Source of the DNA: Candidatus Rokuibacteriota bacterium
GTDB lineage: Bacteria; Methylomirabilota; Methylomirabilia; Rokubacteriales; CSP1-6
NCBI GenBank assembly: GCA_003220495.1
Contig: QHSP01000038.1
Coordinates: 62,001-126,000, forward strand
Reading direction: 5' to 3'
DNA length: 64,000 nt
The notes beneath the pieces were generated by a model. It saw only the letters and a list, made by a program, of their open reading frames with translations. It was not told the origin of the DNA and searched no databases. The position numbers and the translations under genes are program-made. Each line of letters starts with the position of its first letter. The stretch's first letter is position 1. Positions 1 through 64,000 of this stretch are shown here, one piece after another.

Positions 1-1063
1 GGTGCACGACACGGAGCAAGGCGCCGAACGGCGCGGAGCTCGATTCGCGCCGCCAGGTCGCGTCGCCCGGCGGGAGGCTCCAGTCCCAGATCGTCATCTG
101 TGCGGCGTCGAGCGCCAGCTTCAGGCTCTCCTCGTTGAAGACCGCCGCGCGTTCCGCCCGCCGCCGCTCCCGCATGACCGCGCTCAGGAGCAGGAGCGGA
201 ATGGAGGTGAAGATGAGACACAGCTGGATGGACAGCGCGCTGTCACCGGGGGCGCTCGCGACGAACGGACCGACGCGATTCATGGCGCCTCGCGTCGCCA
301 GCAACGCGACCGCCATGGTGGCGGTGCTGGTGCCGATCGACCCGAACCGCACGGCGGCCCACACGAGGAAGGGTACCGGCGCGTACAGGAGAGCCGGGAT
401 CCCGCCCAGCCCCGATTCCCGCCACACGAAGACCAGCACGCTGACGCCGAGGACGCCCACGCTCAGGCCGACAACTTCGGCGAGCGAGCGCAAGGACGGT
501 GTCCGGAAGCTCCGGGCGTCGACCTGAGACCACGCGATGATCGCGGGCACCACGGTCAGCTCCGCCAGCACGTTCGAGAAGAAGCGCGCGCGCCAGACCT
601 GCCAGAAGTGTCCCTCGCCCCAGCCTCCCACGAGCTCGACGAAGCCGGCATCGAGAAAGCACGACGCGAACACGCCGACGATCGAGCCGAGGACGAAGAT
701 CCCGACGTGACGCGAGTCGTCGAACCGCAGCGGGCCCCCGGTGAGGCGGCGGACGCAGGCGGCCCCGATCAGCGCTTGCGAGCAGTTGCTGATGAACCAG
801 AGCAGGATCATCGTCACGGGAATGTGGTTCGCGAGCTGGATGACGAGATGCGCCGGAAATGCGGCGAGCAGCAGGATGGCCCAGGTCCGCATCGGCGCCA
901 GCAGCAGGGCGGCCAGCAGGATCGAGTTCGGCGGCCACAGGGTCGACACCGGGGACGGGTGGATCGTGAACGCGAAGCCGACCCGCGCGCCGATGAAGTA
1001 CCCGACGCACACGAGCACCGCCGCCACGATCGTGGACGCGCGGTCCGTCGGGATCCTGCTCAT
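1..1063 (-). CDS. MASE1-PAS membrane sensor protein (partial, C-terminus off the window)
   Basis: Integral-membrane sensor whose output domain lies beyond the window edge. Translation from the ATG at 1063 gives about 350 residues with no stop before position 1. Residues ~10-290 are a run of hydrophobic segments, including an early STLWPPNSILLAALL stretch characteristic of the MASE1 sensory domain. At ~310 the sequence LKLALDAAQMTIWDW begins a PAS domain. MASE1-PAS proteins normally continue into a histidine kinase or GGDEF/EAL module, so this is probably a signal-transduction protein, but which kind cannot be told. It lies 10 bp downstream of the lipoprotein gene on the same strand and is probably co-transcribed with it. 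Confidence 0.8.
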   Translation of the reverse strand, partial: MSRIPTDRASTIVAAVLVCVGYFIGARVGFAFTIHPSPVSTLWPPNSILLAALLLAPMRTWAILLLAAFPAHLVIQLANHIPVTMILLWFISNCSQALIGAACVRRLTGGPLRFDDSRHVGIFVLGSIVGVFASCFLDAGFVELVGGWGEGHFWQVWRARFFSNVLAELTVVPAIIAWSQVDARSFRTPSLRSLAEVVGLSVGVLGVSVLVFVWRESGLGGIPALLYAPVPFLVWAAVRFGSIGTSTATMAVALLATRGAMNRVGPFVASAPGDSALSIQLCLIFTSIPLLLLSAVMRERRRAERAAVFNEESLKLALDAAQMTIWDWSLPPGDATWRRESSSAPFGALLRVVH

Positions 1064-1073
1064 TCCTCTTTTC

Positions 1074-1499
1074 TCACGACTGCGGCCGCAGGCGCACGAT
1101 GTAGGGACGCCCGTCGCCCGCCGTTCCGTTCACCTGCAGCAGGCGGGGCGGGTGTCCCGGTTGAGTGAAGAGTGTCCCCGTGCCCTTGCCGCCGCGCTCG
1201 CCCTGGATCAGGAGCTTGCCGTCTGCGACCTTCACCGTCCCCTTGGCATCCAGGAGGCCGATGGTGCGCGCCGAGGCCGCTCGATAGGTGCCGTCGCCCG
1301 CGATCGTCACCTCGACATAGTCATCCCGATCGCGGGAACCCGCGATCTCGAGAAGACCGACCCACTTGCCCGCGATGCTCGCAAGGTCGGTGATCGCGAT
1401 CGGTGCGGTCGTCGTTGCCGATCCGCTGCCAGCGCAGCCGGCGAGCCCGAGCGCGATCACCAGCCCCAGCGCGCAGATACCTGATTTGTCAGCCCGCAT
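1074..1499 (-). CDS. small lipoprotein of unknown function
   Basis: A 141-residue exported lipoprotein. The N-terminus MRADKSGICALGLVIALGLAGC is a lipoprotein signal peptide with an LAGC lipobox, so the mature protein starts at about Cys22. The rest (SIAGKWVGLLEI ... GTYRAASARTIG ... LLIQGERGGKGTGTLF) reads as short beta-rich strands, like a small lipocalin-type or DUF beta-barrel domain, but I do not recognise a family. The start at 1499 is preferred over an upstream in-frame ATG because a GGGAGGAG ribosome site lies just before it and the signal peptide begins there. It precedes the MASE1 sensor gene by 10 bp. Confidence 0.7.
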   Translation of the reverse strand: MRADKSGICALGLVIALGLAGCAGSGSATTTAPIAITDLASIAGKWVGLLEIAGSRDRDDYVEVTIAGDGTYRAASARTIGLLDAKGTVKVADGKLLIQGERGGKGTGTLFTQPGHPPRLLQVNGTAGDGRPYIVRLRPQS

Positions 1500-1728
1500 C
1501 GGCTCCTCCCGAGAGCAATCGCGTTCCTGAAGCGTGGAGAGTTTACCGCGTCGAGCGCCCGCGCGAGTGGCCGTTCTCGACGCCGACATTCGATTTCGTC
1601 TTGTGGTAGCCTCACGGTGCCCTGGGTCTGGAGCCTATCCGACCAACGTCCCATTGAGTACGCTTGTCGGGCCGTATAGGTGTATCAGCACCGAAGTGGG
1701 GTAGCAGAAAAGGAGCGGAGGGCTAACC

Positions 1729-2307
1729 GTGCGCACGTTCATTGATCGTTCAATTCTCGCCACGATGATCATCGGCCTCCTTTTCGTCGCGGCCTGCGCC
1801 AAGCGGCCGGTCGCCACGGTCCGCGAGGCCCCGCCGGCACCCGCGCCACCGCCGGCCGCGCCGCCGCCGGCGCCCGCACCGGCACCCGCTGCGCCTGCGC
1901 CGCCGCCCGTCGTGGCCCCGGCCCCGCCGCCCGCCCCGCGTCCGGCGCCGCCGAAGGAATACGTGGCGAACGACAACCTCAAGCCGGTCCACTTTGCGTT
2001 CGACAAGGCGGACATCCGCCCGGCGGATGCGAAGATCCTCGACGCGAGTGCCAAGTGGCTCGCCGCGAACCCGAATCAAATCCTATTGATCGAGGGCCAC
2101 TGCGACGAGCGCGGCACCGAGGCGTACAACCTCGCCCTCGGCGACAAACGCGCGAAGTCCGCGATGAACTATCTGGTCGCGCAGGGTGTCCAGGGCGACC
2201 GGATCACGCTCGTCTCGTTCGGCGAGGAGCGACCGGTCTGCAGGGAGCAGAATGAGGCCTGCTGGTCGAAGAACCGCCGAGACATGTTCCTCGTCAAGGA
2301 GAAGTAG
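1729..2307 (+). CDS. pal: peptidoglycan-associated lipoprotein Pal (OmpA-C family)
   Basis: Outer-membrane lipoprotein that binds peptidoglycan through an OmpA-like domain, part of the Tol-Pal envelope system. 192 residues: lipoprotein signal with FVAAC lipobox (Cys ~23), an Ala/Pro linker at ~32-75, then the OmpA_C domain with the Pal signatures NLKPVHFAFDKADIRP, IEGHCDERGTEAYNLALGDKRA and RITLVSFGEERP. GTG start, preceded by a purine-rich AAAAGGAGCGGAGGG stretch. No tol genes are adjacent. It converges with the receiver gene, with only 9 bp between the stop codons. Confidence 0.92.
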   Translation: MRTFIDRSILATMIIGLLFVAACAKRPVATVREAPPAPAPPPAAPPPAPAPAPAAPAPPPVVAPAPPPAPRPAPPKEYVANDNLKPVHFAFDKADIRPADAKILDASAKWLAANPNQILLIEGHCDERGTEAYNLALGDKRAKSAMNYLVAQGVQGDRITLVSFGEERPVCREQNEACWSKNRRDMFLVKEK

Positions 2308-2318
2308 ACCGGCCGGTC
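2307..2318. terminator. 12-bp perfect palindrome between convergent stops
   Basis: GACCGGCCGGTC spans the end of pal and the end of the convergent receiver gene. It could fold into a short stem in either transcript and act as a bidirectional terminator. It has no T-run and a minimal loop, so this is a weak call. Confidence 0.25.
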
Positions 2319-2748
2319 AGGCGTCGCCGAGGGCGCGCTTGATGCCGGCGATCAACGACTCGTCATTGAAGGGCTTCGGGAGGTAGTCGACGGCGCCGGC
2401 GCGGCGCGCGCGCTCGCGCGTGACCGCATCGTCGTGGGCGGTGATGAACACCACGGGGATTCGCCGGCCGGCGGCGACGAGACGCTCCTGCAGGTCGAGC
2501 CCGCTGAGCCCACCGAGATGCACATCGAGCACGAGACAGCCGGGCGTCGCCGCCTTGGTGGACTCCAGGAATTCCTCCGCCGACGAGAACGTGCACACGC
2601 GGAAGCCGCCCGCTCCGAGCAAGCGGCGGAGCGCACGCAGGAGCGAGGCGTCGTCGTCGATCACGTACACGAGCGGCGGCGGCGGCGCGGCTAGACTCAA
2701 CCGGTCCTCGCTTTCTTCTCCGGCCCTCGGACAGTCGACCTGAGGCAC
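2317..2748 (-). CDS. receiver-only response regulator (FixJ/CheY-like)
   Basis: A 143-residue single-domain response regulator. All receiver landmarks are present: acidic YVIDDDAS at ~28-34, phosphoacceptor Asp in VLDVHLGGLSG at ~75, Thr in VFITAHDD at ~103 and Lys in YLPKPFNDE at ~124. The receiver sequence is closest to FixJ-type regulators, which normally carry a LuxR HTH. Here the protein ends right after the receiver, so it cannot bind DNA by itself. The gene lies 74 bp downstream of a large histidine kinase on the same strand, its probable cognate partner. An N-terminal Pro-rich tail of ~25 residues precedes the domain and the true start could be slightly internal. Confidence 0.85.
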   Translation of the reverse strand: MPQVDCPRAGEESEDRLSLAAPPPPLVYVIDDDASLLRALRRLLGAGGFRVCTFSSAEEFLESTKAATPGCLVLDVHLGGLSGLDLQERLVAAGRRIPVVFITAHDDAVTRERARRAGAVDYLPKPFNDESLIAGIKRALGDA

Positions 2749-2822
2749 GGGCGGTCGCCACTATGGCCGAGTGCGACCGCGGCGCCAATGCGTTGTTGGT
2801 CGCATAGGGGCGGGCCGTTGGC

Positions 2823-5800
2823 TCAGTGAGCTGGAGAGCCGTTGCGCGGGGCGATGGTCTTGTCGCAGGGAAGCTCGACGTGGAGCGTAAGTCCGCGGTC
2901 CGGATTGGCAATGGCCCGGATCCGCCCACCGTGCGCTTCGACGATCGACCGGCTGATCGCCAGGCCCATCCCGAGCCCTCCGGGTTTCGTGCTCACGAAT
3001 CGCTCGAACATCCGGCCGAGCTCGGGCTCTTTCACTCCGATCCCCGTGTCGCGAACGGCGATCTCGACGAGGCCCGGCGTCCGGTGCGCGGTCGCGATCG
3101 CGACCTCACGCCTGCCGCCGTCGCTGTGGGCGATCGCCTCGCTCGCGTTGACGAGGAGGTTCAGGATCACCTGCTGGAGCTGGACCGGGTCTCCGGCGAC
3201 CTTGGGCACGACGGGATCGAAGACGCGCAGGACGATGATCTGCTTTCGCTGGAAATCGTGACGGAGCAGGCTCACGACGTCGTCGATCAGCTCGTTGAGA
3301 TCGAGACCGGCCTGAGGCGCGTGCTCCTTGCGCGACAGCGCCCGGAGCCGCTGAATGATCGAGGAAGCCCGCCGGGCGTCGGCCGCGACGTCGGTCAGGG
3401 CCTCCGAGACGTCCGTGTGCGTCACGCCCTGGCGCTCGAGGAGGCGAATCGCCGCCTGGGCATTCGTCACGATGGCGGCGAGCGGCTGATTGATCTCGTG
3501 CGCGAGCGAGGCGCTCAGCTCGCCGAGGGTCGTGACGCGCTGGGCATGCGCGAGCTCTTCGCGCTGGCGGCGCGCCTCTTCCTCGGCGTGGCGACGGCGC
3601 GTGATGTCGATGTAGGAGATCACGGCGCCGCCCTCGGGGCGGCGGAAGGGCTCGACGGCCATCTCGAACCAGCGCTCCCCGGTCTGCGATCGGCAAGCGT
3701 ACTCCAGCCGGGCGTCCTCCTTCTTGCCGTTGAGGATCGCCATGACCGCCTCGTGAGCGCGGAAGGCATCGACGTCTCCGGCGGCGGCCGCCTGACGCCA
3801 GACCGCGAGACAGTTGGCGCCGGCCGCCAGCCCGCGCGCGGGATCGGCGCCTTCCTCGGCGAAGCGGGTCCACGAGTGATTGACGGCGATGATGACGCCG
3901 TCGCGGTCGATCGCGGCGACCTGGCCGTACAGCGAACCGAAGATGGCGCTCCGGAGCGCATTGCTCTCGAGCACCGCCTGCAGGGCCGTGTTCAGCGCGG
4001 TGATGTCGATGACGGAGCCGACGTAGCCGACGAACGCGCCGTCCTCACCGACCCGCGGGACGCCGTGATCGAGAATCCACCGGTCCTCGCCGTCCCGGCG
4101 CCGCAGCCGGTAGTCGATCGTGAAGGTCCTCCGCTCGGCGACCGCCTGGTGGTAGGCCTCGTGGGCGGCCTTGCGGTCGTCGGGGTTCACGCTGTCGATC
4201 CAGCCGTCGGCCAGATCTTCGCCGGAGCGCCGGCCGGTCATGTCGAGCCAGCGCCGATTGAAGTACGTGCGCCGGCCATCGGGCTCGGACATCCAGATCA
4301 TCAGCGGCGCGGTGTCGGCCAGCAGCCGGAAGCGATCCTCGCTCTCGCGCGCCGCGAGCGCGGCGCGGCGCCGCGCGAGCGCGTTGGCGAAGATCTCGGC
4401 GAGGAGCCGCAGGCGCTGGGCCAGCTCGTCGGGCCACTCGCGCTCCACGCGGATCGAGCTGAACGAGAGGGCGCCTCCGACGACGCCTTCGATGATCAGC
4501 GGCACCGCCACGAACGACCGGGTGCCCAGCGCGACCAGACTGCGCCGGTCGGTCTCGGCCGAGTCGGGCAGGTCGTCCAGTCGCGCTGCGGCCACGACGT
4601 GCCCGGCCTGCAGACGCGACGCCACCCACGGAAACGCTTTCTTCTCCACGGGCCCGGCGATGCTCCCGACGCCGTCGCGGGTCCAGGAATACGTCACCTC
4701 GATCAGATCCTCGCGCCGGTCGTCGAGCTCGGCGAGGACCGCGCGGTCCAGGTCGAGCTGCTCCACGATGTGCGCGAGCGCCTTCTCGATCCGCCCCGAC
4801 ACCTCGCGGGCGGGTAAGGCGATGAAGGCGGCCGAGACCTGGGAGACGAGCCTCTCGAAGCGCAGGCGCTCGGCGAGGGCCCGCTGAGCCCGCCGGCGCT
4901 GGCGCCGGTTCACGAGCAGGCCGACGATGAGGACGGCCTGGAGCGCGACCACGGCGACGCCACCCAACACCGGCCACTTGTGGAGCTCCCACGGCGATGG
5001 CTCCCGGAAGCGCACCTCGCTCCCGGTCGGAAGCCGCCTCTCGTCGAATCCCCATCGCCGGAGCTGGCGCCAGTCGAACACGTAGAGATTCGACGCTGCG
5101 TCGGCGGGTCCGGGTCGATCTCCGCTGAGCACGCGCGCCGCCAGCTCGGCGGCTCGCACGCCCTGGGCCTGGAAGCTCACGACGTGTCCGCCGACGATAC
5201 CGCCGCCGATGTACGTTTCGCTTGATCCGTACACCGGCACGCGCGAGCTCGCGGCGACGCGCCGAACGACTTCCGTGCCGAGCACGTTTTGACTGGTGGC
5301 GTCGCGCGAGAAGCCTCCGAACAGCACGATCGTGCCCTTCGAGAACGTGGCCACGCGCTTGAGCACCTGGTCGACGGAAAGATCGGTCAGGTAGTCGATT
5401 CCGACTCGCCCCCGATAGCGGTCGGTTTCGAGCTGACGCTTGGCCGCGGCCTGCCAGACCTGATCCGTCGCTGAGGTCCCGCTGATCACCACGACGCGGT
5501 GCGTGTCGGGCTGGAGACGAAGCGCGGCGTCGAGGGTCCCCGCCCAGTCGACATTCATCCAGATACCGATGACGTCGTCGTCGAGCGCGAACTCGCCGAG
5601 CGCGGCCCGGTCGACGGCGGCGAATACGACCGGCGCGCCCGTGAAGAGATCGGCGCGATTCTGGACTGCGAACCGCAGCGCACGGCTGGCCATCGCGACG
5701 ACCAGGTCGAGCTTGACGTCGCGATACTTCTGCTCGAGCAGCGCCCGGAGCTCCGGCCGCGGCTCGTCGCCCTGGAACAGGGTCAGGTCGAGGTACTCGG

Positions 5801-6095
5801 TGTAGAAGTAGACGGGAGCCGACAGCCGCGAGGTCAGGGTGGATCGAAACGCTTCATCGATGACGATCTGAGCGGGAGTCAGTCTCGGCGCGGCGAAGAG
5901 CAGGAGCACGTTGACCGGGCGCTCGGTCTCGTCGATCGCCGGGACCACACCGTCGGCCGCCATTGCCGGTGTGGAGATCGCGAGTGTCAGGAGCAAGGGC
6001 CACAGCGCGAGCGTCGCGCGCGCAACGCCGCGGGAGAGCCTCACGACGAACGGGCCATCGGACGAGCGATTCATCACGCTCTTTTTGCCAACCAT
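2823..6095 (-). CDS. large hybrid-sensor histidine kinase: periplasmic binding-like, GAF, PAS, PAS, HisKA, HATPase
   Basis: Inner-membrane sensor kinase of 1090 residues. A signal peptide ends near LAISTPAMA. Residues ~55-345 resemble the ABC_sub_bind (TrpX-like) periplasmic fold: VNVLLLFAAPRLTPAQ, DLVVAMASRALRF, APVVFAAVDR, VVVISGTSATD and PVYGSSETYIGGGIVGG. A transmembrane helix at ~372-395 leads to a GAF-like domain (~415-565), two PAS domains (~575-690 and ~705-835), HisKA with SLAHEINQPLAA, and HATPase_c with N-box NLLVNASEA and DTGIGV/GLGMGLAIS glycine boxes. It probably senses a small periplasmic ligand and phosphorylates the receiver encoded 74 bp downstream. An alternative start is the Met at residue 8 (MNRSSDG), which gives a more standard signal peptide. 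Confidence 0.9.
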   Translation of the reverse strand: MVGKKSVMNRSSDGPFVVRLSRGVARATLALWPLLLTLAISTPAMAADGVVPAIDETERPVNVLLLFAAPRLTPAQIVIDEAFRSTLTSRLSAPVYFYTEYLDLTLFQGDEPRPELRALLEQKYRDVKLDLVVAMASRALRFAVQNRADLFTGAPVVFAAVDRAALGEFALDDDVIGIWMNVDWAGTLDAALRLQPDTHRVVVISGTSATDQVWQAAAKRQLETDRYRGRVGIDYLTDLSVDQVLKRVATFSKGTIVLFGGFSRDATSQNVLGTEVVRRVAASSRVPVYGSSETYIGGGIVGGHVVSFQAQGVRAAELAARVLSGDRPGPADAASNLYVFDWRQLRRWGFDERRLPTGSEVRFREPSPWELHKWPVLGGVAVVALQAVLIVGLLVNRRQRRRAQRALAERLRFERLVSQVSAAFIALPAREVSGRIEKALAHIVEQLDLDRAVLAELDDRREDLIEVTYSWTRDGVGSIAGPVEKKAFPWVASRLQAGHVVAAARLDDLPDSAETDRRSLVALGTRSFVAVPLIIEGVVGGALSFSSIRVEREWPDELAQRLRLLAEIFANALARRRAALAARESEDRFRLLADTAPLMIWMSEPDGRRTYFNRRWLDMTGRRSGEDLADGWIDSVNPDDRKAAHEAYHQAVAERRTFTIDYRLRRRDGEDRWILDHGVPRVGEDGAFVGYVGSVIDITALNTALQAVLESNALRSAIFGSLYGQVAAIDRDGVIIAVNHSWTRFAEEGADPARGLAAGANCLAVWRQAAAAGDVDAFRAHEAVMAILNGKKEDARLEYACRSQTGERWFEMAVEPFRRPEGGAVISYIDITRRRHAEEEARRQREELAHAQRVTTLGELSASLAHEINQPLAAIVTNAQAAIRLLERQGVTHTDVSEALTDVAADARRASSIIQRLRALSRKEHAPQAGLDLNELIDDVVSLLRHDFQRKQIIVLRVFDPVVPKVAGDPVQLQQVILNLLVNASEAIAHSDGGRREVAIATAHRTPGLVEIAVRDTGIGVKEPELGRMFERFVSTKPGGLGMGLAISRSIVEAHGGRIRAIANPDRGLTLHVELPCDKTIAPRNGSPAH

Positions 6096-6206
6096 CGGGT
6101 CAGGGTACTGCGGCTCGTCGATCCGGGACGGAGCCCGTCGCGCTCGACTGGAGCCCTATCGTTCCGGAGCCCGTATGGTACACGACCCGGACGTATCGAC
6201 CCGGTG

Positions 6207-6440
6207 CTACTTCGAGCGGCGGACCCACCCCAGGTAACAAGGTTGGATCGCCTCGTCATACTGGACTTTCGTCCCATCGTCCTCATCGATTGACGTCACT
6301 TCACCTGGCGAGCCGACGTCCAGGCCCTCGCTGATCGCCCGGGCGGTCCCGGACCCCCCGAAGAGGAGGATCAGACCGAAAACGACGATCGCGCCTGCAC
6401 ATTTCCGCGTTGGTCGTGGAGCGCCGGGATGGAAGGTCAT
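6207..6440 (-). CDS. small exported or membrane-anchored hypothetical protein
   Basis: A possible 77-residue protein starting at the ATG at 6440. Residues 1-35 (TRKCAGAIVVFGLILLFGGSGTARA) look like a signal peptide or membrane anchor. The short acidic remainder contains VTSIDEDDGTKVQYDEAIQP and ends LGWVRRSK. No family is recognised. It is upstream of and parallel to the big sensor kinase (gap 111 bp) and divergent from the cytochrome gene. Support is only the signal-like N-terminus and the otherwise empty 446-bp gap, so it may not be real. Confidence 0.4.
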   Translation of the reverse strand: MTFHPGAPRPTRKCAGAIVVFGLILLFGGSGTARAISEGLDVGSPGEVTSIDEDDGTKVQYDEAIQPCYLGWVRRSK

Positions 6441-6541
6441 AGAGCGGCGCTTGCGTTGGCGCCGTCTCGACCGTACAGTTCGGTCGGAATTTTGGCCGGA
6501 GTGCTCCGTCGGCTCGACTCTGGCACCTCCGCTCGAACCGC

Positions 6542-8896
6542 ATGCGAACAACCGCAATCGTCGCCGGCAGCTTGATCCTGCTCGCGGCCGGCGCCATGGT
6601 CGCCTGGCGGTACTTCGGGCCCTGGCCTGCAAACCTGACGGGCCCGTCGCGGACCGGGAACGATGAGCCCACCGCGACCTACGTCGGCGCTCGGGCGTGT
6701 GCCGGCTGCCACGCGCAAGAGCACGCCGCCTGGGCCAACTCCGATCACGCGCGGGCGATGCAGGTCGCGAGCGAGACCACCGTGCTCGGCGATTTCGCGG
6801 ACCGCCGCTTCGCCTACGGCGCGATCACGTCCACGTTCTTTCGGCGCGAGGGCCGCTACATGGTCCGGACCGGCGGGCCGGACGGCAAGCTCGCCGATTT
6901 CGAGATCAAGTACACGTTCGGCGTGCGGCCGCTCCAGCAATACCTGATCGAGCTGCCGGGCGGTCGCCTCCAGGCGCTGTCGATCGCCTGGGATGCGCGC
7001 CCGCGCGAGGCGGGCGGCCAGCGCTGGTTTCATCTCTACCCGAACGAGAAAATCGACTTCCGCGACGAGCTCCACTGGACACGCCGGCAGCAGAACTGGA
7101 ACTACATGTGCGCGGACTGCCACTCGACGAACGTCCGCAAGAACTACGATTCCACCGCCGGCCGATACGCCACCACGTGGTCCGAGATCAGCGTGGCGTG
7201 CGAGGCGTGCCACGGTCCTGGCTCGCGGCACGTCGCCTGGGCCGGAGCGACGCGTCCCGGCCAGAAGTACGACGCGAAGGAGAGCAAAGGGCTGACAGTT
7301 CTGTTACGCGAGCGGCGTGGCGTTCAGTGGGCGATCGATCCTGGCTCGAGCAATGCCAAACGGAGTGCGCCACGAACCACCGCGCTCGAGCTGGGCGTGT
7401 GCGCTCAGTGTCACGCGCGCAGGAGCCAGATTTCCTCCGACTATGCCGCAGGTCTGCCGTTCCTCGAACACTACCTGCCGGCCTTGCTCACTCCGCCGCT
7501 CTACTGGTCCGACGGACAGCAGCGGGACGAAGTCTACAGCTGGGGATCGTTCCTCGAGAGTCGGATGCACGCCGCCGGCGTCACCTGCAGCGACTGCCAC
7601 GAGCCCCACGGCCAGAAGCTGCGCGCGCCCGGCAACCAGGTCTGCGCCCAGTGCCACGCGCCGGCGAAGTACGACGTCGCGACGCATCACTTTCACCGTG
7701 CCGGCGGTCGGGGCGCCGAATGCGCCGGCTGCCACATGCCGGCGACTCGCTACATGCTCGTCGACCCGCGCCACGACCACAGCTTGCGGGTGCCGCGACC
7801 CGACCAGTCGCTCGCGCTCGGCGTGCCCAATGCTTGCACGCGCTGTCACGCCGATCGCAAGCCGGAGTGGGCGGCGGCGAAGATGCAGACCTGGTACGGA
7901 CATGATGCGGCCGGCTATCAGCGATTCGCCGAGGCGTTCCACGCCGCGGAGGCCGGCGCGGGCGCCGCCGCCCGCCAGCTGGCCGCGATCTCACGCGATC
8001 CACTCCAGCCGGCCATCGTGCGAGCGTCGGCGCTGGCGCAATTCCCTCGCGAGCTCGCGCGGTCGCCCGCAGGGGTGGACGCGGTGAAGCAGGCTCTGGG
8101 CGATCCGGATTCGCTCGTCCGCCGCGCCGCGGTGACCGCGCTCGAGTCGCTGCCGCCCGAACAGCGGAGCGCGCTCGCCGCGGCGCTTCTGAGCGACCCG
8201 GCCCGACTCGTCAGGATCGAGGCCGCTCGCGTGCTGGCGGTAGTTCGGCCCGAGACGCTCGATCAAGCCGCTCGCGCCGCCTACGAGCGAGCCGCCGCGG
8301 AATTCGTCGCCGTCCAGCGCACGAACGACGATCGGCCCGAATCCCGGACCAACCTCGGTACCTACTTCGCCGCCAGGGGACGGGTGACCGCGGCGGAGAC
8401 CGAATTCCGCGCGGCGCTCGCGCTCGACCCCACGTTCGTGCCCGCGTACGTCAACCTGGCCGACCTCTATCGCGCCGAGCAGCGCGAGCCCGACGTCCGT
8501 CGCGTGCTCGCGGAAGGATTGACCGCCGTGCCCGACGACGCGTCACTGCACTACGCGCTCGGGCTCGCGCTCGTGCGCGCGCAGCGGACGGCCGAGGGGT
8601 TCACGCACATCGAGCGGGCGGCCGCCCGCGCGCCGGACAACATGCGCTTCGTCTACACCTACGCGGTCAGCCTGCACTCGGCCGGCAAAGCTCGAGAGGC
8701 CATTGCCGTGCTGGAGAAAGCCCTGCGGCGCCGTCCAAACGACCGCGACCTGCTCATCGCGCTGGCCACGTTCAACCGCGATCAGGGCGCGCTCGAGCCG
8801 GCCCTGCGCTACGCCGAGCGAATGGCCGCGCAGTATCCGGACGACCCCGAGGCGCAGCGGCTTGTCGCACAGCTGCGCGCGCGATCCCCGCGCTGA
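6542..8896 (+). CDS. octaheme c-type cytochrome with HEAT-like and TPR repeats
   Basis: A 784-residue periplasmic, probably membrane-anchored multiheme cytochrome. An N-terminal hydrophobic segment (residues ~4-26) is followed by eight CXXCH heme sites: CAGCH, CADCH, CEACH, CAQCH, CSDCH, CAQCH, CAGCH and CTRCH. The arrangement CEACHGPGSRH and CSDCHEPHG resembles the cytochrome c554/multiheme families found fused to TPRs. After ~residue 450 come HEAT-like helices (RRAAVTALESLPPEQRSALAAALL), and from ~590 TPR units (PESRTNLGTYFAARG, SLHYALGLALVRAQR, LLIALATFNRDQG). Likely role: extracytoplasmic electron transfer or reduction of an oxyanion, docked by its TPRs. Substrate unknown. It stands alone between divergent and parallel neighbours. 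Confidence 0.88.
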   Translation: MRTTAIVAGSLILLAAGAMVAWRYFGPWPANLTGPSRTGNDEPTATYVGARACAGCHAQEHAAWANSDHARAMQVASETTVLGDFADRRFAYGAITSTFFRREGRYMVRTGGPDGKLADFEIKYTFGVRPLQQYLIELPGGRLQALSIAWDARPREAGGQRWFHLYPNEKIDFRDELHWTRRQQNWNYMCADCHSTNVRKNYDSTAGRYATTWSEISVACEACHGPGSRHVAWAGATRPGQKYDAKESKGLTVLLRERRGVQWAIDPGSSNAKRSAPRTTALELGVCAQCHARRSQISSDYAAGLPFLEHYLPALLTPPLYWSDGQQRDEVYSWGSFLESRMHAAGVTCSDCHEPHGQKLRAPGNQVCAQCHAPAKYDVATHHFHRAGGRGAECAGCHMPATRYMLVDPRHDHSLRVPRPDQSLALGVPNACTRCHADRKPEWAAAKMQTWYGHDAAGYQRFAEAFHAAEAGAGAAARQLAAISRDPLQPAIVRASALAQFPRELARSPAGVDAVKQALGDPDSLVRRAAVTALESLPPEQRSALAAALLSDPARLVRIEAARVLAVVRPETLDQAARAAYERAAAEFVAVQRTNDDRPESRTNLGTYFAARGRVTAAETEFRAALALDPTFVPAYVNLADLYRAEQREPDVRRVLAEGLTAVPDDASLHYALGLALVRAQRTAEGFTHIERAAARAPDNMRFVYTYAVSLHSAGKAREAIAVLEKALRRRPNDRDLLIALATFNRDQGALEPALRYAERMAAQYPDDPEAQRLVAQLRARSPR

Positions 8897-9135
8897 CACC
8901 AGCGCCACTAGACCTTCGTCCCAGTGGCCCCGACCGCGACCTGGCGAATAGGTCGTTGGTCCGATTGACGGCCCGCGCGCTGCCGGTCTATCCTCCCGCG
9001 CGCGAAAGGGAGGCGCCGACACGAGCTCTGCGACGACTCGACGCCGGCCCCGGAGCGAAGAAGGAAGATGTACGCTGTCTTTTCGGCGTCGGCCGGGCGT
9101 TCTGACCGGTGGCGCCCGGACTGGGAGGATGCTCG

Positions 9136-9712
9136 ATGAAGATGCTGATCGCGGTGCTCAGCGTGGCCGCGGTGCTCGCGGTGCAGTCGTGCAAGTCGAC
9201 GAGCACGCCGAGCGCCGAGGAGGCTCCGGCTCTGAGCGGGCTGGTGGGCGAGGCCACCATGGTGACGATCCGCGGATGGATCGACGCCGTCGACAAGACC
9301 AACCGCACCGTGACCTTGAAGGGCCCCCGAGGCGGCACGGTGACGCTCGACGTGAAGGACCCGAATAAGCTCGATGCGGTCGCCGTCGGCGATCCGGTCG
9401 TCGCCGCCTTCATCGAGGCGCTGGCGCTCCAGGTCAAGAAGGTGCCCGGCGCGACACCCGGCGTGACCGTGACGGAGGTCAGGACCCGGGGAGACGCCAT
9501 CGGGCGCGGTCGGCCGCGAGGTCGTCGTCACCGCGACGATCACCGCGGTCGACCGAAGGGCGCAGACCGTGACCATCAAAGGCCCTCGTGGGAACACGGA
9601 GACCATCAAGGTGAGAGACGCGACGAACATCAAGGGAGTCGAGGCGGGCGACGTGGCAGAGCTGACCTACACCCAGGCGCTGGCGGTCACGCTCGACCGG
9701 GCCGGCCAATGA
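9136..9712 (+). pseudogene. two-repeat lipoprotein interrupted by a frameshift
   Basis: Starts at the ATG at 9136 after a GGGAGGATG-type site and begins with a lipoprotein signal (MKMLIAVLSVAAVLAVQSCKS). The first ~115 residues carry one beta-rich unit (VTIRGWIDAVDKTNRTVTLK, GPRGGTVTLDV, VAVGDPVVAAF). A second, clearly homologous unit (ITAVDRRAQTVTIKGPRGNT, ETIKVRDATNIKGVEAGDV, ELTYTQALAVTL) follows in the next (+1) frame and ends at the TGA at 9710-9712. That TGA overlaps the ATG of the following binding-protein gene as ATGA. The shift falls within ~9481-9512. The intact overlap argues that this was one gene; a one-base indel, natural or from assembly, splits it. Function unknown. Confidence 0.75.
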
Positions 9713-10575
9713 GCGCGTCGGGTCGGATCCTGGCGGCCGCGGTGCTCGCGCTCTTGCTCCCGGGTTGGGCGCTCGCGCAGGACCTTCAGGGGACCTTGAA
9801 GAAGATCAAGGACAGCGGAACCATCGCGATCGGATACCGCGAGCAGTCGGTGCCCTTCTCGTTCCGCGGCAACGATGGCAAGCCCGCCGGCTATTCGATC
9901 GACCTCTGCCAGCGGATCGTGACGGGCGTTCAGCAGCAGCTCAAGCTGCCGAAGCTCGACGTGAAGTGGGTGGCGGTGACGCCCGAGACGCGGATCGCCT
10001 CGGTGGTCACCGGCACGATCGACCTCGAGTGTGGCTCGACGACGAACTCGCTCTCGCGTCAGGAGCAGGTCGACTTCAGCCACATGACCTTCGTCGACGG
10101 CGGCAGCCTGCTCGTCAGGGCGACGGACAAGATGGCCGCGTTCCAGGACCTCAGTGGCAAGAAGATCGCCGTCATTCCGGGGACGACGACCGACACGGCG
10201 GTGCGCGCCGCGCTCCAGAAGGCCTTCGTGACGGCGCAGATCGTTCCGGTGAAGGATCATCGGGAAGGGCTCACCGCGCTCGAAGGTGGCAATGTCGACG
10301 CCTACGCCTCGGACCGCGTCATCCTCATCGGGCTCGCGGTGACGGCCAAGGATCCGGCGCAATTCGCCATCTCGGAGCAGTACCTGTCCTATGAGCCCTA
10401 CGGCCTCATGCTGCGGCGTGGCGACGCGCCCTTCAGGCTGGCCGTGAATCGAGTGCTCTCCAGCCTCTACCGTTCGCGCGAGATCATGCAGATCTACGCC
10501 CGCTGGTTCGGCAAGCTCGGCGAGCCCGGCAATCTCCTGATCGCGATGTACGCGCTGCACGCGCTGCCCGAATAG
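9709..10575 (+). CDS. amino-acid ABC transporter substrate-binding protein (GltI-like, SBP_bac_3)
   Basis: A 288-residue periplasmic binding protein for a polar amino acid, probably glutamate/aspartate type. Signal peptide MSASGRILAAAVLALLLPGWALAQ is followed by the family-3 SBP fold: GTIAIGYREQSVPFSFRGN, KPAGYSIDLCQRI, DLECGSTTNSLSRQEQVDFSHM (the GltI signature around Cys), GKKIAVIPGTTTD and VDAYASDRVIL. Its start overlaps the stop of the upstream lipoprotein (ATGA), so the two were translationally coupled. No permease or ATPase is next to it, so it is an orphan SBP that must use a transporter encoded elsewhere, or a sensor. Confidence 0.9.
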   Translation: MSASGRILAAAVLALLLPGWALAQDLQGTLKKIKDSGTIAIGYREQSVPFSFRGNDGKPAGYSIDLCQRIVTGVQQQLKLPKLDVKWVAVTPETRIASVVTGTIDLECGSTTNSLSRQEQVDFSHMTFVDGGSLLVRATDKMAAFQDLSGKKIAVIPGTTTDTAVRAALQKAFVTAQIVPVKDHREGLTALEGGNVDAYASDRVILIGLAVTAKDPAQFAISEQYLSYEPYGLMLRRGDAPFRLAVNRVLSSLYRSREIMQIYARWFGKLGEPGNLLIAMYALHALPE

Positions 10576-10647
10576 GTTCGCGCACGCTCCGCGCAGAGCC
10601 TGCCTCGCGGATCGGCGGTGGGGCCGCGCTGATATGCTAAGCGCGCC

Positions 10648-13600
10648 ATGAGCGAGAGCTCCCCGAGGCGTGCTCGGCTCTGGCGCTATCTCGGCTACAC
10701 CGCGGGCGCCCTGCTGGTCTTCGTGCTCTTCCTCGTCGTCGGGTCGTGGCTCGCCGTCCGCGTCTGGGGGCCGGAGTTTTCGCGCGAGCGCCTCGAGACC
10801 GCGCTCACCTCCGCGCTCGACCGCCCGACGCGCGTCGAGCACGTTTCCGTCCAGCCCTGGCTCGGACGCGTGGTCATCGGGAACGTCACCGCTGGCGCGC
10901 AGCCGGGCGAGCCGGGTCCACACTACCTCAAGCTGGCACGGCTCGAGGTCAATCTGGGCGTGAGCAGCCTGTGGCGGCGCCGGCTGGTCTTGCGCTCGAT
11001 CCGGCTCGACGACCTCGACCTCGCGATCCGGGCCGGGGGAGGGCCCGCGCTGCGCGAGATCCCGATGCTCCCGGAGGTCGTCCGGGCCGGGCCCGTGGAA
11101 GTCGAGCTCGGGACGGTGGAGCTCCGCCGGGCACGGCTCGTCTACGACGACCCGGCCAACGGCATGCGGATCCGGATGCATGGCATGACAGCGAGCCTGC
11201 GGCCGGGTCGCGATGCGATGAGCGCGACCGTCACCTTGCCGGAGCTCGGGCTCGACGCCGAAAAGCTCCACGAGCGCGTCGAGCGGCTCGAAGCCGAGGT
11301 GCGCATCGGGCCCACGCGGCTCGACGTCCGCCGTCTGGCGGGTACGTGGGAGAAGAGCCGTGTCACCGTCGCCGGCCGCGTCGACGGGCCGTTCGATCAG
11401 ACCCGCGTCGATTTGACGGCGCGCGGCGACGTCGAGGTGGCTGGCGTCGGCCGGCGGGCGGGTGCGACCGTCCTGCTGGCCGGTGTGCTGCGCGTCGACG
11501 CGCGGCTCGAAGGGCCGGCCACGGCGCCGCGAGTGACGGGCGACGTCGCGTTCGACGAGCTCACGGCCGGTCCCGTGAAGGCGCGCGCCGGCAGGGCCCA
11601 CGTCGCTCTCGTCGACCGCGTGCTCTCCGTCACGAAGCTCGACGCGCGGGCGTTCGACGGCGCCGTGAACGGCTCGCTCGTCCTCGATCTCCAGCACATG
11701 GACCGTGCGCACGCGGTGCTCGGCGCGCGCGGCGTCTCGGTCGCCGCGCTCGAGTCGCTCGCGGGAGCGAAGAGCGGCGTCAGCGGTCGTCTCGACGCTG
11801 ACGTCGACACGCGCGGCGATTTGCGCGACCCCGGGCGCATGCAAGGTCGCGTCCGTGTCCTGGCGCGCGAGCTCCGACTGCCCGGGCAGCTCGCGTCGCT
11901 CGGATCCGGCACCGTCGACGCCGAGGCGCAGGGCCAGCAGGGCACGTTCGCGCTCTCTTACGGCGTCGCGAGCTGGCCGGGCCTCAGGGTGGAGGCGCAG
12001 GGCCAGGCGACCGCCGAGGGGCCGAAGACTCTTCGGCTGACCGCGACCGGCGAGCTCGCCAAGCTGGGCTCACTGATCGGGCGGAGCTCGGCGTCGGGCG
12101 ACGGCGTGCTGGTCGCGGATCTCACGGGGCGCTGGCGCGATCCCGTGCTCACCGGCAAGCTCGAGCTGCGCTCGCCCGCCGTCGCCGACCTGCGCGCAGA
12201 CCAGATCGTGCTGCCCTTCGAGCTCACGCAGCGCTCGCTGCGCCTCACGGCGGCCAGCGCGCGCCTCGGTCGCGCGCGAATCGTCGCCTCGGGCAGCCTC
12301 GCGTGGCCGCAGGGCGCTTCGCCCGCGATCCCATCGACCGATGCCGTCCGGATGGATCTGCAGGCGCAGACGGAGGAGGCGCGCCTGGAGGATGCGTGGC
12401 CCTGGCTTCCGCCGGTGGCTCGTGGCAGCGGACCGGTGCGGGCGAACGTTTTGGTGAAGGGCACGCTCGGCGCATGGCGGATGACGGGGCAGGTCGAATC
12501 GAGCAGCCTGACCTGGCCGACGATCCCGGCGGCGCGCGATCTGAACGCGACGTTCGAGGCGACACCCGATCGCCTCGAGGTCGCCGCGTTCAAGGCCGTG
12601 GTGCTGGATGCGCCGCTGACCGTGCGCGGCCGGTGGCGGTGGGTTGGCGCCGGCGAGGTCGAGGCGAGCACCGGCCTGGTCGATCTCGCGCGGCTGCCGG
12701 GAATGTCGGCTCGGCTGCGCGTCGAAGGCCGCGCGCGTGCAAACGTCACCGCGAGCCTGCGCGATGGCCGTGTCAACGGCTCGGTCAAGGCGATCGGTGA
12801 GCGCCTGGCGGTCGCCGGCTGGGTGCTTGGACCGGGCACCGTCGACGTCTCCCTGGACCACAACGTGCTCCAGGGCGACGTCGCCCTGCCCGAGGCCCGG
12901 ATCGTGGCCAGCGCCCAGGGCCGGCTGGACGGCGTGATCGCGACGCGTTTCACGGCGACCGACTTCGAGCTCGGGCCGATTCTCCGCCAGCTCCGCCCGG
13001 ATCTCTTCGGCGATGCCGCCGGGCGGCTCTCGGCCGTGGCCACGCTCGACGTGCCGGTGCGAGACCCGCGCGCGGCGCGTGGGCTCGTGCGTCTCGAGCC
13101 CGTCCGCTTCGAGATGGCGGGGGAGAGCTTGGACGCGCAAGGGCCCATCATCGTCCGCCGCGAGCCCGGCCGGCTCACCATCGACCGCCTCGACGTCGCC
13201 GGCCGCCTTGGGACCGCCACGGCCACGGGCTGGCTCGACGATTCCGGCGCGCTCGAGGGAGGGCTCCGCGGTCACGTGCCGCTCGCGCTGCTGGCCGTCC
13301 TGCGCAAGGAGGTTCGCGACGCATCCGGAAAGCTCGAGCTCGACGTGCGCATCGCCGGGACGATGGCGAAGCCGACTGTTCTTGGCCGCGGCACGATCAG
13401 CGGGGGGCTGATCGCCGTTCGTGATCTGCCGTTCGTGGTCCGTGACATGGAAGGTCGGCTGGTGCTCTCGCCGGCGCGGCTCCGCATCGAGGAGCTGAAG
13501 GCCGCGATCGGCACGGGCAGCGTGCGCGCGACCGGTGAAGTCGCGCTCGACGGCGGAGCCGTCGGCGCCTATCAGGTCGCGCTCAGCGCGCAGCGGGTCG

Positions 13601-14490
13601 GCCTCACCCCGGTCGAGGGCCTCGAGACCGTCTGGAACTCCGAGCTCGCGCTGGTGGGCCGCGGCGCGCGCGGGCTCGTGCGAGGCGAAGCGCACCTGGT
13701 GCGCGGCACCTACACGCGCGATCTCTCGATCCTGCCGCTCCTGCTCAAGACCGGCGGGCGGGCGGAGCCGGCCGAATGGGGCCGCGAGCTCGCGCTGCAG
13801 GTCCAGGTCCACCTGGACGACAACCTGGTCGTTCGCTCGCCGCAGGCGCAGGTCCGAGGCGGCGGCACGCTCGCGCTGCGCGGCACAGTGGCGCAGCCGA
13901 CGATCCTGGGCACGGTCGAGACGCAGGAAGGACGCGTCACGTTCCGCCGCAACCGATTCGTCCTCGAAAACGCCGTCGTGCGGTTCGACGACCCGGGGCG
14001 GATCAACCCGTACCTCGATCTGCGAGCCACCACCCGGATCCGGACATACGACGTGACCATGTGGCTCTCGGGCCGCGCCGACGACCTGACGATCCGGCTC
14101 GCGTCCGAGCCGCCAATGTCGCAGGAAGATCTGCTCGCTCTGGTCACGGTCGGCGCGACGAAGTCCGAGCTCGGCAGCTCGGGAGGCGGCACGGTCTTCG
14201 CCACCGAGGCGGCCCAGCTCATCTCCAAGGAGCTGCTCGGCGGCGAGCTCAACGCGCCGACCGTCGACATCCTCGAGTTCGGGAAGAACGAAGCAGGCCA
14301 GAGCGAGTTCCGCGTCGGTAAGCGCCTCAACGACCGCACGCTGGTGACGTATTCGGGAAGCTTCGCCGAGGGCGGCAAGCAGAAGCTCCGTGTCGAGTAT
14401 CAGCTGTTCGGGCCCGTGCTCGTCGCGGGCGAGCAGGCGTTCAGCGGCGGCGTCGGAGGCGATGTGATCTTGCGCTTCAGATTTCGATGA
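10648..14490 (+). CDS. tamB: TamB-family translocation and assembly module protein
   Basis: A 1280-residue AsmA/TamB-type protein spanning the periplasm, anchored by an N-terminal inner-membrane helix (residues ~15-38, LGYTAGALLVFVLFLVVGSW). A very long repetitive beta-rich body (hydrophobic-groove beta-taco) follows. The C-terminal DUF490 domain (~950-1280) contains VRGTYTRDLSILPLL, FVLENAVVRFDDPGRINPYLDLRA and PPMSQEDLLALVTVGAT, and ends in a beta-signal-like LRFRFR. TamB works with an Omp85 partner in outer-membrane protein insertion and/or phospholipid transport. The stop overlaps the start of the Omp85 gene (ATGA at 14487-14490), supporting a coupled pair. Confidence 0.92.
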   Translation: MSESSPRRARLWRYLGYTAGALLVFVLFLVVGSWLAVRVWGPEFSRERLETALTSALDRPTRVEHVSVQPWLGRVVIGNVTAGAQPGEPGPHYLKLARLEVNLGVSSLWRRRLVLRSIRLDDLDLAIRAGGGPALREIPMLPEVVRAGPVEVELGTVELRRARLVYDDPANGMRIRMHGMTASLRPGRDAMSATVTLPELGLDAEKLHERVERLEAEVRIGPTRLDVRRLAGTWEKSRVTVAGRVDGPFDQTRVDLTARGDVEVAGVGRRAGATVLLAGVLRVDARLEGPATAPRVTGDVAFDELTAGPVKARAGRAHVALVDRVLSVTKLDARAFDGAVNGSLVLDLQHMDRAHAVLGARGVSVAALESLAGAKSGVSGRLDADVDTRGDLRDPGRMQGRVRVLARELRLPGQLASLGSGTVDAEAQGQQGTFALSYGVASWPGLRVEAQGQATAEGPKTLRLTATGELAKLGSLIGRSSASGDGVLVADLTGRWRDPVLTGKLELRSPAVADLRADQIVLPFELTQRSLRLTAASARLGRARIVASGSLAWPQGASPAIPSTDAVRMDLQAQTEEARLEDAWPWLPPVARGSGPVRANVLVKGTLGAWRMTGQVESSSLTWPTIPAARDLNATFEATPDRLEVAAFKAVVLDAPLTVRGRWRWVGAGEVEASTGLVDLARLPGMSARLRVEGRARANVTASLRDGRVNGSVKAIGERLAVAGWVLGPGTVDVSLDHNVLQGDVALPEARIVASAQGRLDGVIATRFTATDFELGPILRQLRPDLFGDAAGRLSAVATLDVPVRDPRAARGLVRLEPVRFEMAGESLDAQGPIIVRREPGRLTIDRLDVAGRLGTATATGWLDDSGALEGGLRGHVPLALLAVLRKEVRDASGKLELDVRIAGTMAKPTVLGRGTISGGLIAVRDLPFVVRDMEGRLVLSPARLRIEELKAAIGTGSVRATGEVALDGGAVGAYQVALSAQRVGLTPVEGLETVWNSELALVGRGARGLVRGEAHLVRGTYTRDLSILPLLLKTGGRAEPAEWGRELALQVQVHLDDNLVVRSPQAQVRGGGTLALRGTVAQPTILGTVETQEGRVTFRRNRFVLENAVVRFDDPGRINPYLDLRATTRIRTYDVTMWLSGRADDLTIRLASEPPMSQEDLLALVTVGATKSELGSSGGGTVFATEAAQLISKELLGGELNAPTVDILEFGKNEAGQSEFRVGKRLNDRTLVTYSGSFAEGGKQKLRVEYQLFGPVLVAGEQAFSGGVGGDVILRFRFR

Positions 14491-17261
14491 CCCGCCGTCT
14501 CGTGGGGGCCCTCACGGTGGCCGTCACAGTATTGTTGTCCTCGATCGCCGGGGCCAGTCAGGCGCCGCCGGCTCCCACGGTGACGGCCGTCGAGGTCGTC
14601 TCGCGCCATCGACTCACCGGGCCTGCGCCCGAACAGTTCCTCACGAGCCTGGCCGGCCAGCCGTTCTCTCGCGCGCGGGTGCGCGAGAGCCTCGATCGGC
14701 TGTGGGCCCTCGGCATCTTCGACAGCGTCGAGGTCGAGTCGGTCGACGAGCCCGGAGGGGTCCGGCTCCGCTTTCGCGTCTCGCGGCGCCCGTTCCTCGA
14801 GAGCCTGGACTGGACCGGCAAGCTCGGTCTCGACGCCGCCGACCTCGCCGCCACCGCGGCACTCGCGCTCGGAGGGCCGGCCGATCCCGAGCGCCTCGAG
14901 CGCGCGCGAAACGACGTCCTCACCCGGCTGCGTCGCGAGGGCTATCTCGCGGCCACCGCGCGGCTCGACGTGCGCGAGAATCCCGCCACCAATGGGCGAG
15001 CGGTGACGATCGCCGTCGAGGCCGGGAAGGAAGCGCGGGTCGGCCGTGTCGAGATCACAGGGCTCACGCGCGCCGAGGAGCAGCCCCTTCGCAAGGCGCT
15101 CGACCTCGATGAGGGTGACAAGTTCAAGGACCGCCGCTTTCGCGACGGCGTGCGCGCGCTCGAGGGCGCCCTGCACGCCCAGGGCTTCTTCGAGTCGCGC
15201 GTGACGACGCTCGAGCCTGCCTTCGACCCCGCGACGAACACGGTCGACCTCAGCCTGCAGATCGCCGAGGGCCCGCTGACCCGTGTGCAGTTCGTGGGGC
15301 GGGAGGCGCTCGCCGAGGCCGTACTTCGCGAGCGGCTGGTCTTTGCCGACGACCGGATCGTCGACGAGGTCGAGGTGCGGGCGAGCGCCGATCAGATCGA
15401 GCGGAGCTATCACGAGGCGGGTTACCACTTCGTGAAGGTGGCCGGAACGCTCGGCGGCGACGCCAGCGAGCGCGGCGTGAAGTTCGAGATCGCCGAGGGC
15501 CCGCGCGTCGTCGTCGAGCGCATCACCTTCGAAGGGCTCGCGACGCTCTCCGCCAAGCAGCTGGCCGAGCAGATGCAAACGCGGCCCGCCGGGCTGATCC
15601 CGATCGGCATCTTCCGCGGTCTCTTCGTCGAGGAGCGCCTCGAGCAGGACGTGCGTCTGCTTCGCCAGTATTACCGCACGCAGGGGTTCCCGTCGGCGGA
15701 GGTCGGCCCCCCGGGCGTGACCTTCAGCGACGACCGCACCCACGCGCGGATCGTCATCCCGGTCGTCGAGGGCGCGCGGCGAATGGTCTCCGCGGTCACC
15801 GTCACCGGCAACCGCATCCTCGACGCCGAGACGATTCACAAGACGATCGGATTCCGTGCGGGCGATCCCTGGGACGCGACCCGTGCCGAGGAGTCGCGGC
15901 ACAAGGTGGAGCAGCTCTATCAACGGCGCGGATACCGAGGTACGACGGTGGGCCTGAGCACGGCCGACAAGGACGGGGCGGTCTCGGCGAGCTATGCCGT
16001 GCAGGAAGGCGAGCTCACGCGGATCGGCCAGATCATGGTCTCGGGCCTGACGGCCACCAAGCCGTACGTCGTGGAGCGCGAGCTTCAATTCGCGCCGGGC
16101 GATCCGCTCACGGCCGTCTCGCTCTCCGAAGCCCGCCGCCGCCTCGATGCCACGCGCCTCTTCGACCGCGTGGACGTCGAGCCGCTCGGTGACCCGACCG
16201 CGCCCATCCGGGACGTCCAGGTGATCGTGCGCGAGGCGAAGCCCTGGCGCTTCGAGCTCGGCGCCGGCTACGCCACCGAGGAAGGCTTTCGCGGCTTCGT
16301 CACGCTCGGCTATGACAATCTGTTCGGCACCGGCCGAAGCGCCTCGATTCGACAGCGCATCAGCGAGAGGGGAGATCGCTCCGAGCTCGACTATCGCGAG
16401 CCCTGGGTCTTCGGCTCGAACTGGCAAGGCGAGGCCATCGTGTTCCGGGAGCGGAAGCAGGAGCTCGGCTACCTCAGCGACAGGCTCGGCTCGACGCTCA
16501 CCATCGAGCGCGATCTTTTAACCAGTCTCTTCCGACCCCTGGAGCCGACCGATCATCCCAAGAGCCTGCGCGGCGGGTTCCGGTACCGGATCGAGGAGTT
16601 CCGGCGCGACGACATCGATCCCGACCTCATCGCAGATGGCAGCATCCGGGAGCGAGACGATCTCGTCACGAGTGTGCAATCGTTTCTTTCGCTCGAGCTC
16701 CGCGACCTGCCGGCCGATCCCCGGCAGGGGAGCTATCACTTCACCGCGGTCGAGATCGGCAGCGCGGCGCTCGGCGGCAACGTCAACTTCGTCAAGTTCC
16801 GGCTCGAGGATTCCTGGGTTTTTCCCTGGCCGCCCCGGACCGTGCTGGCGGTCTCGACCCGCCTCGGCGTCGCCGGGCCCTATGGGGACACCGCGGACCT
16901 CGTGATCGAGGACCGCTTCAAGGCCGGCGGCAGCACGACCGTGCGCGGGTACAAAGAGGATCACGTCGGCCCGCTGGACGTGGACGGCAACCCGCAAGGA
17001 GGCGATCTGCGGATCCTGATGAACCTCGAGTGGCGCTTCCCGCTCTATCGCTGGCTCGGCGGTGTGGTCTTCTTCGACGTGGGTATGGTCACCCCGAGCG
17101 TGCCCGACTTCGCGTGGTCCGCCTTCTACCCGGGCGTCGGCAGCGGGCTGCGGATCACCACGCCGATCGGGCCCATCCGGCTCGACGTCGGCTATGGGCT
17201 CCGCCAGGTCCGCAACGACGACCGGTTTCAGGTCTACCTCACGGTTGGCCAAGCCTTCTGA
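14487..17261 (+). CDS. Omp85 (BamA/TamA-type) outer-membrane assembly protein with seven POTRA-like repeats
   Basis: A 924-residue outer-membrane beta-barrel assembly factor. Signal peptide to about AGASQA. I count seven POTRA-like repeats, each opening with a VxxVxxxG-type strand: VTAVEVV (~32), PFLESLDWTGKL (~105), RVGRVEITGL (~183), LTRVQFVGRE (~262), VVVERITFEGL (~340), MVSAVTVTGN (~430) and RIGQIMVSGL (~510). The barrel begins at ~595 (WRFELGAGYATEEGFRGFVTLG) with GGSTTVRGYKED (the conserved VRGY/F element) and a terminal FQVYLTVGQAF ending in Phe. E. coli BamA has five POTRAs and TamA three, so the arm is long. Translationally coupled to tamB, so functionally probably the TamA partner. 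Confidence 0.9.
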   Translation: MTRRLVGALTVAVTVLLSSIAGASQAPPAPTVTAVEVVSRHRLTGPAPEQFLTSLAGQPFSRARVRESLDRLWALGIFDSVEVESVDEPGGVRLRFRVSRRPFLESLDWTGKLGLDAADLAATAALALGGPADPERLERARNDVLTRLRREGYLAATARLDVRENPATNGRAVTIAVEAGKEARVGRVEITGLTRAEEQPLRKALDLDEGDKFKDRRFRDGVRALEGALHAQGFFESRVTTLEPAFDPATNTVDLSLQIAEGPLTRVQFVGREALAEAVLRERLVFADDRIVDEVEVRASADQIERSYHEAGYHFVKVAGTLGGDASERGVKFEIAEGPRVVVERITFEGLATLSAKQLAEQMQTRPAGLIPIGIFRGLFVEERLEQDVRLLRQYYRTQGFPSAEVGPPGVTFSDDRTHARIVIPVVEGARRMVSAVTVTGNRILDAETIHKTIGFRAGDPWDATRAEESRHKVEQLYQRRGYRGTTVGLSTADKDGAVSASYAVQEGELTRIGQIMVSGLTATKPYVVERELQFAPGDPLTAVSLSEARRRLDATRLFDRVDVEPLGDPTAPIRDVQVIVREAKPWRFELGAGYATEEGFRGFVTLGYDNLFGTGRSASIRQRISERGDRSELDYREPWVFGSNWQGEAIVFRERKQELGYLSDRLGSTLTIERDLLTSLFRPLEPTDHPKSLRGGFRYRIEEFRRDDIDPDLIADGSIRERDDLVTSVQSFLSLELRDLPADPRQGSYHFTAVEIGSAALGGNVNFVKFRLEDSWVFPWPPRTVLAVSTRLGVAGPYGDTADLVIEDRFKAGGSTTVRGYKEDHVGPLDVDGNPQGGDLRILMNLEWRFPLYRWLGGVVFFDVGMVTPSVPDFAWSAFYPGVGSGLRITTPIGPIRLDVGYGLRQVRNDDRFQVYLTVGQAF

Positions 17262-17925
17262 TGCGCGTCGGCGGCCGGCGCCGAGTGAGCTCCGCCGACC
17301 GGGTCTCGCGGCGGTCGCGATGCTCGCCGCGCTGCTATACGTCTCGCTCGCGCCGGCCGAGCTGGTCGACACGTTGCTCGCTCAAGTCGGCGCGCGAACC
17401 ATCTCGGCGAGCGATGTCGCGCTGGCGCGGGCGCTCGGCGTGTTCGGCTTCGCACCGTCGGCCTCGCCGATCGAGCGATCCGACGTCGATCGATATGTCG
17501 ATGTCCTCCTGATGCTCGACGAGGCCGGGCGGATCGGCATCGAGGTCGAGCCGGCCGCGGTCGAGGCGGCGTGGGTCGCCGTCGGCATCCGGGCCGGCGG
17601 CGAGGCGGCGCTCGAGCGCTGGCTCGACAAGAACGCGATCGATCGCAACTGGGCCCGCCGCCTGGTCGGGGAAGACATCGTGAAGTCGAAGTTCCTCGAT
17701 GCGCGATTCATCGCCTTCGTGTTCCCCGACGACGAGGCGGTCACTCGCGAGCTCGGCCCGGGCCAGCACGACGAGCCCGCGCGCGAACAGGCGCGCGAGC
17801 GCCTGGTACGGCAGGCCGCGTCCGAGACACAGGCGACTTGGCTCGCCGACGCTCGTCGGCGCGCTTCCATCAGGATCTTGCTCCCGGCTGGGTCGTCGGT
17901 CGCGCCACCTTTCACTTTGCCGTGA
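17245..17925 (+). CDS. SurA-like (parvulin N-domain) periplasmic protein
   Basis: About 226 residues. The TTG at 17245, overlapping the end of the Omp85 gene by 17 bp, is the only start codon that gives a full signal peptide: basic ARRR...ELRR region, then LAAVAMLAALLYVSLAPA. The alternative ATG at 17320 would lack the basic part. The mature part (VDTLLAQVGARTISASDVALARALGVFGF ... VDRYVDVLLMLDEAGRIGIEV) matches the helical N-terminal chaperone region of SurA/PpiC proteins (the 'AxVGxxxISxSDLxxA' pattern). No parvulin isomerase domain follows. Its position behind tamB and the Omp85 gene suggests a periplasmic chaperone for outer-membrane clients. Confidence 0.7.
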   Translation: MAKPSDARRRPAPSELRRPGLAAVAMLAALLYVSLAPAELVDTLLAQVGARTISASDVALARALGVFGFAPSASPIERSDVDRYVDVLLMLDEAGRIGIEVEPAAVEAAWVAVGIRAGGEAALERWLDKNAIDRNWARRLVGEDIVKSKFLDARFIAFVFPDDEAVTRELGPGQHDEPAREQARERLVRQAASETQATWLADARRRASIRILLPAGSSVAPPFTLP

Positions 17926-18003
17926 GCGACCTATCGGGCGGGCTGGGACCTGGGTCAGGGAGGGGTGCCTGCGACCACGCGGCACGCGTGCTTGGGACGT
18001 GTC

Positions 18004-18028
18004 GGGGTTTAGCGGGGGTGGGGTGGGG
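18004..18028 (+). other. G-quadruplex-forming G-run cluster
   Basis: Four runs of at least four G (GGGG, GGGGG, GGGG, GGGG) with loops of 6, 1 and 1 nt, followed by another GG. It overlaps the last codons and stop of the convergent hydrolase gene and sits 79 bp past the SurA-like stop, on the strand that would be the 3' end of the tamB-operon transcript. It meets the standard sequence rule for a four-tetrad quadruplex. A role in transcript ending is inference. Confidence 0.45.
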
Positions 18029-19229
18029 TGGTTTCGGCGGTGATGGTGGGTTCGGGTTTGGATCCTTGGCGGATGGCGATGTCGAGGGCGCGGAGCATTG
18101 CGAGGATGTAGGTGTCTTCTCGCCAGCGAGCGAAGAGGTGGTCGGCGCCGAGGGCGACGACGTTGACGCCGCCAGGCCACACCGTATCGGCGAGGAGCAC
18201 CACGCCGTCGTTGGCACCGTGGGAGCTGAGTACCTGATACCCTGGGTAGACTTGGTAGCCCACGCTGCCCGAGACGGGCACCGCGACGACGTTGAGGACC
18301 GTGACCGTCTCCGGCAACCGCAACGTTTCGAAACGCCGCCGGCTTCGTTCGGTCTCGAGAGATTCCAGCGCGTCCCAGCTCCAGCCGCTCAGAAAGAAAA
18401 TTCCGCGAGCCAGCCACCTCACTGGCAGGCGCAGGGCCGAGTCGGCCAACGGTGTCCCGCGGAGCGCGCCGGCGATGTTGATCCAGGCGGTGACGCAAGC
18501 GGCTTCCTCCGCCGTCAAGCTGGATAGCGCCATGGCCGCCTCGGCGCCCGACTTGCTTGCGCTGACCAGGACGATAGAGCCGCCCTCGCAGCCCGCGTCG
18601 CGGATCGCCCGCACGATCACGGCCGCGTTGTCCTCGACCGAATCGCTTTCTCCGGACTCGACCAGGAGATTGCGCACGCCGAGCGTCCGGAGGATCCGGC
18701 GCTGGTTCGCGAAGTCGGAGCCATTCTCGGGATGGCTCTTGTAGAGCCACGACGGCGCGAAGAGGAGCGTGTAGGGGAAGGCGCGTGGACGTCGCAGCGC
18801 ATCCGCCGAGCGATCCGGTCCCTCCCGTAGGAAGCGGTCGAATGCCGCCTGCACCGAGCGGCTCCGCGGCTCGGCGGCGAGCGCGCGCGCGAAGACGAGC
18901 GCGGAGAAGTCCATCGACGTCCTTTTCGCGAGCTTCTTCAGGAACGCCTGGTCCGGGAGCCGGACGTCGACACCGGCGCCTCCGAGCTGAGGCTCGCTGG
19001 AGGCGAGATCGGTCAGGCGAGCGCTTCCCGCGGCGGCCGGGAACCGGGCATCAGCCGAGCGTCGGGCCAGTATATCGGCGAGCAGGCGTCGCGCCATGTC
19101 GGAGTCCACCAGGGCCGCCAGCTCCGAGTCCGGTGAGTCGCTGTTCACCAGATCGATCGGGCGCGCGCAACCGAGCGTCAAGGTCAGCGCGAGCGCGGCG
19201 TTCGCCGCCAGCCACGAGTGACGGAACAC
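18009..19229 (-). CDS. alpha/beta-hydrolase-fold lipoprotein
   Basis: 406 residues from a GTG start at 19229, chosen because GGAGG lies 7 nt upstream and the lipoprotein signal (VFRHSWLAANAALALTLTLGC, lipobox LTLGC) begins there. The body has an alpha/beta-hydrolase layout: a strand IVLVSASKSGAEAAMAL where Ser in SASKSG is the likely nucleophile (a non-standard elbow instead of GxSxG), GANDGVVLLADTVWPGG as the acid loop and VVALGADHLFAR with the catalytic His. Substrate unknown; probably an envelope esterase or peptidase-like enzyme. It is the last gene of the minus-strand series that begins with phnD, but may have its own promoter (TATAAT at 19270-19275). Confidence 0.65.
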   Translation of the reverse strand: MFRHSWLAANAALALTLTLGCARPIDLVNSDSPDSELAALVDSDMARRLLADILARRSADARFPAAAGSARLTDLASSEPQLGGAGVDVRLPDQAFLKKLAKRTSMDFSALVFARALAAEPRSRSVQAAFDRFLREGPDRSADALRRPRAFPYTLLFAPSWLYKSHPENGSDFANQRRILRTLGVRNLLVESGESDSVEDNAAVIVRAIRDAGCEGGSIVLVSASKSGAEAAMALSSLTAEEAACVTAWINIAGALRGTPLADSALRLPVRWLARGIFFLSGWSWDALESLETERSRRRFETLRLPETVTVLNVVAVPVSGSVGYQVYPGYQVLSSHGANDGVVLLADTVWPGGVNVVALGADHLFARWREDTYILAMLRALDIAIRQGSKPEPTITAETTPPHPR

Positions 19230-19269
19230 GAAGCATCCTCCGATGCTGGAATCGATCGGCGTCACGGCT

Positions 19270-19275
19270 ATTATA
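19270..19275 (-). promoter_or_regulatory. putative -10 element upstream of the hydrolase lipoprotein gene
   Basis: On the minus strand this reads TATAAT, in otherwise very GC-rich DNA, and would start a transcript with a leader of about 34 nt before the GTG at 19229. I see no good -35 hexamer 17 bp upstream, so this is a moderate call. Confidence 0.4.
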
Positions 19276-19321
19276 GGCAGGCTTCCGCGAAGCTCGGGCG
19301 AGTCTCGGCGAAGAGCGGCGC

Positions 19322-20596
19322 TCAACCCGCTGCGGGTCGGGCGATTTCGTGCAGGTACCACTCCGTATAGCGGATCACATTATATTCACGCTTCGTCGAG
19401 TAGGGACCCGGCGTGAAGGCCGATGAGCTCACGCCGGCCTGATTCTTCTCGCAGAGGGCCCAGTCCTGCTCGCTGGTGAGCTCCCAGAACGGGAGCAGCG
19501 CGTCCAGCGCGTAGTCCTTTCCCTCGACGGCGTTCTCGGCGACGAGCCACTGGACCTGCACGAGCGTCTTCTGCGGCCCGGCCGGCGAGAGCCGCGTCGA
19601 CACGGAGTGATCGCCGCTCGAGTGGTTCCAGAAGTTCGGCATGGTCCGGATCCGGAGCGTGCCAACGTCGCGCGTCCGATAGGCCCCCATCAGCGGCGCG
19701 ACCGGCCGCCCGTCGATCGACTCGCTGACCCAGCCGGGCACCAGCGGCGTGCGGTTGATCGACCACCAGCAGTCGGGAGACGGAAAGCGCACCAGGCCCG
19801 CTTCCTCGTAGTCGATGCGCAGGCCGTCGGCCGCGAGGCGATTCGAGGTCGCCCGGGCCTGGGTCTCGATCTCGAGCCTGAGCGCCGCGTCGTCGATCGG
19901 CGCGTTGTCGTAGTTGGCCTTGATGTACTGCGGGTGGTTCACGTTGCAGTGCCAGCACTCGCGGTTGTTTTCCCACACGAGCTTCCAGTTCGCGCGCACC
20001 TCGTAGCTCCGCGTCGCCGCGACCTTGGCGCGCGCGAGCCCCTGCGGGCGTAGCAGCGCGCCCAGCGCCTCCCCGGCGCCCTCGAACGCGGGCGGCGCGC
20101 CGGCCAGGCAGATGAAGATCAGCCCGCCGACCTCGCGCAGGTGTACCCGGTGCAGCCCGTAGTCGCGCCGGTCGAGATCACCGTCTTTGTCCATCCCGCC
20201 GCATGCCATCAGCTCGCCGTTTCGCGCGTAGGACCACTGGTGATACGGGCAGACGATCCGCGCGACGTGACCGGACTCGTCCTGACAGACCTTCATCCCG
20301 CGATGGCGGCACGTGTTGTGGAGCGCGTGAATTCGCTCGTCGTCGCCGCGGATGACGATGATCGAGTCCGTGTCGACGTCGAGCACAAAGTAGTCGCCGG
20401 GCTGCTTGACCTGACACGTGTGGCCGGCGAAAAGCCAGCCGCGGCGCCAGATACGCTCGAGGTCGAGCTGATAGATGCCCGGATCGGTCTGGAACTCACG
20501 CTGGAGCGCGTGGCCGGGCTTGTGCTCGGCGATCAGACGGTCGAGGAGCGTGGAGGCGTCGGCGAGCTGAGCGGCGGTCAGGAACGTGCCCGACAT
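19322..20596 (-). CDS. Rieske non-heme iron oxygenase, alpha subunit (glycine-betaine/carnitine oxygenase-like)
   Basis: A 424-residue ring-hydroxylating-type oxygenase. The Rieske [2Fe-2S] ligands are in CRHRGMKVC (Cys-x-His) and CPYHQW (Cys-x-x-His) at ~85-108. The mononuclear iron site is in ENNRECWHCNVNHPQY at ~205-220. The arrangement and the ENxxECxHC motif match the quaternary-ammonium oxygenases that N-demethylate glycine betaine or carnitine rather than aromatic dioxygenases. No reductase gene is adjacent. A nearby FAD/GcvT dehydrogenase on the same strand (21502-23952) would suit a demethylation pathway in which the oxygenase removes the first methyl and the flavoprotein the next, but substrate identity is inference. 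Confidence 0.85.
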   Translation of the reverse strand: MSGTFLTAAQLADASTLLDRLIAEHKPGHALQREFQTDPGIYQLDLERIWRRGWLFAGHTCQVKQPGDYFVLDVDTDSIIVIRGDDERIHALHNTCRHRGMKVCQDESGHVARIVCPYHQWSYARNGELMACGGMDKDGDLDRRDYGLHRVHLREVGGLIFICLAGAPPAFEGAGEALGALLRPQGLARAKVAATRSYEVRANWKLVWENNRECWHCNVNHPQYIKANYDNAPIDDAALRLEIETQARATSNRLAADGLRIDYEEAGLVRFPSPDCWWSINRTPLVPGWVSESIDGRPVAPLMGAYRTRDVGTLRIRTMPNFWNHSSGDHSVSTRLSPAGPQKTLVQVQWLVAENAVEGKDYALDALLPFWELTSEQDWALCEKNQAGVSSSAFTPGPYSTKREYNVIRYTEWYLHEIARPAAG

Positions 20597-20604
20597 CGCC
20601 TCAT

Positions 20605-20627
20605 ATTATAGGCGCCATATGGGCGCC
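20605..20627 (-). promoter_or_regulatory. putative promoter of the Rieske gene with operator-like repeat; possibly leaderless
   Basis: The minus strand reads GGCGCC-CATAT-GGCGCC (20627-20611) followed directly by TATAAT (20610-20605), with only 8 nt to the ATG at 20596. Transcription starting 6-7 nt after the -10 would begin within about two nt of the start codon. The GGCGCC pair fills exactly the 17-bp spacer and could bind a regulator. No strong -35 is visible. Confidence 0.45.
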
Positions 20628-20646
20628 GTCGGCTATGGGCGGGTCA

Positions 20647-21474
20647 CTACCAGGGTATGCGTATCTCGACGAAGACCCCGCCCCGTCGCGGAACACCGAC
20701 TCGAATGTCGGATTTGATCCCCATCAGGCTCTCCGCCAGATAGTTCAGCGCGCCGATCGGGTCGGTCGCGATCAGGATGACGTGGTCGTACCACTTGAGC
20801 TCGGGCTTGTGCCTGACCCAGTTGCGGATGGGCTCGAAGACGAATCCGCCGAGCAGCGCGCCCCCGACCGGGGTGACGATCAAGTCCTGGTAAGAAGGCC
20901 GCTCGAAGAGCGCCTCCGTCCCGAACTCGTAGAGCGCCGAGGCGACTGCCGAATACAGGAACGAGTCGATTCGGTCGAAGCCCCGCTCGCGCGCGCGTAT
21001 GTAGTAGACGGCCCCGAAGTACGAGTGGCCGAGGTAGTTCACGGCCCAGTTGTCGTGGTCCCACCCTGGATTCTGAACGTTGTTCCACCATCTCTCGAAG
21101 CTGAGGTTGTTCTTTGCGGTGTCGGACCAGTTCGACACGCTCTCCGGGAGCAAGTAGAGAATACCGACGCCGACGATCTGGTAGCTGACGACCAATGCGG
21201 TGTCCCGGGCGAGGCCCACCCAGTCTCGAGGCTCCTCCGAGCTGTCGGGAAGGAGATGAAACTTCTCTGGCGCGTTCTCGGCGGCGGCTTGCACCCACCA
21301 CGCGCGCGAGTCGGGAGTGCTCGAGTCGACGGGTTCGTCGCCCAGCGCCGGTGTGGTCGCCAGGCAGAGGGAGGTGACAACGAGGAATACCGCGGCTGCG
21401 CGAAGCAAGCGCAAAAACCATACCCGGATGACCCGGCCAAGTCCATCGGTAGTTGGTCCCAAGCCGCCGGGCAT
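20647..21474 (-). CDS. DUF3943 family exported protein
   Basis: 275 residues with a basic N-terminus and signal/anchor (LRLLRAAAVFLVVTSLCLATTPALG). The DUF3943 core is visible: WDHDNWAVNYLGHSYFGAVYYIRARERGF, SFLYSAVASALYEFGTEAL, RPSYQDLIVTPVGGALLG and EPIRNWVRH, typically predicted as an outer-membrane or membrane-associated protein with conserved Trp/Asp/His. Function unknown. The ribosome site before the ATG at 21474 is weak; a TTG about 20 codons in, just before the signal peptide, is an alternative. It lies between the FAD/GcvT enzyme and the Rieske gene and could be transcribed with either. Confidence 0.75.
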   Translation of the reverse strand: MPGGLGPTTDGLGRVIRVWFLRLLRAAAVFLVVTSLCLATTPALGDEPVDSSTPDSRAWWVQAAAENAPEKFHLLPDSSEEPRDWVGLARDTALVVSYQIVGVGILYLLPESVSNWSDTAKNNLSFERWWNNVQNPGWDHDNWAVNYLGHSYFGAVYYIRARERGFDRIDSFLYSAVASALYEFGTEALFERPSYQDLIVTPVGGALLGGFVFEPIRNWVRHKPELKWYDHVILIATDPIGALNYLAESLMGIKSDIRVGVPRRGGVFVEIRIPW

Positions 21475-21501
21475 CGTTCGGGTTCGATTCGAGGTCGCGC
21501 C

Positions 21502-23952
21502 CTACTGGCGGAGCCTGACGCCGGCGGGGTCGTAGAGCACGTCGGGCGCGACCCCCGCGGCGAAGCGCGCGCCGAAGGCCTCCACCTCGACCGGCGTGCC
21601 GATCGCCGAGAGCGCCGGCGGCAGATAGACGAAGCCGATGTGCTTCCCGACCGTGTAGCCCCAGCCCGCGCTCCGCAGACGGCCCACGACGTGGCCGCCG
21701 GCGTACACGGCCTCGCCGGCGTAGAGGTCGGACTCGTCGGACATCGGCGCCGCCAGCACGATCGTGCACAGCTTGCGCTGAACTCCCTCGGCGTTGATCC
21801 GGAGCAGTGCCCCGCGCCCGACGAACTCGCTCTTCTGCAGGCGCACGCAGAACCCGAGCCCCGCTTCGTACGGGTTCTCGGCCGGCGTGAGATCGGTGCT
21901 CCAGTATCGGTAGCCCTTCTCGAGCCTCAACGAGTCGACGGCCTTGTAGCCGACGGGCTCGATCCCGAGCGGCCGGCCGGCGGCCAGCAGCGCGTCCCAC
22001 ACGCTGACCGCATGCTGGTTGTCGATGTACAGCTCCCAGCCGAGCTCGCCGACGTAGGTCACCCGCTGAGCGCCGACCGCGACGTCGGCGATCTCGACCT
22101 GTCGCGCCGACATATAAGGAAACGCGGCGTTCGACACGTCGCTCGGCGTGACGGCCTGGAGCACGCGCCGCGCGTCGGGACCCCAGATGCCAATGCAGGC
22201 GAACTGGTCGGTCACGTCGCGCACGTCCACGCTCCCGTCGGACGGCCGGTGCATCAGGATCCAGCCGAGATCGCTCGCGACGAAGTTGCTGCCGGTCGTC
22301 ACGCGGAAGCGATCGGGGCCCCAGCGCGTGACGGTCAGGTCGCTCTCGATCCCGCCGCGCGGGTTGAGGAGCTGCGTGTAGATCACGCTCCCGACCGGAC
22401 GGTCCATCTCGTTGTCGGCCAGACGCTGCAGGAGCGCCAACGCACCGGGCCCGCTCACGTCGAGCTTGCCGAACGAGGTGAAGTCGAAGAGCCCGACCCG
22501 CTCGCGGACCGCTCGATGCTCGACGCCGACGCGCTCGAAGAAGGCCGCCCGTGACCAGCCCCACCCGCGCTGGTCCGCGCCGGCGCGGCGTCCGGGTCGA
22601 CCGGGCATGAAATAGTTGGCGCGCTCCCAGCCGTTCTTCTCGCCGAACACCGCGCCCGCCTCGCCGAGCCGAGCGTCGAGCGGGCTCAGCCGGCGCGCGC
22701 GGGCCCACTCGTTCTCGTCGTGGGGATAGCGGAGCATGTAGTAGTACTTGTACGACTCGCGCGCGCGCTCCGCGGCGTACGCGCGGTCCTCGTACACCGG
22801 CCCGAAGCGCCGCACGTTCAGCTCCGTCACGTCGTGCGGCGGCTCGCCGTCCACGAGCCAGTCGGCGACGATGTGGCCGATCGCGCCGCCGGCGCCGAAG
22901 CCCGTGTGCGAGAGGCCTGCCGCGACCCAGAACCCGGGCACGCTCGGTACCGGACCGAGCAGGGGACGGCTGTCGGGGGTGATGCCCTCGGGGCCGTTCA
23001 CCAGATGCGCCAGCTCGGCCTTCGCCAGGACGGGCACTCTTCGGATGGCGCCCTCGAGGATCTCGTTGAACAGCTCCCAGTCCGATGGCAGGAGCTGTTG
23101 CGTGAAGTCCCACGGCACGCCGCCGACCGACCACGCGACCGGGCTTCGCTCGAAGCCACCGATGAGAAATCCGCCGACCTCTTGACGCATGTAGACGAGG
23201 TTCTCCGGATCGCGCAGGCACGGAGTCGCGCGCGCGAGCTCGCTGCCCGGAATCGGCTTCGTCGCCAGGTGCTGGTGGACGAGCGGCGTGATCGGCAGGC
23301 TCACGCCGACCATCGCCGCGATCTGCCCGGCCCACATGCCGCCGGCGTTGACGATGGTCTCCGTCCGGATGACGCCGTGGTCGGTTTCGACGGCCGCGAC
23401 CGCGCCCCGCGCCGTCCGCGCGATCCCGGTGACGCGCACGCCCGTGCGGATCTCGACGCCCAGCCGGCGCGCGTGCGCGGCCAGCTCCATCGTCGCCCCG
23501 CTCGGATCGAGCCACCCATCGCCCGGCAGGTACATCGCGCCGTGGAGGTGCTCGCCGGACATGAGGGGAAAGATGCGGAGCGATTCCGCCGGAGAGATCG
23601 TGTCGACGTCCAGGCCGATCGCGCGCGCCATGCCGACCTGGCGCTGGAGGAACCGGAGCTGATCGTGGCTCGACGCCACGCGGAGGCTCCCGACCTCGTG
23701 CCAGTGCTCCGCCGCGCCCGGCTCCGCCTGCAGGCTTCGATAGAGCCGAATGCTGTACTGCCGCATCCGCATGAGCGTCGGCGAGGTGTGGAAATGCGTC
23801 ACCATCCCCGCGGCGTGCCAGGTGGACCCGCTCGTCAGCTCGCCTTTGTCCACGAGCACCACGTCGGTCCAACCCTTCTGTGCCAGGTGATACGCGACGC
23901 TGCACCCCGCGATGCCGCCGCCGACGATGACGACCCGCGCCTGCTCCTTCAT
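21502..23952 (-). CDS. FAD-dependent dehydrogenase with GcvT (aminomethyltransferase) domain, dimethylglycine/sarcosine dehydrogenase family
   Basis: 816 residues. Residues ~1-390: DAO-type FAD domain with VVIVGGGIAGCSVAYHL, the HAAGMV flavin-attachment-like region and GFGAGGAIGHIVADWL. Residues ~400-816: FAO_M and GcvT folds with FDFTSFGKLDVSGPGALALLQRL, GIESDLTVTRWG, YVGELGWELYI and GYKAVDSLRLEKGYRYW. These enzymes oxidise an N-methyl amine and pass the methyl group to tetrahydrofolate. Start at 23952 chosen because the Rossmann motif begins 6 residues later; upstream in-frame ATG adds unrelated residues. It follows the aminoethylphosphonate-type importer on the same strand and precedes the Rieske gene, so an N-methylated substrate is plausible. 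Confidence 0.9.
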   Translation of the reverse strand: MKEQARVVIVGGGIAGCSVAYHLAQKGWTDVVLVDKGELTSGSTWHAAGMVTHFHTSPTLMRMRQYSIRLYRSLQAEPGAAEHWHEVGSLRVASSHDQLRFLQRQVGMARAIGLDVDTISPAESLRIFPLMSGEHLHGAMYLPGDGWLDPSGATMELAAHARRLGVEIRTGVRVTGIARTARGAVAAVETDHGVIRTETIVNAGGMWAGQIAAMVGVSLPITPLVHQHLATKPIPGSELARATPCLRDPENLVYMRQEVGGFLIGGFERSPVAWSVGGVPWDFTQQLLPSDWELFNEILEGAIRRVPVLAKAELAHLVNGPEGITPDSRPLLGPVPSVPGFWVAAGLSHTGFGAGGAIGHIVADWLVDGEPPHDVTELNVRRFGPVYEDRAYAAERARESYKYYYMLRYPHDENEWARARRLSPLDARLGEAGAVFGEKNGWERANYFMPGRPGRRAGADQRGWGWSRAAFFERVGVEHRAVRERVGLFDFTSFGKLDVSGPGALALLQRLADNEMDRPVGSVIYTQLLNPRGGIESDLTVTRWGPDRFRVTTGSNFVASDLGWILMHRPSDGSVDVRDVTDQFACIGIWGPDARRVLQAVTPSDVSNAAFPYMSARQVEIADVAVGAQRVTYVGELGWELYIDNQHAVSVWDALLAAGRPLGIEPVGYKAVDSLRLEKGYRYWSTDLTPAENPYEAGLGFCVRLQKSEFVGRGALLRINAEGVQRKLCTIVLAAPMSDESDLYAGEAVYAGGHVVGRLRSAGWGYTVGKHIGFVYLPPALSAIGTPVEVEAFGARFAAGVAPDVLYDPAGVRLRQ

Positions 23953-24099
23953 AAGCCGCACCGCGGTCTCATCTGCTCCGCACGAAGAAAGCCCAGCCGT
24001 CGTGGGGCAACGCACGCGTACCGCGTGGTCCGGCGACCTCTCCGCACCCGCCCGCCCACCGACCCCCGGCGCCCAGCGTCGAAGCCGAGGGTGAGGCGG

Positions 24100-25734
24100 C
24101 TACCGACGGCGCCACGCCTGGGTCCGGCGCTCGAGCCATCGAGCAAGGAGCAGGTGGAGCATGCGCGCCCCCACGTTGGTGTAGAAGATCATCATCGCCA
24201 TCGCGGCCGCCGAGGCGATCTCGCCGGTGTCGTCCATGTTGAGAACGGAGATCGACGCGAGCTCGGTCTTCGGCCCGTAGATGAAGACGACGCCAGAGAC
24301 GGTCGTCATCGCGTTGACGAACATGTAGATGACGATGTCGAGCGTCGACGGCAGGCACACCGGGACCGTCACGCGCCAGAAGGTCCGATAGAACGGTTGC
24401 TTGAGCGACGCGGACACCGTCTCGAACTCGGGATCCATCTGACGCAGCGCCGTGAGCGCCGTCAGGTGCCCCACGGTGTAGAAGTGCACGATCGTGTTGA
24501 CGACCAAGATCGTCATCGTGCGGTAGAGCACGTTGAGCGGATTCGCCGGCGCGTTGAAGAAGAAGATGTAGGCGAGCCCGAGGACCAGGCCGGGCACCGC
24601 CATCGGCAGCATCGCCAGGAAGTGGAAGATCCCTCGGCCCAGGGCGAAGCCGCGGGCCTTCTCGACGAGATAGGCCCCGGCGAACACGACGACGGTCCCG
24701 ACGACGCCGGTCAGGAGCGCCAGCCGGATCGAGTTGTAGTACGAGGCCCAGCCTCCGCCGCCCTTCTGATCGAAGTCGTAGTGGGCCCAGGTCAGAGTGA
24801 GATTGTAGGGAAAGAACTTCACGACAGCCGCGAACTGCGAGATCGCGACGATGCTCAGGATGGCGAGCCCCATCACGACGCAGTAGGCCAGCATCAGGAG
24901 GTCGAACAGCCGCTGTGGCTTCGGCTCGTACGGCACCGCACGCGCGGACAGGAGCGCCACCTGCCGGCGCCGCACCGCGCGATCGACCAAGAAGGCGAAG
25001 ATCGCCGGCACCAGCAAGATCACGCTCACGACGGCGCCCATCTGGAAGTTCTGCTGGCCGATGACCTGCTTGTACACATCGGTCGCCAGCACGTTGTACT
25101 GGCCGCCGATGACCTTCGGCGCTCCGAAGTCGGTGACGACCGTGGTGAAGACGACGAAGGTGGCGCTGATCAGGCCGTAGCGCGCGCCCGGGAGCGTGAC
25201 GGTCCAGAAGATCTTCGGCCGCGACGCGCGCAGGGCCACCGCCGCCTCGTAGAGCCGCGCGTCGGCGAGGGCCAGCGCGGCCAGGATGATCAGCAGCGCG
25301 TGCGGAAAGGTCGTGAAGACCTCGGCCATCACGATGCCGATCGGCCCGTAGATGCTGTGTCCGAGCAGCGCCGCTTTCAGCAGCCCCTGGTTGCCGAAGA
25401 GATAGACGAGCGCCAGACCCGGCAGGAGCGAGGGCACGAGGATCGGGACGAGGGCGACGGTCTTGAAGAATCCGCGGAAGGGCATGCGCGAGCGCGTGAG
25501 CGCGTACGCGTAGACAAACGCCAGCGGCACCGTGATGACGGTGCTGAGGATCGACACCCCGAGACTGTTGCCGATCGACTGGAAGAGGGCCGGCGTCGAG
25601 AAATAGCGGATGTAGTTGGCGAGGCCGACGAACTCCTCCCGTGGTCCCTGCAAGCTCTTGGCGAGCATGAGACCGAGCGGCAGCGCGAGGGCGGCGACCA
25701 GATAGAGCCCGATGACGCCGATGAAGAGGCGCAT
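24100..25734 (-). CDS. ABC permease, fused double-module (2-aminoethylphosphonate / iron-type)
   Basis: A 544-residue inner-membrane permease containing two binding-protein-dependent transport modules. The EAA loops are EAAVALRASRPKIFWTVTLP (first half) and ETVSASLKQPFYRTFWRVTVP (second half). Such single-gene double permeases occur in Fe(III) and putrescine-like systems and in the 2-aminoethylphosphonate transporter family, and the neighbouring binding protein favours the latter. The reading frame stays open upstream to within the ATPase gene without ATG/GTG/TTG, so ~25 extra N-terminal residues from a rare start are possible; the ATG at 25734 gives a protein beginning directly at the first helix. 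Operon: binding protein, ATPase, permease. Confidence 0.85.
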   Translation of the reverse strand: MRLFIGVIGLYLVAALALPLGLMLAKSLQGPREEFVGLANYIRYFSTPALFQSIGNSLGVSILSTVITVPLAFVYAYALTRSRMPFRGFFKTVALVPILVPSLLPGLALVYLFGNQGLLKAALLGHSIYGPIGIVMAEVFTTFPHALLIILAALALADARLYEAAVALRASRPKIFWTVTLPGARYGLISATFVVFTTVVTDFGAPKVIGGQYNVLATDVYKQVIGQQNFQMGAVVSVILLVPAIFAFLVDRAVRRRQVALLSARAVPYEPKPQRLFDLLMLAYCVVMGLAILSIVAISQFAAVVKFFPYNLTLTWAHYDFDQKGGGGWASYYNSIRLALLTGVVGTVVVFAGAYLVEKARGFALGRGIFHFLAMLPMAVPGLVLGLAYIFFFNAPANPLNVLYRTMTILVVNTIVHFYTVGHLTALTALRQMDPEFETVSASLKQPFYRTFWRVTVPVCLPSTLDIVIYMFVNAMTTVSGVVFIYGPKTELASISVLNMDDTGEIASAAAMAMMIFYTNVGARMLHLLLARWLERRTQAWRRR

Positions 25735-25804
25735 GAGCCGGTCGTCGCGGCTCGACTCGGGCCGGACGATCGCGGCGGCCTGATCGGCCCGCGCGAGCGC
25801 GGCG

Positions 25805-26887
25805 TCAGCGATTGACGGTGCTCCCCGGATAGATCCGGATCCGCTCGGGCGGCAGCAGCACCGAGAGCAGGCTCTTCTCCGCGATCCCGCGCCGCCGGAC
25901 CATGTCGACCGGAAGGTCGGCGCGCAGGAGCACTCCGGCCGTGGCGTCGCCGGCGAGGTCGGCGCGGAAGAATGAGCCCAGGAACGCGAGCGCGTCCACG
26001 CGCATGGCCAGGGCGTTCGGCTCGCTCCGGCCGCCGTCGTGGACCACGATGTCTTCCGGGCGGATCGCCAAGGTCACCTCGGTCCCGGCCGCGAGGCCGT
26101 CGACCTCGCAGGCGAGCTCGGAGCGGCCGAGCCGGACGACACCATCCCGCACGACCGTCCCGGCCACGAAGTTCATCACGCCGATGAAGTCGGCGACGAA
26201 CGGCGACGCCGGCTCGCGGTAGATCTCGAGCGGCGTGCCGACCTGCTCGATCGCGCCGAGATTCATCACCACGATGCGGTCGGCCATCGTGAGCGCCTCT
26301 TCCTGATCATGGGTGACCATGATCGTGGTCACGCGCAGGCGCCGCTGGAGCTGCTTGATCTCGTGGCGCAGGTGCACGCGCACCTTCGCGTCGAGCGCGG
26401 AGAGCGGCTCGTCGAGCAGCAAGAGGCCCGGCGAGGTCGCCAGCGCTCGCGCCAGCGCCACCCGCTGCTGCTGGCCGCCCGAGAGCTGCGCCGGATACTT
26501 GTTGCCGTGCGTGGCCAGGCCCATCAGGTCGAGCAGCTCGAGGACGCGCTTGGCGATCTCGACGCGAGGCACGCGAGCGTTCTGGAGGCCGTACGCGACG
26601 TTCTTGGCGGCGGTCAGGTTGGGGAAGAGCGCGTAGGACTGGAACACGATGCCGAAGTCGCGCTTGGTCGGCGGCAGCGCGGAGATGTCACGGCCGTTCT
26701 GCTCGATGCGGCCGGTCGTCTGGATGTCGAGCCCGGCGATCGCCCGCAGCAGGGTGGTCTTGCCACAGCCCGACGGGCCGAGGAAGCAGACGAACTCGCC
26801 GTCGGCGATCTCGAGCGAGATGTCGTCGAGGGCGGTGAAGCTACCGAACTTCTTCGTGAGGCGTTGGATGCGAAGGTAGGGACTCAC
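25805..26887 (-). CDS. ABC transporter ATP-binding protein (PotA/FbpC type, aminoethylphosphonate operon)
   Basis: A 360-residue importer ATPase. Walker [10 protein letters not shown] (~37-45), Q-loop [10 protein letters not shown], signature [15 protein letters not shown], Walker [13 protein letters not shown] and H-loop VTHDQEEAL are all intact. A C-terminal TOBE/OB domain (~250-360: [12 protein letters not shown] ... [14 protein letters not shown]) marks it as a PotA/FbpC/MalK-class subunit. It lies between the binding-protein and permease genes on the same strand (30-bp and 70-bp gaps) and energises that importer. Confidence 0.92.
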
Positions 26888-26917
26888 CCGCCGCCTCGGC
26901 CGTCCTCGGTGTCCGGG

Positions 26918-27970
26918 CTACTTCTTCGGCTCGGACTTGGCGCCGTAGCGCTTCTCCCACTCCCCGAGGATCTTGGCGCGGTTCACGGCCGCCCACTGGA
27001 AGTCGTTCTTGATCATGTGCTCCAGCATGTTGCCCGGCAGGTGCTCGATCGGCTGTGACATCTTGGAGATCGCGACCACCGCGTAGCCTTCGTTGTAGAG
27101 CTTCATGGCCTTGTCGGTGACCGACCAGTCGACGAGCGTCTTGGCCGCCTCGAGGTTCTTCGTGCCCTTCACGATCGAAGTTGCTTCCATGTCCCAGCCC
27201 GAGCCCTCCGACGGAAACACGATATCGATCGGCGCGCCCTGCTTTTTCTGCCGCGCGGCGCGGAACTCGAACGACACGCCGATCGGATACTCGCCGGCGC
27301 CGGCCATGGTGCACGGCTTGGAGCCGGAGTGCGTGTACACGCCGATGTTCTGGTGGAGCGCGTCCATGTACTTCCAGCCCTCGGTCTCGCCGAAGAGCTG
27401 GAGCCAGCTCGTGACGTCGAGGAAACCGGTGCCCGACGAGGCCGGGTTCGGCATGACGATCGTGCCCTTGTACACGGGCTTGGTCAGGTCCTTCCACGAC
27501 GCGGGCTTGGGCAGGTTCTTCTTCTGGGCCTCGACGGTGTTGAAGCAGAGGGCCGCGACCCACGCGTCCATGCCGACCCACGCCGGCGGCGTGTCCTTGT
27601 CGCGGAACTGCGCATCGAGCCGCTCGACACCCTTCGGCGCGTACGGCATGAGCATGCCCTCGGGCTTCAGCACCAGGAGACTCGTCGCGGCCAGCCCCCA
27701 GATCACGTCCGCCTGGGGGTTCGCCTTCTCGGCGAGCAGCTTGGCGGTGATGACGCCCGTCGAGTCGCGGACCCACTTGATCTCGATGTCCGGATAATCC
27801 TCGTTGAAGCGGGCGGCATACTTCTTGAGGTCGTCAGCCTCGACGGCCGTGTAGACCGTCAGCGTCGCCTTGGCGGCGCGCACGCTGGTCGCCGCGAATC
27901 CGATCGCTGCCGCGACGATCGCCGCGCACACCAGAAATGAGCCGAGCCTGACGCCAGTTCGGTGAGCCAT
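26918..27970 (-). CDS. aepX: 2-aminoethylphosphonate-type ABC substrate-binding protein
   Basis: A 350-residue periplasmic protein with a signal peptide (LGSFLVCAAIVAAAIGFAATSVRA). The mature sequence opens LTVYTAVEADDLKKY and continues IKWVRDSTGVITAKLLAEK, ADVIWGLAATSLLVLKPEGM and MPNPASSGTGFLDVTSW. These are the hallmarks of the putative 2-aminoethylphosphonate-binding family (AepX/PhnS2), a branch of the Fe(III)-type SBPs. A GGGAGGG site precedes the ATG. It heads the three-gene importer. Ligand assignment rests on family resemblance; iron or another phosphonate is the alternative. Confidence 0.85.
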   Translation of the reverse strand: MAHRTGVRLGSFLVCAAIVAAAIGFAATSVRAAKATLTVYTAVEADDLKKYAARFNEDYPDIEIKWVRDSTGVITAKLLAEKANPQADVIWGLAATSLLVLKPEGMLMPYAPKGVERLDAQFRDKDTPPAWVGMDAWVAALCFNTVEAQKKNLPKPASWKDLTKPVYKGTIVMPNPASSGTGFLDVTSWLQLFGETEGWKYMDALHQNIGVYTHSGSKPCTMAGAGEYPIGVSFEFRAARQKKQGAPIDIVFPSEGSGWDMEATSIVKGTKNLEAAKTLVDWSVTDKAMKLYNEGYAVVAISKMSQPIEHLPGNMLEHMIKNDFQWAAVNRAKILGEWEKRYGAKSEPKK

Positions 27971-28045
27971 TGAGGGCCCTCCCTTCGCGAGGTGCCGCGA
28001 TTCTAGCCCAGACGCCGAGCTTTGTCAGGGCTCGCCACGAAACCG

Positions 28046-28786
28046 TCACACGAGTCGATCGCGCAGGCGCGAGCTGATCGCGTCGACCACCATCACCATG
28101 GCCACCGTGACCAGGAGCACCGTGGACGCCGCGCGGTAGTCGATCATTCTGAGATAGGTCTGCAGATAAAATCCGATGCCGCCGGCGCCGACGAAGCCGA
28201 GCACGGTCGCCGCGCGGATGTTGGTCTCGAGACGATAGAGGACGTAGGAGAGGAACAGGGGGAGGACCTGGGGGATCACGCCGAAGCGCAGGACTTGCAG
28301 CCGCGTCGCGCCGGTCGCGGTGATCGCGTCGACGGGCCCGGGATCGACGCCTTCGACGGCTTCGCCGTAGAGCTTCGCGAGCGAAGTAGTCGTGTAGGCC
28401 ACGACGGCAAGGACGCCCGGGAAGGGGCCGAGACCGACCGCGGCAACGAAAACCAGGGCATAGACGAGCGTGTCCACGCTGCGGAAGAAGTTCAGCACGG
28501 CCCGCGCCGGGTAGAACACGGCGCCGGGCGCCACGTTGCGCGCGGAGAGAAAGCCGAGCGGCAGCGCGAGGACGGCTGCCACCGCGGTGCCGAGCAGCGC
28601 GATCTCGACCGTTTTGAGCGCGCCCACGAGCGCGGCCGGCAGCACGCTCAGATCGGGCGGCATCATGCGCCGGACGAAGTCGACGATCCACGGCAGGCCG
28701 CGAGTCAGCCGCACCGGATCGGCGCCGGTGTCCCAGACGAGCCACGCGAGCACGAGCAGCGCGACGAAAAAGTGGCCCGGCTTCAC
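28046..28786 (-). CDS. phnE: phosphonate/phosphite ABC permease
   Basis: A 246-residue PhnE-family inner-membrane permease: DTLVYALVFVAAVGLGPFPGVLAVV, EAVEGVDPGPVDAITATGATRLQVLRFGVIPQVLPLFLSYVLYR (EAA loop) and NIRAATVLGFVGAGGIGFYLQT (PhnE signature). GTG start at 28786 overlaps the stop of phnC (GTGA), showing translational coupling. With phnC and phnD it makes a complete phosphonate-class importer containing a single permease gene, presumably acting as a dimer. Confidence 0.9.
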   Translation of the reverse strand: MKPGHFFVALLVLAWLVWDTGADPVRLTRGLPWIVDFVRRMMPPDLSVLPAALVGALKTVEIALLGTAVAAVLALPLGFLSARNVAPGAVFYPARAVLNFFRSVDTLVYALVFVAAVGLGPFPGVLAVVAYTTTSLAKLYGEAVEGVDPGPVDAITATGATRLQVLRFGVIPQVLPLFLSYVLYRLETNIRAATVLGFVGAGGIGFYLQTYLRMIDYRAASTVLLVTVAMVMVVDAISSRLRDRLV

Positions 28787-29529
28787 GCGTCGGGACTCTC
28801 GCCGTAGATCGCGCGGACGACGGTTGGCGTGACCGACGCGGGCGGCCCGTCGAAGGCGACGCGGCCCTGGCGGAAGCCGACGATGCGGGTCGCGTAGGCC
28901 AGCGCGGTCTCGAGCTGGTGCTGGCTCACGACGAGCGTCAGCCCCTGGTCGACGTTGATGGCCTTGAGGATGTCCATGATGCTGCCGGTGAGGGCGGGAT
29001 CGAGGCTCGCGGTCGGCTCGTCGGCCAGGATGACCGCCGGCCGCTGCGCCAGCGCACGCGCGATCGCGACCCGCTGCTGCTCGCCGCCCGATAGCGTATC
29101 GGCGCGCCGCTGGGCGAGGTGGCCGAGCCCCACCTGGTCGAGACACGCGCGCGCCAGCTCGCGATCGGCCGGCGGAAAGCTCCCGAACACGCTGGGAACG
29201 GGCGGCACGTAGCCGAGCCGGCCGGCGAGGACGTTGTCGATCGCCGAAGCGCGTCGCACCAGATTGAACTGCTGGAAGACCATGCCGATCTGCCGGCGGA
29301 CCTCGCGTACCGCGGCGGCGCCGGCGCCGGTGACGGCGCGGCCGGCCACCCGGATCGTCCCGGCGGTCGGCTCGACGAGCCGATTCAGGCACCGCAGGAA
29401 GGTGGTCTTGCCGGCGCCGCTCCGGCCGAGGACCACGACGAACTCGCCGCGACCGATGGACAGATCGATCCCGTGGAGCGCGACCGTCGAGGGCGGCAGG
29501 ACGACCCGCAGCCCCGCGACCTCGATCAT
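28783..29529 (-). CDS. phnC: phosphonate ABC transporter ATP-binding protein
   Basis: A 248-residue ATPase of the PhnC type. Walker [11 protein letters not shown] (~35-43), [23 protein letters not shown] (Q-loop and PhnC-typical 'NVL.GRL'), signature [16 protein letters not shown], Walker [14 protein letters not shown] and switch [22 protein letters not shown]. Start at 29529 follows the phnD stop by 20 bp. The frame remains open far upstream in phnD but that part is antisense-like GC noise, so the [10 protein letters not shown] start is chosen. Confidence 0.9.
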
Positions 29530-29549
29530 CGGAGAAGACGCGGCCGTGG

Positions 29550-30425
29550 TCAGCGCGGCTTGACGCCGAGCAGCTCGACCGCTGCGCGCACCGGGTCGTA
29601 GTCGCGGTCGTCGGCCGCCGCGAACCCGTCGATCTCGTAGAGCCGGCGCAGCAGGGTCGCGTAGGCGGGCGCCCGGATCTGCAGGAGGGCCTCGCGCACT
29701 TTCGCGAAGGTCGCCGGATCGAGGCCCGAGCGCGCCGCGATGCCGGCCTCCGGGATCTCCGGCGTCTCCGCGATATAGATGATGCGCTCGCGCTCGGCCG
29801 GGTCGGTCAGGTACTGCTCGCGGGCCATGTCGAACGAGGCCAGCGCGTCGACGTGGCCGTTGAGCAGGGCGCGCATTCCGGCGTCGTGCGCGCCCGCGAA
29901 GAGGACCTCGCGGAAGAAGGTCTTCGGATCGCGGTCCTTCACGAGCCCGCGCTGGATCAAGAGCACCATCGGGTAGGTGTAGCCCGAAGAGCTGGCCGGA
30001 TCGACGAACGCCATCGTCTTGCCGCGCAGATCCTCGAGGCTCTTGAGCCCGGATTCTTTTCTGACGTAGATCCGGGAGGTGAACGAGCTCTTGCCGTGCC
30101 AGAGGTTGCGGACCACGATCGTCGCCTTCGCCTCGCGGCTCGCCAGCACGTAGCCGACCGGGTGCACGAACGCCAGATCCGCCGTGCGATTTCGCAGCGC
30201 CTCGATCACCGCGGCGTAGTCCGACGCGACCGTGACCCGAATCGGGATCGCCGTCAGCTTCGTGAGCACCTTCGCGAACTCGTCGCCGGTGGCGAGGAGA
30301 TCGGTCGGCTTCTGCGAAGGCGTGAGGACCAGGTGCAGGCCGTCGGCGGCGCCGGCGGCGCCTGGCGCGATGGCGCTCGGCGCGAGCATGCACAACGCGA
30401 GCAACGCAAGAGTGCGGGCGATCAT
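29550..30425 (-). CDS. phnD: phosphonate/phosphite/phosphate-family periplasmic binding protein
   Basis: A 291-residue PhnD-type SBP. Signal peptide MIARTLALLALCMLAPSAIAPGAAGA, then LVLTPSQKPTDLLATGDEFAKVLTKLT, DYAAVIEALRNRTADLAFVHPVGYVLA and GKTMAFVDPASSSGYTYPMVLL, which contain the SxxGxxxP phosphonate-binding loop. The start at 30425 is chosen because the signal peptide begins there. First gene of phnDCE, divergent from the gene at 30457 with 31 bp between start codons. No C-P lyase or phosphonatase genes are in the window, so the ligand (phosphonate, phosphite or phosphate) is open. Confidence 0.88.
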   Translation of the reverse strand: MIARTLALLALCMLAPSAIAPGAAGAADGLHLVLTPSQKPTDLLATGDEFAKVLTKLTAIPIRVTVASDYAAVIEALRNRTADLAFVHPVGYVLASREAKATIVVRNLWHGKSSFTSRIYVRKESGLKSLEDLRGKTMAFVDPASSSGYTYPMVLLIQRGLVKDRDPKTFFREVLFAGAHDAGMRALLNGHVDALASFDMAREQYLTDPAERERIIYIAETPEIPEAGIAARSGLDPATFAKVREALLQIRAPAYATLLRRLYEIDGFAAADDRDYDPVRAAVELLGVKPR

Positions 30426-30456
30426 CGGCGGTGAGTGTACCATCGAGACACCGACC

Positions 30457-31164
30457 ATGAGGGTGCTCCGCCCCGGATTCTTCTGGGCGCTCGTTTTCGT
30501 CGCGGCGGCGGCCGGGGGCATCTATCTCGCCGACCGGCTGGTCCTGGCTCCCGGGCGCCTCCTGCAGCGGCAGCTCGAGGAGCGCGACGCGCAGATTCGC
30601 GCGTTGACGGAGCGCAACCAGGCTCTCGAAGCGGCGGTGCGACTCCTGCGTCACGCCGAGCGGCGTGCGCGCCTGGTCGTGCTGGATCAGGCCCCCGGCC
30701 CCGAAGGCCACCAGCGGACGCGCGTCCGGTTCACCGAGCTCGATGCGCAGGGTGATCCCGTCGGCGAGCCGCGCGAGCTGACGCTCGACGGCGACGAGAT
30801 CTACGTCGACACGCTCGTCATCAAGTTCGAGGACGACTTCGTGACCGCCGGTGACGCGCTCAAGGGCAAGGCCCTGCTCCTCTTCCGCCGGATCTTCACC
30901 GACCGCCGGCGGCCCGCCGAGGGAGAAGTGCTCGACCGGGAGGGACAGATTCCGCAGAGCTACGCCGCCGAGCGGGCGCCGACCGCGTTCGAGCGCGAGC
31001 TGTGGGCGCGTTTCTGGGAGCTGGCCAACAACCCCGAGGAGGCCAAGCAGCGCGGGGTCCGGGCGCTCCACGGCGAGGCGGTCTCGGCGCGCGTGCGCAA
31101 GGACCGCGTCTACTCGATCACGCTCCGCTCCACCGGCGAGCTGACGATCCAGCCAATCCGGTAG
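30457..31164 (+). CDS. membrane-anchored coiled-coil protein of unknown function
   Basis: 235 residues. One N-terminal transmembrane helix (FFWALVFVAAAAGGIYLADRL, ~8-28), then a heptad-like segment (LLQRQLEERDAQIRALTERNQALEAAVRLL, ~35-65). A soluble domain follows with VRFTELDAQGDPVGEPRELTLDGDEIYVDTLVIKFEDDFV and RSYSITL-like strands at the end. The 'DGDEIYVDTLVIKFEDxxV' stretch is distinctive and looks conserved, but I do not know the family. Divergent from phnD. Probably a periplasm-facing membrane protein. Confidence 0.7.
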   Translation: MRVLRPGFFWALVFVAAAAGGIYLADRLVLAPGRLLQRQLEERDAQIRALTERNQALEAAVRLLRHAERRARLVVLDQAPGPEGHQRTRVRFTELDAQGDPVGEPRELTLDGDEIYVDTLVIKFEDDFVTAGDALKGKALLLFRRIFTDRRRPAEGEVLDREGQIPQSYAAERAPTAFERELWARFWELANNPEEAKQRGVRALHGEAVSARVRKDRVYSITLRSTGELTIQPIR

Positions 31165-31204
31165 CGTTGACAAGCTCGCCGGGCGTGTGACCATATTTCC
31201 GCGC

Positions 31205-32581
31205 ATGAGCGCGCCCACTGCGGAAGTCGTCATCTGCGGCGCCGGCATCGCCGGGATCGCCGCCGCGTATCACCTGGCGGTGCGCCGGGGCGTCCCCGGC
31301 GTCGTGCTCGTCGACGAGGGCCCGCCGCTCTCGCTCACCAGCGACAAATCCACCGAGTGCTACCGCAACTGGTGGCCTGGACCCGGCGACGACATGGTCG
31401 CACTCATGAACCGGAGCATCGATCTGCTCGAAGAGCTGGCGTACGAGAGCGACAACCGATTCCTGCTGAACCGGCGCGGCTATCTCTTCGCCACGGCCGA
31501 TCCGAAGCAGGTGCCGATGTTCGTCGAGCGCGCGAAGGAAGCGGCGACCCGCGGCGTCGGCCCGGCCCGCATCCACAGCCACGCGTCGAGCGACTACCAG
31601 CCCGCGCCCGCCGCCGGCTTCGAGGATCAGCCGACCGGAACGGACGTCATCACCGATCCGACGCTCTTGCGTCGGTACTTTCCGCACCTGGCGAGCGACA
31701 CCCTGGCCGTGCTGCACGCTCGGCGCTGCGGCTGGTTCAGCGCCCAGCAGCTCGGCATGTACCTGCTCGAGCGCGCCCGTGAGCACGGCGTGCGCTTCCT
31801 CGAAGGCCGCGTCGAGCGGATCGACACGACCGGCGGGCGCGTGCGCGGCCTGCAGATCGGCGCAAGAGGAGGCGAGGTTCGCATCGCAACGGATCGCTTC
31901 GTGAACGCGGCCGGTCCGTTCGTCGGCCGCATCGGCCGCTTGCTCGAGCTCGAGCTGCCGGTCTTCTGCGAGCGCCACGCCAAGGTCGCCTTCAATGACG
32001 TACTCGGCGCGGTGCCGCGCGGGGCGCCGATGACGATCTGGACCGATCCGATCACGCTCCCCTGGTCCGACGAGGAGCGGCAGGAGCTCTTGGCGTCGGC
32101 CGAGCACAAGCGCCTCGTCGAGGAATTTCCCGCGGGGGTCCATGGCCGGCCGGAGGGCGCCGGTGACAGCCCGGTGGTGCTCCTGATCTGGACCTACGAT
32201 ATCGAGCCGGTCGAGCCCACGTTCCCGATCGAGTTCGACACCGCGTACGGCGAGATCTGCCTGCGCGGCATGTCGCGGATGATCCCGGGGCTGTCGCAGT
32301 ACCTGACGCGCTTGCCGCGCGTCGTCGTCGACGGCGGCTACTACACGAAGACGCGCGAGAATCGCCTGCTCTCCGGGCCGCTGCCGGTAGAGGGGGCCTA
32401 CGTGCTGGGCGCGCTCTCGGGGTACGGGCTCATGTCGTCGAACGGCGCCGCAGATCTCCTCGCCGATCACATCGCCGGGCGCACGCTCCCGCGCTACGCG
32501 CCGGCCTTCCTGTTGTCCCGCTACGACGACCCGGCGTATCGTGCGCTCGTCGAGCAGTGGGGAGATTCGGGACAGCTCTGA
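31205..32581 (+). CDS. FAD-dependent amine/amino-acid oxidoreductase (DAO family)
   Basis: 458 residues. N-terminal FAD-binding Rossmann motif VVICGAGIAGIAAAYHLAVRR, DEGPPLSLTSDKSTECYRNWWPG near the flavin, a substrate domain, and the C-terminal closing FAD motif YVLGALSGYGLMSSNGAADLLADHIAG. Members oxidise secondary amines or D-amino acids to imines. The 'SDKSTECYRNWWPG' segment resembles a distinct DAO subfamily whose substrate is not known to me. The start at 31205 (MSAPTAEVV) is preferred to the ATG six codons upstream. It is followed 48 bp later by a RidA-family gene, a sensible partner because RidA proteins hydrolyse reactive imines. Confidence 0.85.
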   Translation: MSAPTAEVVICGAGIAGIAAAYHLAVRRGVPGVVLVDEGPPLSLTSDKSTECYRNWWPGPGDDMVALMNRSIDLLEELAYESDNRFLLNRRGYLFATADPKQVPMFVERAKEAATRGVGPARIHSHASSDYQPAPAAGFEDQPTGTDVITDPTLLRRYFPHLASDTLAVLHARRCGWFSAQQLGMYLLERAREHGVRFLEGRVERIDTTGGRVRGLQIGARGGEVRIATDRFVNAAGPFVGRIGRLLELELPVFCERHAKVAFNDVLGAVPRGAPMTIWTDPITLPWSDEERQELLASAEHKRLVEEFPAGVHGRPEGAGDSPVVLLIWTYDIEPVEPTFPIEFDTAYGEICLRGMSRMIPGLSQYLTRLPRVVVDGGYYTKTRENRLLSGPLPVEGAYVLGALSGYGLMSSNGAADLLADHIAGRTLPRYAPAFLLSRYDDPAYRALVEQWGDSGQL

Positions 32582-32629
32582 TCCTGATTCGGTTCGATCA
32601 CGCAGCGATCATCCCAAAGGAGAACAGTC

Positions 32630-33025
32630 ATGGCCGCGAAGATCGAGAAATACTGCGCGCCCGGTGTCTACGATCCGCCGGGATACAGCCAGGCCATCAA
32701 GGTGACAGGCGCTCAGACGATCCTGTTCCTCGCCGGCCAAGTGCCCTACGAGATGGACGGGACCGTGAAGCATCGCGGCGACTTCAGGAGCCAGGCGCGC
32801 GCGGTGTTCGGCGCGGTCAAGGCGCTCGTCGAGGCGGGCGGCGGCAGCCTCGCCAACGTCGTGAAGATCACGACGTACGTGACCGACGTCCGCTATCGGC
32901 TCGACTTTCGCGTCGTTCGAGATGAGGTCTTCGGCCAGAAGGGGCCGGCCTCGACGATGGTCCAGGTCGCGTCGCTCTCGCACCCCGACTATTTGATCGA
33001 GGTCGAAGCGCTCGCCGTCGTCTAG
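32630..33025 (+). CDS. RidA/YjgF/YER057c family protein
   Basis: 131 residues, the usual length for this trimeric family. Signatures: FLAGQVPYEMDG, ARAVFGAVKALVEAGGGSLANVVKITTYVTD and the C-terminal YLIEVEALAVV. RidA enzymes deaminate reactive enamine/imine intermediates. The Arg that positions the substrate in RidA proper (in E. coli PARSCVEVA) is replaced by Ser in PASTMVQVA here, so this belongs to an Arg-less subgroup and may not have the classic deaminase activity. A GGAGAA ribosome site precedes the ATG. It is downstream of an FAD oxidase and probably acts with it. Confidence 0.88.
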   Translation: MAAKIEKYCAPGVYDPPGYSQAIKVTGAQTILFLAGQVPYEMDGTVKHRGDFRSQARAVFGAVKALVEAGGGSLANVVKITTYVTDVRYRLDFRVVRDEVFGQKGPASTMVQVASLSHPDYLIEVEALAVV

Positions 33026-33059
33026 CGTCTACCGGCGGAGCGCCTCCCGGCCGCTCATC

Positions 33060-33989
33060 TCAGGCGTTCGTGATCGACTTCCAATGCCTCAGCCGCTCTA
33101 CGATCAACTGGGCGCGTTGCCGATCGTCGCGTCCGTCCATGACGCCCATGTCCTCCGGATCGGCGCGCACGTAAACACCGGACGTCCGCACGTTGACTTT
33201 CTGGTGAGTGTCCGAATGAGTTGTGAAGTACCCGGCCGCGCGATCGGCGGACTCAATTCGGATCTCTCCCGTCCCGTCCAGCTGCGGCGCGTTCGGGTGC
33301 CGAGGTCGTTCTCCCTTCCAATAGTAGAAAATGCCCGGAGGCTCCTTCTTCTCCTTCGCCGCTTCGCTCCAGTATCGGGCTGACAGACCGCCATCCTCTT
33401 GCCATGAGCGGCCGGCCAGCTCAAGCGCACCGTCGCGGTCGCGCGAGATCCGCAAGAGGCTCACGGCGGAAGGCTCCCGGATGCTGCGTTTCGTCAGTGA
33501 AAATTGCCACCACAGGCCTTCGATGCGGGCGACACGGCCCTCGCTCTCGATCGCCTTCCGGAGCTTCTGGTTGACGACTCTCATCTCGGCAGCGCTCGTC
33601 GCTTCGCCGTACCGTACGCACGTGAGGCCGAGGAGATCGCTCGGAAGTTTCGCGCCGGTCGCATGCAGAATGAAGGTTCGGCGCATTCCAAGGGTTCCAC
33701 CAAAAAGGCCGGCTTCGAAGACGACGTTGTCCCGCGGAGAAGCCTGGCCGGATTCCGTGGGAGGAGATGCGGACGTCGTGTTGGTCGTCCAGTCGTCCCG
33801 AGCGAACGCGAAGGCGGCGAAGTCGACTTCATGCGCGAGCTCGAGGAGGCGCTCCAGGGTGGTGGTCCCAGGAGTGAAGGATGTCGTCCAGGGTTCTACG
33901 TGCGCGACGTCTTCGAGACCGCGTGTCAGCGCCTGCAGCAGCTTCCCCTGTTTTCCTGACGAGCCTACGAAGATGCGCGGCTTGTCCAT
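33060..33989 (-). CDS. TIR-like (PF10137-type) protein with C-terminal sensor-like barrel domain, probable defence effector
   Basis: 309 residues. Residues ~4-128 are the TIR-like nucleotide-binding domain: RIFVGSSGKQGKLLQAL, VEPWTTSFTPGTTTLERL and SPRDNVVFEAGLFGGTLGMRRTFIL, where Glu92 matches the catalytic Glu of NADase TIRs, then LPSDLLGLTCVRY. Residues ~158-285 begin GLWWQFSL and are strand-rich (LLRISRDRDGALELAGRSW ... GIFYYWKGERP ... GTGEIRIES ... GYFTTHSD). This resembles the small beta-barrel receptors attached to CBASS/Pycsar effectors, an assignment by pattern only. Start at 33989 has GGGAGGA. Less GC-biased at third positions than its neighbours, suggesting acquisition. No cyclase gene is adjacent. 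Confidence 0.78.
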   Translation of the reverse strand: MDKPRIFVGSSGKQGKLLQALTRGLEDVAHVEPWTTSFTPGTTTLERLLELAHEVDFAAFAFARDDWTTNTTSASPPTESGQASPRDNVVFEAGLFGGTLGMRRTFILHATGAKLPSDLLGLTCVRYGEATSAAEMRVVNQKLRKAIESEGRVARIEGLWWQFSLTKRSIREPSAVSLLRISRDRDGALELAGRSWQEDGGLSARYWSEAAKEKKEPPGIFYYWKGERPRHPNAPQLDGTGEIRIESADRAAGYFTTHSDTHQKVNVRTSGVYVRADPEDMGVMDGRDDRQRAQLIVERLRHWKSITNA

Positions 33990-34163
33990 TCGTCCTCCCG
34001 AGCGTAGCCGCACTGCGCCCGTGGCGGTTACCGATGCGCCCCGACGATGCTGGGACGCGTAGCACTCGGCCACGGCTCCATGAATCAATCCAGTCCGCGA
34101 CTTGAGCCTACAGAATAATCTCCACGGCCCGGAAAACCTACCCAGCCTGGCGCCGCGCTTCTG

Positions 34164-34826
34164 TCACGGCAGGGACGCGCGCACGGCGGCGAACGCCGCC
34201 GTCCACCCGACGATGCCGCCCTGCGCGTGGACCATCGCGAGCGTGGCCTGCTTGAACTCGGGGAAGTAGCTCTCGGTCGCGTCTTCGACCAGCAGGCAGT
34301 CGTAGCCGCGGTCGTTGGCCTCGCGCATCGTCGTCTGCACGCAGACCTCCGTCGTGACGCCGCCGAGGATCAGATGGGTGATCCGCTGCGACCGCAGCAG
34401 GACGTCGAGCTTGGTGGCGAAGAAGGCGCCCTTGCCGGGCTTGACGATGACGGTCTCGCCGGGGCGCGGGGCGAGCACCGGGACGATGTCGTTGCCGGGT
34501 TGGCCATCGACCAGGATGCGGCCCATTGGCCCGGCGTCGCCGATCCGAAGCGACGGCCGGCCTCGCTGCCGCTTGGCGGGCGGGCAGTCGGCGAGATCGG
34601 GACGGTGGCCTTCGCGCGTGTGCACGACGCGGATCCCGTGAGCGCGCGCCCACGCCAGCAGCTCTCGCACGGTCGGGACGATCGCCGCCAGACGGCTCAC
34701 GTCGTTGCCCAGGGCCTCGCCGAAGCCGCCGCGCTCGATGAAATCGCGCTGCATGTCGATCACGACCAGCGCCGTGGTGGCGGGCTCGAACGAGTATGCG
34801 TAGGGCCGCGCCGCAATCTCAGGCAC
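34164..34826 (-). CDS. isochorismatase-family cysteine hydrolase
   Basis: 220 residues from a GTG at 34826 that overlaps the end of the ABC ATPase gene by 8 bp. Catalytic triad of the family: Asp28 in VVIDMQRDF, Lys132 in VKPGKGAF and Cys162 in [13 protein letters not shown] cis-peptide-type VTTE motif precedes the Cys. It is a paralogue of the biuret-hydrolase-like enzyme two genes upstream (shared [22 protein letters not shown] and [10 protein letters not shown]-like endings) and, like it, is tied to the BMP-type transporter operon. Likely hydrolyses an amide such as biuret, a ureido acid or a related N-carbamoyl compound. Confidence 0.87.
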
Positions 34827-36402
34827 GGGCGGGTGAGGGCGCCGGCGCCGCCGCGTGGTGGCCGGCCATGCAGCGACCGATGACGGTGATGTCGGCCTTC
34901 GCGGTCGCGGACTCGTGCACGATGCGCCCGTCGAAGATGACCGTGATGCGGTCGGAGAGCTCGAGCAGCTCGTCGAGGTCTTCGCTGACCAGCAGGACGG
35001 CGGCGCCTCCATTTCGCGCCGCCAGGATCCGGTCGTGGATCTCGGCCACCGCGGCGAAGTCGAGCCCGAAGACGGGATTGGCGGCGATCAGCACCGAGAC
35101 CGGCTCGGACAGCTCGCGCGCGAGGACCGCGCGCTGGACGTTGCCGCCGGAGAGCGTGGTCATCGGCGCGTCGGCGCTCGGCGTCTTCACGCCGAACGCG
35201 CGGATCCAGCGCTCGGCCTGAGCGCGGAGCGCGCCGCGCCGTAGCCACGGCCCCGACGACTGGGGTGGCCGGTCGAAGTTTCGCAAGCTCAAGTTCTCGG
35301 CGACGCTCATGGCGGGCACGCAGGCGTTGCGCAGCGGCTCCTCCGGCAGGCTGAACACGTGGTGACGGCGGATCTCGGCGCGCGTGGCGCGGAAGGGCTC
35401 GCCGCCGACGAGGATCTCGCCTCCGGCCGTCGGGCGCTGGCCGATGAGCGCTTCGACCAGCTCGCGCTGGCCATTGCCTGAGACGCCCGCGACCCCCACG
35501 ATCTCGCCGGCGCGGATGGTGAGGCTCAACCCGTCCACGGCGAGGCGCCCGGCGTCGTCCTCGACCTTGAGATCCTGGATGACGAGGCTCGGCACGCCGG
35601 CTTCGACCGGCCCCCCGGCCTTCCTCGCGTGCGACCGAGGGATCTCGCGGGTGCCGACCATCAACTCGGCCAGCACGCCCGGCGTCAGCGCGGCGGTCCG
35701 TCCCTTGCCGACGAGCTTGCCCCGCCGCAGCACCGCGACGTCGTCGGCGAAGGCCATCACCTCGCGGAGCTTGTGCGTGATCATCAGCACGGTGACCTCG
35801 CCGGCGCGCGTCATCGCCCGCAGCATGCCGAGCACCTCGCCGGACTCGGCGGGCGTGAGCACGGAGGTCGGCTCGTCGAGGATCATGAACCGCCGCCGGA
35901 GGTAGAGCTGCTTCAGGATCTCGACCTTCTGCTTCTCGCCCGCGGCGAGCCGCGAGACCGGCCGATCGAGGTCGAGCCGGAACGGAACCGTGGCCATGAA
36001 CGCGGTGAGGCGGCTCCACTCGGCCTGCCAGTTGACGACCGCGGGCACCTCGTCGCGCGCCATCACGAGGTTCTCCGCCACCGTCATGCTCGGCACCAGG
36101 GTGAAATGCTGGTACACCATGCCGATGCCGAGCGCGTGGGCGTCGTGCGGCGATCGGATGTCACGCTCGCGACCGGCCACGGTGATTTCGCCGGCGTCCG
36201 GCTGATGATAGCCGACCAGACATTTCACCAGGGTGCTCTTGCCGGCGCCGTTCTCGCCCAGGAGCGCCATGAACGAGCCCGCCTCGACGCGAAGGGACAC
36301 GCCGTCGAGGGCGGTGAGGGCGCCGAAGCGCTTCGTCATGCCCAGCACTTCGACGTCCACCGCTCGGCCCTGACCGCTCGACCGCGCGCCGGCAACCGGC
36401 AT
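34819..36402 (-). CDS. ABC transporter ATP-binding protein, duplicated (BMP/nucleoside type)
   Basis: 527 residues with two ABC modules, like the RbsA/YufO class. Module 1: Walker [28 protein letters not shown], signature [16 protein letters not shown] and Walker [14 protein letters not shown]. Module 2: [16 protein letters not shown] (degenerate Walker A), [35 protein letters not shown] and [12 protein letters not shown] (degenerate Walker B), as normal for this class. ATG at 36402 overlaps the upstream hydrolase stop as ATGA, so translation is coupled. It powers the importer whose permeases and BMP binding protein are encoded upstream, across the inverted-repeat element. Confidence 0.92.
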
Positions 36403-37103
36403 CAAGCCGGCTCTCGGATGGCCGCGATGAAATCGGTGGAGCGCGACACGGCGCCGAAGACGCCGCCCTGCATCGTGACCATCTTGATCGCGGCCTTGTA
36501 GTTGCCGTAGTCCGTCGCGCCGGTGCAGTCCTCGAGCAGCAGGCACTCGAAGCCGCGGTCGTTGCCCTCGCGCATCGTCGTGTGGACGCAGACGTCAGTG
36601 GTGATCCCGGTGAGCACGAGGTTCTGGATGCCGCGCGTTCTCAGGATCAGCTCGAGGTCGGTCGCGCAGAACGAGCCCTTGCCCGGCTTGTCGATCACGG
36701 CTTCGCCGGAATTCGGCGCCAGCTCGGGAACGATCTCCCACCCGGGCTCGCCGCGGACGAGGATGCGCCCGCACGGTCCGGGATCGCCGATCCCGGCGCC
36801 GATCCGCCGTGAGCGCCAGCGCTTGTTCGCGGGAAGATCGGACAGGTCCGGCCGATGCCCCTCGCGCGTGTGGATCACGTGGAAGCCACGGGCCCGCGCC
36901 GCCGCCAGCACCGTGCGGATCGGCTCGATCGGCGCCCGCGTCAGCGACAGATCGTACCCCATGCGATCGACATACCCACCGAGCCCACAAAAGTCGGTCT
37001 GCATGTCGATGACGACGAGCGCCGTGTTCTCCGGACGCAGGTCCCCGTTATACGGCCACGGATACGGATCCGATTTCACGAAGCGCCCAGCGGGCTGCGT
37101 CAT
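36402..37103 (-). CDS. biuH: biuret hydrolase-like cysteine hydrolase (isochorismatase superfamily)
   Basis: 233 residues. Triad Asp37 (VIDMQTDF), Lys142 (DKPGKGSF) and Cys172 ([11 protein letters not shown]). The N-terminus [39 protein letters not shown] and [23 protein letters not shown] are strikingly like the characterised rhizobial biuret hydrolase, from memory of that family rather than a search. Biuret hydrolase converts biuret to allophanate and ammonia, a step in s-triazine and biuret nitrogen use. Allophanate hydrolase is not in the window. GGAGGAGG lies about 10 nt before the start. Coupled to the ABC ATPase by ATGA. Confidence 0.8.
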
Positions 37104-37145
37104 CTCAGCGGTGCCTCCTCCGTCCTAAGCAAAACCAAATGCGCA

Positions 37146-37280
37146 TGAGCCGCCAGTCCGGCCTGTTCATGCGCGATCTCACGCTCGAGGCGGGCGGGGC
37201 CTGTCGCAGGGGCCGGTCCCTGCGCCACCCGCCCGGCTTCGGTCGATGATCGCGCATGAACAGGCCGGACTGGCGGCTCA
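37146..37280. repeat. 135-bp element with perfect 33-bp terminal inverted repeats
   Basis: Arms at 37146-37178 and 37248-37280 are exact reverse complements over 33 bp. The 69-bp centre is itself partly palindromic (GCAGGG...CCCTGC and GGGCGGG...CCCGCCC). The whole could extrude as a cruciform or fold as a long RNA hairpin. It fills the gap between a permease start-side neighbour, the biuH-like gene (start 37103), and the permease stop at 37284. It could be a MITE/REP-like insertion or a strong attenuator separating permease from hydrolase/ATPase expression. No transposase or clear target duplication is seen. Confidence 0.85.
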
Positions 37281-37283
37281 CGC

Positions 37284-38210
37284 TCATCGGTTGATGCTAA
37301 GTTCCCCGGGCGCGCCCGCCAGTGTCCGACGCGGCGAGCATGTCGCGATCATGATGCCGAGTGTCACGATGTACGGTGCCGCGTTGAAGAGATAGTAACC
37401 GGATGTGACGCCGACCGACTGGAGCGCCGGGCCGAGCGCGCCCGCGCCGCCGAAGAGCAGCGCGGCGTAGAAGCACCGGATCGGGTTCCAGCGCGCGAAG
37501 ATCACGAGCGCCACCGCCATCAGTCCCTGTCCGCTCGACAGTCCCTCGCTCCAGCTGCCGGGATAATACAGTGATAAGAACGAGCCGCCGATCCCGGCGA
37601 GAAAGCCGCCGAGCGCGGTCGAGAGCGTGCGCACGCGCGCCACCGCGTAGCCCATGGCCCGCGCGGCGTCGGAGCTGTCGCCGACGATGCGGACCACGAG
37701 CCCCCAGCGCGTGTTGCGGAGCGCCCAGCCGAGCCCGACGGCGAGCGCCAGGCCGATCAGGAAGAGCGGGTTCACCTGAAGCGCCGCACGAATCTGCGGC
37801 GAGTCGCTCCACGCCCCGAGCGGAATCCCCGGCAAGGTCGGCGCCTTGGGCTGGACGTACGGCTTGCCCAGGAAGAACGCGAGCCCGGTGCCGAACAGCA
37901 TGAGCCCGATGCCGACCGCGATGTCGTTGACCCGGGGCAGGTTGCACGCGAGACCGTGGAGAAGGCCGAGCAGCAGCCCGGCGCCGCCGGCCGCGAGGAC
38001 GCCGAGCCACGGGTTGTCGCTCGTGTACGACACGGCGTAGCCGCTCATCGCGCCCATCACGAGAATGCCCTCGAGGCCGAGGTTGATGCGTCCGCTCCGC
38101 TCGGTGATGCATTCGCCCAGGCTCACGAACAGAAACGGCGTGCTGATCCGGATCGCTCCGCCCAGGACGCCGATCGGCACGCCCCACCACCCGAGCTCGA
38201 CCACGGTCAC
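37284..38210 (-). CDS. ABC permease, BMP/nucleoside type (second permease)
   Basis: 308 residues, multi-span permease of the BPD_transp_2 (YufQ-like) class: FLFVSLGECITERSGRINLGLEGILVMGAMSGY, LACNLPRVNDIAVGIGLMLFGTGLAFFLGK, ARAMGYAVARVRTLSTALGGFLAGIGGSFLSLY and FARWNPIRCFYAALLFGGAGAL. GTG start at 38210 overlaps the stop of the first permease (GTGA). The last four bases before the stop codon abut the inverted-repeat element. Pairs with the 38207-39268 permease. Confidence 0.9.
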   Translation of the reverse strand: MTVVELGWWGVPIGVLGGAIRISTPFLFVSLGECITERSGRINLGLEGILVMGAMSGYAVSYTSDNPWLGVLAAGGAGLLLGLLHGLACNLPRVNDIAVGIGLMLFGTGLAFFLGKPYVQPKAPTLPGIPLGAWSDSPQIRAALQVNPLFLIGLALAVGLGWALRNTRWGLVVRIVGDSSDAARAMGYAVARVRTLSTALGGFLAGIGGSFLSLYYPGSWSEGLSSGQGLMAVALVIFARWNPIRCFYAALLFGGAGALGPALQSVGVTSGYYLFNAAPYIVTLGIMIATCSPRRTLAGAPGELSINR

Positions 38211-39268
38211 GCGACCCGGGCTCGGAAGAGCTTGAGCCGGCCGTAGAGCGCTTCGCTGCCGAGGATGAGCATGAAGGCGATGCCTTGCAGGACGAGCACG
38301 GTCGCATCCGGCAGGTCGAGCCGCCGCTGCAGCATTCCGCCCGACGCGGAGAGCCCGCCCACGAGCACCGCCACCGGCACGATCGCGAGCGGATTCTGGC
38401 GGGCGATGAACGCGACGACGATCCCGGCGTAGCCGTAGCCCGCGATCAGCGACGCGTTGGCGCTGCCGTGGACCGCGGCGACTTCCACGGCACCGGCGAG
38501 CCCCGCGGCCGCGCCGCCCAGGCCGCACACCGTGAGCACGAGCCTTGTGACCGGCAGACCCGCGAGACGCGCCGCGCGCGGGTTGCCGCCGACGATGCGC
38601 AGCGCGAACCCGTACGTGGTGTAGCGCACGAGCACGTGCATGGCCACGCAGAACCCGATGCCGAAGGCGAGGCCCCAGTGGATGTCGAGGCCGGGGAGGC
38701 TGCCGATCATGTTGACGTCGCCGATGTACGTGGTCGAGGGCTTGTTGAGGCTCGACGGATCGCGCAGCGGCCCCTCGACGAAGTGGTTGAAGAGCGCGAC
38801 GGCGACGTACGTCAGCAAGAGGCTCGAGATCGTCTCGTTGACCCCGCGATACTGGCGGAGCGCGCCGGCCAGGGCGATCCAGATCCCGCCGATCGCCATG
38901 CCGGCCAGGACCATCGCCACCTTCACGCCGGTCGGCGCGGCGCCGCTCAGGAGATGGCCGACGATGGCGGCGATGAGCCCGCCGAGCACCACCGCCCCCT
39001 CGCCGCCGATCACCATCAGGCCCGCCTGGGCGGGAAGCGCGACGCAGAGCGCCGTGAGGACGAGCGGCGCCGCCCGCGAGAGCGTGTTCTGCCAGGAGAA
39101 GGCGCTGGCGAAGGCGCCCTTGTAGATCAGCGCGTAGATCTCGAGCGGGTTCTGCCCGAGCGCGGCCATGAAGAGCCCGAAGACCACCATCGCCGCCGCC
39201 AGCGCCGCGATCGGAATCACCAGCGCTTCGGCGGCGCGGCGCCACGGACCCGAGCGGTCGGACGCCAT
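38207..39268 (-). CDS. ABC permease, BMP/nucleoside type (first permease)
   Basis: 353 residues of the BPD_transp_2 (YufP-like) class: ALGQNPLEIYALIYKGAFASAFSWQNTLSRAAPLVLTALCVALPAQAGLMVIGGEGAVVLGG, QYRGVNETISSLLLTYVAVALFNHFVEGPLRDP and GFALRIVGGNPRAARLAGLP. About nine transmembrane helices. It starts 10 bp after the binding-protein stop. With the duplicated ATPase and BMP SBP it completes an importer of the nucleoside/urea-derivative-like superfamily. The hydrolases in the operon suggest a ureide-type solute. Confidence 0.9.
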   Translation of the reverse strand: MASDRSGPWRRAAEALVIPIAALAAAMVVFGLFMAALGQNPLEIYALIYKGAFASAFSWQNTLSRAAPLVLTALCVALPAQAGLMVIGGEGAVVLGGLIAAIVGHLLSGAAPTGVKVAMVLAGMAIGGIWIALAGALRQYRGVNETISSLLLTYVAVALFNHFVEGPLRDPSSLNKPSTTYIGDVNMIGSLPGLDIHWGLAFGIGFCVAMHVLVRYTTYGFALRIVGGNPRAARLAGLPVTRLVLTVCGLGGAAAGLAGAVEVAAVHGSANASLIAGYGYAGIVVAFIARQNPLAIVPVAVLVGGLSASGGMLQRRLDLPDATVLVLQGIAFMLILGSEALYGRLKLFRARVA

Positions 39269-39278
39269 CGCCGCGAGG

Positions 39279-40400
39279 TCAGACCTTGCCGATCACGCCC
39301 TCGACCAGATAGTTCATCTGCTCGAGCACCACGTCGGTCTGCTTGTGCGCGCTTCCCGCGGCGATGACGGTGTTGCCCGCGTTGTCCTTCAGCGGGCCCT
39401 TGAAGATCACGAAGTCGCCCTTCACCATCTGCGCCTTGATCGTGTCGGCGTTCTTGCGCGCCTGGTCGCCCACCGCGCGGCCGTAGGCGCCGGCCTTGAC
39501 GAAGCCTTCCTTCAGGCCGCCGCGCATGAAGTTGTTCATCGGATTGCCGGCCATCGCGTCCTTCACGTGCGTGGTGTACGGCGTGGTCCAGCTCCACTCG
39601 GCGCCGGTCAGATAGCCCTTGGGGGCCAGCGCCGACTGGTCGGCGTGATAGCCGCAGACGAAGATGCCCCGGCGCTCCGCGGTCTCCACGACCACCTTCG
39701 GGCTGTCGACGTGACAGGTGACGACGTCCACGCCCTGGTCGATCAGGCTGTTGGCCGCCTCCGCTTCCTTGACCGGCAAGGACCAGTCGCCGGTGATGAT
39801 CAGCTGCGTCGTGATCTTCGGGTCGACCGTGCGGGCGCCCATCGAGAACGCGTTGATGTTCCGCAATACTTGTGGAATCGGCTTGGCCGCGATGAAGCCG
39901 AGCTTCTTCGTCTTGGTCGTATGGCCGGCGACGACACCGTTCAGGTACTGGCACTCGTCGATGTAGCCGAAGTAGCTGCCGACGTTCTTCGGATGCTTGC
40001 CGTTGGTCCAGAGACCGCCGCAGTGGGCGAAGCGAACCTTGGGATACTTCTCGGCCATGCGGAGGATGTGCGGGTCGAAGTAGCCGAACGACGTCGGGAA
40101 CAGGAGCGTCGCGCCGTCCTGCTCGATCATCGAGCCCATCGTCTTCTGCACGTCGGTCGTCTCCGGCACCTTTTCCTGCTCGACGACGGTAATGCCCGGC
40201 ATCTTCTTGACGGCGGCGGCCGCCTGGGCCTGCGCCTGGTTGTATCCGTAGTCGTCGCGGGGGCCGACGTAGATGACGCCCACAACCAGCTTGTCGGCCG
40301 CGAGCGCCCGACCGACGGCCGCGAGCGCGCCGAGCGCCCCGGCTCCCGCGAAGCCCAGCAAGAGTTCCCGGCGATCGAGTTGTCCGGCGCGCTCCTTCAT
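39279..40400 (-). CDS. BMP-family substrate-binding protein (Tat/Sec-exported)
   Basis: 373 residues. Start at 40400 is preferred to an ATG 27 codons upstream because the export signal DRRELLLGFAGAGALGALAAVGRALA begins there; the RR pair suggests Tat export. Mature BMP fold: KLVVGVIYVGPRDDYGYNQAQAQAAAAVKK, TLLFPTSFGYFDPHILRMAEKYPKVRFAHCGG, NVGSYFGYIDECQYLNGVVAGHTTKTKKLGFIAAKPIPQVLRNINAFSMGARTVDPKI and VDVVTCHVDSPKVV. BMP proteins bind nucleosides, purines or related heterocycles/ureides. First gene of the operon, with a structured leader upstream. Confidence 0.9.
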   Translation of the reverse strand: MKERAGQLDRRELLLGFAGAGALGALAAVGRALAADKLVVGVIYVGPRDDYGYNQAQAQAAAAVKKMPGITVVEQEKVPETTDVQKTMGSMIEQDGATLLFPTSFGYFDPHILRMAEKYPKVRFAHCGGLWTNGKHPKNVGSYFGYIDECQYLNGVVAGHTTKTKKLGFIAAKPIPQVLRNINAFSMGARTVDPKITTQLIITGDWSLPVKEAEAANSLIDQGVDVVTCHVDSPKVVVETAERRGIFVCGYHADQSALAPKGYLTGAEWSWTTPYTTHVKDAMAGNPMNNFMRGGLKEGFVKAGAYGRAVGDQARKNADTIKAQMVKGDFVIFKGPLKDNAGNTVIAAGSAHKQTDVVLEQMNYLVEGVIGKV

Positions 40401-40405
40401 TCCGG

Positions 40406-40420
40406 CTCCTTCTCGAGGAG
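40406..40420 (-). promoter_or_regulatory. leader hairpin that would sequester the ribosome site of the BMP gene
   Basis: In the transcript CTCCT-CGAGA-AGGAG lies just before the ATG at 40400, so the AAGGAG ribosome site is paired with an upstream CTCCT. Opening of this stem could regulate translation. It is visible as an exact 5-bp inverted repeat; regulation is inference. Confidence 0.35.
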
Positions 40421-40427
40421 ATTTCCA

Positions 40428-40456
40428 CCCGGGTGCGCATTCGAACGACACCCGGG
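40428..40456 (-). promoter_or_regulatory. 8-bp inverted repeat in the BMP operon leader
   Basis: CCCGGGTG and CACCCGGG separated by 13 nt form a GC-rich stem a few nt upstream of the ribosome-site hairpin. It could be an attenuator, part of a folded 5' leader, or an operator. Confidence 0.35.
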
Positions 40457-40496
40457 AGACAGGGGAATCAGCAAGGACCAAGCCAAGGGGGAGAGG

Positions 40497-40507
40497 TGAC
40501 TAAGTCA
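40497..40507. promoter_or_regulatory. 11-bp palindrome TGACTAAGTCA in a relatively AT-rich island
   Basis: Perfect dyad TGACT-A-AGTCA about 100 bp upstream of the BMP gene, beside an AT-rich patch (40501-40530) that stands out in this GC-rich DNA. A plausible regulator site or promoter region for the 34-40.4 kb operon. The rest of the 40401-40616 gap shows no gene. Confidence 0.35.
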
Positions 40508-40616
40508 TGGTTCTATTTACTTCAATCGCCGGCAGCCCGGATCGACGTCGACGCGATTGCCTCTCTCTTGGGCAGTCGCCGGCAGGCGATGACTATTACT
40601 CGTGCGCTCGTCTGCG

Positions 40617-41840
40617 CTAGCCGCGGACCGTCACGCCGCCCTTGATCACACGCTTGATACGGCGTTTGTCCTGGAGCACGGTAATATCCCGCAGCGGGTC
40701 GCCCTCGACGAAGACGAGATCGGCCCACTTGCCCTTCTCGATCGTGCCGATCTCCGCCGCGAGCCCGAGACACTCGGCCGCGCGGCCCGTCGCGGCCTGG
40801 AGCGCCTGCATCGGCGTCATTCCGGCTGAAACCAGCAGCGCGGGCTCGAGCGCGTTGCTCGGATGGCCGTGGCCGCCGGCGTCGGTGCCGGCCACGACCT
40901 TCACGCCCGCCGCGAGCGCGCGCCCGACGCTCTCGACGTGGTGCGCGCGCAGGGCGTGGGCGCGCTCGCGCACGTGCGGGGCGGGAGACTCGCGGTGATA
41001 CTCGTACACGGTCAGGGTCGGGACGTAGAAGACGTTGCGCTCGGCCATCGTCGGGATCAGCTCACGATCCTCGTCGAGATAGCAGCCGTGCTCGATCGAA
41101 TCGACGCCCGCCTCGATCGCGACGCGCAGTCCGGCTCCGCCGAGCGCGTGACACATCACGCGACGGCCGAGCGAGTGCGCCTCATCGACGAGCGCCTTCA
41201 TCTCCTCGAGCGTGAACTCCGAGTCTTTCGGGCCGTGGCCGGCGCGCGAGCTGGCGCCGCCGGTCGTCGCGCACTTGATCACGTCGGCGCCGGCGCGGAC
41301 CATGGTGCGAACGGTCGTCCGCACGGCCTCGACGCCGTCGGCGACGCTCGACGGCAGGCACGGATCGTTGTCGGCCGGAGCGCGGTGGCCGGACGGGCTC
41401 ACGCGGTCGCCGAGGCCGCCGGTCGGTGAGATGATCGCGAGCGAGAGCACGAGTCGAGGGCCGGGGATCAAGCCTTCCTGGATGGCGACGCGGAAGCCCG
41501 TGTCGAGCCCGCCGGCGTCACGGATCGCCGTGTAGCCGGACTCGAGGATCTGCCGCGCGACGGTGGCCGTCCGCAGATGCCAGGTCGAGCGCGGCTCGTC
41601 GAGACCCCAGCGCTTCGCGAGCTCGTAGCCGTGGAAGGCGAGATGGTCGTGGCAGTCGATGAGCCCGGGCAGCACGGTGAGGCCCGACGCGTCGATCACC
41701 TCGGTGCCGGACGGCCAGCCGGTACCCGGCCCGCCCGTCGTCACGGCCCCGATCCGGCCGTTGTCGATCTGGATCACCGCATCGCGAACCGGGGGAGCCC
41801 CGGTGCCGTCGATCAGGGTGCCCGCGCGGACGATCTTCAT
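40617..41840 (-). CDS. metal-dependent amidohydrolase (imidazolonepropionase/Xaa-Pro dipeptidase-like)
   Basis: 407 residues of the amidohydrolase superfamily. Metal-binding motifs in order: DCHDH (HxH) at ~64-68, VIKCATTGG with the bridging Lys, MCHALGG with a His, SIEHGCY with a His and GTDAGGHG with the catalytic Asp. C-terminal composite-domain strand ADLVFVEGDPLRDI. Such enzymes hydrolyse cyclic amides, N-acyl or dipeptide substrates. It follows the MltF-like gene by 4 bp, so it is the last gene of the sugar-type ABC operon, and it is 216 bp before the BMP operon. Confidence 0.87.
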   Translation of the reverse strand: MKIVRAGTLIDGTGAPPVRDAVIQIDNGRIGAVTTGGPGTGWPSGTEVIDASGLTVLPGLIDCHDHLAFHGYELAKRWGLDEPRSTWHLRTATVARQILESGYTAIRDAGGLDTGFRVAIQEGLIPGPRLVLSLAIISPTGGLGDRVSPSGHRAPADNDPCLPSSVADGVEAVRTTVRTMVRAGADVIKCATTGGASSRAGHGPKDSEFTLEEMKALVDEAHSLGRRVMCHALGGAGLRVAIEAGVDSIEHGCYLDEDRELIPTMAERNVFYVPTLTVYEYHRESPAPHVRERAHALRAHHVESVGRALAAGVKVVAGTDAGGHGHPSNALEPALLVSAGMTPMQALQAATGRAAECLGLAAEIGTIEKGKWADLVFVEGDPLRDITVLQDKRRIKRVIKGGVTVRG

Positions 41841-41844
41841 CGCG

Positions 41845-43347
41845 CTACTTGCCGGTGCCGCCTTTGACGGCTTCTTTGATTTTCTCGCGTTCGGCGCGCT
41901 CCTCCTCGACCATCTGATACGCGAGATAGTACTTGTAGATGTTGGAGACGTACGTCACCGTCTCGCGGCCGATCTTCTCCGCCGCGACCAGTTCGACGTT
42001 GTTGAACCAGACGTTGGGGTCGAGGCCGCGCTCGGCCGCGGTCCGGCGCAGCCCTCGGACGCGCCCGGGGCCGGCGTTGTAGGCGGCGAAGGTGAAGAGC
42101 CCCTTGTTGAGGGGATCCATCGGCTCCTTGTCGTAGTACTCGGTCCTCATGGCGCGCAGGAACTTGACCCCGGCGTGGATGTTGGGCTCGGTCTCGTTGA
42201 TGTCGCCGACCTTCATGTCCTTGCCCGTGGCTGGCATGACCTGCATGACCCCGATCGCCCCGACGGGACTCCGGGCCTCCTGACGGAGCTGCGACTCCTG
42301 ATAGCCCTGCGCCATCAGCAACAGGTAATCGAAGTCGTAGCGGTCTCCGTACTTGTGGAAGAGCGCGATCGTCTGCTGGAATCTCTTGACGTCCTCCGGC
42401 GATGTCGCCCCCCTCGCCCACTTGGTGTTTTTCAGGTACCTCGCCAGGATGTCGCTGCGCTGCCCCGACTTCATCAAGCGGGCGACGAAGACGTTCAGCT
42501 CTTCCTTGAGCTTCGGGCTGTCCTTGCGGATCATCCAGCCGAGCTCTCCGCCGGTGCGGACTGTCACAGTGGGGTGGGGGGCAAGCTTGGTGAAGATCTG
42601 CTTCCAGAAGTTGGCGAGGTAGTCCTCGACGATGGTCATCTTGACGAGGCCGGCGTTCACCATCTCGAGGACGTCCTCGTCCTCGAGATTCTCCGGCGCC
42701 AGCCGGACTTTCACCGGCGCCTTCTTCGCCTTCGCGAGCTCGGCGTTGAGCGTCTGGATGCTCTGGTAGTAGCTCGAGGACTTGCGCAGGTAGACGTCCT
42801 TCCCCGACAGGTCCTCCACGGTTAGGATGGGCTCGGCGCTCGGCCCGGCGACCACGATCTCCACGACGTTGCGCCCGGTGGGGTCGGTGAAGTCCACCTG
42901 CTTCAGGCGCTCGGGGGTGATCGTCAGATTGCCCATGGCGATGTCCCCTCGCCCCTCGAGAAGGTGCGGGATCATCTCGCCCCGGGTGACGGGGATGCAC
43001 ACCACGTGGAGACGAATGTTTCCGGTCTTGAGCTTCTTGTTGAGATCCGCTTCGAGGAGCTGCGTCACCTCGTAGGACAGGCCGCGCTGGATGGCGCGAT
43101 CGACGAAGTAGAAGGTCTTCGAGTATGGAACGAGGACCCGAATCACTCGCCGCTTGACCATGCCGTCGAAATCGCCCGTCCACGTCTTGCTGACCGTGCC
43201 GACTGGCGGGAGCCCGGTCTTCGCGGCGGGTGCGCTGGCCGGCGCCGGGGCGGGCGTCTGTGCGGCCGCGCCGGTCGCGATCAAAGTCATGCTGGACAGG
43301 AGCGCGAGCACCGCGAGCCGCCGCGTGGGAAACCCGAGCGACTGCAT
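41845..43347 (-). CDS. MltF-like protein: periplasmic binding domain fused to lytic transglycosylase
   Basis: 500 residues. Signal peptide MQSLGFPTRRLAVLALLSSMTLIATGAAAQ (start at 43347; an upstream ATG would put 31 extra residues before the signal). Residues ~65-310 are an SBP_bac_3 domain (VIRVLVPYSKTFYFVDRAIQRGLSYEV, HLLEGRGDIAMGNLTITPERLKQVDFT). Residues ~330-470 are an SLT transglycosylase with LLMAQGYQESQLRQEARSPVGAIGVMQVMPATG, catalytic Glu351, and AAYNAGPGRV. MltF enzymes cleave peptidoglycan and are gated by the binding domain. The gene lies 92 bp downstream of the ABC permeases. A decayed copy lies at 46572-47060. Confidence 0.9.
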   Translation of the reverse strand: MQSLGFPTRRLAVLALLSSMTLIATGAAAQTPAPAPASAPAAKTGLPPVGTVSKTWTGDFDGMVKRRVIRVLVPYSKTFYFVDRAIQRGLSYEVTQLLEADLNKKLKTGNIRLHVVCIPVTRGEMIPHLLEGRGDIAMGNLTITPERLKQVDFTDPTGRNVVEIVVAGPSAEPILTVEDLSGKDVYLRKSSSYYQSIQTLNAELAKAKKAPVKVRLAPENLEDEDVLEMVNAGLVKMTIVEDYLANFWKQIFTKLAPHPTVTVRTGGELGWMIRKDSPKLKEELNVFVARLMKSGQRSDILARYLKNTKWARGATSPEDVKRFQQTIALFHKYGDRYDFDYLLLMAQGYQESQLRQEARSPVGAIGVMQVMPATGKDMKVGDINETEPNIHAGVKFLRAMRTEYYDKEPMDPLNKGLFTFAAYNAGPGRVRGLRRTAAERGLDPNVWFNNVELVAAEKIGRETVTYVSNIYKYYLAYQMVEEERAEREKIKEAVKGGTGK

Positions 43348-43439
43348 AGGTAATACCTCCGGTCCCGGGATGATACCCCAGAGCGATTCGCGGGCGCCAC
43401 GTCGCCCGCGACGCTCTCCGGTGCCCGGCGGCGTCGCCA

Positions 43440-44285
43440 CTATCCCTTCACGGAGCCGGCGGTCAGGCCGGCCACGTAGTACTCCACGAAGAACGAGTAG
43501 ATGACCGCGACCGGGACCGAGCCGAGCAGCGCCGCCGCCATGAGCTGGCCCCAGTAGAAGACGTCGCCGCGGATCAGCTCGGTGATCGCGCCGATCGGCA
43601 CCGTGCGCACGTCGCTCTTGGCCAGGAAGATCAGCGCGTACAGGAACTCGTTCTGGGCCAGCGTGAAGGCGAAGATGCCGGCCGAGAGGAGTCCCGGCGT
43701 ACAGAGCGGCAGGATGATGCGGGTCATCGCCTGAAACCGGCTCGCGCCATCGATCCGAGCGGATTCTTCCAGCTCACGCGGCACGCTCTTGAAGTAGCCC
43801 ATCAGGAGCCACGCGCTGAACGGGATCAGGAGCGTGGGGTACGTCAGCATGACCGCCGTCAGCGTGTTGCCGAGCTCGAGGCGGTTGATGATGTCGGACA
43901 TCGGGATGAAGAGCAGCGGCTGGGGCACCAGATATGTCGCGGCGACGCCGATGGCGACCACGGCCGTGCCGGGGAAGCGCATCCGCGCGAGGGGATAGGC
44001 CATCATCGTGCCGATGACCAGGGACACGACCGTGGTGACGATCGCGACCAGCATCGTGTTGTAGGTCCACGTGAGGAAGTTCGTCTCGTACAGGAGGTCG
44101 ACGTAGTGCTTGAGCGTCGGCTGGTAGACGATCAGCGGCATGATCTTCGCGTTGTAGAGCTCACGGTTCGGCTTGATCGAGGTGATCAGCATCCAGTAGA
44201 ACGGGAACAGCATGCCGACGATGAACATCGCCAGCGGCAGGTAGAGCCGAAGAATTCGTCCGCCGATCGTTCGCCCGCCCACCAT
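43440..44285 (-). CDS. carbohydrate-type ABC permease (MalG/UgpE-like)
   Basis: 281 residues, six-helix inner-membrane permease: PFYWMLITSIKPNRELYN near the N-terminus and EAA loop ELEESARIDGASRFQAMTRIILPLCTPGL, ending TAGSVKG as is usual for this class (TxGxVKG). It follows the MalF-like permease by 5 bp. No ATP-binding gene occurs in this operon, so the pair probably uses a shared MsmK/UgpC-type ATPase from elsewhere. Confidence 0.92.
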   Translation of the reverse strand: MVGGRTIGGRILRLYLPLAMFIVGMLFPFYWMLITSIKPNRELYNAKIMPLIVYQPTLKHYVDLLYETNFLTWTYNTMLVAIVTTVVSLVIGTMMAYPLARMRFPGTAVVAIGVAATYLVPQPLLFIPMSDIINRLELGNTLTAVMLTYPTLLIPFSAWLLMGYFKSVPRELEESARIDGASRFQAMTRIILPLCTPGLLSAGIFAFTLAQNEFLYALIFLAKSDVRTVPIGAITELIRGDVFYWGQLMAAALLGSVPVAVIYSFFVEYYVAGLTAGSVKG

Positions 44286-44290
44286 GATGC

Positions 44291-45223
44291 CTATTCCCGG
44301 CGTAGATAGAGCGTCAGCGCCACGATCAGCAGGGCCAGCGCCGGCAGGATCGCCAGCGCCACCGCGGCCCCCATCCCGAGCTGCCCGGCCGACATGCCGA
44401 TGTCGAAGGACCACGTCGAAAAGACGTGGGTCGCGTTGGCCGGCCCGCCGTGGGTGAGCGCGTAGATGAGCTGGAAGTCGCCGAACGTGAAGATCACCGA
44501 GAACATCGTCACGATGATCAGCACCGGCTTGATGACCGGCAGGGTGACGTAGAGAAACCGCTGGACCCCGGTGGCGCCGTCGATCGCGGCCGCCTCGTAG
44601 AGCTCGTACGAGATCGTCTGCAGGCCGGCGAGCAACGTGATGCCGTAGAACGGCATGCCCCGCCACGTGTTGACGACGATCAGCGATCCCATCGCCAACG
44701 TGGCGTTGCCCAGGAACGAATAGCCGCTCGTGATGAGCTTGCCGTGCACGAGCAGCCAGTTGACGACGCTGAAGGTGGGATCGAGGATCCACATCCAGGC
44801 CACCGTCGACAGCGCGGTCGGCACGATGAAGGGAAGCAGCAGGAAGGCGCGGACCAGGTTGCGGCCGCGGAACGCCTGGTTCATGACCAGCGCCATCCCG
44901 AGGCCGCCCGCGAGCTTGAGCACCGTCGTGACGGTCACGTAGATGAACGTGTTGCGGACGACCTGCCAGAAGACCGCGTCGTGGGCGAGCGTCACGAAGT
45001 TGGCGAAGCCGACGAACGTGCCCGGGCTGGCGACCCGCCGGTCTTCCAGGCTCAAGAAGATGCCGTAGAAGAACGGGTAGGCGACGAACGCGAGCAGGAA
45101 GAGGACGCCGGGCGCCAGCATGAGCCAGCCGAAGATCCCTTCGCGCTCGAGGAAGCTGCGCAGCGCCGACCGCCCGGCGGAGACCGGGGCGGTCCGCGCG
45201 AGTGTCGCCGGCCGGACCGACAT
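44291..45223 (-). CDS. carbohydrate-type ABC permease (MalF/UgpA-like)
   Basis: 310 residues: FGWLMLAPGVLFLLAFVAYPFFYGIFLSLEDRRVASPGTFVGFANF (N-terminal helix and periplasmic loop), LLLPFIVPTALSTVAWMWILDP and the EAA loop YELYEAAAIDGATGVQRFLYVTLPVIKP. It starts 6 bp after the binding-protein stop. Partner of the 43440-44285 permease. Confidence 0.92.
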   Translation of the reverse strand: MSVRPATLARTAPVSAGRSALRSFLEREGIFGWLMLAPGVLFLLAFVAYPFFYGIFLSLEDRRVASPGTFVGFANFVTLAHDAVFWQVVRNTFIYVTVTTVLKLAGGLGMALVMNQAFRGRNLVRAFLLLPFIVPTALSTVAWMWILDPTFSVVNWLLVHGKLITSGYSFLGNATLAMGSLIVVNTWRGMPFYGITLLAGLQTISYELYEAAAIDGATGVQRFLYVTLPVIKPVLIIVTMFSVIFTFGDFQLIYALTHGGPANATHVFSTWSFDIGMSAGQLGMGAAVALAILPALALLIVALTLYLRRE

Positions 45224-45229
45224 CGCGGG

Positions 45230-46504
45230 CTACTTCGCTTTGTAGATCTGCTTCAGCTGGGCCGCGGCCGTCGCGATGACGTCCTTCGTCGAGTCGCCGC
45301 GGCATGCCTTGGCGAACATGTCGACGAGCACGTACTTGGCCACGCTCTCCGACATGGCGTGGCTCGGCGGCCCCGGCCACCCGTGCAGCCGCGACGTCTT
45401 CAGCGACTCCTTGTAGGGCAGGTAACGCGGCTCGGGACCCCACATCGGGTGGTTCTCGTAGCCGTTGAGGAACGGCGCATAGTAGGCGTCCCCGGACGTG
45501 AGCCAGCGCGACAGCTGCTTGTCGTCGTAGAGCCAGCGCAGGAACGCCTTGGCCGCCGCCTGGTCCGGCGCGTGGGTCAGCACGGCGTGGGAAACGGGAT
45601 TGAGGAGGTGGAATCGGCCCTTGGGACCCTGCGGATTCATCCCGTGGTCGGTGACCTTGGCGATCTCGGGGAAATCACGCTTGCCGACCACGAGGATCGA
45701 CGACGCGTTGTTGGTGCAGGAGATCTGCTCGCCGAAGAACGCCTTGTTGTTGTTCACATCAGTCCAGCCCAGCACGTCCTCGAACATCGTCTCCTTGTAG
45801 AACCGGCGGCAGAAGTCGACGGCCTTCGCGGTTTCGTCGGAGTCGATGAGGACGGTCTTGCCATCCTTGTCGACCTCGCGGCCGCCGTAGGACCAGAACA
45901 GCGGGTAGAGCCAGCCGTGGTTGTCGCCGAAGCCGTGACCCAGCTCGAAGCCGAAGGGATGGCCGGCCTTCTTGAGCAGGCGCCCGACCGCCAGCAGGTC
46001 CTCCCAGTTATCGGGGAACTTGTTGACGCCGGCCTCCTTGAACCAGTCGGTGCGATACACCTCGAGCTGACCGATGTTGCCCCATGGCAGCGCCTTCCAC
46101 TTCTTGTTGACCACCACCGCGTCGAGGATGTTGTCGTGCCAGGGGCCGATCTTCTTGCCGATCTCGGTCGCGAGGTCGGTGAGGTCCACGAGGCTCGCGT
46201 CGAAGAGGTGTGGCCAGTTGAGGGCCGTCATCGCGATCTCCGGCCCCGACTTCGTCTCGGCGATCGTCGTGAGCCGCGTGAGCATTCCGCCCACGCTCAC
46301 GGCCTCGTAGTTGATCTTGATGCCCGTCAGCTTCTCGTAGTCCGTCGCGAGCGTCTTGGCGAAATAGTCGTCGAACGGCTTGATGAAGGAGCTCTCGCGG
46401 ACGACGGTCATGGCCTTGGGCGCGGCGCCGGCACGCTCGGTCCCGAGCGTCGCGCCGGCGAGGGCCCCCGCGGTCAGGGTCAGGAAGTCTCGACGGGTGG
46501 TCAT
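45230..46504 (-). CDS. extracellular solute-binding protein family 1 (UgpB-like), Tat signal
   Basis: 424 residues with a twin-arginine signal (TTRRDFLTLTAGALAGATLG). SBP_bac_1 fold: DYFAKTLATDYEKLTGIKINYEAVSVGGMLTRLTTIAETKSGPEIAMTALNWPHLFDASLVDLT, NIGQLEVYRTDWFKEAGVNKFPDNWEDLLAVGRLLKK and AFLRWLYDDKQLSRWL. It binds a sugar, glycerol-phosphate-type or polyol solute, ligand unknown. First gene of an operon SBP-permease-permease-MltF-like-amidohydrolase; the transglycosylase suggests a link to peptidoglycan-derived sugars or peptides, which is inference. Confidence 0.9.
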   Translation of the reverse strand: MTTRRDFLTLTAGALAGATLGTERAGAAPKAMTVVRESSFIKPFDDYFAKTLATDYEKLTGIKINYEAVSVGGMLTRLTTIAETKSGPEIAMTALNWPHLFDASLVDLTDLATEIGKKIGPWHDNILDAVVVNKKWKALPWGNIGQLEVYRTDWFKEAGVNKFPDNWEDLLAVGRLLKKAGHPFGFELGHGFGDNHGWLYPLFWSYGGREVDKDGKTVLIDSDETAKAVDFCRRFYKETMFEDVLGWTDVNNNKAFFGEQISCTNNASSILVVGKRDFPEIAKVTDHGMNPQGPKGRFHLLNPVSHAVLTHAPDQAAAKAFLRWLYDDKQLSRWLTSGDAYYAPFLNGYENHPMWGPEPRYLPYKESLKTSRLHGWPGPPSHAMSESVAKYVLVDMFAKACRGDSTKDVIATAAAQLKQIYKAK

Positions 46505-46571
46505 CCGGTCCTCCGGGTCCCGGGTGGTTGGCCGCGGGACGTGATTTCCCGGGACAGTAGGCGCTGGGGCG

Positions 46572-47060
46572 CGCGTCTGTCAAGGCGAGCCCTTGGCCAC
46601 CCTCCTTGGCCCGCTCGCGCTCCGCGCGCTCCTCGGCCAGCATCTGATACGCCAGACAGTACTTGTCGATGTTGGAGACGTAGGTCACCGTCTCCCGGCC
46701 GATCTTCTCCGCCGTATTTCTTGCCTTCGCCCATCTGGTGTTCTTCAGGTATCTCGCCAGGAGCTCGGTGCGTTGCCTCGAGGTGCTCGGGCGCCGGCCT
46801 GATCTTCACCTTCGGCTTGCCGGCTCGCGCGAGGTTCGCGTTGGGGCGCCGGGCCTGGCGATGTCGCCCCGCCCCTCCCGGAGAGCGGGGACGAACTCGT
46901 GGTGGGGACATGGGGACGTCGCGACGTGCACCTTGACGTTCCCGGTGTTGAGTCGCTTGTTCAGGTCCCGTTCGAAGATCTCGCTGATCTCGTAGATCAG
47001 GCCGCGCTGCCGCCGCCCGACGTCCTTGACACCCGCGAGCCGGGCGCGTATCACCCAATC
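46572..47060 (-). pseudogene. decayed, internally deleted copy of the MltF-like gene
   Basis: Translation in pieces matches the intact protein at 41845-43347. About residues 68-136 of the parent match VIRARLAGV ... RGLIYEISEIFERDLNKRLNTG ... LREGRGDIARPG. Residues ~199-222 match NANLARAGKPKVKIRPAPEHLE, ~296-311 match ELLARYLKNTRWAK, and ~456-497 match AEKIGRETVTYVSNIDKYCLAYQMLAEERAERERAKEGG. The blocks are in different frames and the transglycosylase core (~330-450, with the catalytic Glu) is gone. It lies upstream of the binding-protein gene, mirroring the intact copy downstream of the permeases. Nothing else occupies 46505-47092 except the plus-strand GGAGGA site for the next gene. Confidence 0.85.
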
Positions 47061-47092
47061 GGATCGGCCTTTCAGGCCCAGGAGGACACACG

Positions 47093-48028
47093 ATGCGCGC
47101 GACCTCGCGGCTCCGGCAGCTCCTGAAGTCCGGCAACACGCTCTTCGTCCCCGGCTGCTACAACGCGCTCAGCGCGCGAATCCTCGCCGACGTCGGGTTT
47201 CCGGCGGTCTACATGACCGGCTACGGAACCTCGCTCTCGCTGCTCGGGATGCCGGACGCGGGCCTGGCGACGATGACCGAGATGCACCTGAATGCGCGCT
47301 ACATCGCCAATGCCGTGCCGGTCCCGGTCATCGCCGACGCCGACAACGGCTACGGCAACGCGATCAACGTGATGCGCACGGTCCGCGAGTATATCGGTAC
47401 CGGCGTGGCCGGCATCCACATCGAGGACCAGGTGATCCCCAAGCGGTGCGGCCACGTCGCCGGCCGGCGCGTGATCCCGATCGACGAAGCCGTGGGCAAG
47501 TATCGGGCGGCGGACGCCGTTCGGCGCGAGCTCGACCCGGACTTCGTCCTCGTTGCCCGCACCGACGCGCGCGGCGCCAGCGGCGGCTCGCTCGACGAGG
47601 CGATTCGCCGCGCCAACGCGTATCTCGCGGCGGGCGCCGATCTCGCCTTCGTCGAGGGACCGACGAGCGTCGAGGAAGTGCGCCGCGTGTGTCGCGAGGT
47701 GAAGGGGCCGGTCTTCTACAACCAGACCGGCGTGTCCCCGCGATTCAGCCTCGCCCAGATGCAGGAGCTCGGGATCGCCGTGACGATCATCCCCGGCGCC
47801 ACCTTCCGCGCGACCATCGAGGCGGTCTACGACCTGGCCGTCGCGCTTCGCGACGAGGGCCCGCTGGCCGAGGAGCGCTTCGCCGAACGGTTCAAGCGCC
47901 ATCCGCTCGGCGACGTGCACACGTTCGCCGGGTTCGATCGCGTTCGCGAGTGGGAGGCGCAGTATCTGCCGCCCGAAGAGGCGGAGAAGTACGCCGACTC
48001 GGTGGGCCACCAGCCGACGCGCAAGTGA
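47093..48028 (+). CDS. isocitrate lyase / PEP mutase superfamily enzyme (lyase-type active site)
   Basis: 311 residues, TIM-barrel fold of the ICL/PEPM family. Mg-binding ADADNGYG (Asp82, Asp84) and the catalytic loop IEDQVIPKRCGH with Cys119. KRCGH marks C-C bond lyases or hydrolases (methylisocitrate lyase, 2,3-dimethylmalate lyase, oxaloacetase), not phosphonopyruvate-forming PEP mutase, which has EDKxxxxxNS instead. Exact substrate unknown. GGAGGA precedes the ATG. Its stop overlaps the next gene's GTG, so the two are coupled. Confidence 0.9.
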   Translation: MRATSRLRQLLKSGNTLFVPGCYNALSARILADVGFPAVYMTGYGTSLSLLGMPDAGLATMTEMHLNARYIANAVPVPVIADADNGYGNAINVMRTVREYIGTGVAGIHIEDQVIPKRCGHVAGRRVIPIDEAVGKYRAADAVRRELDPDFVLVARTDARGASGGSLDEAIRRANAYLAAGADLAFVEGPTSVEEVRRVCREVKGPVFYNQTGVSPRFSLAQMQELGIAVTIIPGATFRATIEAVYDLAVALRDEGPLAEERFAERFKRHPLGDVHTFAGFDRVREWEAQYLPPEEAEKYADSVGHQPTRK

Positions 48029-48732
48029 CCCCCTCGCCGGGGCGCAAGCAGATCGTCGCGATGGGCGGCGGCAGCTTCAGCGTCGAGCCCGACGGCTCGG
48101 CTCTCGACGCGTACGTGCTCGCGCTGGCGGGCAAGCCGCGCCCGAAGATCTGCTTCGTTCCGACCGCGAGCGGCGACGCCCCGGAGTACACGACGAAGTT
48201 CTACGACGCGTTCGCCCGGCGGGCCGAGGCGAGCCACCTCTATCTCTTCGGACGGCCGCGCACGGACATCGCGAGCCTGCTCGCGAGCCAGGACATCATC
48301 TACGTCGGCGGCGGGAACACCGCGAACATGCTCGCGGTGTGGCGCGTGCACGGCGTCGACCGGATGATGCGCGAGGCGTGGGAACGCGGGGTGATCCTGA
48401 CCGGCGTCAGCGCCGGGATGATCTGCTGGTTCGAGTGCGGCGTGACCGATTCGTTCGGGCCGCTCGCCGCGCTACGCGAGGGCCTCGGTTTCTTGCCGGG
48501 AAGCGCGTGCCCCCACTACGACGGCGAGAAAGACCGGCGGCCGACCTATCAACGGCTCGTCCGCGGCGGCTTTCCGGCTGGCTACGCCGCGGACGACGGC
48601 GCCGCGCTGCACTTCGTCGACACCGACCTCGTGGCCTGCGTGACGTCGCGGCCGACGGCCGGCGGTTATCGCGTACGCGCCGAGAGCGAGACGGTCACGG
48701 AGACTCCGCTCTCGGTCCGGCTCCTGAGCTGA
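48025..48732 (+). CDS. peptidase S51 family protein (dipeptidase E-like)
   Basis: 235 residues from a GTG that overlaps the upstream stop (GTGA). Signatures of the S51 class I glutamine amidotransferase-like fold: IVAMGGGSFS, PKICFVPTASGD, IIYVGGGNTANMLAVWR and LTGVSAGMICWFECGVTDS, where Ser129 is the nucleophile. Dipeptidase E cleaves Asp-Xaa dipeptides; cyanophycinase-like members cleave beta-Asp-Arg. Coupling to an ICL-family lyase suggests a shared small catabolic step, not obvious from sequence. A 279-bp stretch without a recognisable gene follows. Confidence 0.88.
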   Translation: MTPSPGRKQIVAMGGGSFSVEPDGSALDAYVLALAGKPRPKICFVPTASGDAPEYTTKFYDAFARRAEASHLYLFGRPRTDIASLLASQDIIYVGGGNTANMLAVWRVHGVDRMMREAWERGVILTGVSAGMICWFECGVTDSFGPLAALREGLGFLPGSACPHYDGEKDRRPTYQRLVRGGFPAGYAADDGAALHFVDTDLVACVTSRPTAGGYRVRAESETVTETPLSVRLLS

Positions 48733-49011
48733 AGCGCGCGGACTACGCGCGGGGCGCGACTCCGTTCGACCCGACGTGGGAGCCTCGGCCGGGCCTCGCC
48801 GAAGTAGTCGATCACCCGGTCGATGCGCCGCGCCGAATCTCGCTTGAAAGGCCTGAACCGATCGAGCACGACCCCGGTGTTCATGCTCCGGGAGGTACTC
48901 AACTTCGATGCCACCTATGAGCGCCGCGTTTCCGCGGGGTTGTCGAGACGCCGTCCAGCGCGTGTTCCCAACCGGAACACGGCGTTCCTCGATGAAACGG
49001 TAGAGGCGGGC

Positions 49012-49944
49012 TCAGGCCGCGCCGACGTGCGCGGCCATCCGATCGCGCATCCCCTCGTCCGGCAGCTTGCCGACCGCCGCCTTGAGATTGTCGACGAGGT
49101 GCTGCGGCCGGCTCGTGCCGGGAATCGCGCACGTCACCGCCGGGTTCGCCAGGATCCACTTCAGGAAGAACTGGGCCCAGCTCTCGCAGTCGAACTCGAC
49201 GGCCCACGACGGCACGGCCTGGGCACGCACCCGCTGGAAGAGCCCGCCTTCGGCGAACGGACGGTTGGCGAGAACGGCGACGCCGCGGTCGCGGGCCAGG
49301 GGCAGGATGCGGCGCTCGGCCTCGCGCTCGCCGAGCGAGTAGTTGACCTGGACGAAATCGAGCGTCTCGGCGCGCAGCACGCGCTCGAGCTCGTCGTAGG
49401 CGCTCGACGTGTAGTGCGTGACGCCGAGATAGCGGATGCGGCCGGCCGCCTTCCACTCTCTCAGGGTCCTGAGGTGCGTTCGCCAGTCGAGGAGATTGTG
49501 GATCTGGATCAGGTCGAGCCGCGGGGCGCGCAGCCGCTTGAGCGACTGCTCCATCTGCGCCGCGCCGGCGTCGCGTCCGCTCGTCCAGACCTTCGTGGCC
49601 AGGAAGAGCTTGTCGGTGATCGCGAGCTCGGCGGCGAGGTCGCCGACGACCGATTCGGCCGCGCCGTACATCGGCGAGGAGTCGACCACGCGACCGCCCA
49701 CCTCGACGAGGTTCCGGAGCACGTCTTTCAGGGGCGCCCGCTCGGATGGCGAGCCGCCGACGTCGAACACGCGCCACGTGCCGAGCCCGATCGCGGGAAT
49801 CGTCTCGCCGGTCGAAGGAATCGGACGACTCAGCATCCCGGACGCGGCCCCGGCTCCAGCCGGAAACGCCGCCGCAGCCGCCATCAGCCCCAACACCTCT
49901 CGCCGCGTAAGTCTCCCGGCACCATCCTCATGCGCCTCTCTCAT
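49012..49944 (-). CDS. aldo/keto reductase with Tat export signal
   Basis: 310 residues. N-terminal TRREVLGLMAAAAAFPAGAGAA is a twin-arginine signal, unusual for NADPH-dependent reductases. The AKR fold follows: IPAIGLGTWRVFDV, VVDSSPMYGAAESVVG (catalytic Asp and Tyr), LATKVW (Lys), LIQIHN (His) and VTCAIPGTSRPQHL. Exported AKRs with these features exist in several high-GC phyla and may act with a bound cofactor in the periplasm. It stands alone, with a long intergenic region on the upstream side. Confidence 0.88.
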   Translation of the reverse strand: MREAHEDGAGRLTRREVLGLMAAAAAFPAGAGAASGMLSRPIPSTGETIPAIGLGTWRVFDVGGSPSERAPLKDVLRNLVEVGGRVVDSSPMYGAAESVVGDLAAELAITDKLFLATKVWTSGRDAGAAQMEQSLKRLRAPRLDLIQIHNLLDWRTHLRTLREWKAAGRIRYLGVTHYTSSAYDELERVLRAETLDFVQVNYSLGEREAERRILPLARDRGVAVLANRPFAEGGLFQRVRAQAVPSWAVEFDCESWAQFFLKWILANPAVTCAIPGTSRPQHLVDNLKAAVGKLPDEGMRDRMAAHVGAA

Positions 49945-50380
49945 TTCACGGACATACCACGGCCGCAGCCACCCAATTCATGTATTTACACCGGAGTCGA
50001 CTCGGGGATTCACCTGATTTGTTTCGGAGCGCTCCTGTTCTAGCGTGATCTGCCGGAGGGTGTATCAAATGGATCCACGCGTCGTCCTTGAGTGGCTCGA
50101 TGTCCTGGGGTGGTCCGCGGTCGACGATCGCCTCCATCGCGCCATCATCGCGAGGGACACGCCGCGGCGCCTGGGCCGGAGTGGGAACGGCACCGGGACC
50201 GACGATCGGCCAGCGGTAAACGCGGGAAATCCCGACTCGGGAGGCTCCGCCAGCCCGACCCTGCCGCATCGGACTCGCGTGGTGCCGTCCACGGGTCCAT
50301 CGAAGTTCAGTATGCCCGCCTTCCGCCTCTCCGGTCGCGGAGTGTTCTGACCATACAGCTTCCCACTGGAGGAGACAGTC
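49945..50380. other. 436-bp intergenic region, no convincing gene
   Basis: Lies between divergent starts (aldo/keto reductase to the left, sigma-54 activator to the right) so it must hold promoters, but no clear -35/-10 or -24/-12 element was found. A possible 93-codon plus-strand frame from the ATG at 50069 has a GGAGGG site and an ordered-looking first 30 codons. Its second half is low-complexity Pro/Ser/Gly/Arg and I do not call it. Confidence 0.5.
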
Positions 50381-51373
<993 letters not shown>

Positions 51374-51421
51374 TGGGGCGCGCCGCCGGTGGTCGGGGGC
51401 TTAGCGCACGACTGAGTGGGA

Positions 51422-52768
51422 CTAGCGGTCGATCCCGTACTCTTTGAGCTTCCGCCAGAGCGTCGTGCGCCCGATCCCGAGCGCTTCGGCGGCACTGGAG
51501 TGGTTGCGCCCGAAACGCTCCAGGGTCTGGAGGATGTGCACGCGCTCGGTCTCGGCAAGCGTGGTTTGCCGCGGTAGCTGCGGTGAGGGTCCGAGCTGGA
51601 GACCTGCTGACACGTGCGGCGGCAGATCGTCGGGCTCGAGGGTGTCGCGGCGAGCCAGGATGGCGGCGCGCTCGATCGCGTTCTCGAGCTCGCGCACGTT
51701 CCCGGGCCACGGGTAGCGGAGCAGCCGCTCGATCGTCTCGGGCGACAGGCGCAGCTCGCGGCCGAGCTTGCCGCCCGACCGGGCGAGGAAATGCTCGGCG
51801 AGCGCCGGAATGTCCTCGCGGCGATCGCGGAGCGGCGGCAGCACCACCTGGATGACGTTCAACCGGTAGAAGAGGTCCTCGCGGAAGGTGCCCTGCGCGA
51901 GCAGCGCCGTCAGGTCGCCGTGGGTGGCCGCGATCACGCGCACGTCGATGGTCGTCGACTGCGTCGCGCCGAGCCGGCGCACCTCGCCGCTCTGGAGCGC
52001 GCGCAGGAGCTTCACCTGGAGCGCGGCGGGCATCTCGGCGATCTCGTCCAGGAACAATGTGCCGCCGTCGGCCTCCTCGAAGAGGCCGAGCTTGGAGACC
52101 GCGGCGCCGGTGAAGGCGCCCCGCATGTACCCGAACAGCTCGGACTCGAGCAAGGTCTCGGGCACCGCGCCGCAGTTCACGGCCACGAACGGGCGCGCCG
52201 CGCGAGGGCTCGCGTGATGCACGGCCTTCGCGATGACCTCCTTGCCGGTGCCTGACTCGCCCTGGATGAGCAACGTCGCGTCCGTCGGCGCCACGCGCTC
52301 GACGAGGTCCAGCACGGTCTGCATCGCCGACGACTGGGCGACCAGCCCGGGCAGGCCGTAGCGCTCCCGGAGCTGGGCGCGGAGATTCTCATTCTCGCGG
52401 CGGAGCGCGCGCCCGGCGAGCGCCTTGTCGATGCGGTGGTAGAGCTCGTCGGGCTCCTGCCCTTTCTCGAAGTAGTCGAGGGCCCCGAGGCGAATCGCCT
52501 CCTTGGCCGACTTCCACTCGGCGTACGCGGTCAGGAGGATCACTTCGGTCTCGGGCGCGTGGGCCTTGGCGACCCGCAGCACGTCGAGCCCGTTGCCGTC
52601 GGGCATGCGCAGATCGGTCACGACGAGATCGAACACTTCTTCCAAGAGCCGCGCCGTCGCCGACGTGAGGCCGTCGGCCTCGAGGACGCGGTGGCCGCGC
52701 TTGCGGAGCAGCAGCGCCAGCGTGCTTCGCGCCGACGGCTCGTCGTCGACCACCAGGAGGTGCGCCAT
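51422..52768 (-). CDS. NtrC-family sigma-54 response regulator
   Basis: 448 residues. Receiver ~3-115 with VDDE (Asp8, Asp9), Asp52 phosphoacceptor in VVTDLRMPDG, Thr80 and Lys102. AAA+ ~138-360 with Walker A GESGTGKE, GAFTGA at 217-222 and Walker B GTLFLDEIAEMP. Fis-type HTH ~405-447 (HILQTLERFGRNHSSAAEALGIGRTTLWRKL). The gene starts 1 bp after the stop of the sensor kinase. Together they probably activate the -24/-12 promoter found in the intergenic region on the kinase's other side. In the receiver the residues after the conserved Lys (FEKGQEP rather than TKPF) are unusual. Confidence 0.93.
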   Translation of the reverse strand: MAHLLVVDDEPSARSTLALLLRKRGHRVLEADGLTSATARLLEEVFDLVVTDLRMPDGNGLDVLRVAKAHAPETEVILLTAYAEWKSAKEAIRLGALDYFEKGQEPDELYHRIDKALAGRALRRENENLRAQLRERYGLPGLVAQSSAMQTVLDLVERVAPTDATLLIQGESGTGKEVIAKAVHHASPRAARPFVAVNCGAVPETLLESELFGYMRGAFTGAAVSKLGLFEEADGGTLFLDEIAEMPAALQVKLLRALQSGEVRRLGATQSTTIDVRVIAATHGDLTALLAQGTFREDLFYRLNVIQVVLPPLRDRREDIPALAEHFLARSGGKLGRELRLSPETIERLLRYPWPGNVRELENAIERAAILARRDTLEPDDLPPHVSAGLQLGPSPQLPRQTTLAETERVHILQTLERFGRNHSSAAEALGIGRTTLWRKLKEYGIDR

Positions 52769-52769
52769 G

Positions 52770-54095
52770 TCACGCGGCCTCGAGCGGAAACAAGAGCGTC
52801 ACGCGCGTGCCGCGGCCGACCTCCGAATCGATCTCGATCCGGCCTCCGTGCGCGCCCACGATGCGCTCGGCGATCGTGAGCCCCAGCCCGTTGCCGTTTG
52901 GCTTGCCCGTGTAGAACGGCTCGAACACGTGGGGCAGGTTCTCCGCGGCGATCCCGGTTCCGGTGTCGCTCACCGAGAGCGCGACGTCGCCGTTCTGGCG
53001 GTTGACCTCGAGCGAGAGCCGGCCGCGCCCGTGCATCGCCTCGACGGCGTTGAGCGCGACGTTCCACAGCACCTGGATGACCTGATCGCGGTCGAACGCG
53101 AAGCGCGGGACGGCCGGGTCGACCGCCACCCGCACGTCCACGCGCGGCGCGCGCGAGCGATCGCCACGGATGAGCGAGCTCACGTGCTGGACCACCTCGC
53201 GGATGTCGCCCGTGGTCCGCCGCGCCTCCTGGGGCCGCGCGAACTGGAGGAAATCGGACAGGATGCGGTTCAGGCGCCGCGTCTCGGTCCGGAGCGCCGC
53301 GAGCGTCGATGCGCGCTCCTCGGGGGTGAGATCGGTGTCGTCGGTGAGGAGCGCGGTGGCGTTGAGGATGGCCGCGAGCGGGTTGCGGATCTCGTGGGCC
53401 ATTCCCGCGGCGAGCTCGCCCGCGGTCGCCAGGCGCTCGGCCTCGCGCAGGCGCGCGTGAAGCCGCTCGCTGTCGCTGCGCGCACGCTCGAGCACCATGA
53501 TGATCACGGCGAAGGTCGAGAGGAAGTAGAGGAGGATGAACACCGCGTGCACCACGAGATAACCGGTCGATCCGGGGACGATGCTCACGAACTGCGTCGC
53601 GATGCGGTGAATGCCCCAGAGCGTGAGGAATCCGGCCAGGAGGCGCTCGCCGCGAAATCCGGTCATGCGCGCCTGCGGAGGCCAGAACAGCAGGCCGGCG
53701 ACGATCTGGACGAGGCCGAGCGCGATGCCGACAGCCCGTTGCGTGTCGTCGGCGGCCAAGTCGCCGGCGAGGGTCGAACCCACCGCGACGGCGGCGCCGA
53801 TCAGGATGTCGCGCGCGTGGAGTCGATACGCCCAGCGATGCGCGAATCCGGCCGCCAGCGTGAGGCCGACCGCGCCGACGGTGGTCAGATCGGTCACGAA
53901 GCTCGGATGATCGACGCCCAGCACGAGCACGTCCACGAGCTTGAGCCCCTTGGACAGCGTGTAGGCGCCCCACGCCAGGAGCAGGTACTGGAAGAACCGC
54001 ACCCGGTGCGACTGATACAGGTAGGCGAAGATCATCAGCTGGACCGCGAAGGCAATCGTCGAGACGAACGTCAGGATCAGCGGCGCCGGCATCAC
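52770..54095 (-). CDS. membrane histidine kinase, partner of the NtrC-like regulator
   Basis: 441 residues. About seven transmembrane helices occupy residues ~5-205 with no recognisable sensor domain (a 7TM-type input). A short coiled linker leads to HisKA with MAHEIRNPLAAILNATALL (phospho-His) and HATPase_c with the N-box VLWNVALNAVEAM, DTGTGI and GNGLGLTIAERIV. The input probably senses a membrane-associated or small hydrophobic cue. First gene of the kinase-regulator operon, divergent from the repeat-peptide gene with a 297-bp regulatory region between them. Confidence 0.92.
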   Translation of the reverse strand: MMPAPLILTFVSTIAFAVQLMIFAYLYQSHRVRFFQYLLLAWGAYTLSKGLKLVDVLVLGVDHPSFVTDLTTVGAVGLTLAAGFAHRWAYRLHARDILIGAAVAVGSTLAGDLAADDTQRAVGIALGLVQIVAGLLFWPPQARMTGFRGERLLAGFLTLWGIHRIATQFVSIVPGSTGYLVVHAVFILLYFLSTFAVIIMVLERARSDSERLHARLREAERLATAGELAAGMAHEIRNPLAAILNATALLTDDTDLTPEERASTLAALRTETRRLNRILSDFLQFARPQEARRTTGDIREVVQHVSSLIRGDRSRAPRVDVRVAVDPAVPRFAFDRDQVIQVLWNVALNAVEAMHGRGRLSLEVNRQNGDVALSVSDTGTGIAAENLPHVFEPFYTGKPNGNGLGLTIAERIVGAHGGRIEIDSEVGRGTRVTLLFPLEAA

Positions 54096-54178
54096 GACCT
54101 CCAGTTCAGTCTACGCTGCGCCGCAAATCGTGTGCCACGGCAGCACCGCGTCGAATCACGTGAAATCACGACGCGCGC

Positions 54179-54277
54179 GTTTCACTTCGAAACGACGTTC
54201 CACTGCGGAACCCGCGTCGCTCGGGCCAACGATCGGCGCATCTGGTGCAGCGTGAACCCGGCGTTTCGGCTTGGAAC
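54179..54277. promoter_or_regulatory. three 15-bp dyads, putative enhancer sites for the NtrC-like regulator
   Basis: GTTTC-ACTTC-GAAAC at 54179-54193, GTTCC-ACTGC-GGAAC at 54197-54211 and GTTTC-GGCTT-GGAAC at 54263-54277 share the form GTTYC-N5-GRAAC. The first two are perfect dyads spaced 18 bp start to start and are 12/15 identical to each other; the third has one arm mismatch. Another short dyad CGTGA-AA-TCACG lies at 54159-54170. They sit about 55-155 bp upstream of a -24/-12 promoter, the usual place for NtrC-type activator sites. Binding is inferred. Confidence 0.6.
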
Positions 54278-54331
54278 CGGCGCGCAGGGTCTTCGCGCGC
54301 CCGTCTTCAACGATTTCACCGGCTTCGCGTC

Positions 54332-54347
54332 TGGCACGTCCTCTGCT
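54332..54347 (+). promoter_or_regulatory. sigma-54 (-24/-12) promoter of the repeat-peptide gene
   Basis: TGGCACG-TCCT-CTGCT: the -24 half is a perfect match to the TGGCACG consensus, the -12 half has the invariant GC with one change from TTGCW, and the GG-to-GC spacing (12 bp) is exactly right. Transcription would begin near 54358, about 35 nt before the ATG at 54393, with a GAAGGAGGA ribosome site between. Confidence 0.7.
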
Positions 54348-54392
54348 CTTGCGCAGTGCGGCTCGAACAACACTGCGAAGGAGGACGAAGAC

Positions 54393-54668
54393 ATGAAGCG
54401 CACCAGCGCACTCGCAATTTTTTTGGGGACCGCACTGCTCGCGGGCGCAGCGAGCGCCGCCGTGGCGCCGGCCGAAGACATCCAGGCTCCGCGGACCAGC
54501 AGCCAGGACATCCAGGCGCCCCGGACGTCGAGTCAGGACATCCAGGCCCCGCGCACCGGCAATGAAGACATCCAGGCGCCGCGTACGAGCTCGCAGGACA
54601 TCCAGGCGCCGCGCGGCCCGCAGGCGGCGCACGACCGCAACGAAGACATCCAGGCTCCGCGGGGTTGA
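54393..54668 (+). CDS. secreted peptide of six DIQAPR repeats, unknown function
   Basis: 91 residues. Signal peptide MKRTSALAIFLGTALLAGAASA (cleavage after ~22) is followed by AVAPA and then six copies of [E/Q]DIQAPR. They are spaced mostly as decapeptides (TSSQDIQAPR, TGNEDIQAPR), with one longer spacer GPQAAHDRN before the last copy. No Cys, no domain and no family that I recognise. Each unit ends in Arg followed by Thr or Gly, so a trypsin-like protease could release near-identical decapeptides. GAAGGAGGA site before the ATG, a -24/-12 promoter 46-61 bp upstream, and a divergent sigma-54 two-component system next door. Candidate secreted signal or surface peptide; function is not inferable from sequence. 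Confidence 0.85.
   Translation: MKRTSALAIFLGTALLAGAASAAVAPAEDIQAPRTSSQDIQAPRTSSQDIQAPRTGNEDIQAPRTSSQDIQAPRGPQAAHDRNEDIQAPRG
54474..54665 (+). repeat. tandem 30-bp coding repeat
   Basis: Six imperfect units beginning GAAGACATCCAGG or CAGGACATCCAGG, period 30 bp for the first five, then a 48-bp step caused by an 18-bp insertion. Differences are mostly at third codon positions (GCG/GCC/GCT, CGG/CGC), so the repeat is kept at the protein level. Not a CRISPR array. Confidence 0.85.
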
Positions 54669-54784
54669 CGGCCGGGCCGGGCGAGCGAGCTCGTGTTCTC
54701 GCTCGCCTGGCACGGCGTTCCAGGGCGCACACCCCGCGCGAGTCCAACCTGCGCGCGCGAGGCCTACCAGATGGAAGGGGAGTA

Positions 54785-54970
54785 ATGGGCTGGTTCGACG
54801 CGAACGAGTATGTCCTGATCGCGACGATGGCGGAGAATCGGGTGGACGACCTTCTCTCTTCGACCGAGCTCGCGCTCGAGAGAGCCGCCATCGCCGACCA
54901 GCGCGTGGTCGGGGAGTCCGCCCACGTTTGTGACGCGCGAGGCTCGGAGCTCGGCCACCGGCCTGTTTAG
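54785..54970 (+). CDS. small hypothetical protein
   Basis: 61 residues starting MGWFDANEYVLIATMAENRVDDLLSSTELALERAAIADQ. The first two thirds look like an ordinary amphipathic helical protein; the last 20 residues look random. A GAAGGGGAG site precedes the ATG. Same strand as the repeat-peptide gene, 116 bp downstream, so it could be in the same sigma-54-driven transcript. No family recognised. Confidence 0.4.
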   Translation: MGWFDANEYVLIATMAENRVDDLLSSTELALERAAIADQRVVGESAHVCDARGSELGHRPV

Positions 54971-55131
54971 TCACCACGCCGGCGCGCGAGAGACACACAC
55001 CGCTCGGCAGGCCGCCGCCGCGAATCTTCACTCCTGACCTGACTTAGCGCGACATTTCTCGGGTCGACGCTGTTGGCATGCGCCGTGCTCGGGCCGGCGA
55101 CGGTCCGACCAAGCGCAGGCGGGAGGCGGCG

Positions 55132-55317
55132 ATGACGGATTGGTGGCGGGAGCTCGACGACGAAATCGTAAACTATCTTATCGATCAAGAGTCGTTGACG
55201 CCCGGAGAGCTGAGTCAAAAGGTCGGCATGTCGACCGACGCAGTCACGTCATTGCTCGGACGGCTCGCCCAGGAGGGGAGAATCACCATCCTGCGAGTTG
55301 CGCGAACGTCCGGCTAG
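55132..55317 (+). CDS. small winged-helix protein
   Basis: 61 residues (MTDWWRELDDEIVNYLIDQESLTPGELSQKVGMSTDAVTSLLGRLAQEGRITILRVARTSG) that form a complete minimal winged helix-turn-helix: helices around DEIVNYLIDQ, TPGELSQKVG and STDAVTSLLGRLAQEG, then the wing RITILRV. GGGAGG precedes the ATG at 55132. It ends in an amber TAG, after which the same frame runs on without interruption into the alpha/beta hydrolase. It may be a free transcription regulator or the N-terminal part of a larger protein. Confidence 0.6.
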   Translation: MTDWWRELDDEIVNYLIDQESLTPGELSQKVGMSTDAVTSLLGRLAQEGRITILRVARTSG

Positions 55318-55329
55318 CGCGGAGGCGAG

Positions 55330-56229
55330 ATTCCTCGCGGCTTCGTCGAGCTTGCAGGTCGGGGCCGCGTCTCCTACCTGAGCGAGGGCAGTGGCGCCCA
55401 CACGGCGCTGCTGATCCACGGCTCGGGCATGAGCGCGCGCTCCTGGGCGAGCCAGCTGCAGGGCCTGCCGGGCGCGCTGCGCATGATCGCGCTCGATCTG
55501 CCGGGACACGGAGAGTCCGAAACGGCGCCGGGCGCGAGCGTCGACGATTACGCCGCCGCCGCCGCCGACTTTCTGATCGCGCTCGATTGCGGCCCCGTCA
55601 TCGTCGTCGGCCACTCGCTGGGCGGCTCGATCGCCATCGCGCTCGCCGCGCGGCGGCCTGCCCTCGTCCGAGGCCTCGTGCTGATCGCGAGCTGCGTGAA
55701 GCTCCCGCTCGTCGACAGCGTGGGCGAGCGTCTCGTTGCCTATCTCCCCGGGCCGGTGCGCCGGCTCGTCTTCTTCTCGATGGCCAAGAAGGTTCTGTTC
55801 GCGTCGGAAGGGCCCGCGGACGCGATCACGATCACGATGCGAGAGCTCCGCGCGTGTCGACCGGAGACGATGCTGGCCGACGTGCGCGCCGCCCGGGCGA
55901 TGGACCTGACGGCGCACGCCGCCACGCTCGACGTTCCCACGCTCGTCCTGACGGGAAGCCACGATCGGCTCATCCCGCCGGCGTTGGCCGAGCGGCTGAG
56001 CGCGCTGATCAGGAGATCGCGCCTGCGGGTCGTGGATGGCGCGGGCCACATGTTGCCGCTGGAAGCGGCGGGCCGGGTGAACCGCGAGATCGTGATGTTC
56101 GTCGAGTCGCTCGCGGCGGCGCTGCCTCGGTCGGCGGCGATCGACGCGGGCGAGCGTTTGTTCGCTCGTCTCTTCGATTGGCTGGCGGGCTTTGCCCGGC
56201 GCCTGCGCGGTTCGTCACCGCAGCCCTGA
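55330..56229 (+). CDS. alpha/beta hydrolase (possible rare ATT start, or continuation after an amber codon)
   Basis: A hydrolase of up to ~299 residues. The conserved oxyanion motif LLIHGSG lies before the first ATG (55429), so translation must begin upstream. Between the TAG at 55315 and that ATG there is no ATG, GTG or TTG, only ATT at 55330, which has GGAGGCGAG directly before it. Downstream: LDLPGHGES, nucleophile Ser in VVGHSLGGSIAIAL, acid Asp in LTGSHDRLIPP and His in DGAGHMLPLE. Related to esterases and C-C hydrolases; substrate unknown. Either ATT is the start, or the gene is a winged-helix-hydrolase fusion broken or read through at TAG. Last 50 residues (ARLFDWLAGFARRLRG) form an amphipathic tail. 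Confidence 0.75.
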   Translation: MPRGFVELAGRGRVSYLSEGSGAHTALLIHGSGMSARSWASQLQGLPGALRMIALDLPGHGESETAPGASVDDYAAAAADFLIALDCGPVIVVGHSLGGSIAIALAARRPALVRGLVLIASCVKLPLVDSVGERLVAYLPGPVRRLVFFSMAKKVLFASEGPADAITITMRELRACRPETMLADVRAARAMDLTAHAATLDVPTLVLTGSHDRLIPPALAERLSALIRRSRLRVVDGAGHMLPLEAAGRVNREIVMFVESLAAALPRSAAIDAGERLFARLFDWLAGFARRLRGSSPQP

Positions 56230-56379
56230 AGTCGACCCCGTCACGAGCGGCGCTCGGGCTTTCTGCCCGAACACTTCGTCATTCTGCTGACGCCGCGCCC
56301 CGATCTCCGATGATGCGCTCCCACGACGAATCGTGGAGGGACTCGCGGGCATCAAGAGAGGAAGGAGGAACGGGGTCTC

Positions 56380-59300
56380 ATGTGGATCGTTCGACTGGCA
56401 CTCCGGCGGCCGTACACCTTCGTGGTGATGGGCCTCGCGATCTTGTTGCTCGGCGTCTTCGCGATCGTGACGACTCCGACCGACATCTTCCCGGAGATCG
56501 AGATCCCGGTCGTCTCGGTGATCTGGAACTATGATGGGTTGACGACGGAGGACATGGCCTCGCGGATCACCACGTTCTCCGAGTACACGATCTCGTCGGC
56601 GGTCAGCGACGTGCGCTCGATCGAGTCGCACACGTACCCGGGAGTCGGTGTCATCAAGATCTACTTCCAGCCCAACGTGAACGTCGAGGCGGCGCTGGCC
56701 CAGGTCACCGCCGTGTCGCAGACGATTCTGAGAAGAATGCCGCCCGGCGCGGTTCCGCCGTTCATCCTCCAGTACAACGCCTCGAGCGTGCCGATCATCC
56801 AGCTCGCGCTCAGTGGCAAGTCGATCCCGGAGGCGCAGCTCTACGACTACGGCATCTATCGGATCCGCCAGCAGGTGGCGCCGATCCAGGGCATCACCTT
56901 GCCGCTGCCGTACGGCGGCAAGCCGCGCCAGATCATGGTCGACCTCGACCCGCAGGCGCTCATGGCCAAGTCGATCTCGGCGTCGGATGTCAGCAATGCC
57001 GTCAACCTCCAGAACCTGACCCTGCCGTCGGGCAGCGTGAAGCTCGGCCCCCAGGAATACCGGGTGAGCCTCAACAGCAGCCCCGACGCCGTGTCCGCGC
57101 TCAACGAGCTGCCGATCAAGGTCGTCAACGGCGCCACCGTGTACGTGCGCGACGTGGCGCACGTGCGCGACGGCTTCGCGGTCCAGACCAACATCGTCCG
57201 CCAGGACGGCCGCCGCTCGGTGCTGCTCACCGTGATCAAGAAGGGCGGCGCCTCGACCCTGACGATCGTCAAGCAGCTGAAGGCGCTGCTTCCGTCGATC
57301 CGCGCCGCCGCGCCACCAGGGCTCGAGGTGAAGGAGCTCTTCGATCAGTCGCTCTTCGTGCGCGCCGCCATCGCCGGCGTGCTCACCGAAGGCGCGATCG
57401 CCGCCTGCCTCACCGGCCTGATGATCCTGCTCTTCCTCGGGAGCTGGCGAAGCACGCTCGTCGTGATCACGTCGATCCCGCTCTCGATCCTCACCTCGCT
57501 GGCGATCCTGAGCGCGATCGGTCAGACGCTCAACGTGATGACGCTCGGCGGGCTCGCGCTCGCGGTCGGCATCCTCGTGGACGACGCCACCGTGGAGATC
57601 GAGAACATCCACCGCAACCTCGGGCTCGGCAAGCGCCTCGTGCCGGCGATCCTCGACGGCGCCCAGCAGATCGCCACGCCCGCCTTCGTCTCGACGCTCT
57701 CGATCTGCATCGTGTTCGTTCCGGTGGTGTTCCTGACCGGCCCCGCGAGATACCTCTTCACGCCGCTGGCCCTGGCCGTGGTGTTCGCGATGCTGGCCTC
57801 GTACCTGCTCTCGCGCACGATCGTCCCGACCCTCGTGCGGTATCTGCTGGGCAGCGAGGCCCACGGCCAGACCGACCCTCGTGAGCCGTCGAGCATCTTT
57901 GGCCGGATCCACACGGGCTTCCAGCGCCAGTTCGAACGGCTCCGCACGGCGTACGTCGGCGCCCTGGAGAATGCGCTATCTCGGCGCGCGCGTGTGCTCG
58001 TCGCCTTCGGCGTGATCGCGGTAAGCGGACTCTCGCTCCTGCCGTTCGTGGGGCGCGACTTCTTCCCCGAGGTCGACACCGGACAGTTCCGCCTCCACGT
58101 GCGGGCGCCGGCCGGCACCCGGATCGAGGAGACCGAGCAGATCTTCGCCAACGTCGAAGCCACGATCCGGAAGATCATCCCCAGGGACCAGATCCAGCTG
58201 GTCATCGACAACATCGGCCAGCCCCAGCCGATCAACCTGGCCTTCACGGACAGCGTCACGATCGGACCCTCGGACGGCGAGATCCTCGTCGCGCTCAATC
58301 CCGAGGGCCACGAGCCGACCGCCCGCTGGATGAAGACGCTTCGCGAGACGCTCCCGCGCGAGTACCCGGGCGTGACGTTCTTCTTCCAGCCGGCCGACAT
58401 CGTGAGCCAGATCCTGAACTTCGGGCTGCCGGCGCCGATCGACGTGCAGGTGACCGGGTTCAATCAGGCAGCGACCCACGAGATCGCGCTGGAGGCCGCC
58501 GCGCGCATGGCGCGCATTCCCGGCGCGGCCGACGTGCACCTGCACCAGGTCGTCAACGCGCCGTCCTTGTTGGTCAACGTCGACCGGTCACGACTGGCCG
58601 AGCTCGGGCTGACCCAGCGCGACGTGGCCAACAACGTCCTCGTCACGTTGAGCTCGAGCGCGGTCGTGGCGCCGAACTACTGGTCGGATCCGCGCAGCGG
58701 CATCAACTATGTCGTCGCGGTCCAGACGCCCCAGAGCCGGGTCGATTCGGTCAACACTCTGATGAACACGTCGGTGACCCCGGCGACGACCGGACCGCCG
58801 CAGCTCCTGAGCAATCTGGCGACGCTCGAGCGGCGCGAAGTCCCGGCCGTCATCAGCCACTCGAACGTGCAGCCGGTGTTCGACGTCTACGCCAACGTGC
58901 AGGATCGCGACCTCGGCAGCGTCGCCTCCGCCGTCCAGCGGATCGTCGCCGAGCTCAAGCCCAAGCTGCCGCCGGGCCACACGATCAGGGTGCGCGGCCA
59001 GGTCGAGAGCATGAACTCCGCGTTTCTCCGCCTGGGCCTCGGGTTGATCTTCGCCGTCCTGCTCGTCTACATGCTCATGGTGGTCAACTTCCAGTCCTGG
59101 CTCGACCCGTTCATCATCATCACCGCGCTGCCGGCCGGCTTCTGTGGCATCGTGTGGATGCTCTTCGTCACCCACACGACGTTCAGCGTGCCCGCCCTCA
59201 TGGGCGCCATCATGAGCGTCGGCGTGGCCACCGCGAACAGCATCCTGGTGGTGACCTTCGCGAACGATCAAATGTTGGAAGGCCACGATTCGCGCAGCGC

Positions 59301-59577
59301 CGCGCTCTCGGCCGGCGCCACGCGCCTGCGCCCGGTGCTGATGACCGCGCTGGCCATGATCATCGGCATGCTGCCGATGTCGCTCGGCCTCGGCGAGGGC
59401 GGCGAGCAGAACGCGCCGCTCGGGCGCGCGGTGATCGGCGGCCTGACGCTCGCGACCTTCGCCACGCTCTTCCTGGTGCCGCTCGTCTACAGCGTCCTGC
59501 GGCGCCGGCCGCCGAAGCGGGACTTTCTGGCCGATGCCGAGCCCCACGGCGCGGTATCGCCCACACCTCAGGAGTGA
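56380..59577 (+). CDS. RND-family efflux pump, inner-membrane transporter
   Basis: 1065 residues, AcrB/MdtB-type HAE-RND architecture: a first transmembrane helix (RRPYTFVVMGLAILLLGVFAIVTTP), a periplasmic domain with PTDIFPEIEIPVVSV, then six helices with the proton-relay Asp-Asp pair in AVGILVDDATVEIENIHRNL. A second periplasmic half and a second helix bundle (ILVVTFANDQMLEGHDSRSAAL, MLPMSLGLGEGGEQNAPLGRAVIGG) follow. Ribosome site GGAAGGAGGAA. The adaptor follows after 3 bp. Pump-before-adaptor order is the reverse of acrAB. No TolC-type gene is in the window. Substrates unknown. Confidence 0.95.
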   Translation: MWIVRLALRRPYTFVVMGLAILLLGVFAIVTTPTDIFPEIEIPVVSVIWNYDGLTTEDMASRITTFSEYTISSAVSDVRSIESHTYPGVGVIKIYFQPNVNVEAALAQVTAVSQTILRRMPPGAVPPFILQYNASSVPIIQLALSGKSIPEAQLYDYGIYRIRQQVAPIQGITLPLPYGGKPRQIMVDLDPQALMAKSISASDVSNAVNLQNLTLPSGSVKLGPQEYRVSLNSSPDAVSALNELPIKVVNGATVYVRDVAHVRDGFAVQTNIVRQDGRRSVLLTVIKKGGASTLTIVKQLKALLPSIRAAAPPGLEVKELFDQSLFVRAAIAGVLTEGAIAACLTGLMILLFLGSWRSTLVVITSIPLSILTSLAILSAIGQTLNVMTLGGLALAVGILVDDATVEIENIHRNLGLGKRLVPAILDGAQQIATPAFVSTLSICIVFVPVVFLTGPARYLFTPLALAVVFAMLASYLLSRTIVPTLVRYLLGSEAHGQTDPREPSSIFGRIHTGFQRQFERLRTAYVGALENALSRRARVLVAFGVIAVSGLSLLPFVGRDFFPEVDTGQFRLHVRAPAGTRIEETEQIFANVEATIRKIIPRDQIQLVIDNIGQPQPINLAFTDSVTIGPSDGEILVALNPEGHEPTARWMKTLRETLPREYPGVTFFFQPADIVSQILNFGLPAPIDVQVTGFNQAATHEIALEAAARMARIPGAADVHLHQVVNAPSLLVNVDRSRLAELGLTQRDVANNVLVTLSSSAVVAPNYWSDPRSGINYVVAVQTPQSRVDSVNTLMNTSVTPATTGPPQLLSNLATLERREVPAVISHSNVQPVFDVYANVQDRDLGSVASAVQRIVAELKPKLPPGHTIRVRGQVESMNSAFLRLGLGLIFAVLLVYMLMVVNFQSWLDPFIIITALPAGFCGIVWMLFVTHTTFSVPALMGAIMSVGVATANSILVVTFANDQMLEGHDSRSAALSAGATRLRPVLMTALAMIIGMLPMSLGLGEGGEQNAPLGRAVIGGLTLATFATLFLVPLVYSVLRRRPPKRDFLADAEPHGAVSPTPQE

Positions 59578-59580
59578 ACG

Positions 59581-60891
59581 ATGCCCAAGTCACGAACGAC
59601 CTGGAGTGTCCTCATTGGCGTAGTGCTGCTCGTGGTCCTGCTGGGGATCGGCGTGCTGCCGCGCGTGCGCCAGAACGCCGAGCTCGTCGCGGCGTCGACG
59701 GCGCCCGACGCCGGACTGGTCCAGGTGAGCGTCGCGCCGCCGCGACGCGCGGACGGGCTGGTCGACCTCGTGCTGCCGAGCAACATCCAGGCGATCGAGG
59801 AAGCCACGATCTACGCTCGCACCAACGGCTACATCCGCGAACGCTACGCCGACATCGGCGATCGCGTCGCGGCCGGCAAGGCGCTGGCCCAGATCGACAC
59901 GCCCGAGCTCGATCAGGAGCTCAGCCAGGCTCGCGCGGCGCTGGCCCAGACGCGCTCAGGTCTCGCGCAGGCGCGCGCGAGCTTCACGCAGGCGCAGGCG
60001 AACCTGAACCAGGCGCGCGCCGGCCTCGAGCAGTCGAAGGCGAACGAGAGCTTCGCCAAGGTCACCGCCGACCGCTTCGGCAAGCTGGAGCGCGACGAGC
60101 TGGTCGCCCATCAGGACGCCGACGAGAAGCGGACGGCGCTGGCGGCCGCGAGCGCGACCACCGCGGTGTCCCAGGCCAACGTCGAGGCGATGCAGGCGAA
60201 CCTCGGGGCGCTCGAGGCGAGCGTCGGGGCGGCGGGCGCGAGCGTGGCGGCGAGCGAGGCCAACGTGCAGCGGCTGCTGGCGCTGCAGTCCTTCCAGCGG
60301 GTGGAGGCGCCGTTCGCCGGGATCATCACCGCGCGTGGGATCGACCGCGGCGCCCTGATCACGTCGGGCAGCGGCAACGGCGCGACGTGGATGTTCCGGA
60401 TCGCCCACGTGGAGAACCTGCGCATCTTCGTCAACGTGCCGCAGACGTTCGTGCGCTCGATCACGCCCGGCCAGGACGCGCAGATCCTCGTCCCCGAGTT
60501 TCCCAAGCGCGCATTCGTCGGGAAGATCGCGAGCACCGCCGGCGCCCTCGATCCCACGTCGCGCACGTTGCTCACGGAAGTACGCCTGCGGAACGACGAC
60601 CACGCGCTGATGCCGGGGATGTACGCGCAGGTGAAGTTCGGCCTCGTGCCCGCCGACGCGGTGTGGGTCGTGCCCGCGACCGCGTTGATCGCGCGCGCGG
60701 CCGGGCCGCAGGTCGTCGACGTGCGGCGGGACGGGACCGTGCACTATCTCGGCGTGCAGCTCGGGCGCGACCTCGGTCAGTCGGTGGAGGTCGTCGCCGG
60801 GCTCAGCGGAAATGAGCGGCTCGTCCTGAGTCCGCCGGACGGACTGAAGGAAGGCATGCGCGTCGCGGCCGAGGAGACCAAGCGGAATTAG
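59581..60891 (+). CDS. RND periplasmic adaptor (membrane-fusion protein)
   Basis: 436 residues. N-terminal membrane anchor (WSVLIGVVLLVVLLGIGVL). Lipoyl halves VLPSNIQAIEEATIYARTNGYIRERYADIGDRVAAGKALAQIDTPELDQEL and FQRVEAPFAGIITARGIDRGALITSG flank a long helical hairpin (~115-240) rich in Gln/Ala heptads (QARAALAQTRSGLAQARASFTQAQANLNQARAGLEQ). A beta-barrel domain with VRSITPGQDAQILVPEF and a membrane-proximal domain with VWVVPATALIA follow. Links the RND pump to an outer-membrane channel. Confidence 0.94.
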   Translation: MPKSRTTWSVLIGVVLLVVLLGIGVLPRVRQNAELVAASTAPDAGLVQVSVAPPRRADGLVDLVLPSNIQAIEEATIYARTNGYIRERYADIGDRVAAGKALAQIDTPELDQELSQARAALAQTRSGLAQARASFTQAQANLNQARAGLEQSKANESFAKVTADRFGKLERDELVAHQDADEKRTALAAASATTAVSQANVEAMQANLGALEASVGAAGASVAASEANVQRLLALQSFQRVEAPFAGIITARGIDRGALITSGSGNGATWMFRIAHVENLRIFVNVPQTFVRSITPGQDAQILVPEFPKRAFVGKIASTAGALDPTSRTLLTEVRLRNDDHALMPGMYAQVKFGLVPADAVWVVPATALIARAAGPQVVDVRRDGTVHYLGVQLGRDLGQSVEVVAGLSGNERLVLSPPDGLKEGMRVAAEETKRN

Positions 60892-60931
60892 TAGTTGAGG
60901 TGGTCGGGGGGCACCGAGTAATCTTCCGCCA

Positions 60932-62329
60932 GTGTCCACACCGCGGACGATGTTCGAGAAGATCTGGGCCCGGCACGTGGTGGCCGAAGGGCCGGGCGGC
61001 CACGTGCTCCTCTACATCGACCGCCACCTGCTGCACGAAGGCACGACCGCGGCGTTCGGCCGGCTCGCCCGGCGCGGGCGGCGAGTGCGTCGCCCGGACC
61101 TCAGCTTCGCGACGGCCGATCACTACCTGCTGACTTCGCCGGGCCTGCCGACGAGCGACGCCGAGACCCGCGGCATGGTCGAGGCGCTCGGGCGCCACAC
61201 CGCCGACCAGCGCATCCTCTATTTCGGCGTCGGCGACCCCCGCCGCGGCATCGTCCACGTCATCGGCCCGGAGCAGGGGCTGACGGTGCCGGGTATCACC
61301 CTCGTCTGCGGCGACTCGCACACGGCGACCCACGGGGCGTTCGGCGCGCTCGCGTTCGGGATCGGCTCGAGCGAGGTCGAGCACGTGCTGGCCACCCAGA
61401 CCTTGTGGCAGAAGAAGCCGCTGACCATGCGGATCTCGGTCGACGGTCGTCTGGGGCCCGGCGTCAACGCCAAGGACGTGATCCTGGCGATCATCGCGAA
61501 GATCGGCGCGGGCGGTGGTGTGCGCCACGCGATCGAGTACGCGGGCTCGACGATCCGGAGCATGTCGATGGACGAGCGCATGACCGTCTGCAACATGTCG
61601 ATCGAGGCCGGGGCGCGCGCTGGCATGATCGCGCCCGACAAGACGACGTTCGCCTACATCGAGGGCCGGCCGCTGGCTCCGAGCGGTGAGGCGTGGCGGA
61701 CGGCGCTCGCGGAGTGGAAGGCGCTGCCCAGCGACCCGGGCGCCGTGTTCGATCGCGAGGCGCAGCTGGCCGCGAGCGAGATCGCGCCGACCGTCACGTG
61801 GGGCACGAGCCCGCAGGACGCGCTGCCGATCAGCGCGCGCGTCCCCGACCCGGCGGCCGTCGCTGATCCCGGACGGCGCGAGAGCATGGCGCGCGCGCTC
61901 GCCTACATGGGACTCGAACCGGGTACGCCGCTCAGCGACGTCACGGTGAATCGCGTGTTCATCGGCTCGTGCACCAACAGCCGGCTCGACGACTTGCGGG
62001 CGGCGGCGCGTATCGCGAAGGGACGGCGCGCGGTGGTGCCGGCGTGGATCGTGCCGGGCTCGGGGCTGATCAAGCGCGCGGCCGAGGCGGAGGGCCTCGA
62101 CCGCGTCTTCATGGACGCGGGGTTCGAATGGCGCGAGGCGGGCTGCTCGATGTGCGTCGGGATGAACGGCGAGACGGCGGCCGCGGGCGAGCGCGTCGCG
62201 TCGACGTCGAACCGCAATTTCGAAGGCCGCCAGGGCAAGGGCGCGCGGACCCATCTGATGTCGCCCGCAATGGCGGCGGCCGCGGCCGTCACCGGGAAGC
62301 TCACCGACGTGCGGACGCTCGGCACCTAG
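60932..62329 (+). CDS. leuC: 3-isopropylmalate dehydratase large subunit (LeuC-type aconitase family)
   Basis: 465 residues, GTG start. Binds the catalytic [4Fe-4S] cluster through Cys in IGSCTNSR and the pair in [10 protein letters not shown]. Other aconitase-family signatures: [56 protein letters not shown] and [18 protein letters not shown]. With LeuD it interconverts 2- and 3-isopropylmalate in leucine synthesis, or a similar 2-alkylmalate. The neighbours (MaoC-like hydratase, FAH-family hydrolase, no leuA/leuB) raise the possibility of a related dicarboxylate isomerase such as citraconate hydratase. Confidence 0.9.
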
Positions 62330-62330
62330 G

Positions 62331-62960
62331 ATGGAGCCGTTCACCCGCGTCACCGCCGTCGCCGTGCCGATCGATCTCCCGAACATCGACACCGATCGCG
62401 TGATTCCGGCGCGCTTCCTCCGAAAGGACCGGAGCGTGCCGGAATACTCGAGCTTCCTCTTTCACGACGTCCGTTTCACCGCCGACGGCGCGGAGCGCCC
62501 GGACTTCATCCTGAACCAGGCGCCGTACCGGGGCGCCCGGATCGTGGTCGCGGCCGAGAACTTCGGCTGCGGCTCCTCGCGCGAGGCGGCGGTGTGGGCG
62601 CTGGCGGCCAACGGATTTCGCTCGGTGATCGCGCCGAGCCTCGGCGACATCTTCCATCAGAATTGCTTCAAGAACGGCGTGCTGCCGGTGATCCTGCCGG
62701 CCGAAGCCGCCGCGGGCTTGCGGCGCCAGCTCCACGACCGGCCCGGCGCCACGCTCACGGTCGACCTCGAGACGCAGGCGGTGACGGCGCCGGACGGCGC
62801 CCAGCACCGGTTCGAGGTCGACGCATTTCGCAAGGAGATGCTGTTGACCGGCCGAGACGAGATCGGGCTGACACTCGGCTTCGAGACCAAGATCGTCGAG
62901 TTCGAGGCGCGCCACGCTCGCGAGATGGCCTGGGCCGTGCCCCCGCGCGCCAGCACCTGA
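62331..62960 (+). CDS. leuD: 3-isopropylmalate dehydratase small subunit
   Basis: 209 residues, starting 1 bp after the leuC stop. LeuD signatures: VAVPIDLPNIDTDRVIPARFLRK, IVVAAENFGCGSSREAAVWAL and FRSVIAPSLGDIFHQNCFKNGVLPV. It supplies the substrate-recognition swivel domain of the LeuCD enzyme. The substrate-discriminating loop is at about residues 25-45 (ARFLRKDRSVPEY), where homologues with other substrates vary, so the exact acid cannot be fixed by eye. Confidence 0.92.
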   Translation: MEPFTRVTAVAVPIDLPNIDTDRVIPARFLRKDRSVPEYSSFLFHDVRFTADGAERPDFILNQAPYRGARIVVAAENFGCGSSREAAVWALAANGFRSVIAPSLGDIFHQNCFKNGVLPVILPAEAAAGLRRQLHDRPGATLTVDLETQAVTAPDGAQHRFEVDAFRKEMLLTGRDEIGLTLGFETKIVEFEARHAREMAWAVPPRAST

Positions 62961-62975
62961 TTCCAGGAGGAAGCG

Positions 62976-63440
62976 ATGCCCACGCTCAAAGTCGAGTATC
63001 CCAAGGATCTGTTGAAGCTCGTCGGACGCGAGCTCGGCCCGTCGGAGTGGATGACGGTCGATCAGTCGATGATCGACAAGTTCGCCGAGGCCACCGGCGA
63101 CCACCAGTGGATCCACGTCGACGTCGAGCGGGCCAAGCGCGAGATGCCCGGTGGCAAGACGATCGCCCACGGCTATCTCACCCTGTCGCTCGTTCCGCGG
63201 ATGGCCGCCGGCCTGCTCGAGGTCACCAAGCGGACCCGCGGCATCAACTACGGCTCGAACAAGATCCGCTTCATCTCGCCCGTCCCGGCCGGCGCGCGCA
63301 TCCGGGTTCGCCAGCGCATCACCGGGGCCGAGGAAGTCGCCGGCAACGGCGTGCGCGTGAGCTCCGAGATGACGGTGGAGATCGAGGGCCAGGACAAGCC
63401 CGCCCTGGTCGGCGAGATCATCGGCGTCCGGTACGCCTGA
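62976..63440 (+). CDS. MaoC-like (hot-dog) dehydratase
   Basis: 154 residues, R-hydratase fold: KFAEATGDHQWIHVDVERAKREMPGGKTIAHGYLTLSLVPRM with the catalytic Asp/His of the hydratase 2 motif. Related to NodN and (R)-specific enoyl-CoA hydratases. It follows leuD by 15 bp with AGGAGGAAG before the ATG. It probably hydrates an enoyl thioester or unsaturated acid in the same pathway as the neighbouring isomerase and FAH-family hydrolase. Confidence 0.88.
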   Translation: MPTLKVEYPKDLLKLVGRELGPSEWMTVDQSMIDKFAEATGDHQWIHVDVERAKREMPGGKTIAHGYLTLSLVPRMAAGLLEVTKRTRGINYGSNKIRFISPVPAGARIRVRQRITGAEEVAGNGVRVSSEMTVEIEGQDKPALVGEIIGVRYA

Positions 63441-63490
63441 GCGACGTCTGGAAGGCTCGAGAGCGTGAGGCACGCCTGGAGGGATGCGAG

Positions 63491-64000
63491 ATGAAGCTCG
63501 TACGGTACGGCCGACCCGGCGCCGAGCGCCCCGGCGCGATCGGCGCCGATGGCAAGCTGCACGACATCGGACGCGTGATCAAGGACCTGACGCCCGCGGC
63601 GCTCGCACCGGCATCGCTCAAGAAGCTGCGCGCGGTGAACCTCGCGCGGCTGCCGGTGGTGCGCGGCCGCCCGCGGCTCGGCTGCCCGGTGACGGGCATG
63701 GGCAAGATGGTCTGTATCGGCCTCAACTACACCGACCACGCGGCCGAGGTCGGCATGGCGCTGCCAAGGGAGCCCACCCTTTTCATCAAGGCGCCGAGCG
63801 CGGTCTGCGGCCCCGACGATCCGATCGTGCGCCCGCGCGGCGCGGTGAAGCTCGATTACGAAGTCGAGCTCGGCGTCGTGATGGGACGCGACGCCCGCTA
63901 CGTCAGCGAGGCCGAGGCGCTTCGTTACGTCGCCGGCTATTGCCTGATCAACGACGTCTCCGAGCGCGAGTTCCAGATGGAGCACGGCGGCACGACGACC
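63491..64000 (+). CDS. fumarylacetoacetate hydrolase family protein (partial, runs off the window)
   Basis: 170 residues visible from the ATG at 63491, no stop before the edge. FAH-family landmarks: VCIGLNYTDHAAEVGMALPREPTLFIKAPSAVCGPDDPIVRPR, metal-binding KLDYEVELGVVMGRDARYV (Glu-x-Glu) and LINDVSEREFQ (Asp). Members open or decarboxylate 2-keto or ring-cleavage acids. It is the next gene after the MaoC-like hydratase (50-bp gap) and appears to be in the leuCD-maoC operon. Function within the family cannot be decided. Confidence 0.88.
   Translation, partial: MKLVRYGRPGAERPGAIGADGKLHDIGRVIKDLTPAALAPASLKKLRAVNLARLPVVRGRPRLGCPVTGMGKMVCIGLNYTDHAAEVGMALPREPTLFIKAPSAVCGPDDPIVRPRGAVKLDYEVELGVVMGRDARYVSEAEALRYVAGYCLINDVSEREFQMEHGGTTT

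Follow-up and report, generated by a model that had tools for sequence, protein, structure and literature searches.

A short exported DIQAPR-repeat protein with conserved sigma-54 linkage to a seven-transmembrane histidine kinase in Candidatus Rokubacteria

What is the role of a small exported protein composed almost wholly of near-identical short units, and is its gene controlled by the two-component system that is encoded divergently from it? The question is raised by a locus in the window analyzed here (the whole stretch of 64,000 nucleotides) from a member of the Rokubacteria, which are widespread, uncultivated soil and groundwater bacteria. The initial annotation described a 91-residue exported protein of six [E/Q]DIQAPR units, and the ORF, the signal peptide, and the unit count are all confirmed (Table 1). 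The product, MKRTSALAIFLGTALLAGAASAAVAPAEDIQAPR(TSSQDIQAPR)2TGNEDIQAPRTSSQDIQAPRGPQAAHDRNEDIQAPRG, contains exactly six [EQ]DIQAPR units, and the repeat is also detected by TRF. Position 54096 marks where the intergenic region borders the kinase gene, not the start of this ORF. The hairpin 3′ of the stop codon is the probable transcript end or an attenuator of the peptide gene, and a structured RNA in the peptide region was rejected, as Rfam gave no match. Farther downstream, a 61-amino-acid small winged-HTH protein (window 55132–55317, + strand) is kept only in the closest relatives.

Table 1. Features of the peptide–kinase locus and of the second dyad-bearing site in the window.
Feature	Position	Strand	Remarks
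NtrC-type response regulator: Response_reg, Sigma54_activat (AAA+), HTH_8 (Fis HTH)	51422..52768	-	domain search
Histidine kinase, seven-transmembrane N-terminal sensor and HisKA/HATPase_c	52770..54095	-	domain search; AF2 pLDDT 79
Predicted sigma-54 -24/-12 promoter of kinase–regulator operon (TGGCACACGATTTGCG)	54122..54137	-	kept in 12/12 divergent-type loci
Putative enhancer dyad 1, GTTTCACTTCGAAAC	54179..54193	.	
Putative enhancer dyad 2, GTTCCACTGCGGAAC	54197..54211	.	18 bp from dyad 1
Putative enhancer dyad 3, GTTTCGGCTTGGAAC	54263..54277	.	
Predicted sigma-54 -24/-12 promoter of peptide gene (TGGCACGTCCTCTGCT)	54332..54347	+	kept in 12/12 divergent-type loci
Shine-Dalgarno AAGGAGG of peptide gene	54378..54384	+	
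Class A exported DIQAPR-repeat protein	54393..54668	+	91 aa, signal peptide and 6 units
Strong hairpin, no U-run, directly 3′ of peptide stop codon	54677..54711	+	z = -3.35
Small MGWF-type ORF, 61 aa, downstream of peptide	54785..54970	+	related ORF follows same promoter elsewhere
Small ORF with conserved FKRDSxRRIDRVIDYFGE, start codon uncertain	48666..48884	-	8/8 genus loci examined
Conserved -24/-12-like element YGGCAY-N5-TTGA (-12 departs from TTGC)	48898..48913	-	
Second conserved tandem dyad pair	48964..48998 (48964–48978, 48984–48998)	.	recurs at same place in genus

The divergent genes encode, as annotated, a 7TM histidine kinase and a sigma-54 regulator, which is confirmed by their domains and by an AlphaFold2 model in which the kinase N-terminus forms seven long transmembrane-type helices. 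In a Foldseek search with this sensor model, the top matches are 7TM receptors and a rhodopsin appears lower down; because no match reaches E = 0.001, only the topology is claimed. The regulator is 72–97% identical across orthologous loci. The elements of a sigma-54-dependent two-component system are all found: an AAA+ activator with a receiver and a Fis HTH, rpoN in the genome (a single sigma-54; PF04963, E = 9e-63), and -24/-12 promoters. An orphan AAA+ sigma-54 activator that lacks a receiver domain (window 50381–51373, + strand) lies between an aldo/keto reductase gene and the regulator, and is not conserved at the locus in the other genomes examined.

The intergenic region carries the -24/-12 element and the three GTTYC-N5-GRAAC dyads that were annotated upstream of the peptide gene. 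The peptide-side element reads TGGCACG-N4-CTGC, an exact pattern expected by chance 0.14 times per window. Three features were absent from the initial annotation, namely the -24/-12 element facing the kinase, the dyad pair at 48964/48984, and a long-form paralogue of the peptide on contig C105 (see below). Since the kinase side has a -24/-12 element of its own, the kinase–regulator operon is likely autoregulated. Five dyads are observed in the window against 0.14 expected, a number reached in none of 100 shuffles, and only 16 exact dyads occur genome-wide (6 Mb). Phylogenetic footprinting of 12 divergent-type loci (11 with the peptide, plus that of genome G042) reveals two back-to-back sigma-54 promoters in every locus and a near-fixed dyad spacing, with three exact dyads in ten loci, two in one, and one in one. 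The layout is that of ZraPSR, with enhancer sites between two divergent sigma-54 promoters. Other single dyads in the genome, which have the same spacer in several species, are probably coding and were set aside.

Conservation of this arrangement can be followed in a set of 95 genomes of the phylum, 17 of which contain the kinase sensor. The repeat peptide adjoins the kinase in 12 of the 17 (the window genome and 11 with orthologues of its peptide), and the two genes are divergent in all but G038, where the peptide lies upstream of the kinase in the same direction; the outer flanking genes vary. The kinase has no adjacent peptide in four genomes (G042, G020, G051, and G044), and in G005 the locus ends at a contig end. 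The G042 locus has lost the peptide and kept its promoter, which now precedes a small MSWL ORF and an ECF sigma factor gene in that order. Class A is present in 13 of 17 genomes with the kinase versus 4 of 40 genomes of the taxonomic family without it (Fisher p = 2e-6), a rough tally in which class A detection is incomplete and related genomes are not independent. The initial annotation had named the lack of such synteny as an argument against its proposal; instead, the peptide and both promoters are kept next to the kinase across genomes, and the proposed regulatory coupling of peptide and two-component system is supported by both synteny and footprinting.

The peptide had also been suggested to be the main target of that system. 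It appears to be a main target but not the sole one, because other genes carry the same dyads, namely the kinase–regulator operon, a gene for a small protein with a YFGE motif, and genes for an MGW small protein and an accompanying ECF sigma factor. The dyad pair at 48964/48984 is partly degenerate in more distant members of the genus, and variation in the small ORF at 48666–48884 among genus loci is of the synonymous type. Elsewhere in the window genome (contig C63; L071 489–1409), a dyad and a second dyad with one mismatch are followed by a TGGTCAT-N4-TTGCA element, a gene for a 73-amino-acid MGWL...IDYFGD protein, and an ECF sigma factor gene; judging from its sites, the regulator likely has its third target here. 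The peptide operon of G050 runs on in the order peptide–MSWL–ECF sigma. ECF sigma genes thus recur with the system in the window genome (C63), G050, G042, and G038, and in G046 a class A-like peptide shares an operon with an ECF sigma factor and a zinc-finger-like anti-sigma factor (family assigned by eye). Because the ECF linkage recurs in different settings, it points to envelope sensing. At L030 735–1977, a class A-like peptide in an ECF sigma/anti-sigma operon occurs without the 7TM kinase (compare G046).

How widely does the repeat occur? A repeat query against about 85,000 bacterial and archaeal species genomes returned 34 loci, all in Candidatus Rokubacteria/Rokuibacteriota. Within the phylum set, one taxonomic family stands out: most of its genomes carry many copies of the exact motif, which outside that family occurs only singly, near the control level. 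Two architectures are distinguished. Class A proteins (53–120 amino acids) consist of a signal peptide and a few units, and nothing more. Class B proteins (about 140–435 amino acids in intact members) combine a signal peptide and a CPxEVxxAKxML helix with up to about 40 units and, at the C-terminus, a LVREAEAACKAG helical hairpin; AlphaFold2 predicts both ends as helical with confidence near 90 and the repeats as disordered (near 44). Copy number across the two classes ranges from 2 to about 40 units. Class B is found in most genomes of the one taxonomic family, mostly with sigma-54 promoters, and the window genome encodes such a paralogue (G000:C105, L021 4428–5258) with 20 units, a sigma-54 promoter, and protease neighbors, which is conserved across genera.

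Classes A and B form one previously undescribed family of exported and, by prediction, largely disordered [DE][IV]QAPR-repeat proteins. In keeping with the annotator's remark that no such family was known, relatives of the class A peptide were found neither in Pfam, NCBIfam, or PDB nor among the viral contigs searched, class B gave only weak repeat-composition matches in the same three databases, and the literature search found neither the motif in this sense nor a paper on a Rokubacteria repeat protein. A phage or plasmid origin was rejected, as there is no viral-contig relative and plasmid matches are weak, the best one (Tritonibacter) being a non-homologous simple repeat. Most genomes of one Rokubacteria family encode an exported protein of hexapeptide repeats, as a rule with a sigma-54 promoter; in a subset of genomes, the short version is coupled to a dedicated 7TM kinase.

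A sigma-54 promoter with a score of at least 7 lies within 320 bp upstream in 12 of 17 class A loci, 24 of 34 class B loci, and 155 of 5000 random windows, although binomial p values for this enrichment overstate certainty, given the imperfect background that random windows provide and the relatedness of the genomes. The class B promoter (TGGCAY-N5-TTGCT) is most often 140–165 bp upstream of the gene. Control of class B by the same enhancer dyads was rejected, as GTTYC-N5-GRAAC is absent upstream of it; conserved GGGCAGAATGCC and GGCACAACGCC-like blocks occur there instead (e.g., L103 about 5530–5870). Since these elements (GGGCAGAATGCC) differ, class B is probably driven by an activator other than that of class A. 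A search for this activator via the upstream motif gave only one exact site in the genome, and so no lead.

The repeat units themselves are extremely constrained at the protein level. Among the six class A units of the window genome, 27 synonymous and 0 nonsynonymous changes are counted (summed over pairs); for the 20 class B units, the corresponding totals are 394 and 19. The pN/pS for the core hexapeptide is 0 in class A and 0.015 in class B. These counts are biased in that units were chosen with the motif pattern; no degenerate DIQAPR unit was seen in either protein sequence. Because synonymous differences far exceed nonsynonymous ones, the units are judged old and held at the protein level. 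The class B protein of the window genome also has a few SLAGSR segments. The unit core is nearly invariant across species, and long paralogues in genomes without the kinase share it. The I/V preference of class A matches that of class B in G000, G003, and G006 versus G007 and G008, and does not in G004 and G002, a covariation that is suggestive but phylogenetically confounded and whose counts exclude G015, G012, and G038.

We tentatively favor, with confidence that stays somewhat short of even, a reading in which class A is an output of the kinase/regulator pair and, in the manner of ZraP or CpxP, serves as an exported accessory protein in a sigma-54 system that senses the envelope. The 7TM kinase would sense a signal, whereupon the regulator would bind the three dyads and activate sigma-54 RNA polymerase at both divergent promoters, so that its own operon and the peptide gene are induced; through separate dyad pairs, it may also induce the small YFGE/MGW proteins, along with an ECF sigma factor in some genomes. 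Once exported, the peptide would act as a multivalent accessory protein in the envelope, each unit being a short linear motif that engages an envelope partner common to both classes, the long class B proteins included. If it resembles ZraP and CpxP in function, the peptide may buffer or shield the envelope, exert feedback on the kinase, or both. The proposal builds, at the sequence level, on the repeats and their constraint, the export signal, synteny, the conserved promoters and dyads, and regulon members assigned by site; what it postulates is that the regulator binds the dyads, that an envelope signal and a binding partner exist, and that the peptide feeds back on the kinase.

This accessory role, in which the units act as multivalent short linear motifs, is favored because the layout equals that of zraP–zraSR. 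There, ZraR binds the bidirectional zraP/zraSR spacer (PMC8249747), and zraP and the kinase operon both have sigma-54 promoters (PMC3844500); in envelope-stress systems, ZraP and CpxP serve in the periplasm as accessory or repressor proteins (PMC10848872). The Rokubacteria locus likewise has an NtrC-type regulator and a kinase divergent from a small exported protein, a spacer with predicted regulator sites and a sigma-54 promoter for each side, and likely autoregulation (PMC8249747, PMC3844500). Judged by sequence, however, it does not belong to ZraPSR: the regulator scores 391 versus 760 bits and the kinase 205 versus 479 bits, both short of the curated cut-offs, and the peptide has no Pfam match, hence none to the ZraP family (Metal_resist), and no sequence relation to ZraP. 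The sensor is 7TM and lacks a periplasmic domain, and there are additional candidate targets, among them small proteins and an ECF sigma factor. The Cpx regulator is of the OmpR type and not sigma-54-dependent, and CpxP is a folded protein without such repeats. CpxP–CpxAR is similar in that a (here proposed) exported accessory protein is coupled to an envelope two-component system and in that an HtrA/DegP-type protease is connected with it; the CpxP–DegP work is cited in PMC10848872. PrsK–PrsR of the XrtA/PEP-CTERM system resembles the present pair in combining a polytopic kinase with a sigma-54 regulator that controls exported proteins (TIGR02915/TIGR02916 matches), but both matches are below the curated cut-offs and the class A peptide has no PEP-CTERM signal. 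Against the accessory reading, a 7TM sensor offers no large periplasmic domain on which an accessory protein could dock, the peptide shows no homology with either ZraP or CpxP in the Pfam search, the kinase persists without an adjacent peptide in four genomes, and class B, with its different upstream elements, probably answers to another activator.

The initial annotation had also considered a secreted signal, a surface peptide, or a precursor. Fungal alpha-factor is a multicopy peptide precursor with near-identical units and a 7TM receptor, and it is, together with the agr/com peptide systems and their polytopic kinases, a formal parallel to an unlikely alternative: envelope proteases would cut the repeats into identical peptides that the 7TM kinase senses in an autoinduction loop. 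The near-identical units with basic ends would suit such a precursor, as would a polytopic, autoregulated kinase next to an exported peptide, the 7TM receptors that head the sensor's Foldseek matches (none with E below 0.001), and the position of class B among M16, rhomboid, and HtrA-like peptidases. However, the unit core barely diversifies across species and is common to class B in genomes without the kinase, some kinases occur without the peptide, and no dedicated exporter or maturase adjoins class A. The HtrA-like neighbor of class B (DAPAAWGNSGGP) has an intact H/D/S triad, and its S1 specificity position is occupied by Pro instead of Asp; trypsin-type Arg processing by this protease is therefore not expected and was rejected. 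The near-invariant unit, class B without the kinase, and the non-trypsin protease argue against a diversifying pheromone, although the protein may be proteolytically processed. Alpha-factor precursors share with this system the secreted near-identical units, the 7TM sensor topology, and the M16 and serine-type peptidases near the long paralogue, but here the sensor is a histidine kinase, the unit does not diversify, and a maturation site is only hypothetical. Very unlikely is the wider version, in which sigma-54-driven multicopy precursors would be cut by envelope peptidases and read by the 7TM histidine kinase, class B being the widespread source and class A the inducible loop; if true, it would be a bacterial counterpart of the alpha-factor/7TM-receptor logic in a Gram-negative phylum.

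The same constraint on the units bears on whether the repeats could simply form a secreted zwitterionic disordered layer or adhesive whose production the two-component system times. Disordered repeats, the small folded N- and C-terminal helical clamp of class B, and the wide range of copy number accord with such a structural or surface role, but a bulk or linker function tolerates residue change, at odds with a core pN/pS of 0 in class A and 0.015 in class B, and the shortest class A members have only 53 amino acids; we consider this quite unlikely. The repeat family and its kinase-coupled subset, for which we retain the accessory reading as the preferred one, make a concrete, testable envelope or signaling system with mapped promoters, enhancer sites, and a candidate regulon, and the six-residue motif is directly synthesizable (unit peptide TSSQDIQAPRTSSQDIQAPR).

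The class B neighborhood is relevant to one further possibility. On one side lie a divergent M16 peptidase pair, a rhomboid, and TlyA, and on the other a codirectional HtrA-type protease gene, which class B directly precedes in most genera. That the repeats are a substrate, decoy, or regulator that occupies the HtrA-like protease, the M16 peptidases, or both and sets their activity, class A being a stress-inducible short version, fits this gene order and the variable unit position (V/I/T/M, the kind of residues that HtrA enzymes accept at P1) but is hardly probable, as class A loci lack such a protease, three class B loci (L108, L111, and L112) have no adjacent serine protease, and the M16–rhomboid–TlyA cluster may be housekeeping synteny. 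At L021 2984–4321, the HtrA-type serine protease continues into a transmembrane segment and then a rhodanese-like C-terminal domain, an unusual fusion. A further repeat variant (L148, L149) has CPPELAQAQ at the N-terminus and, 78 bp upstream, TGGCACCCGGCTTGCA; it is possibly a third class of repeat protein.
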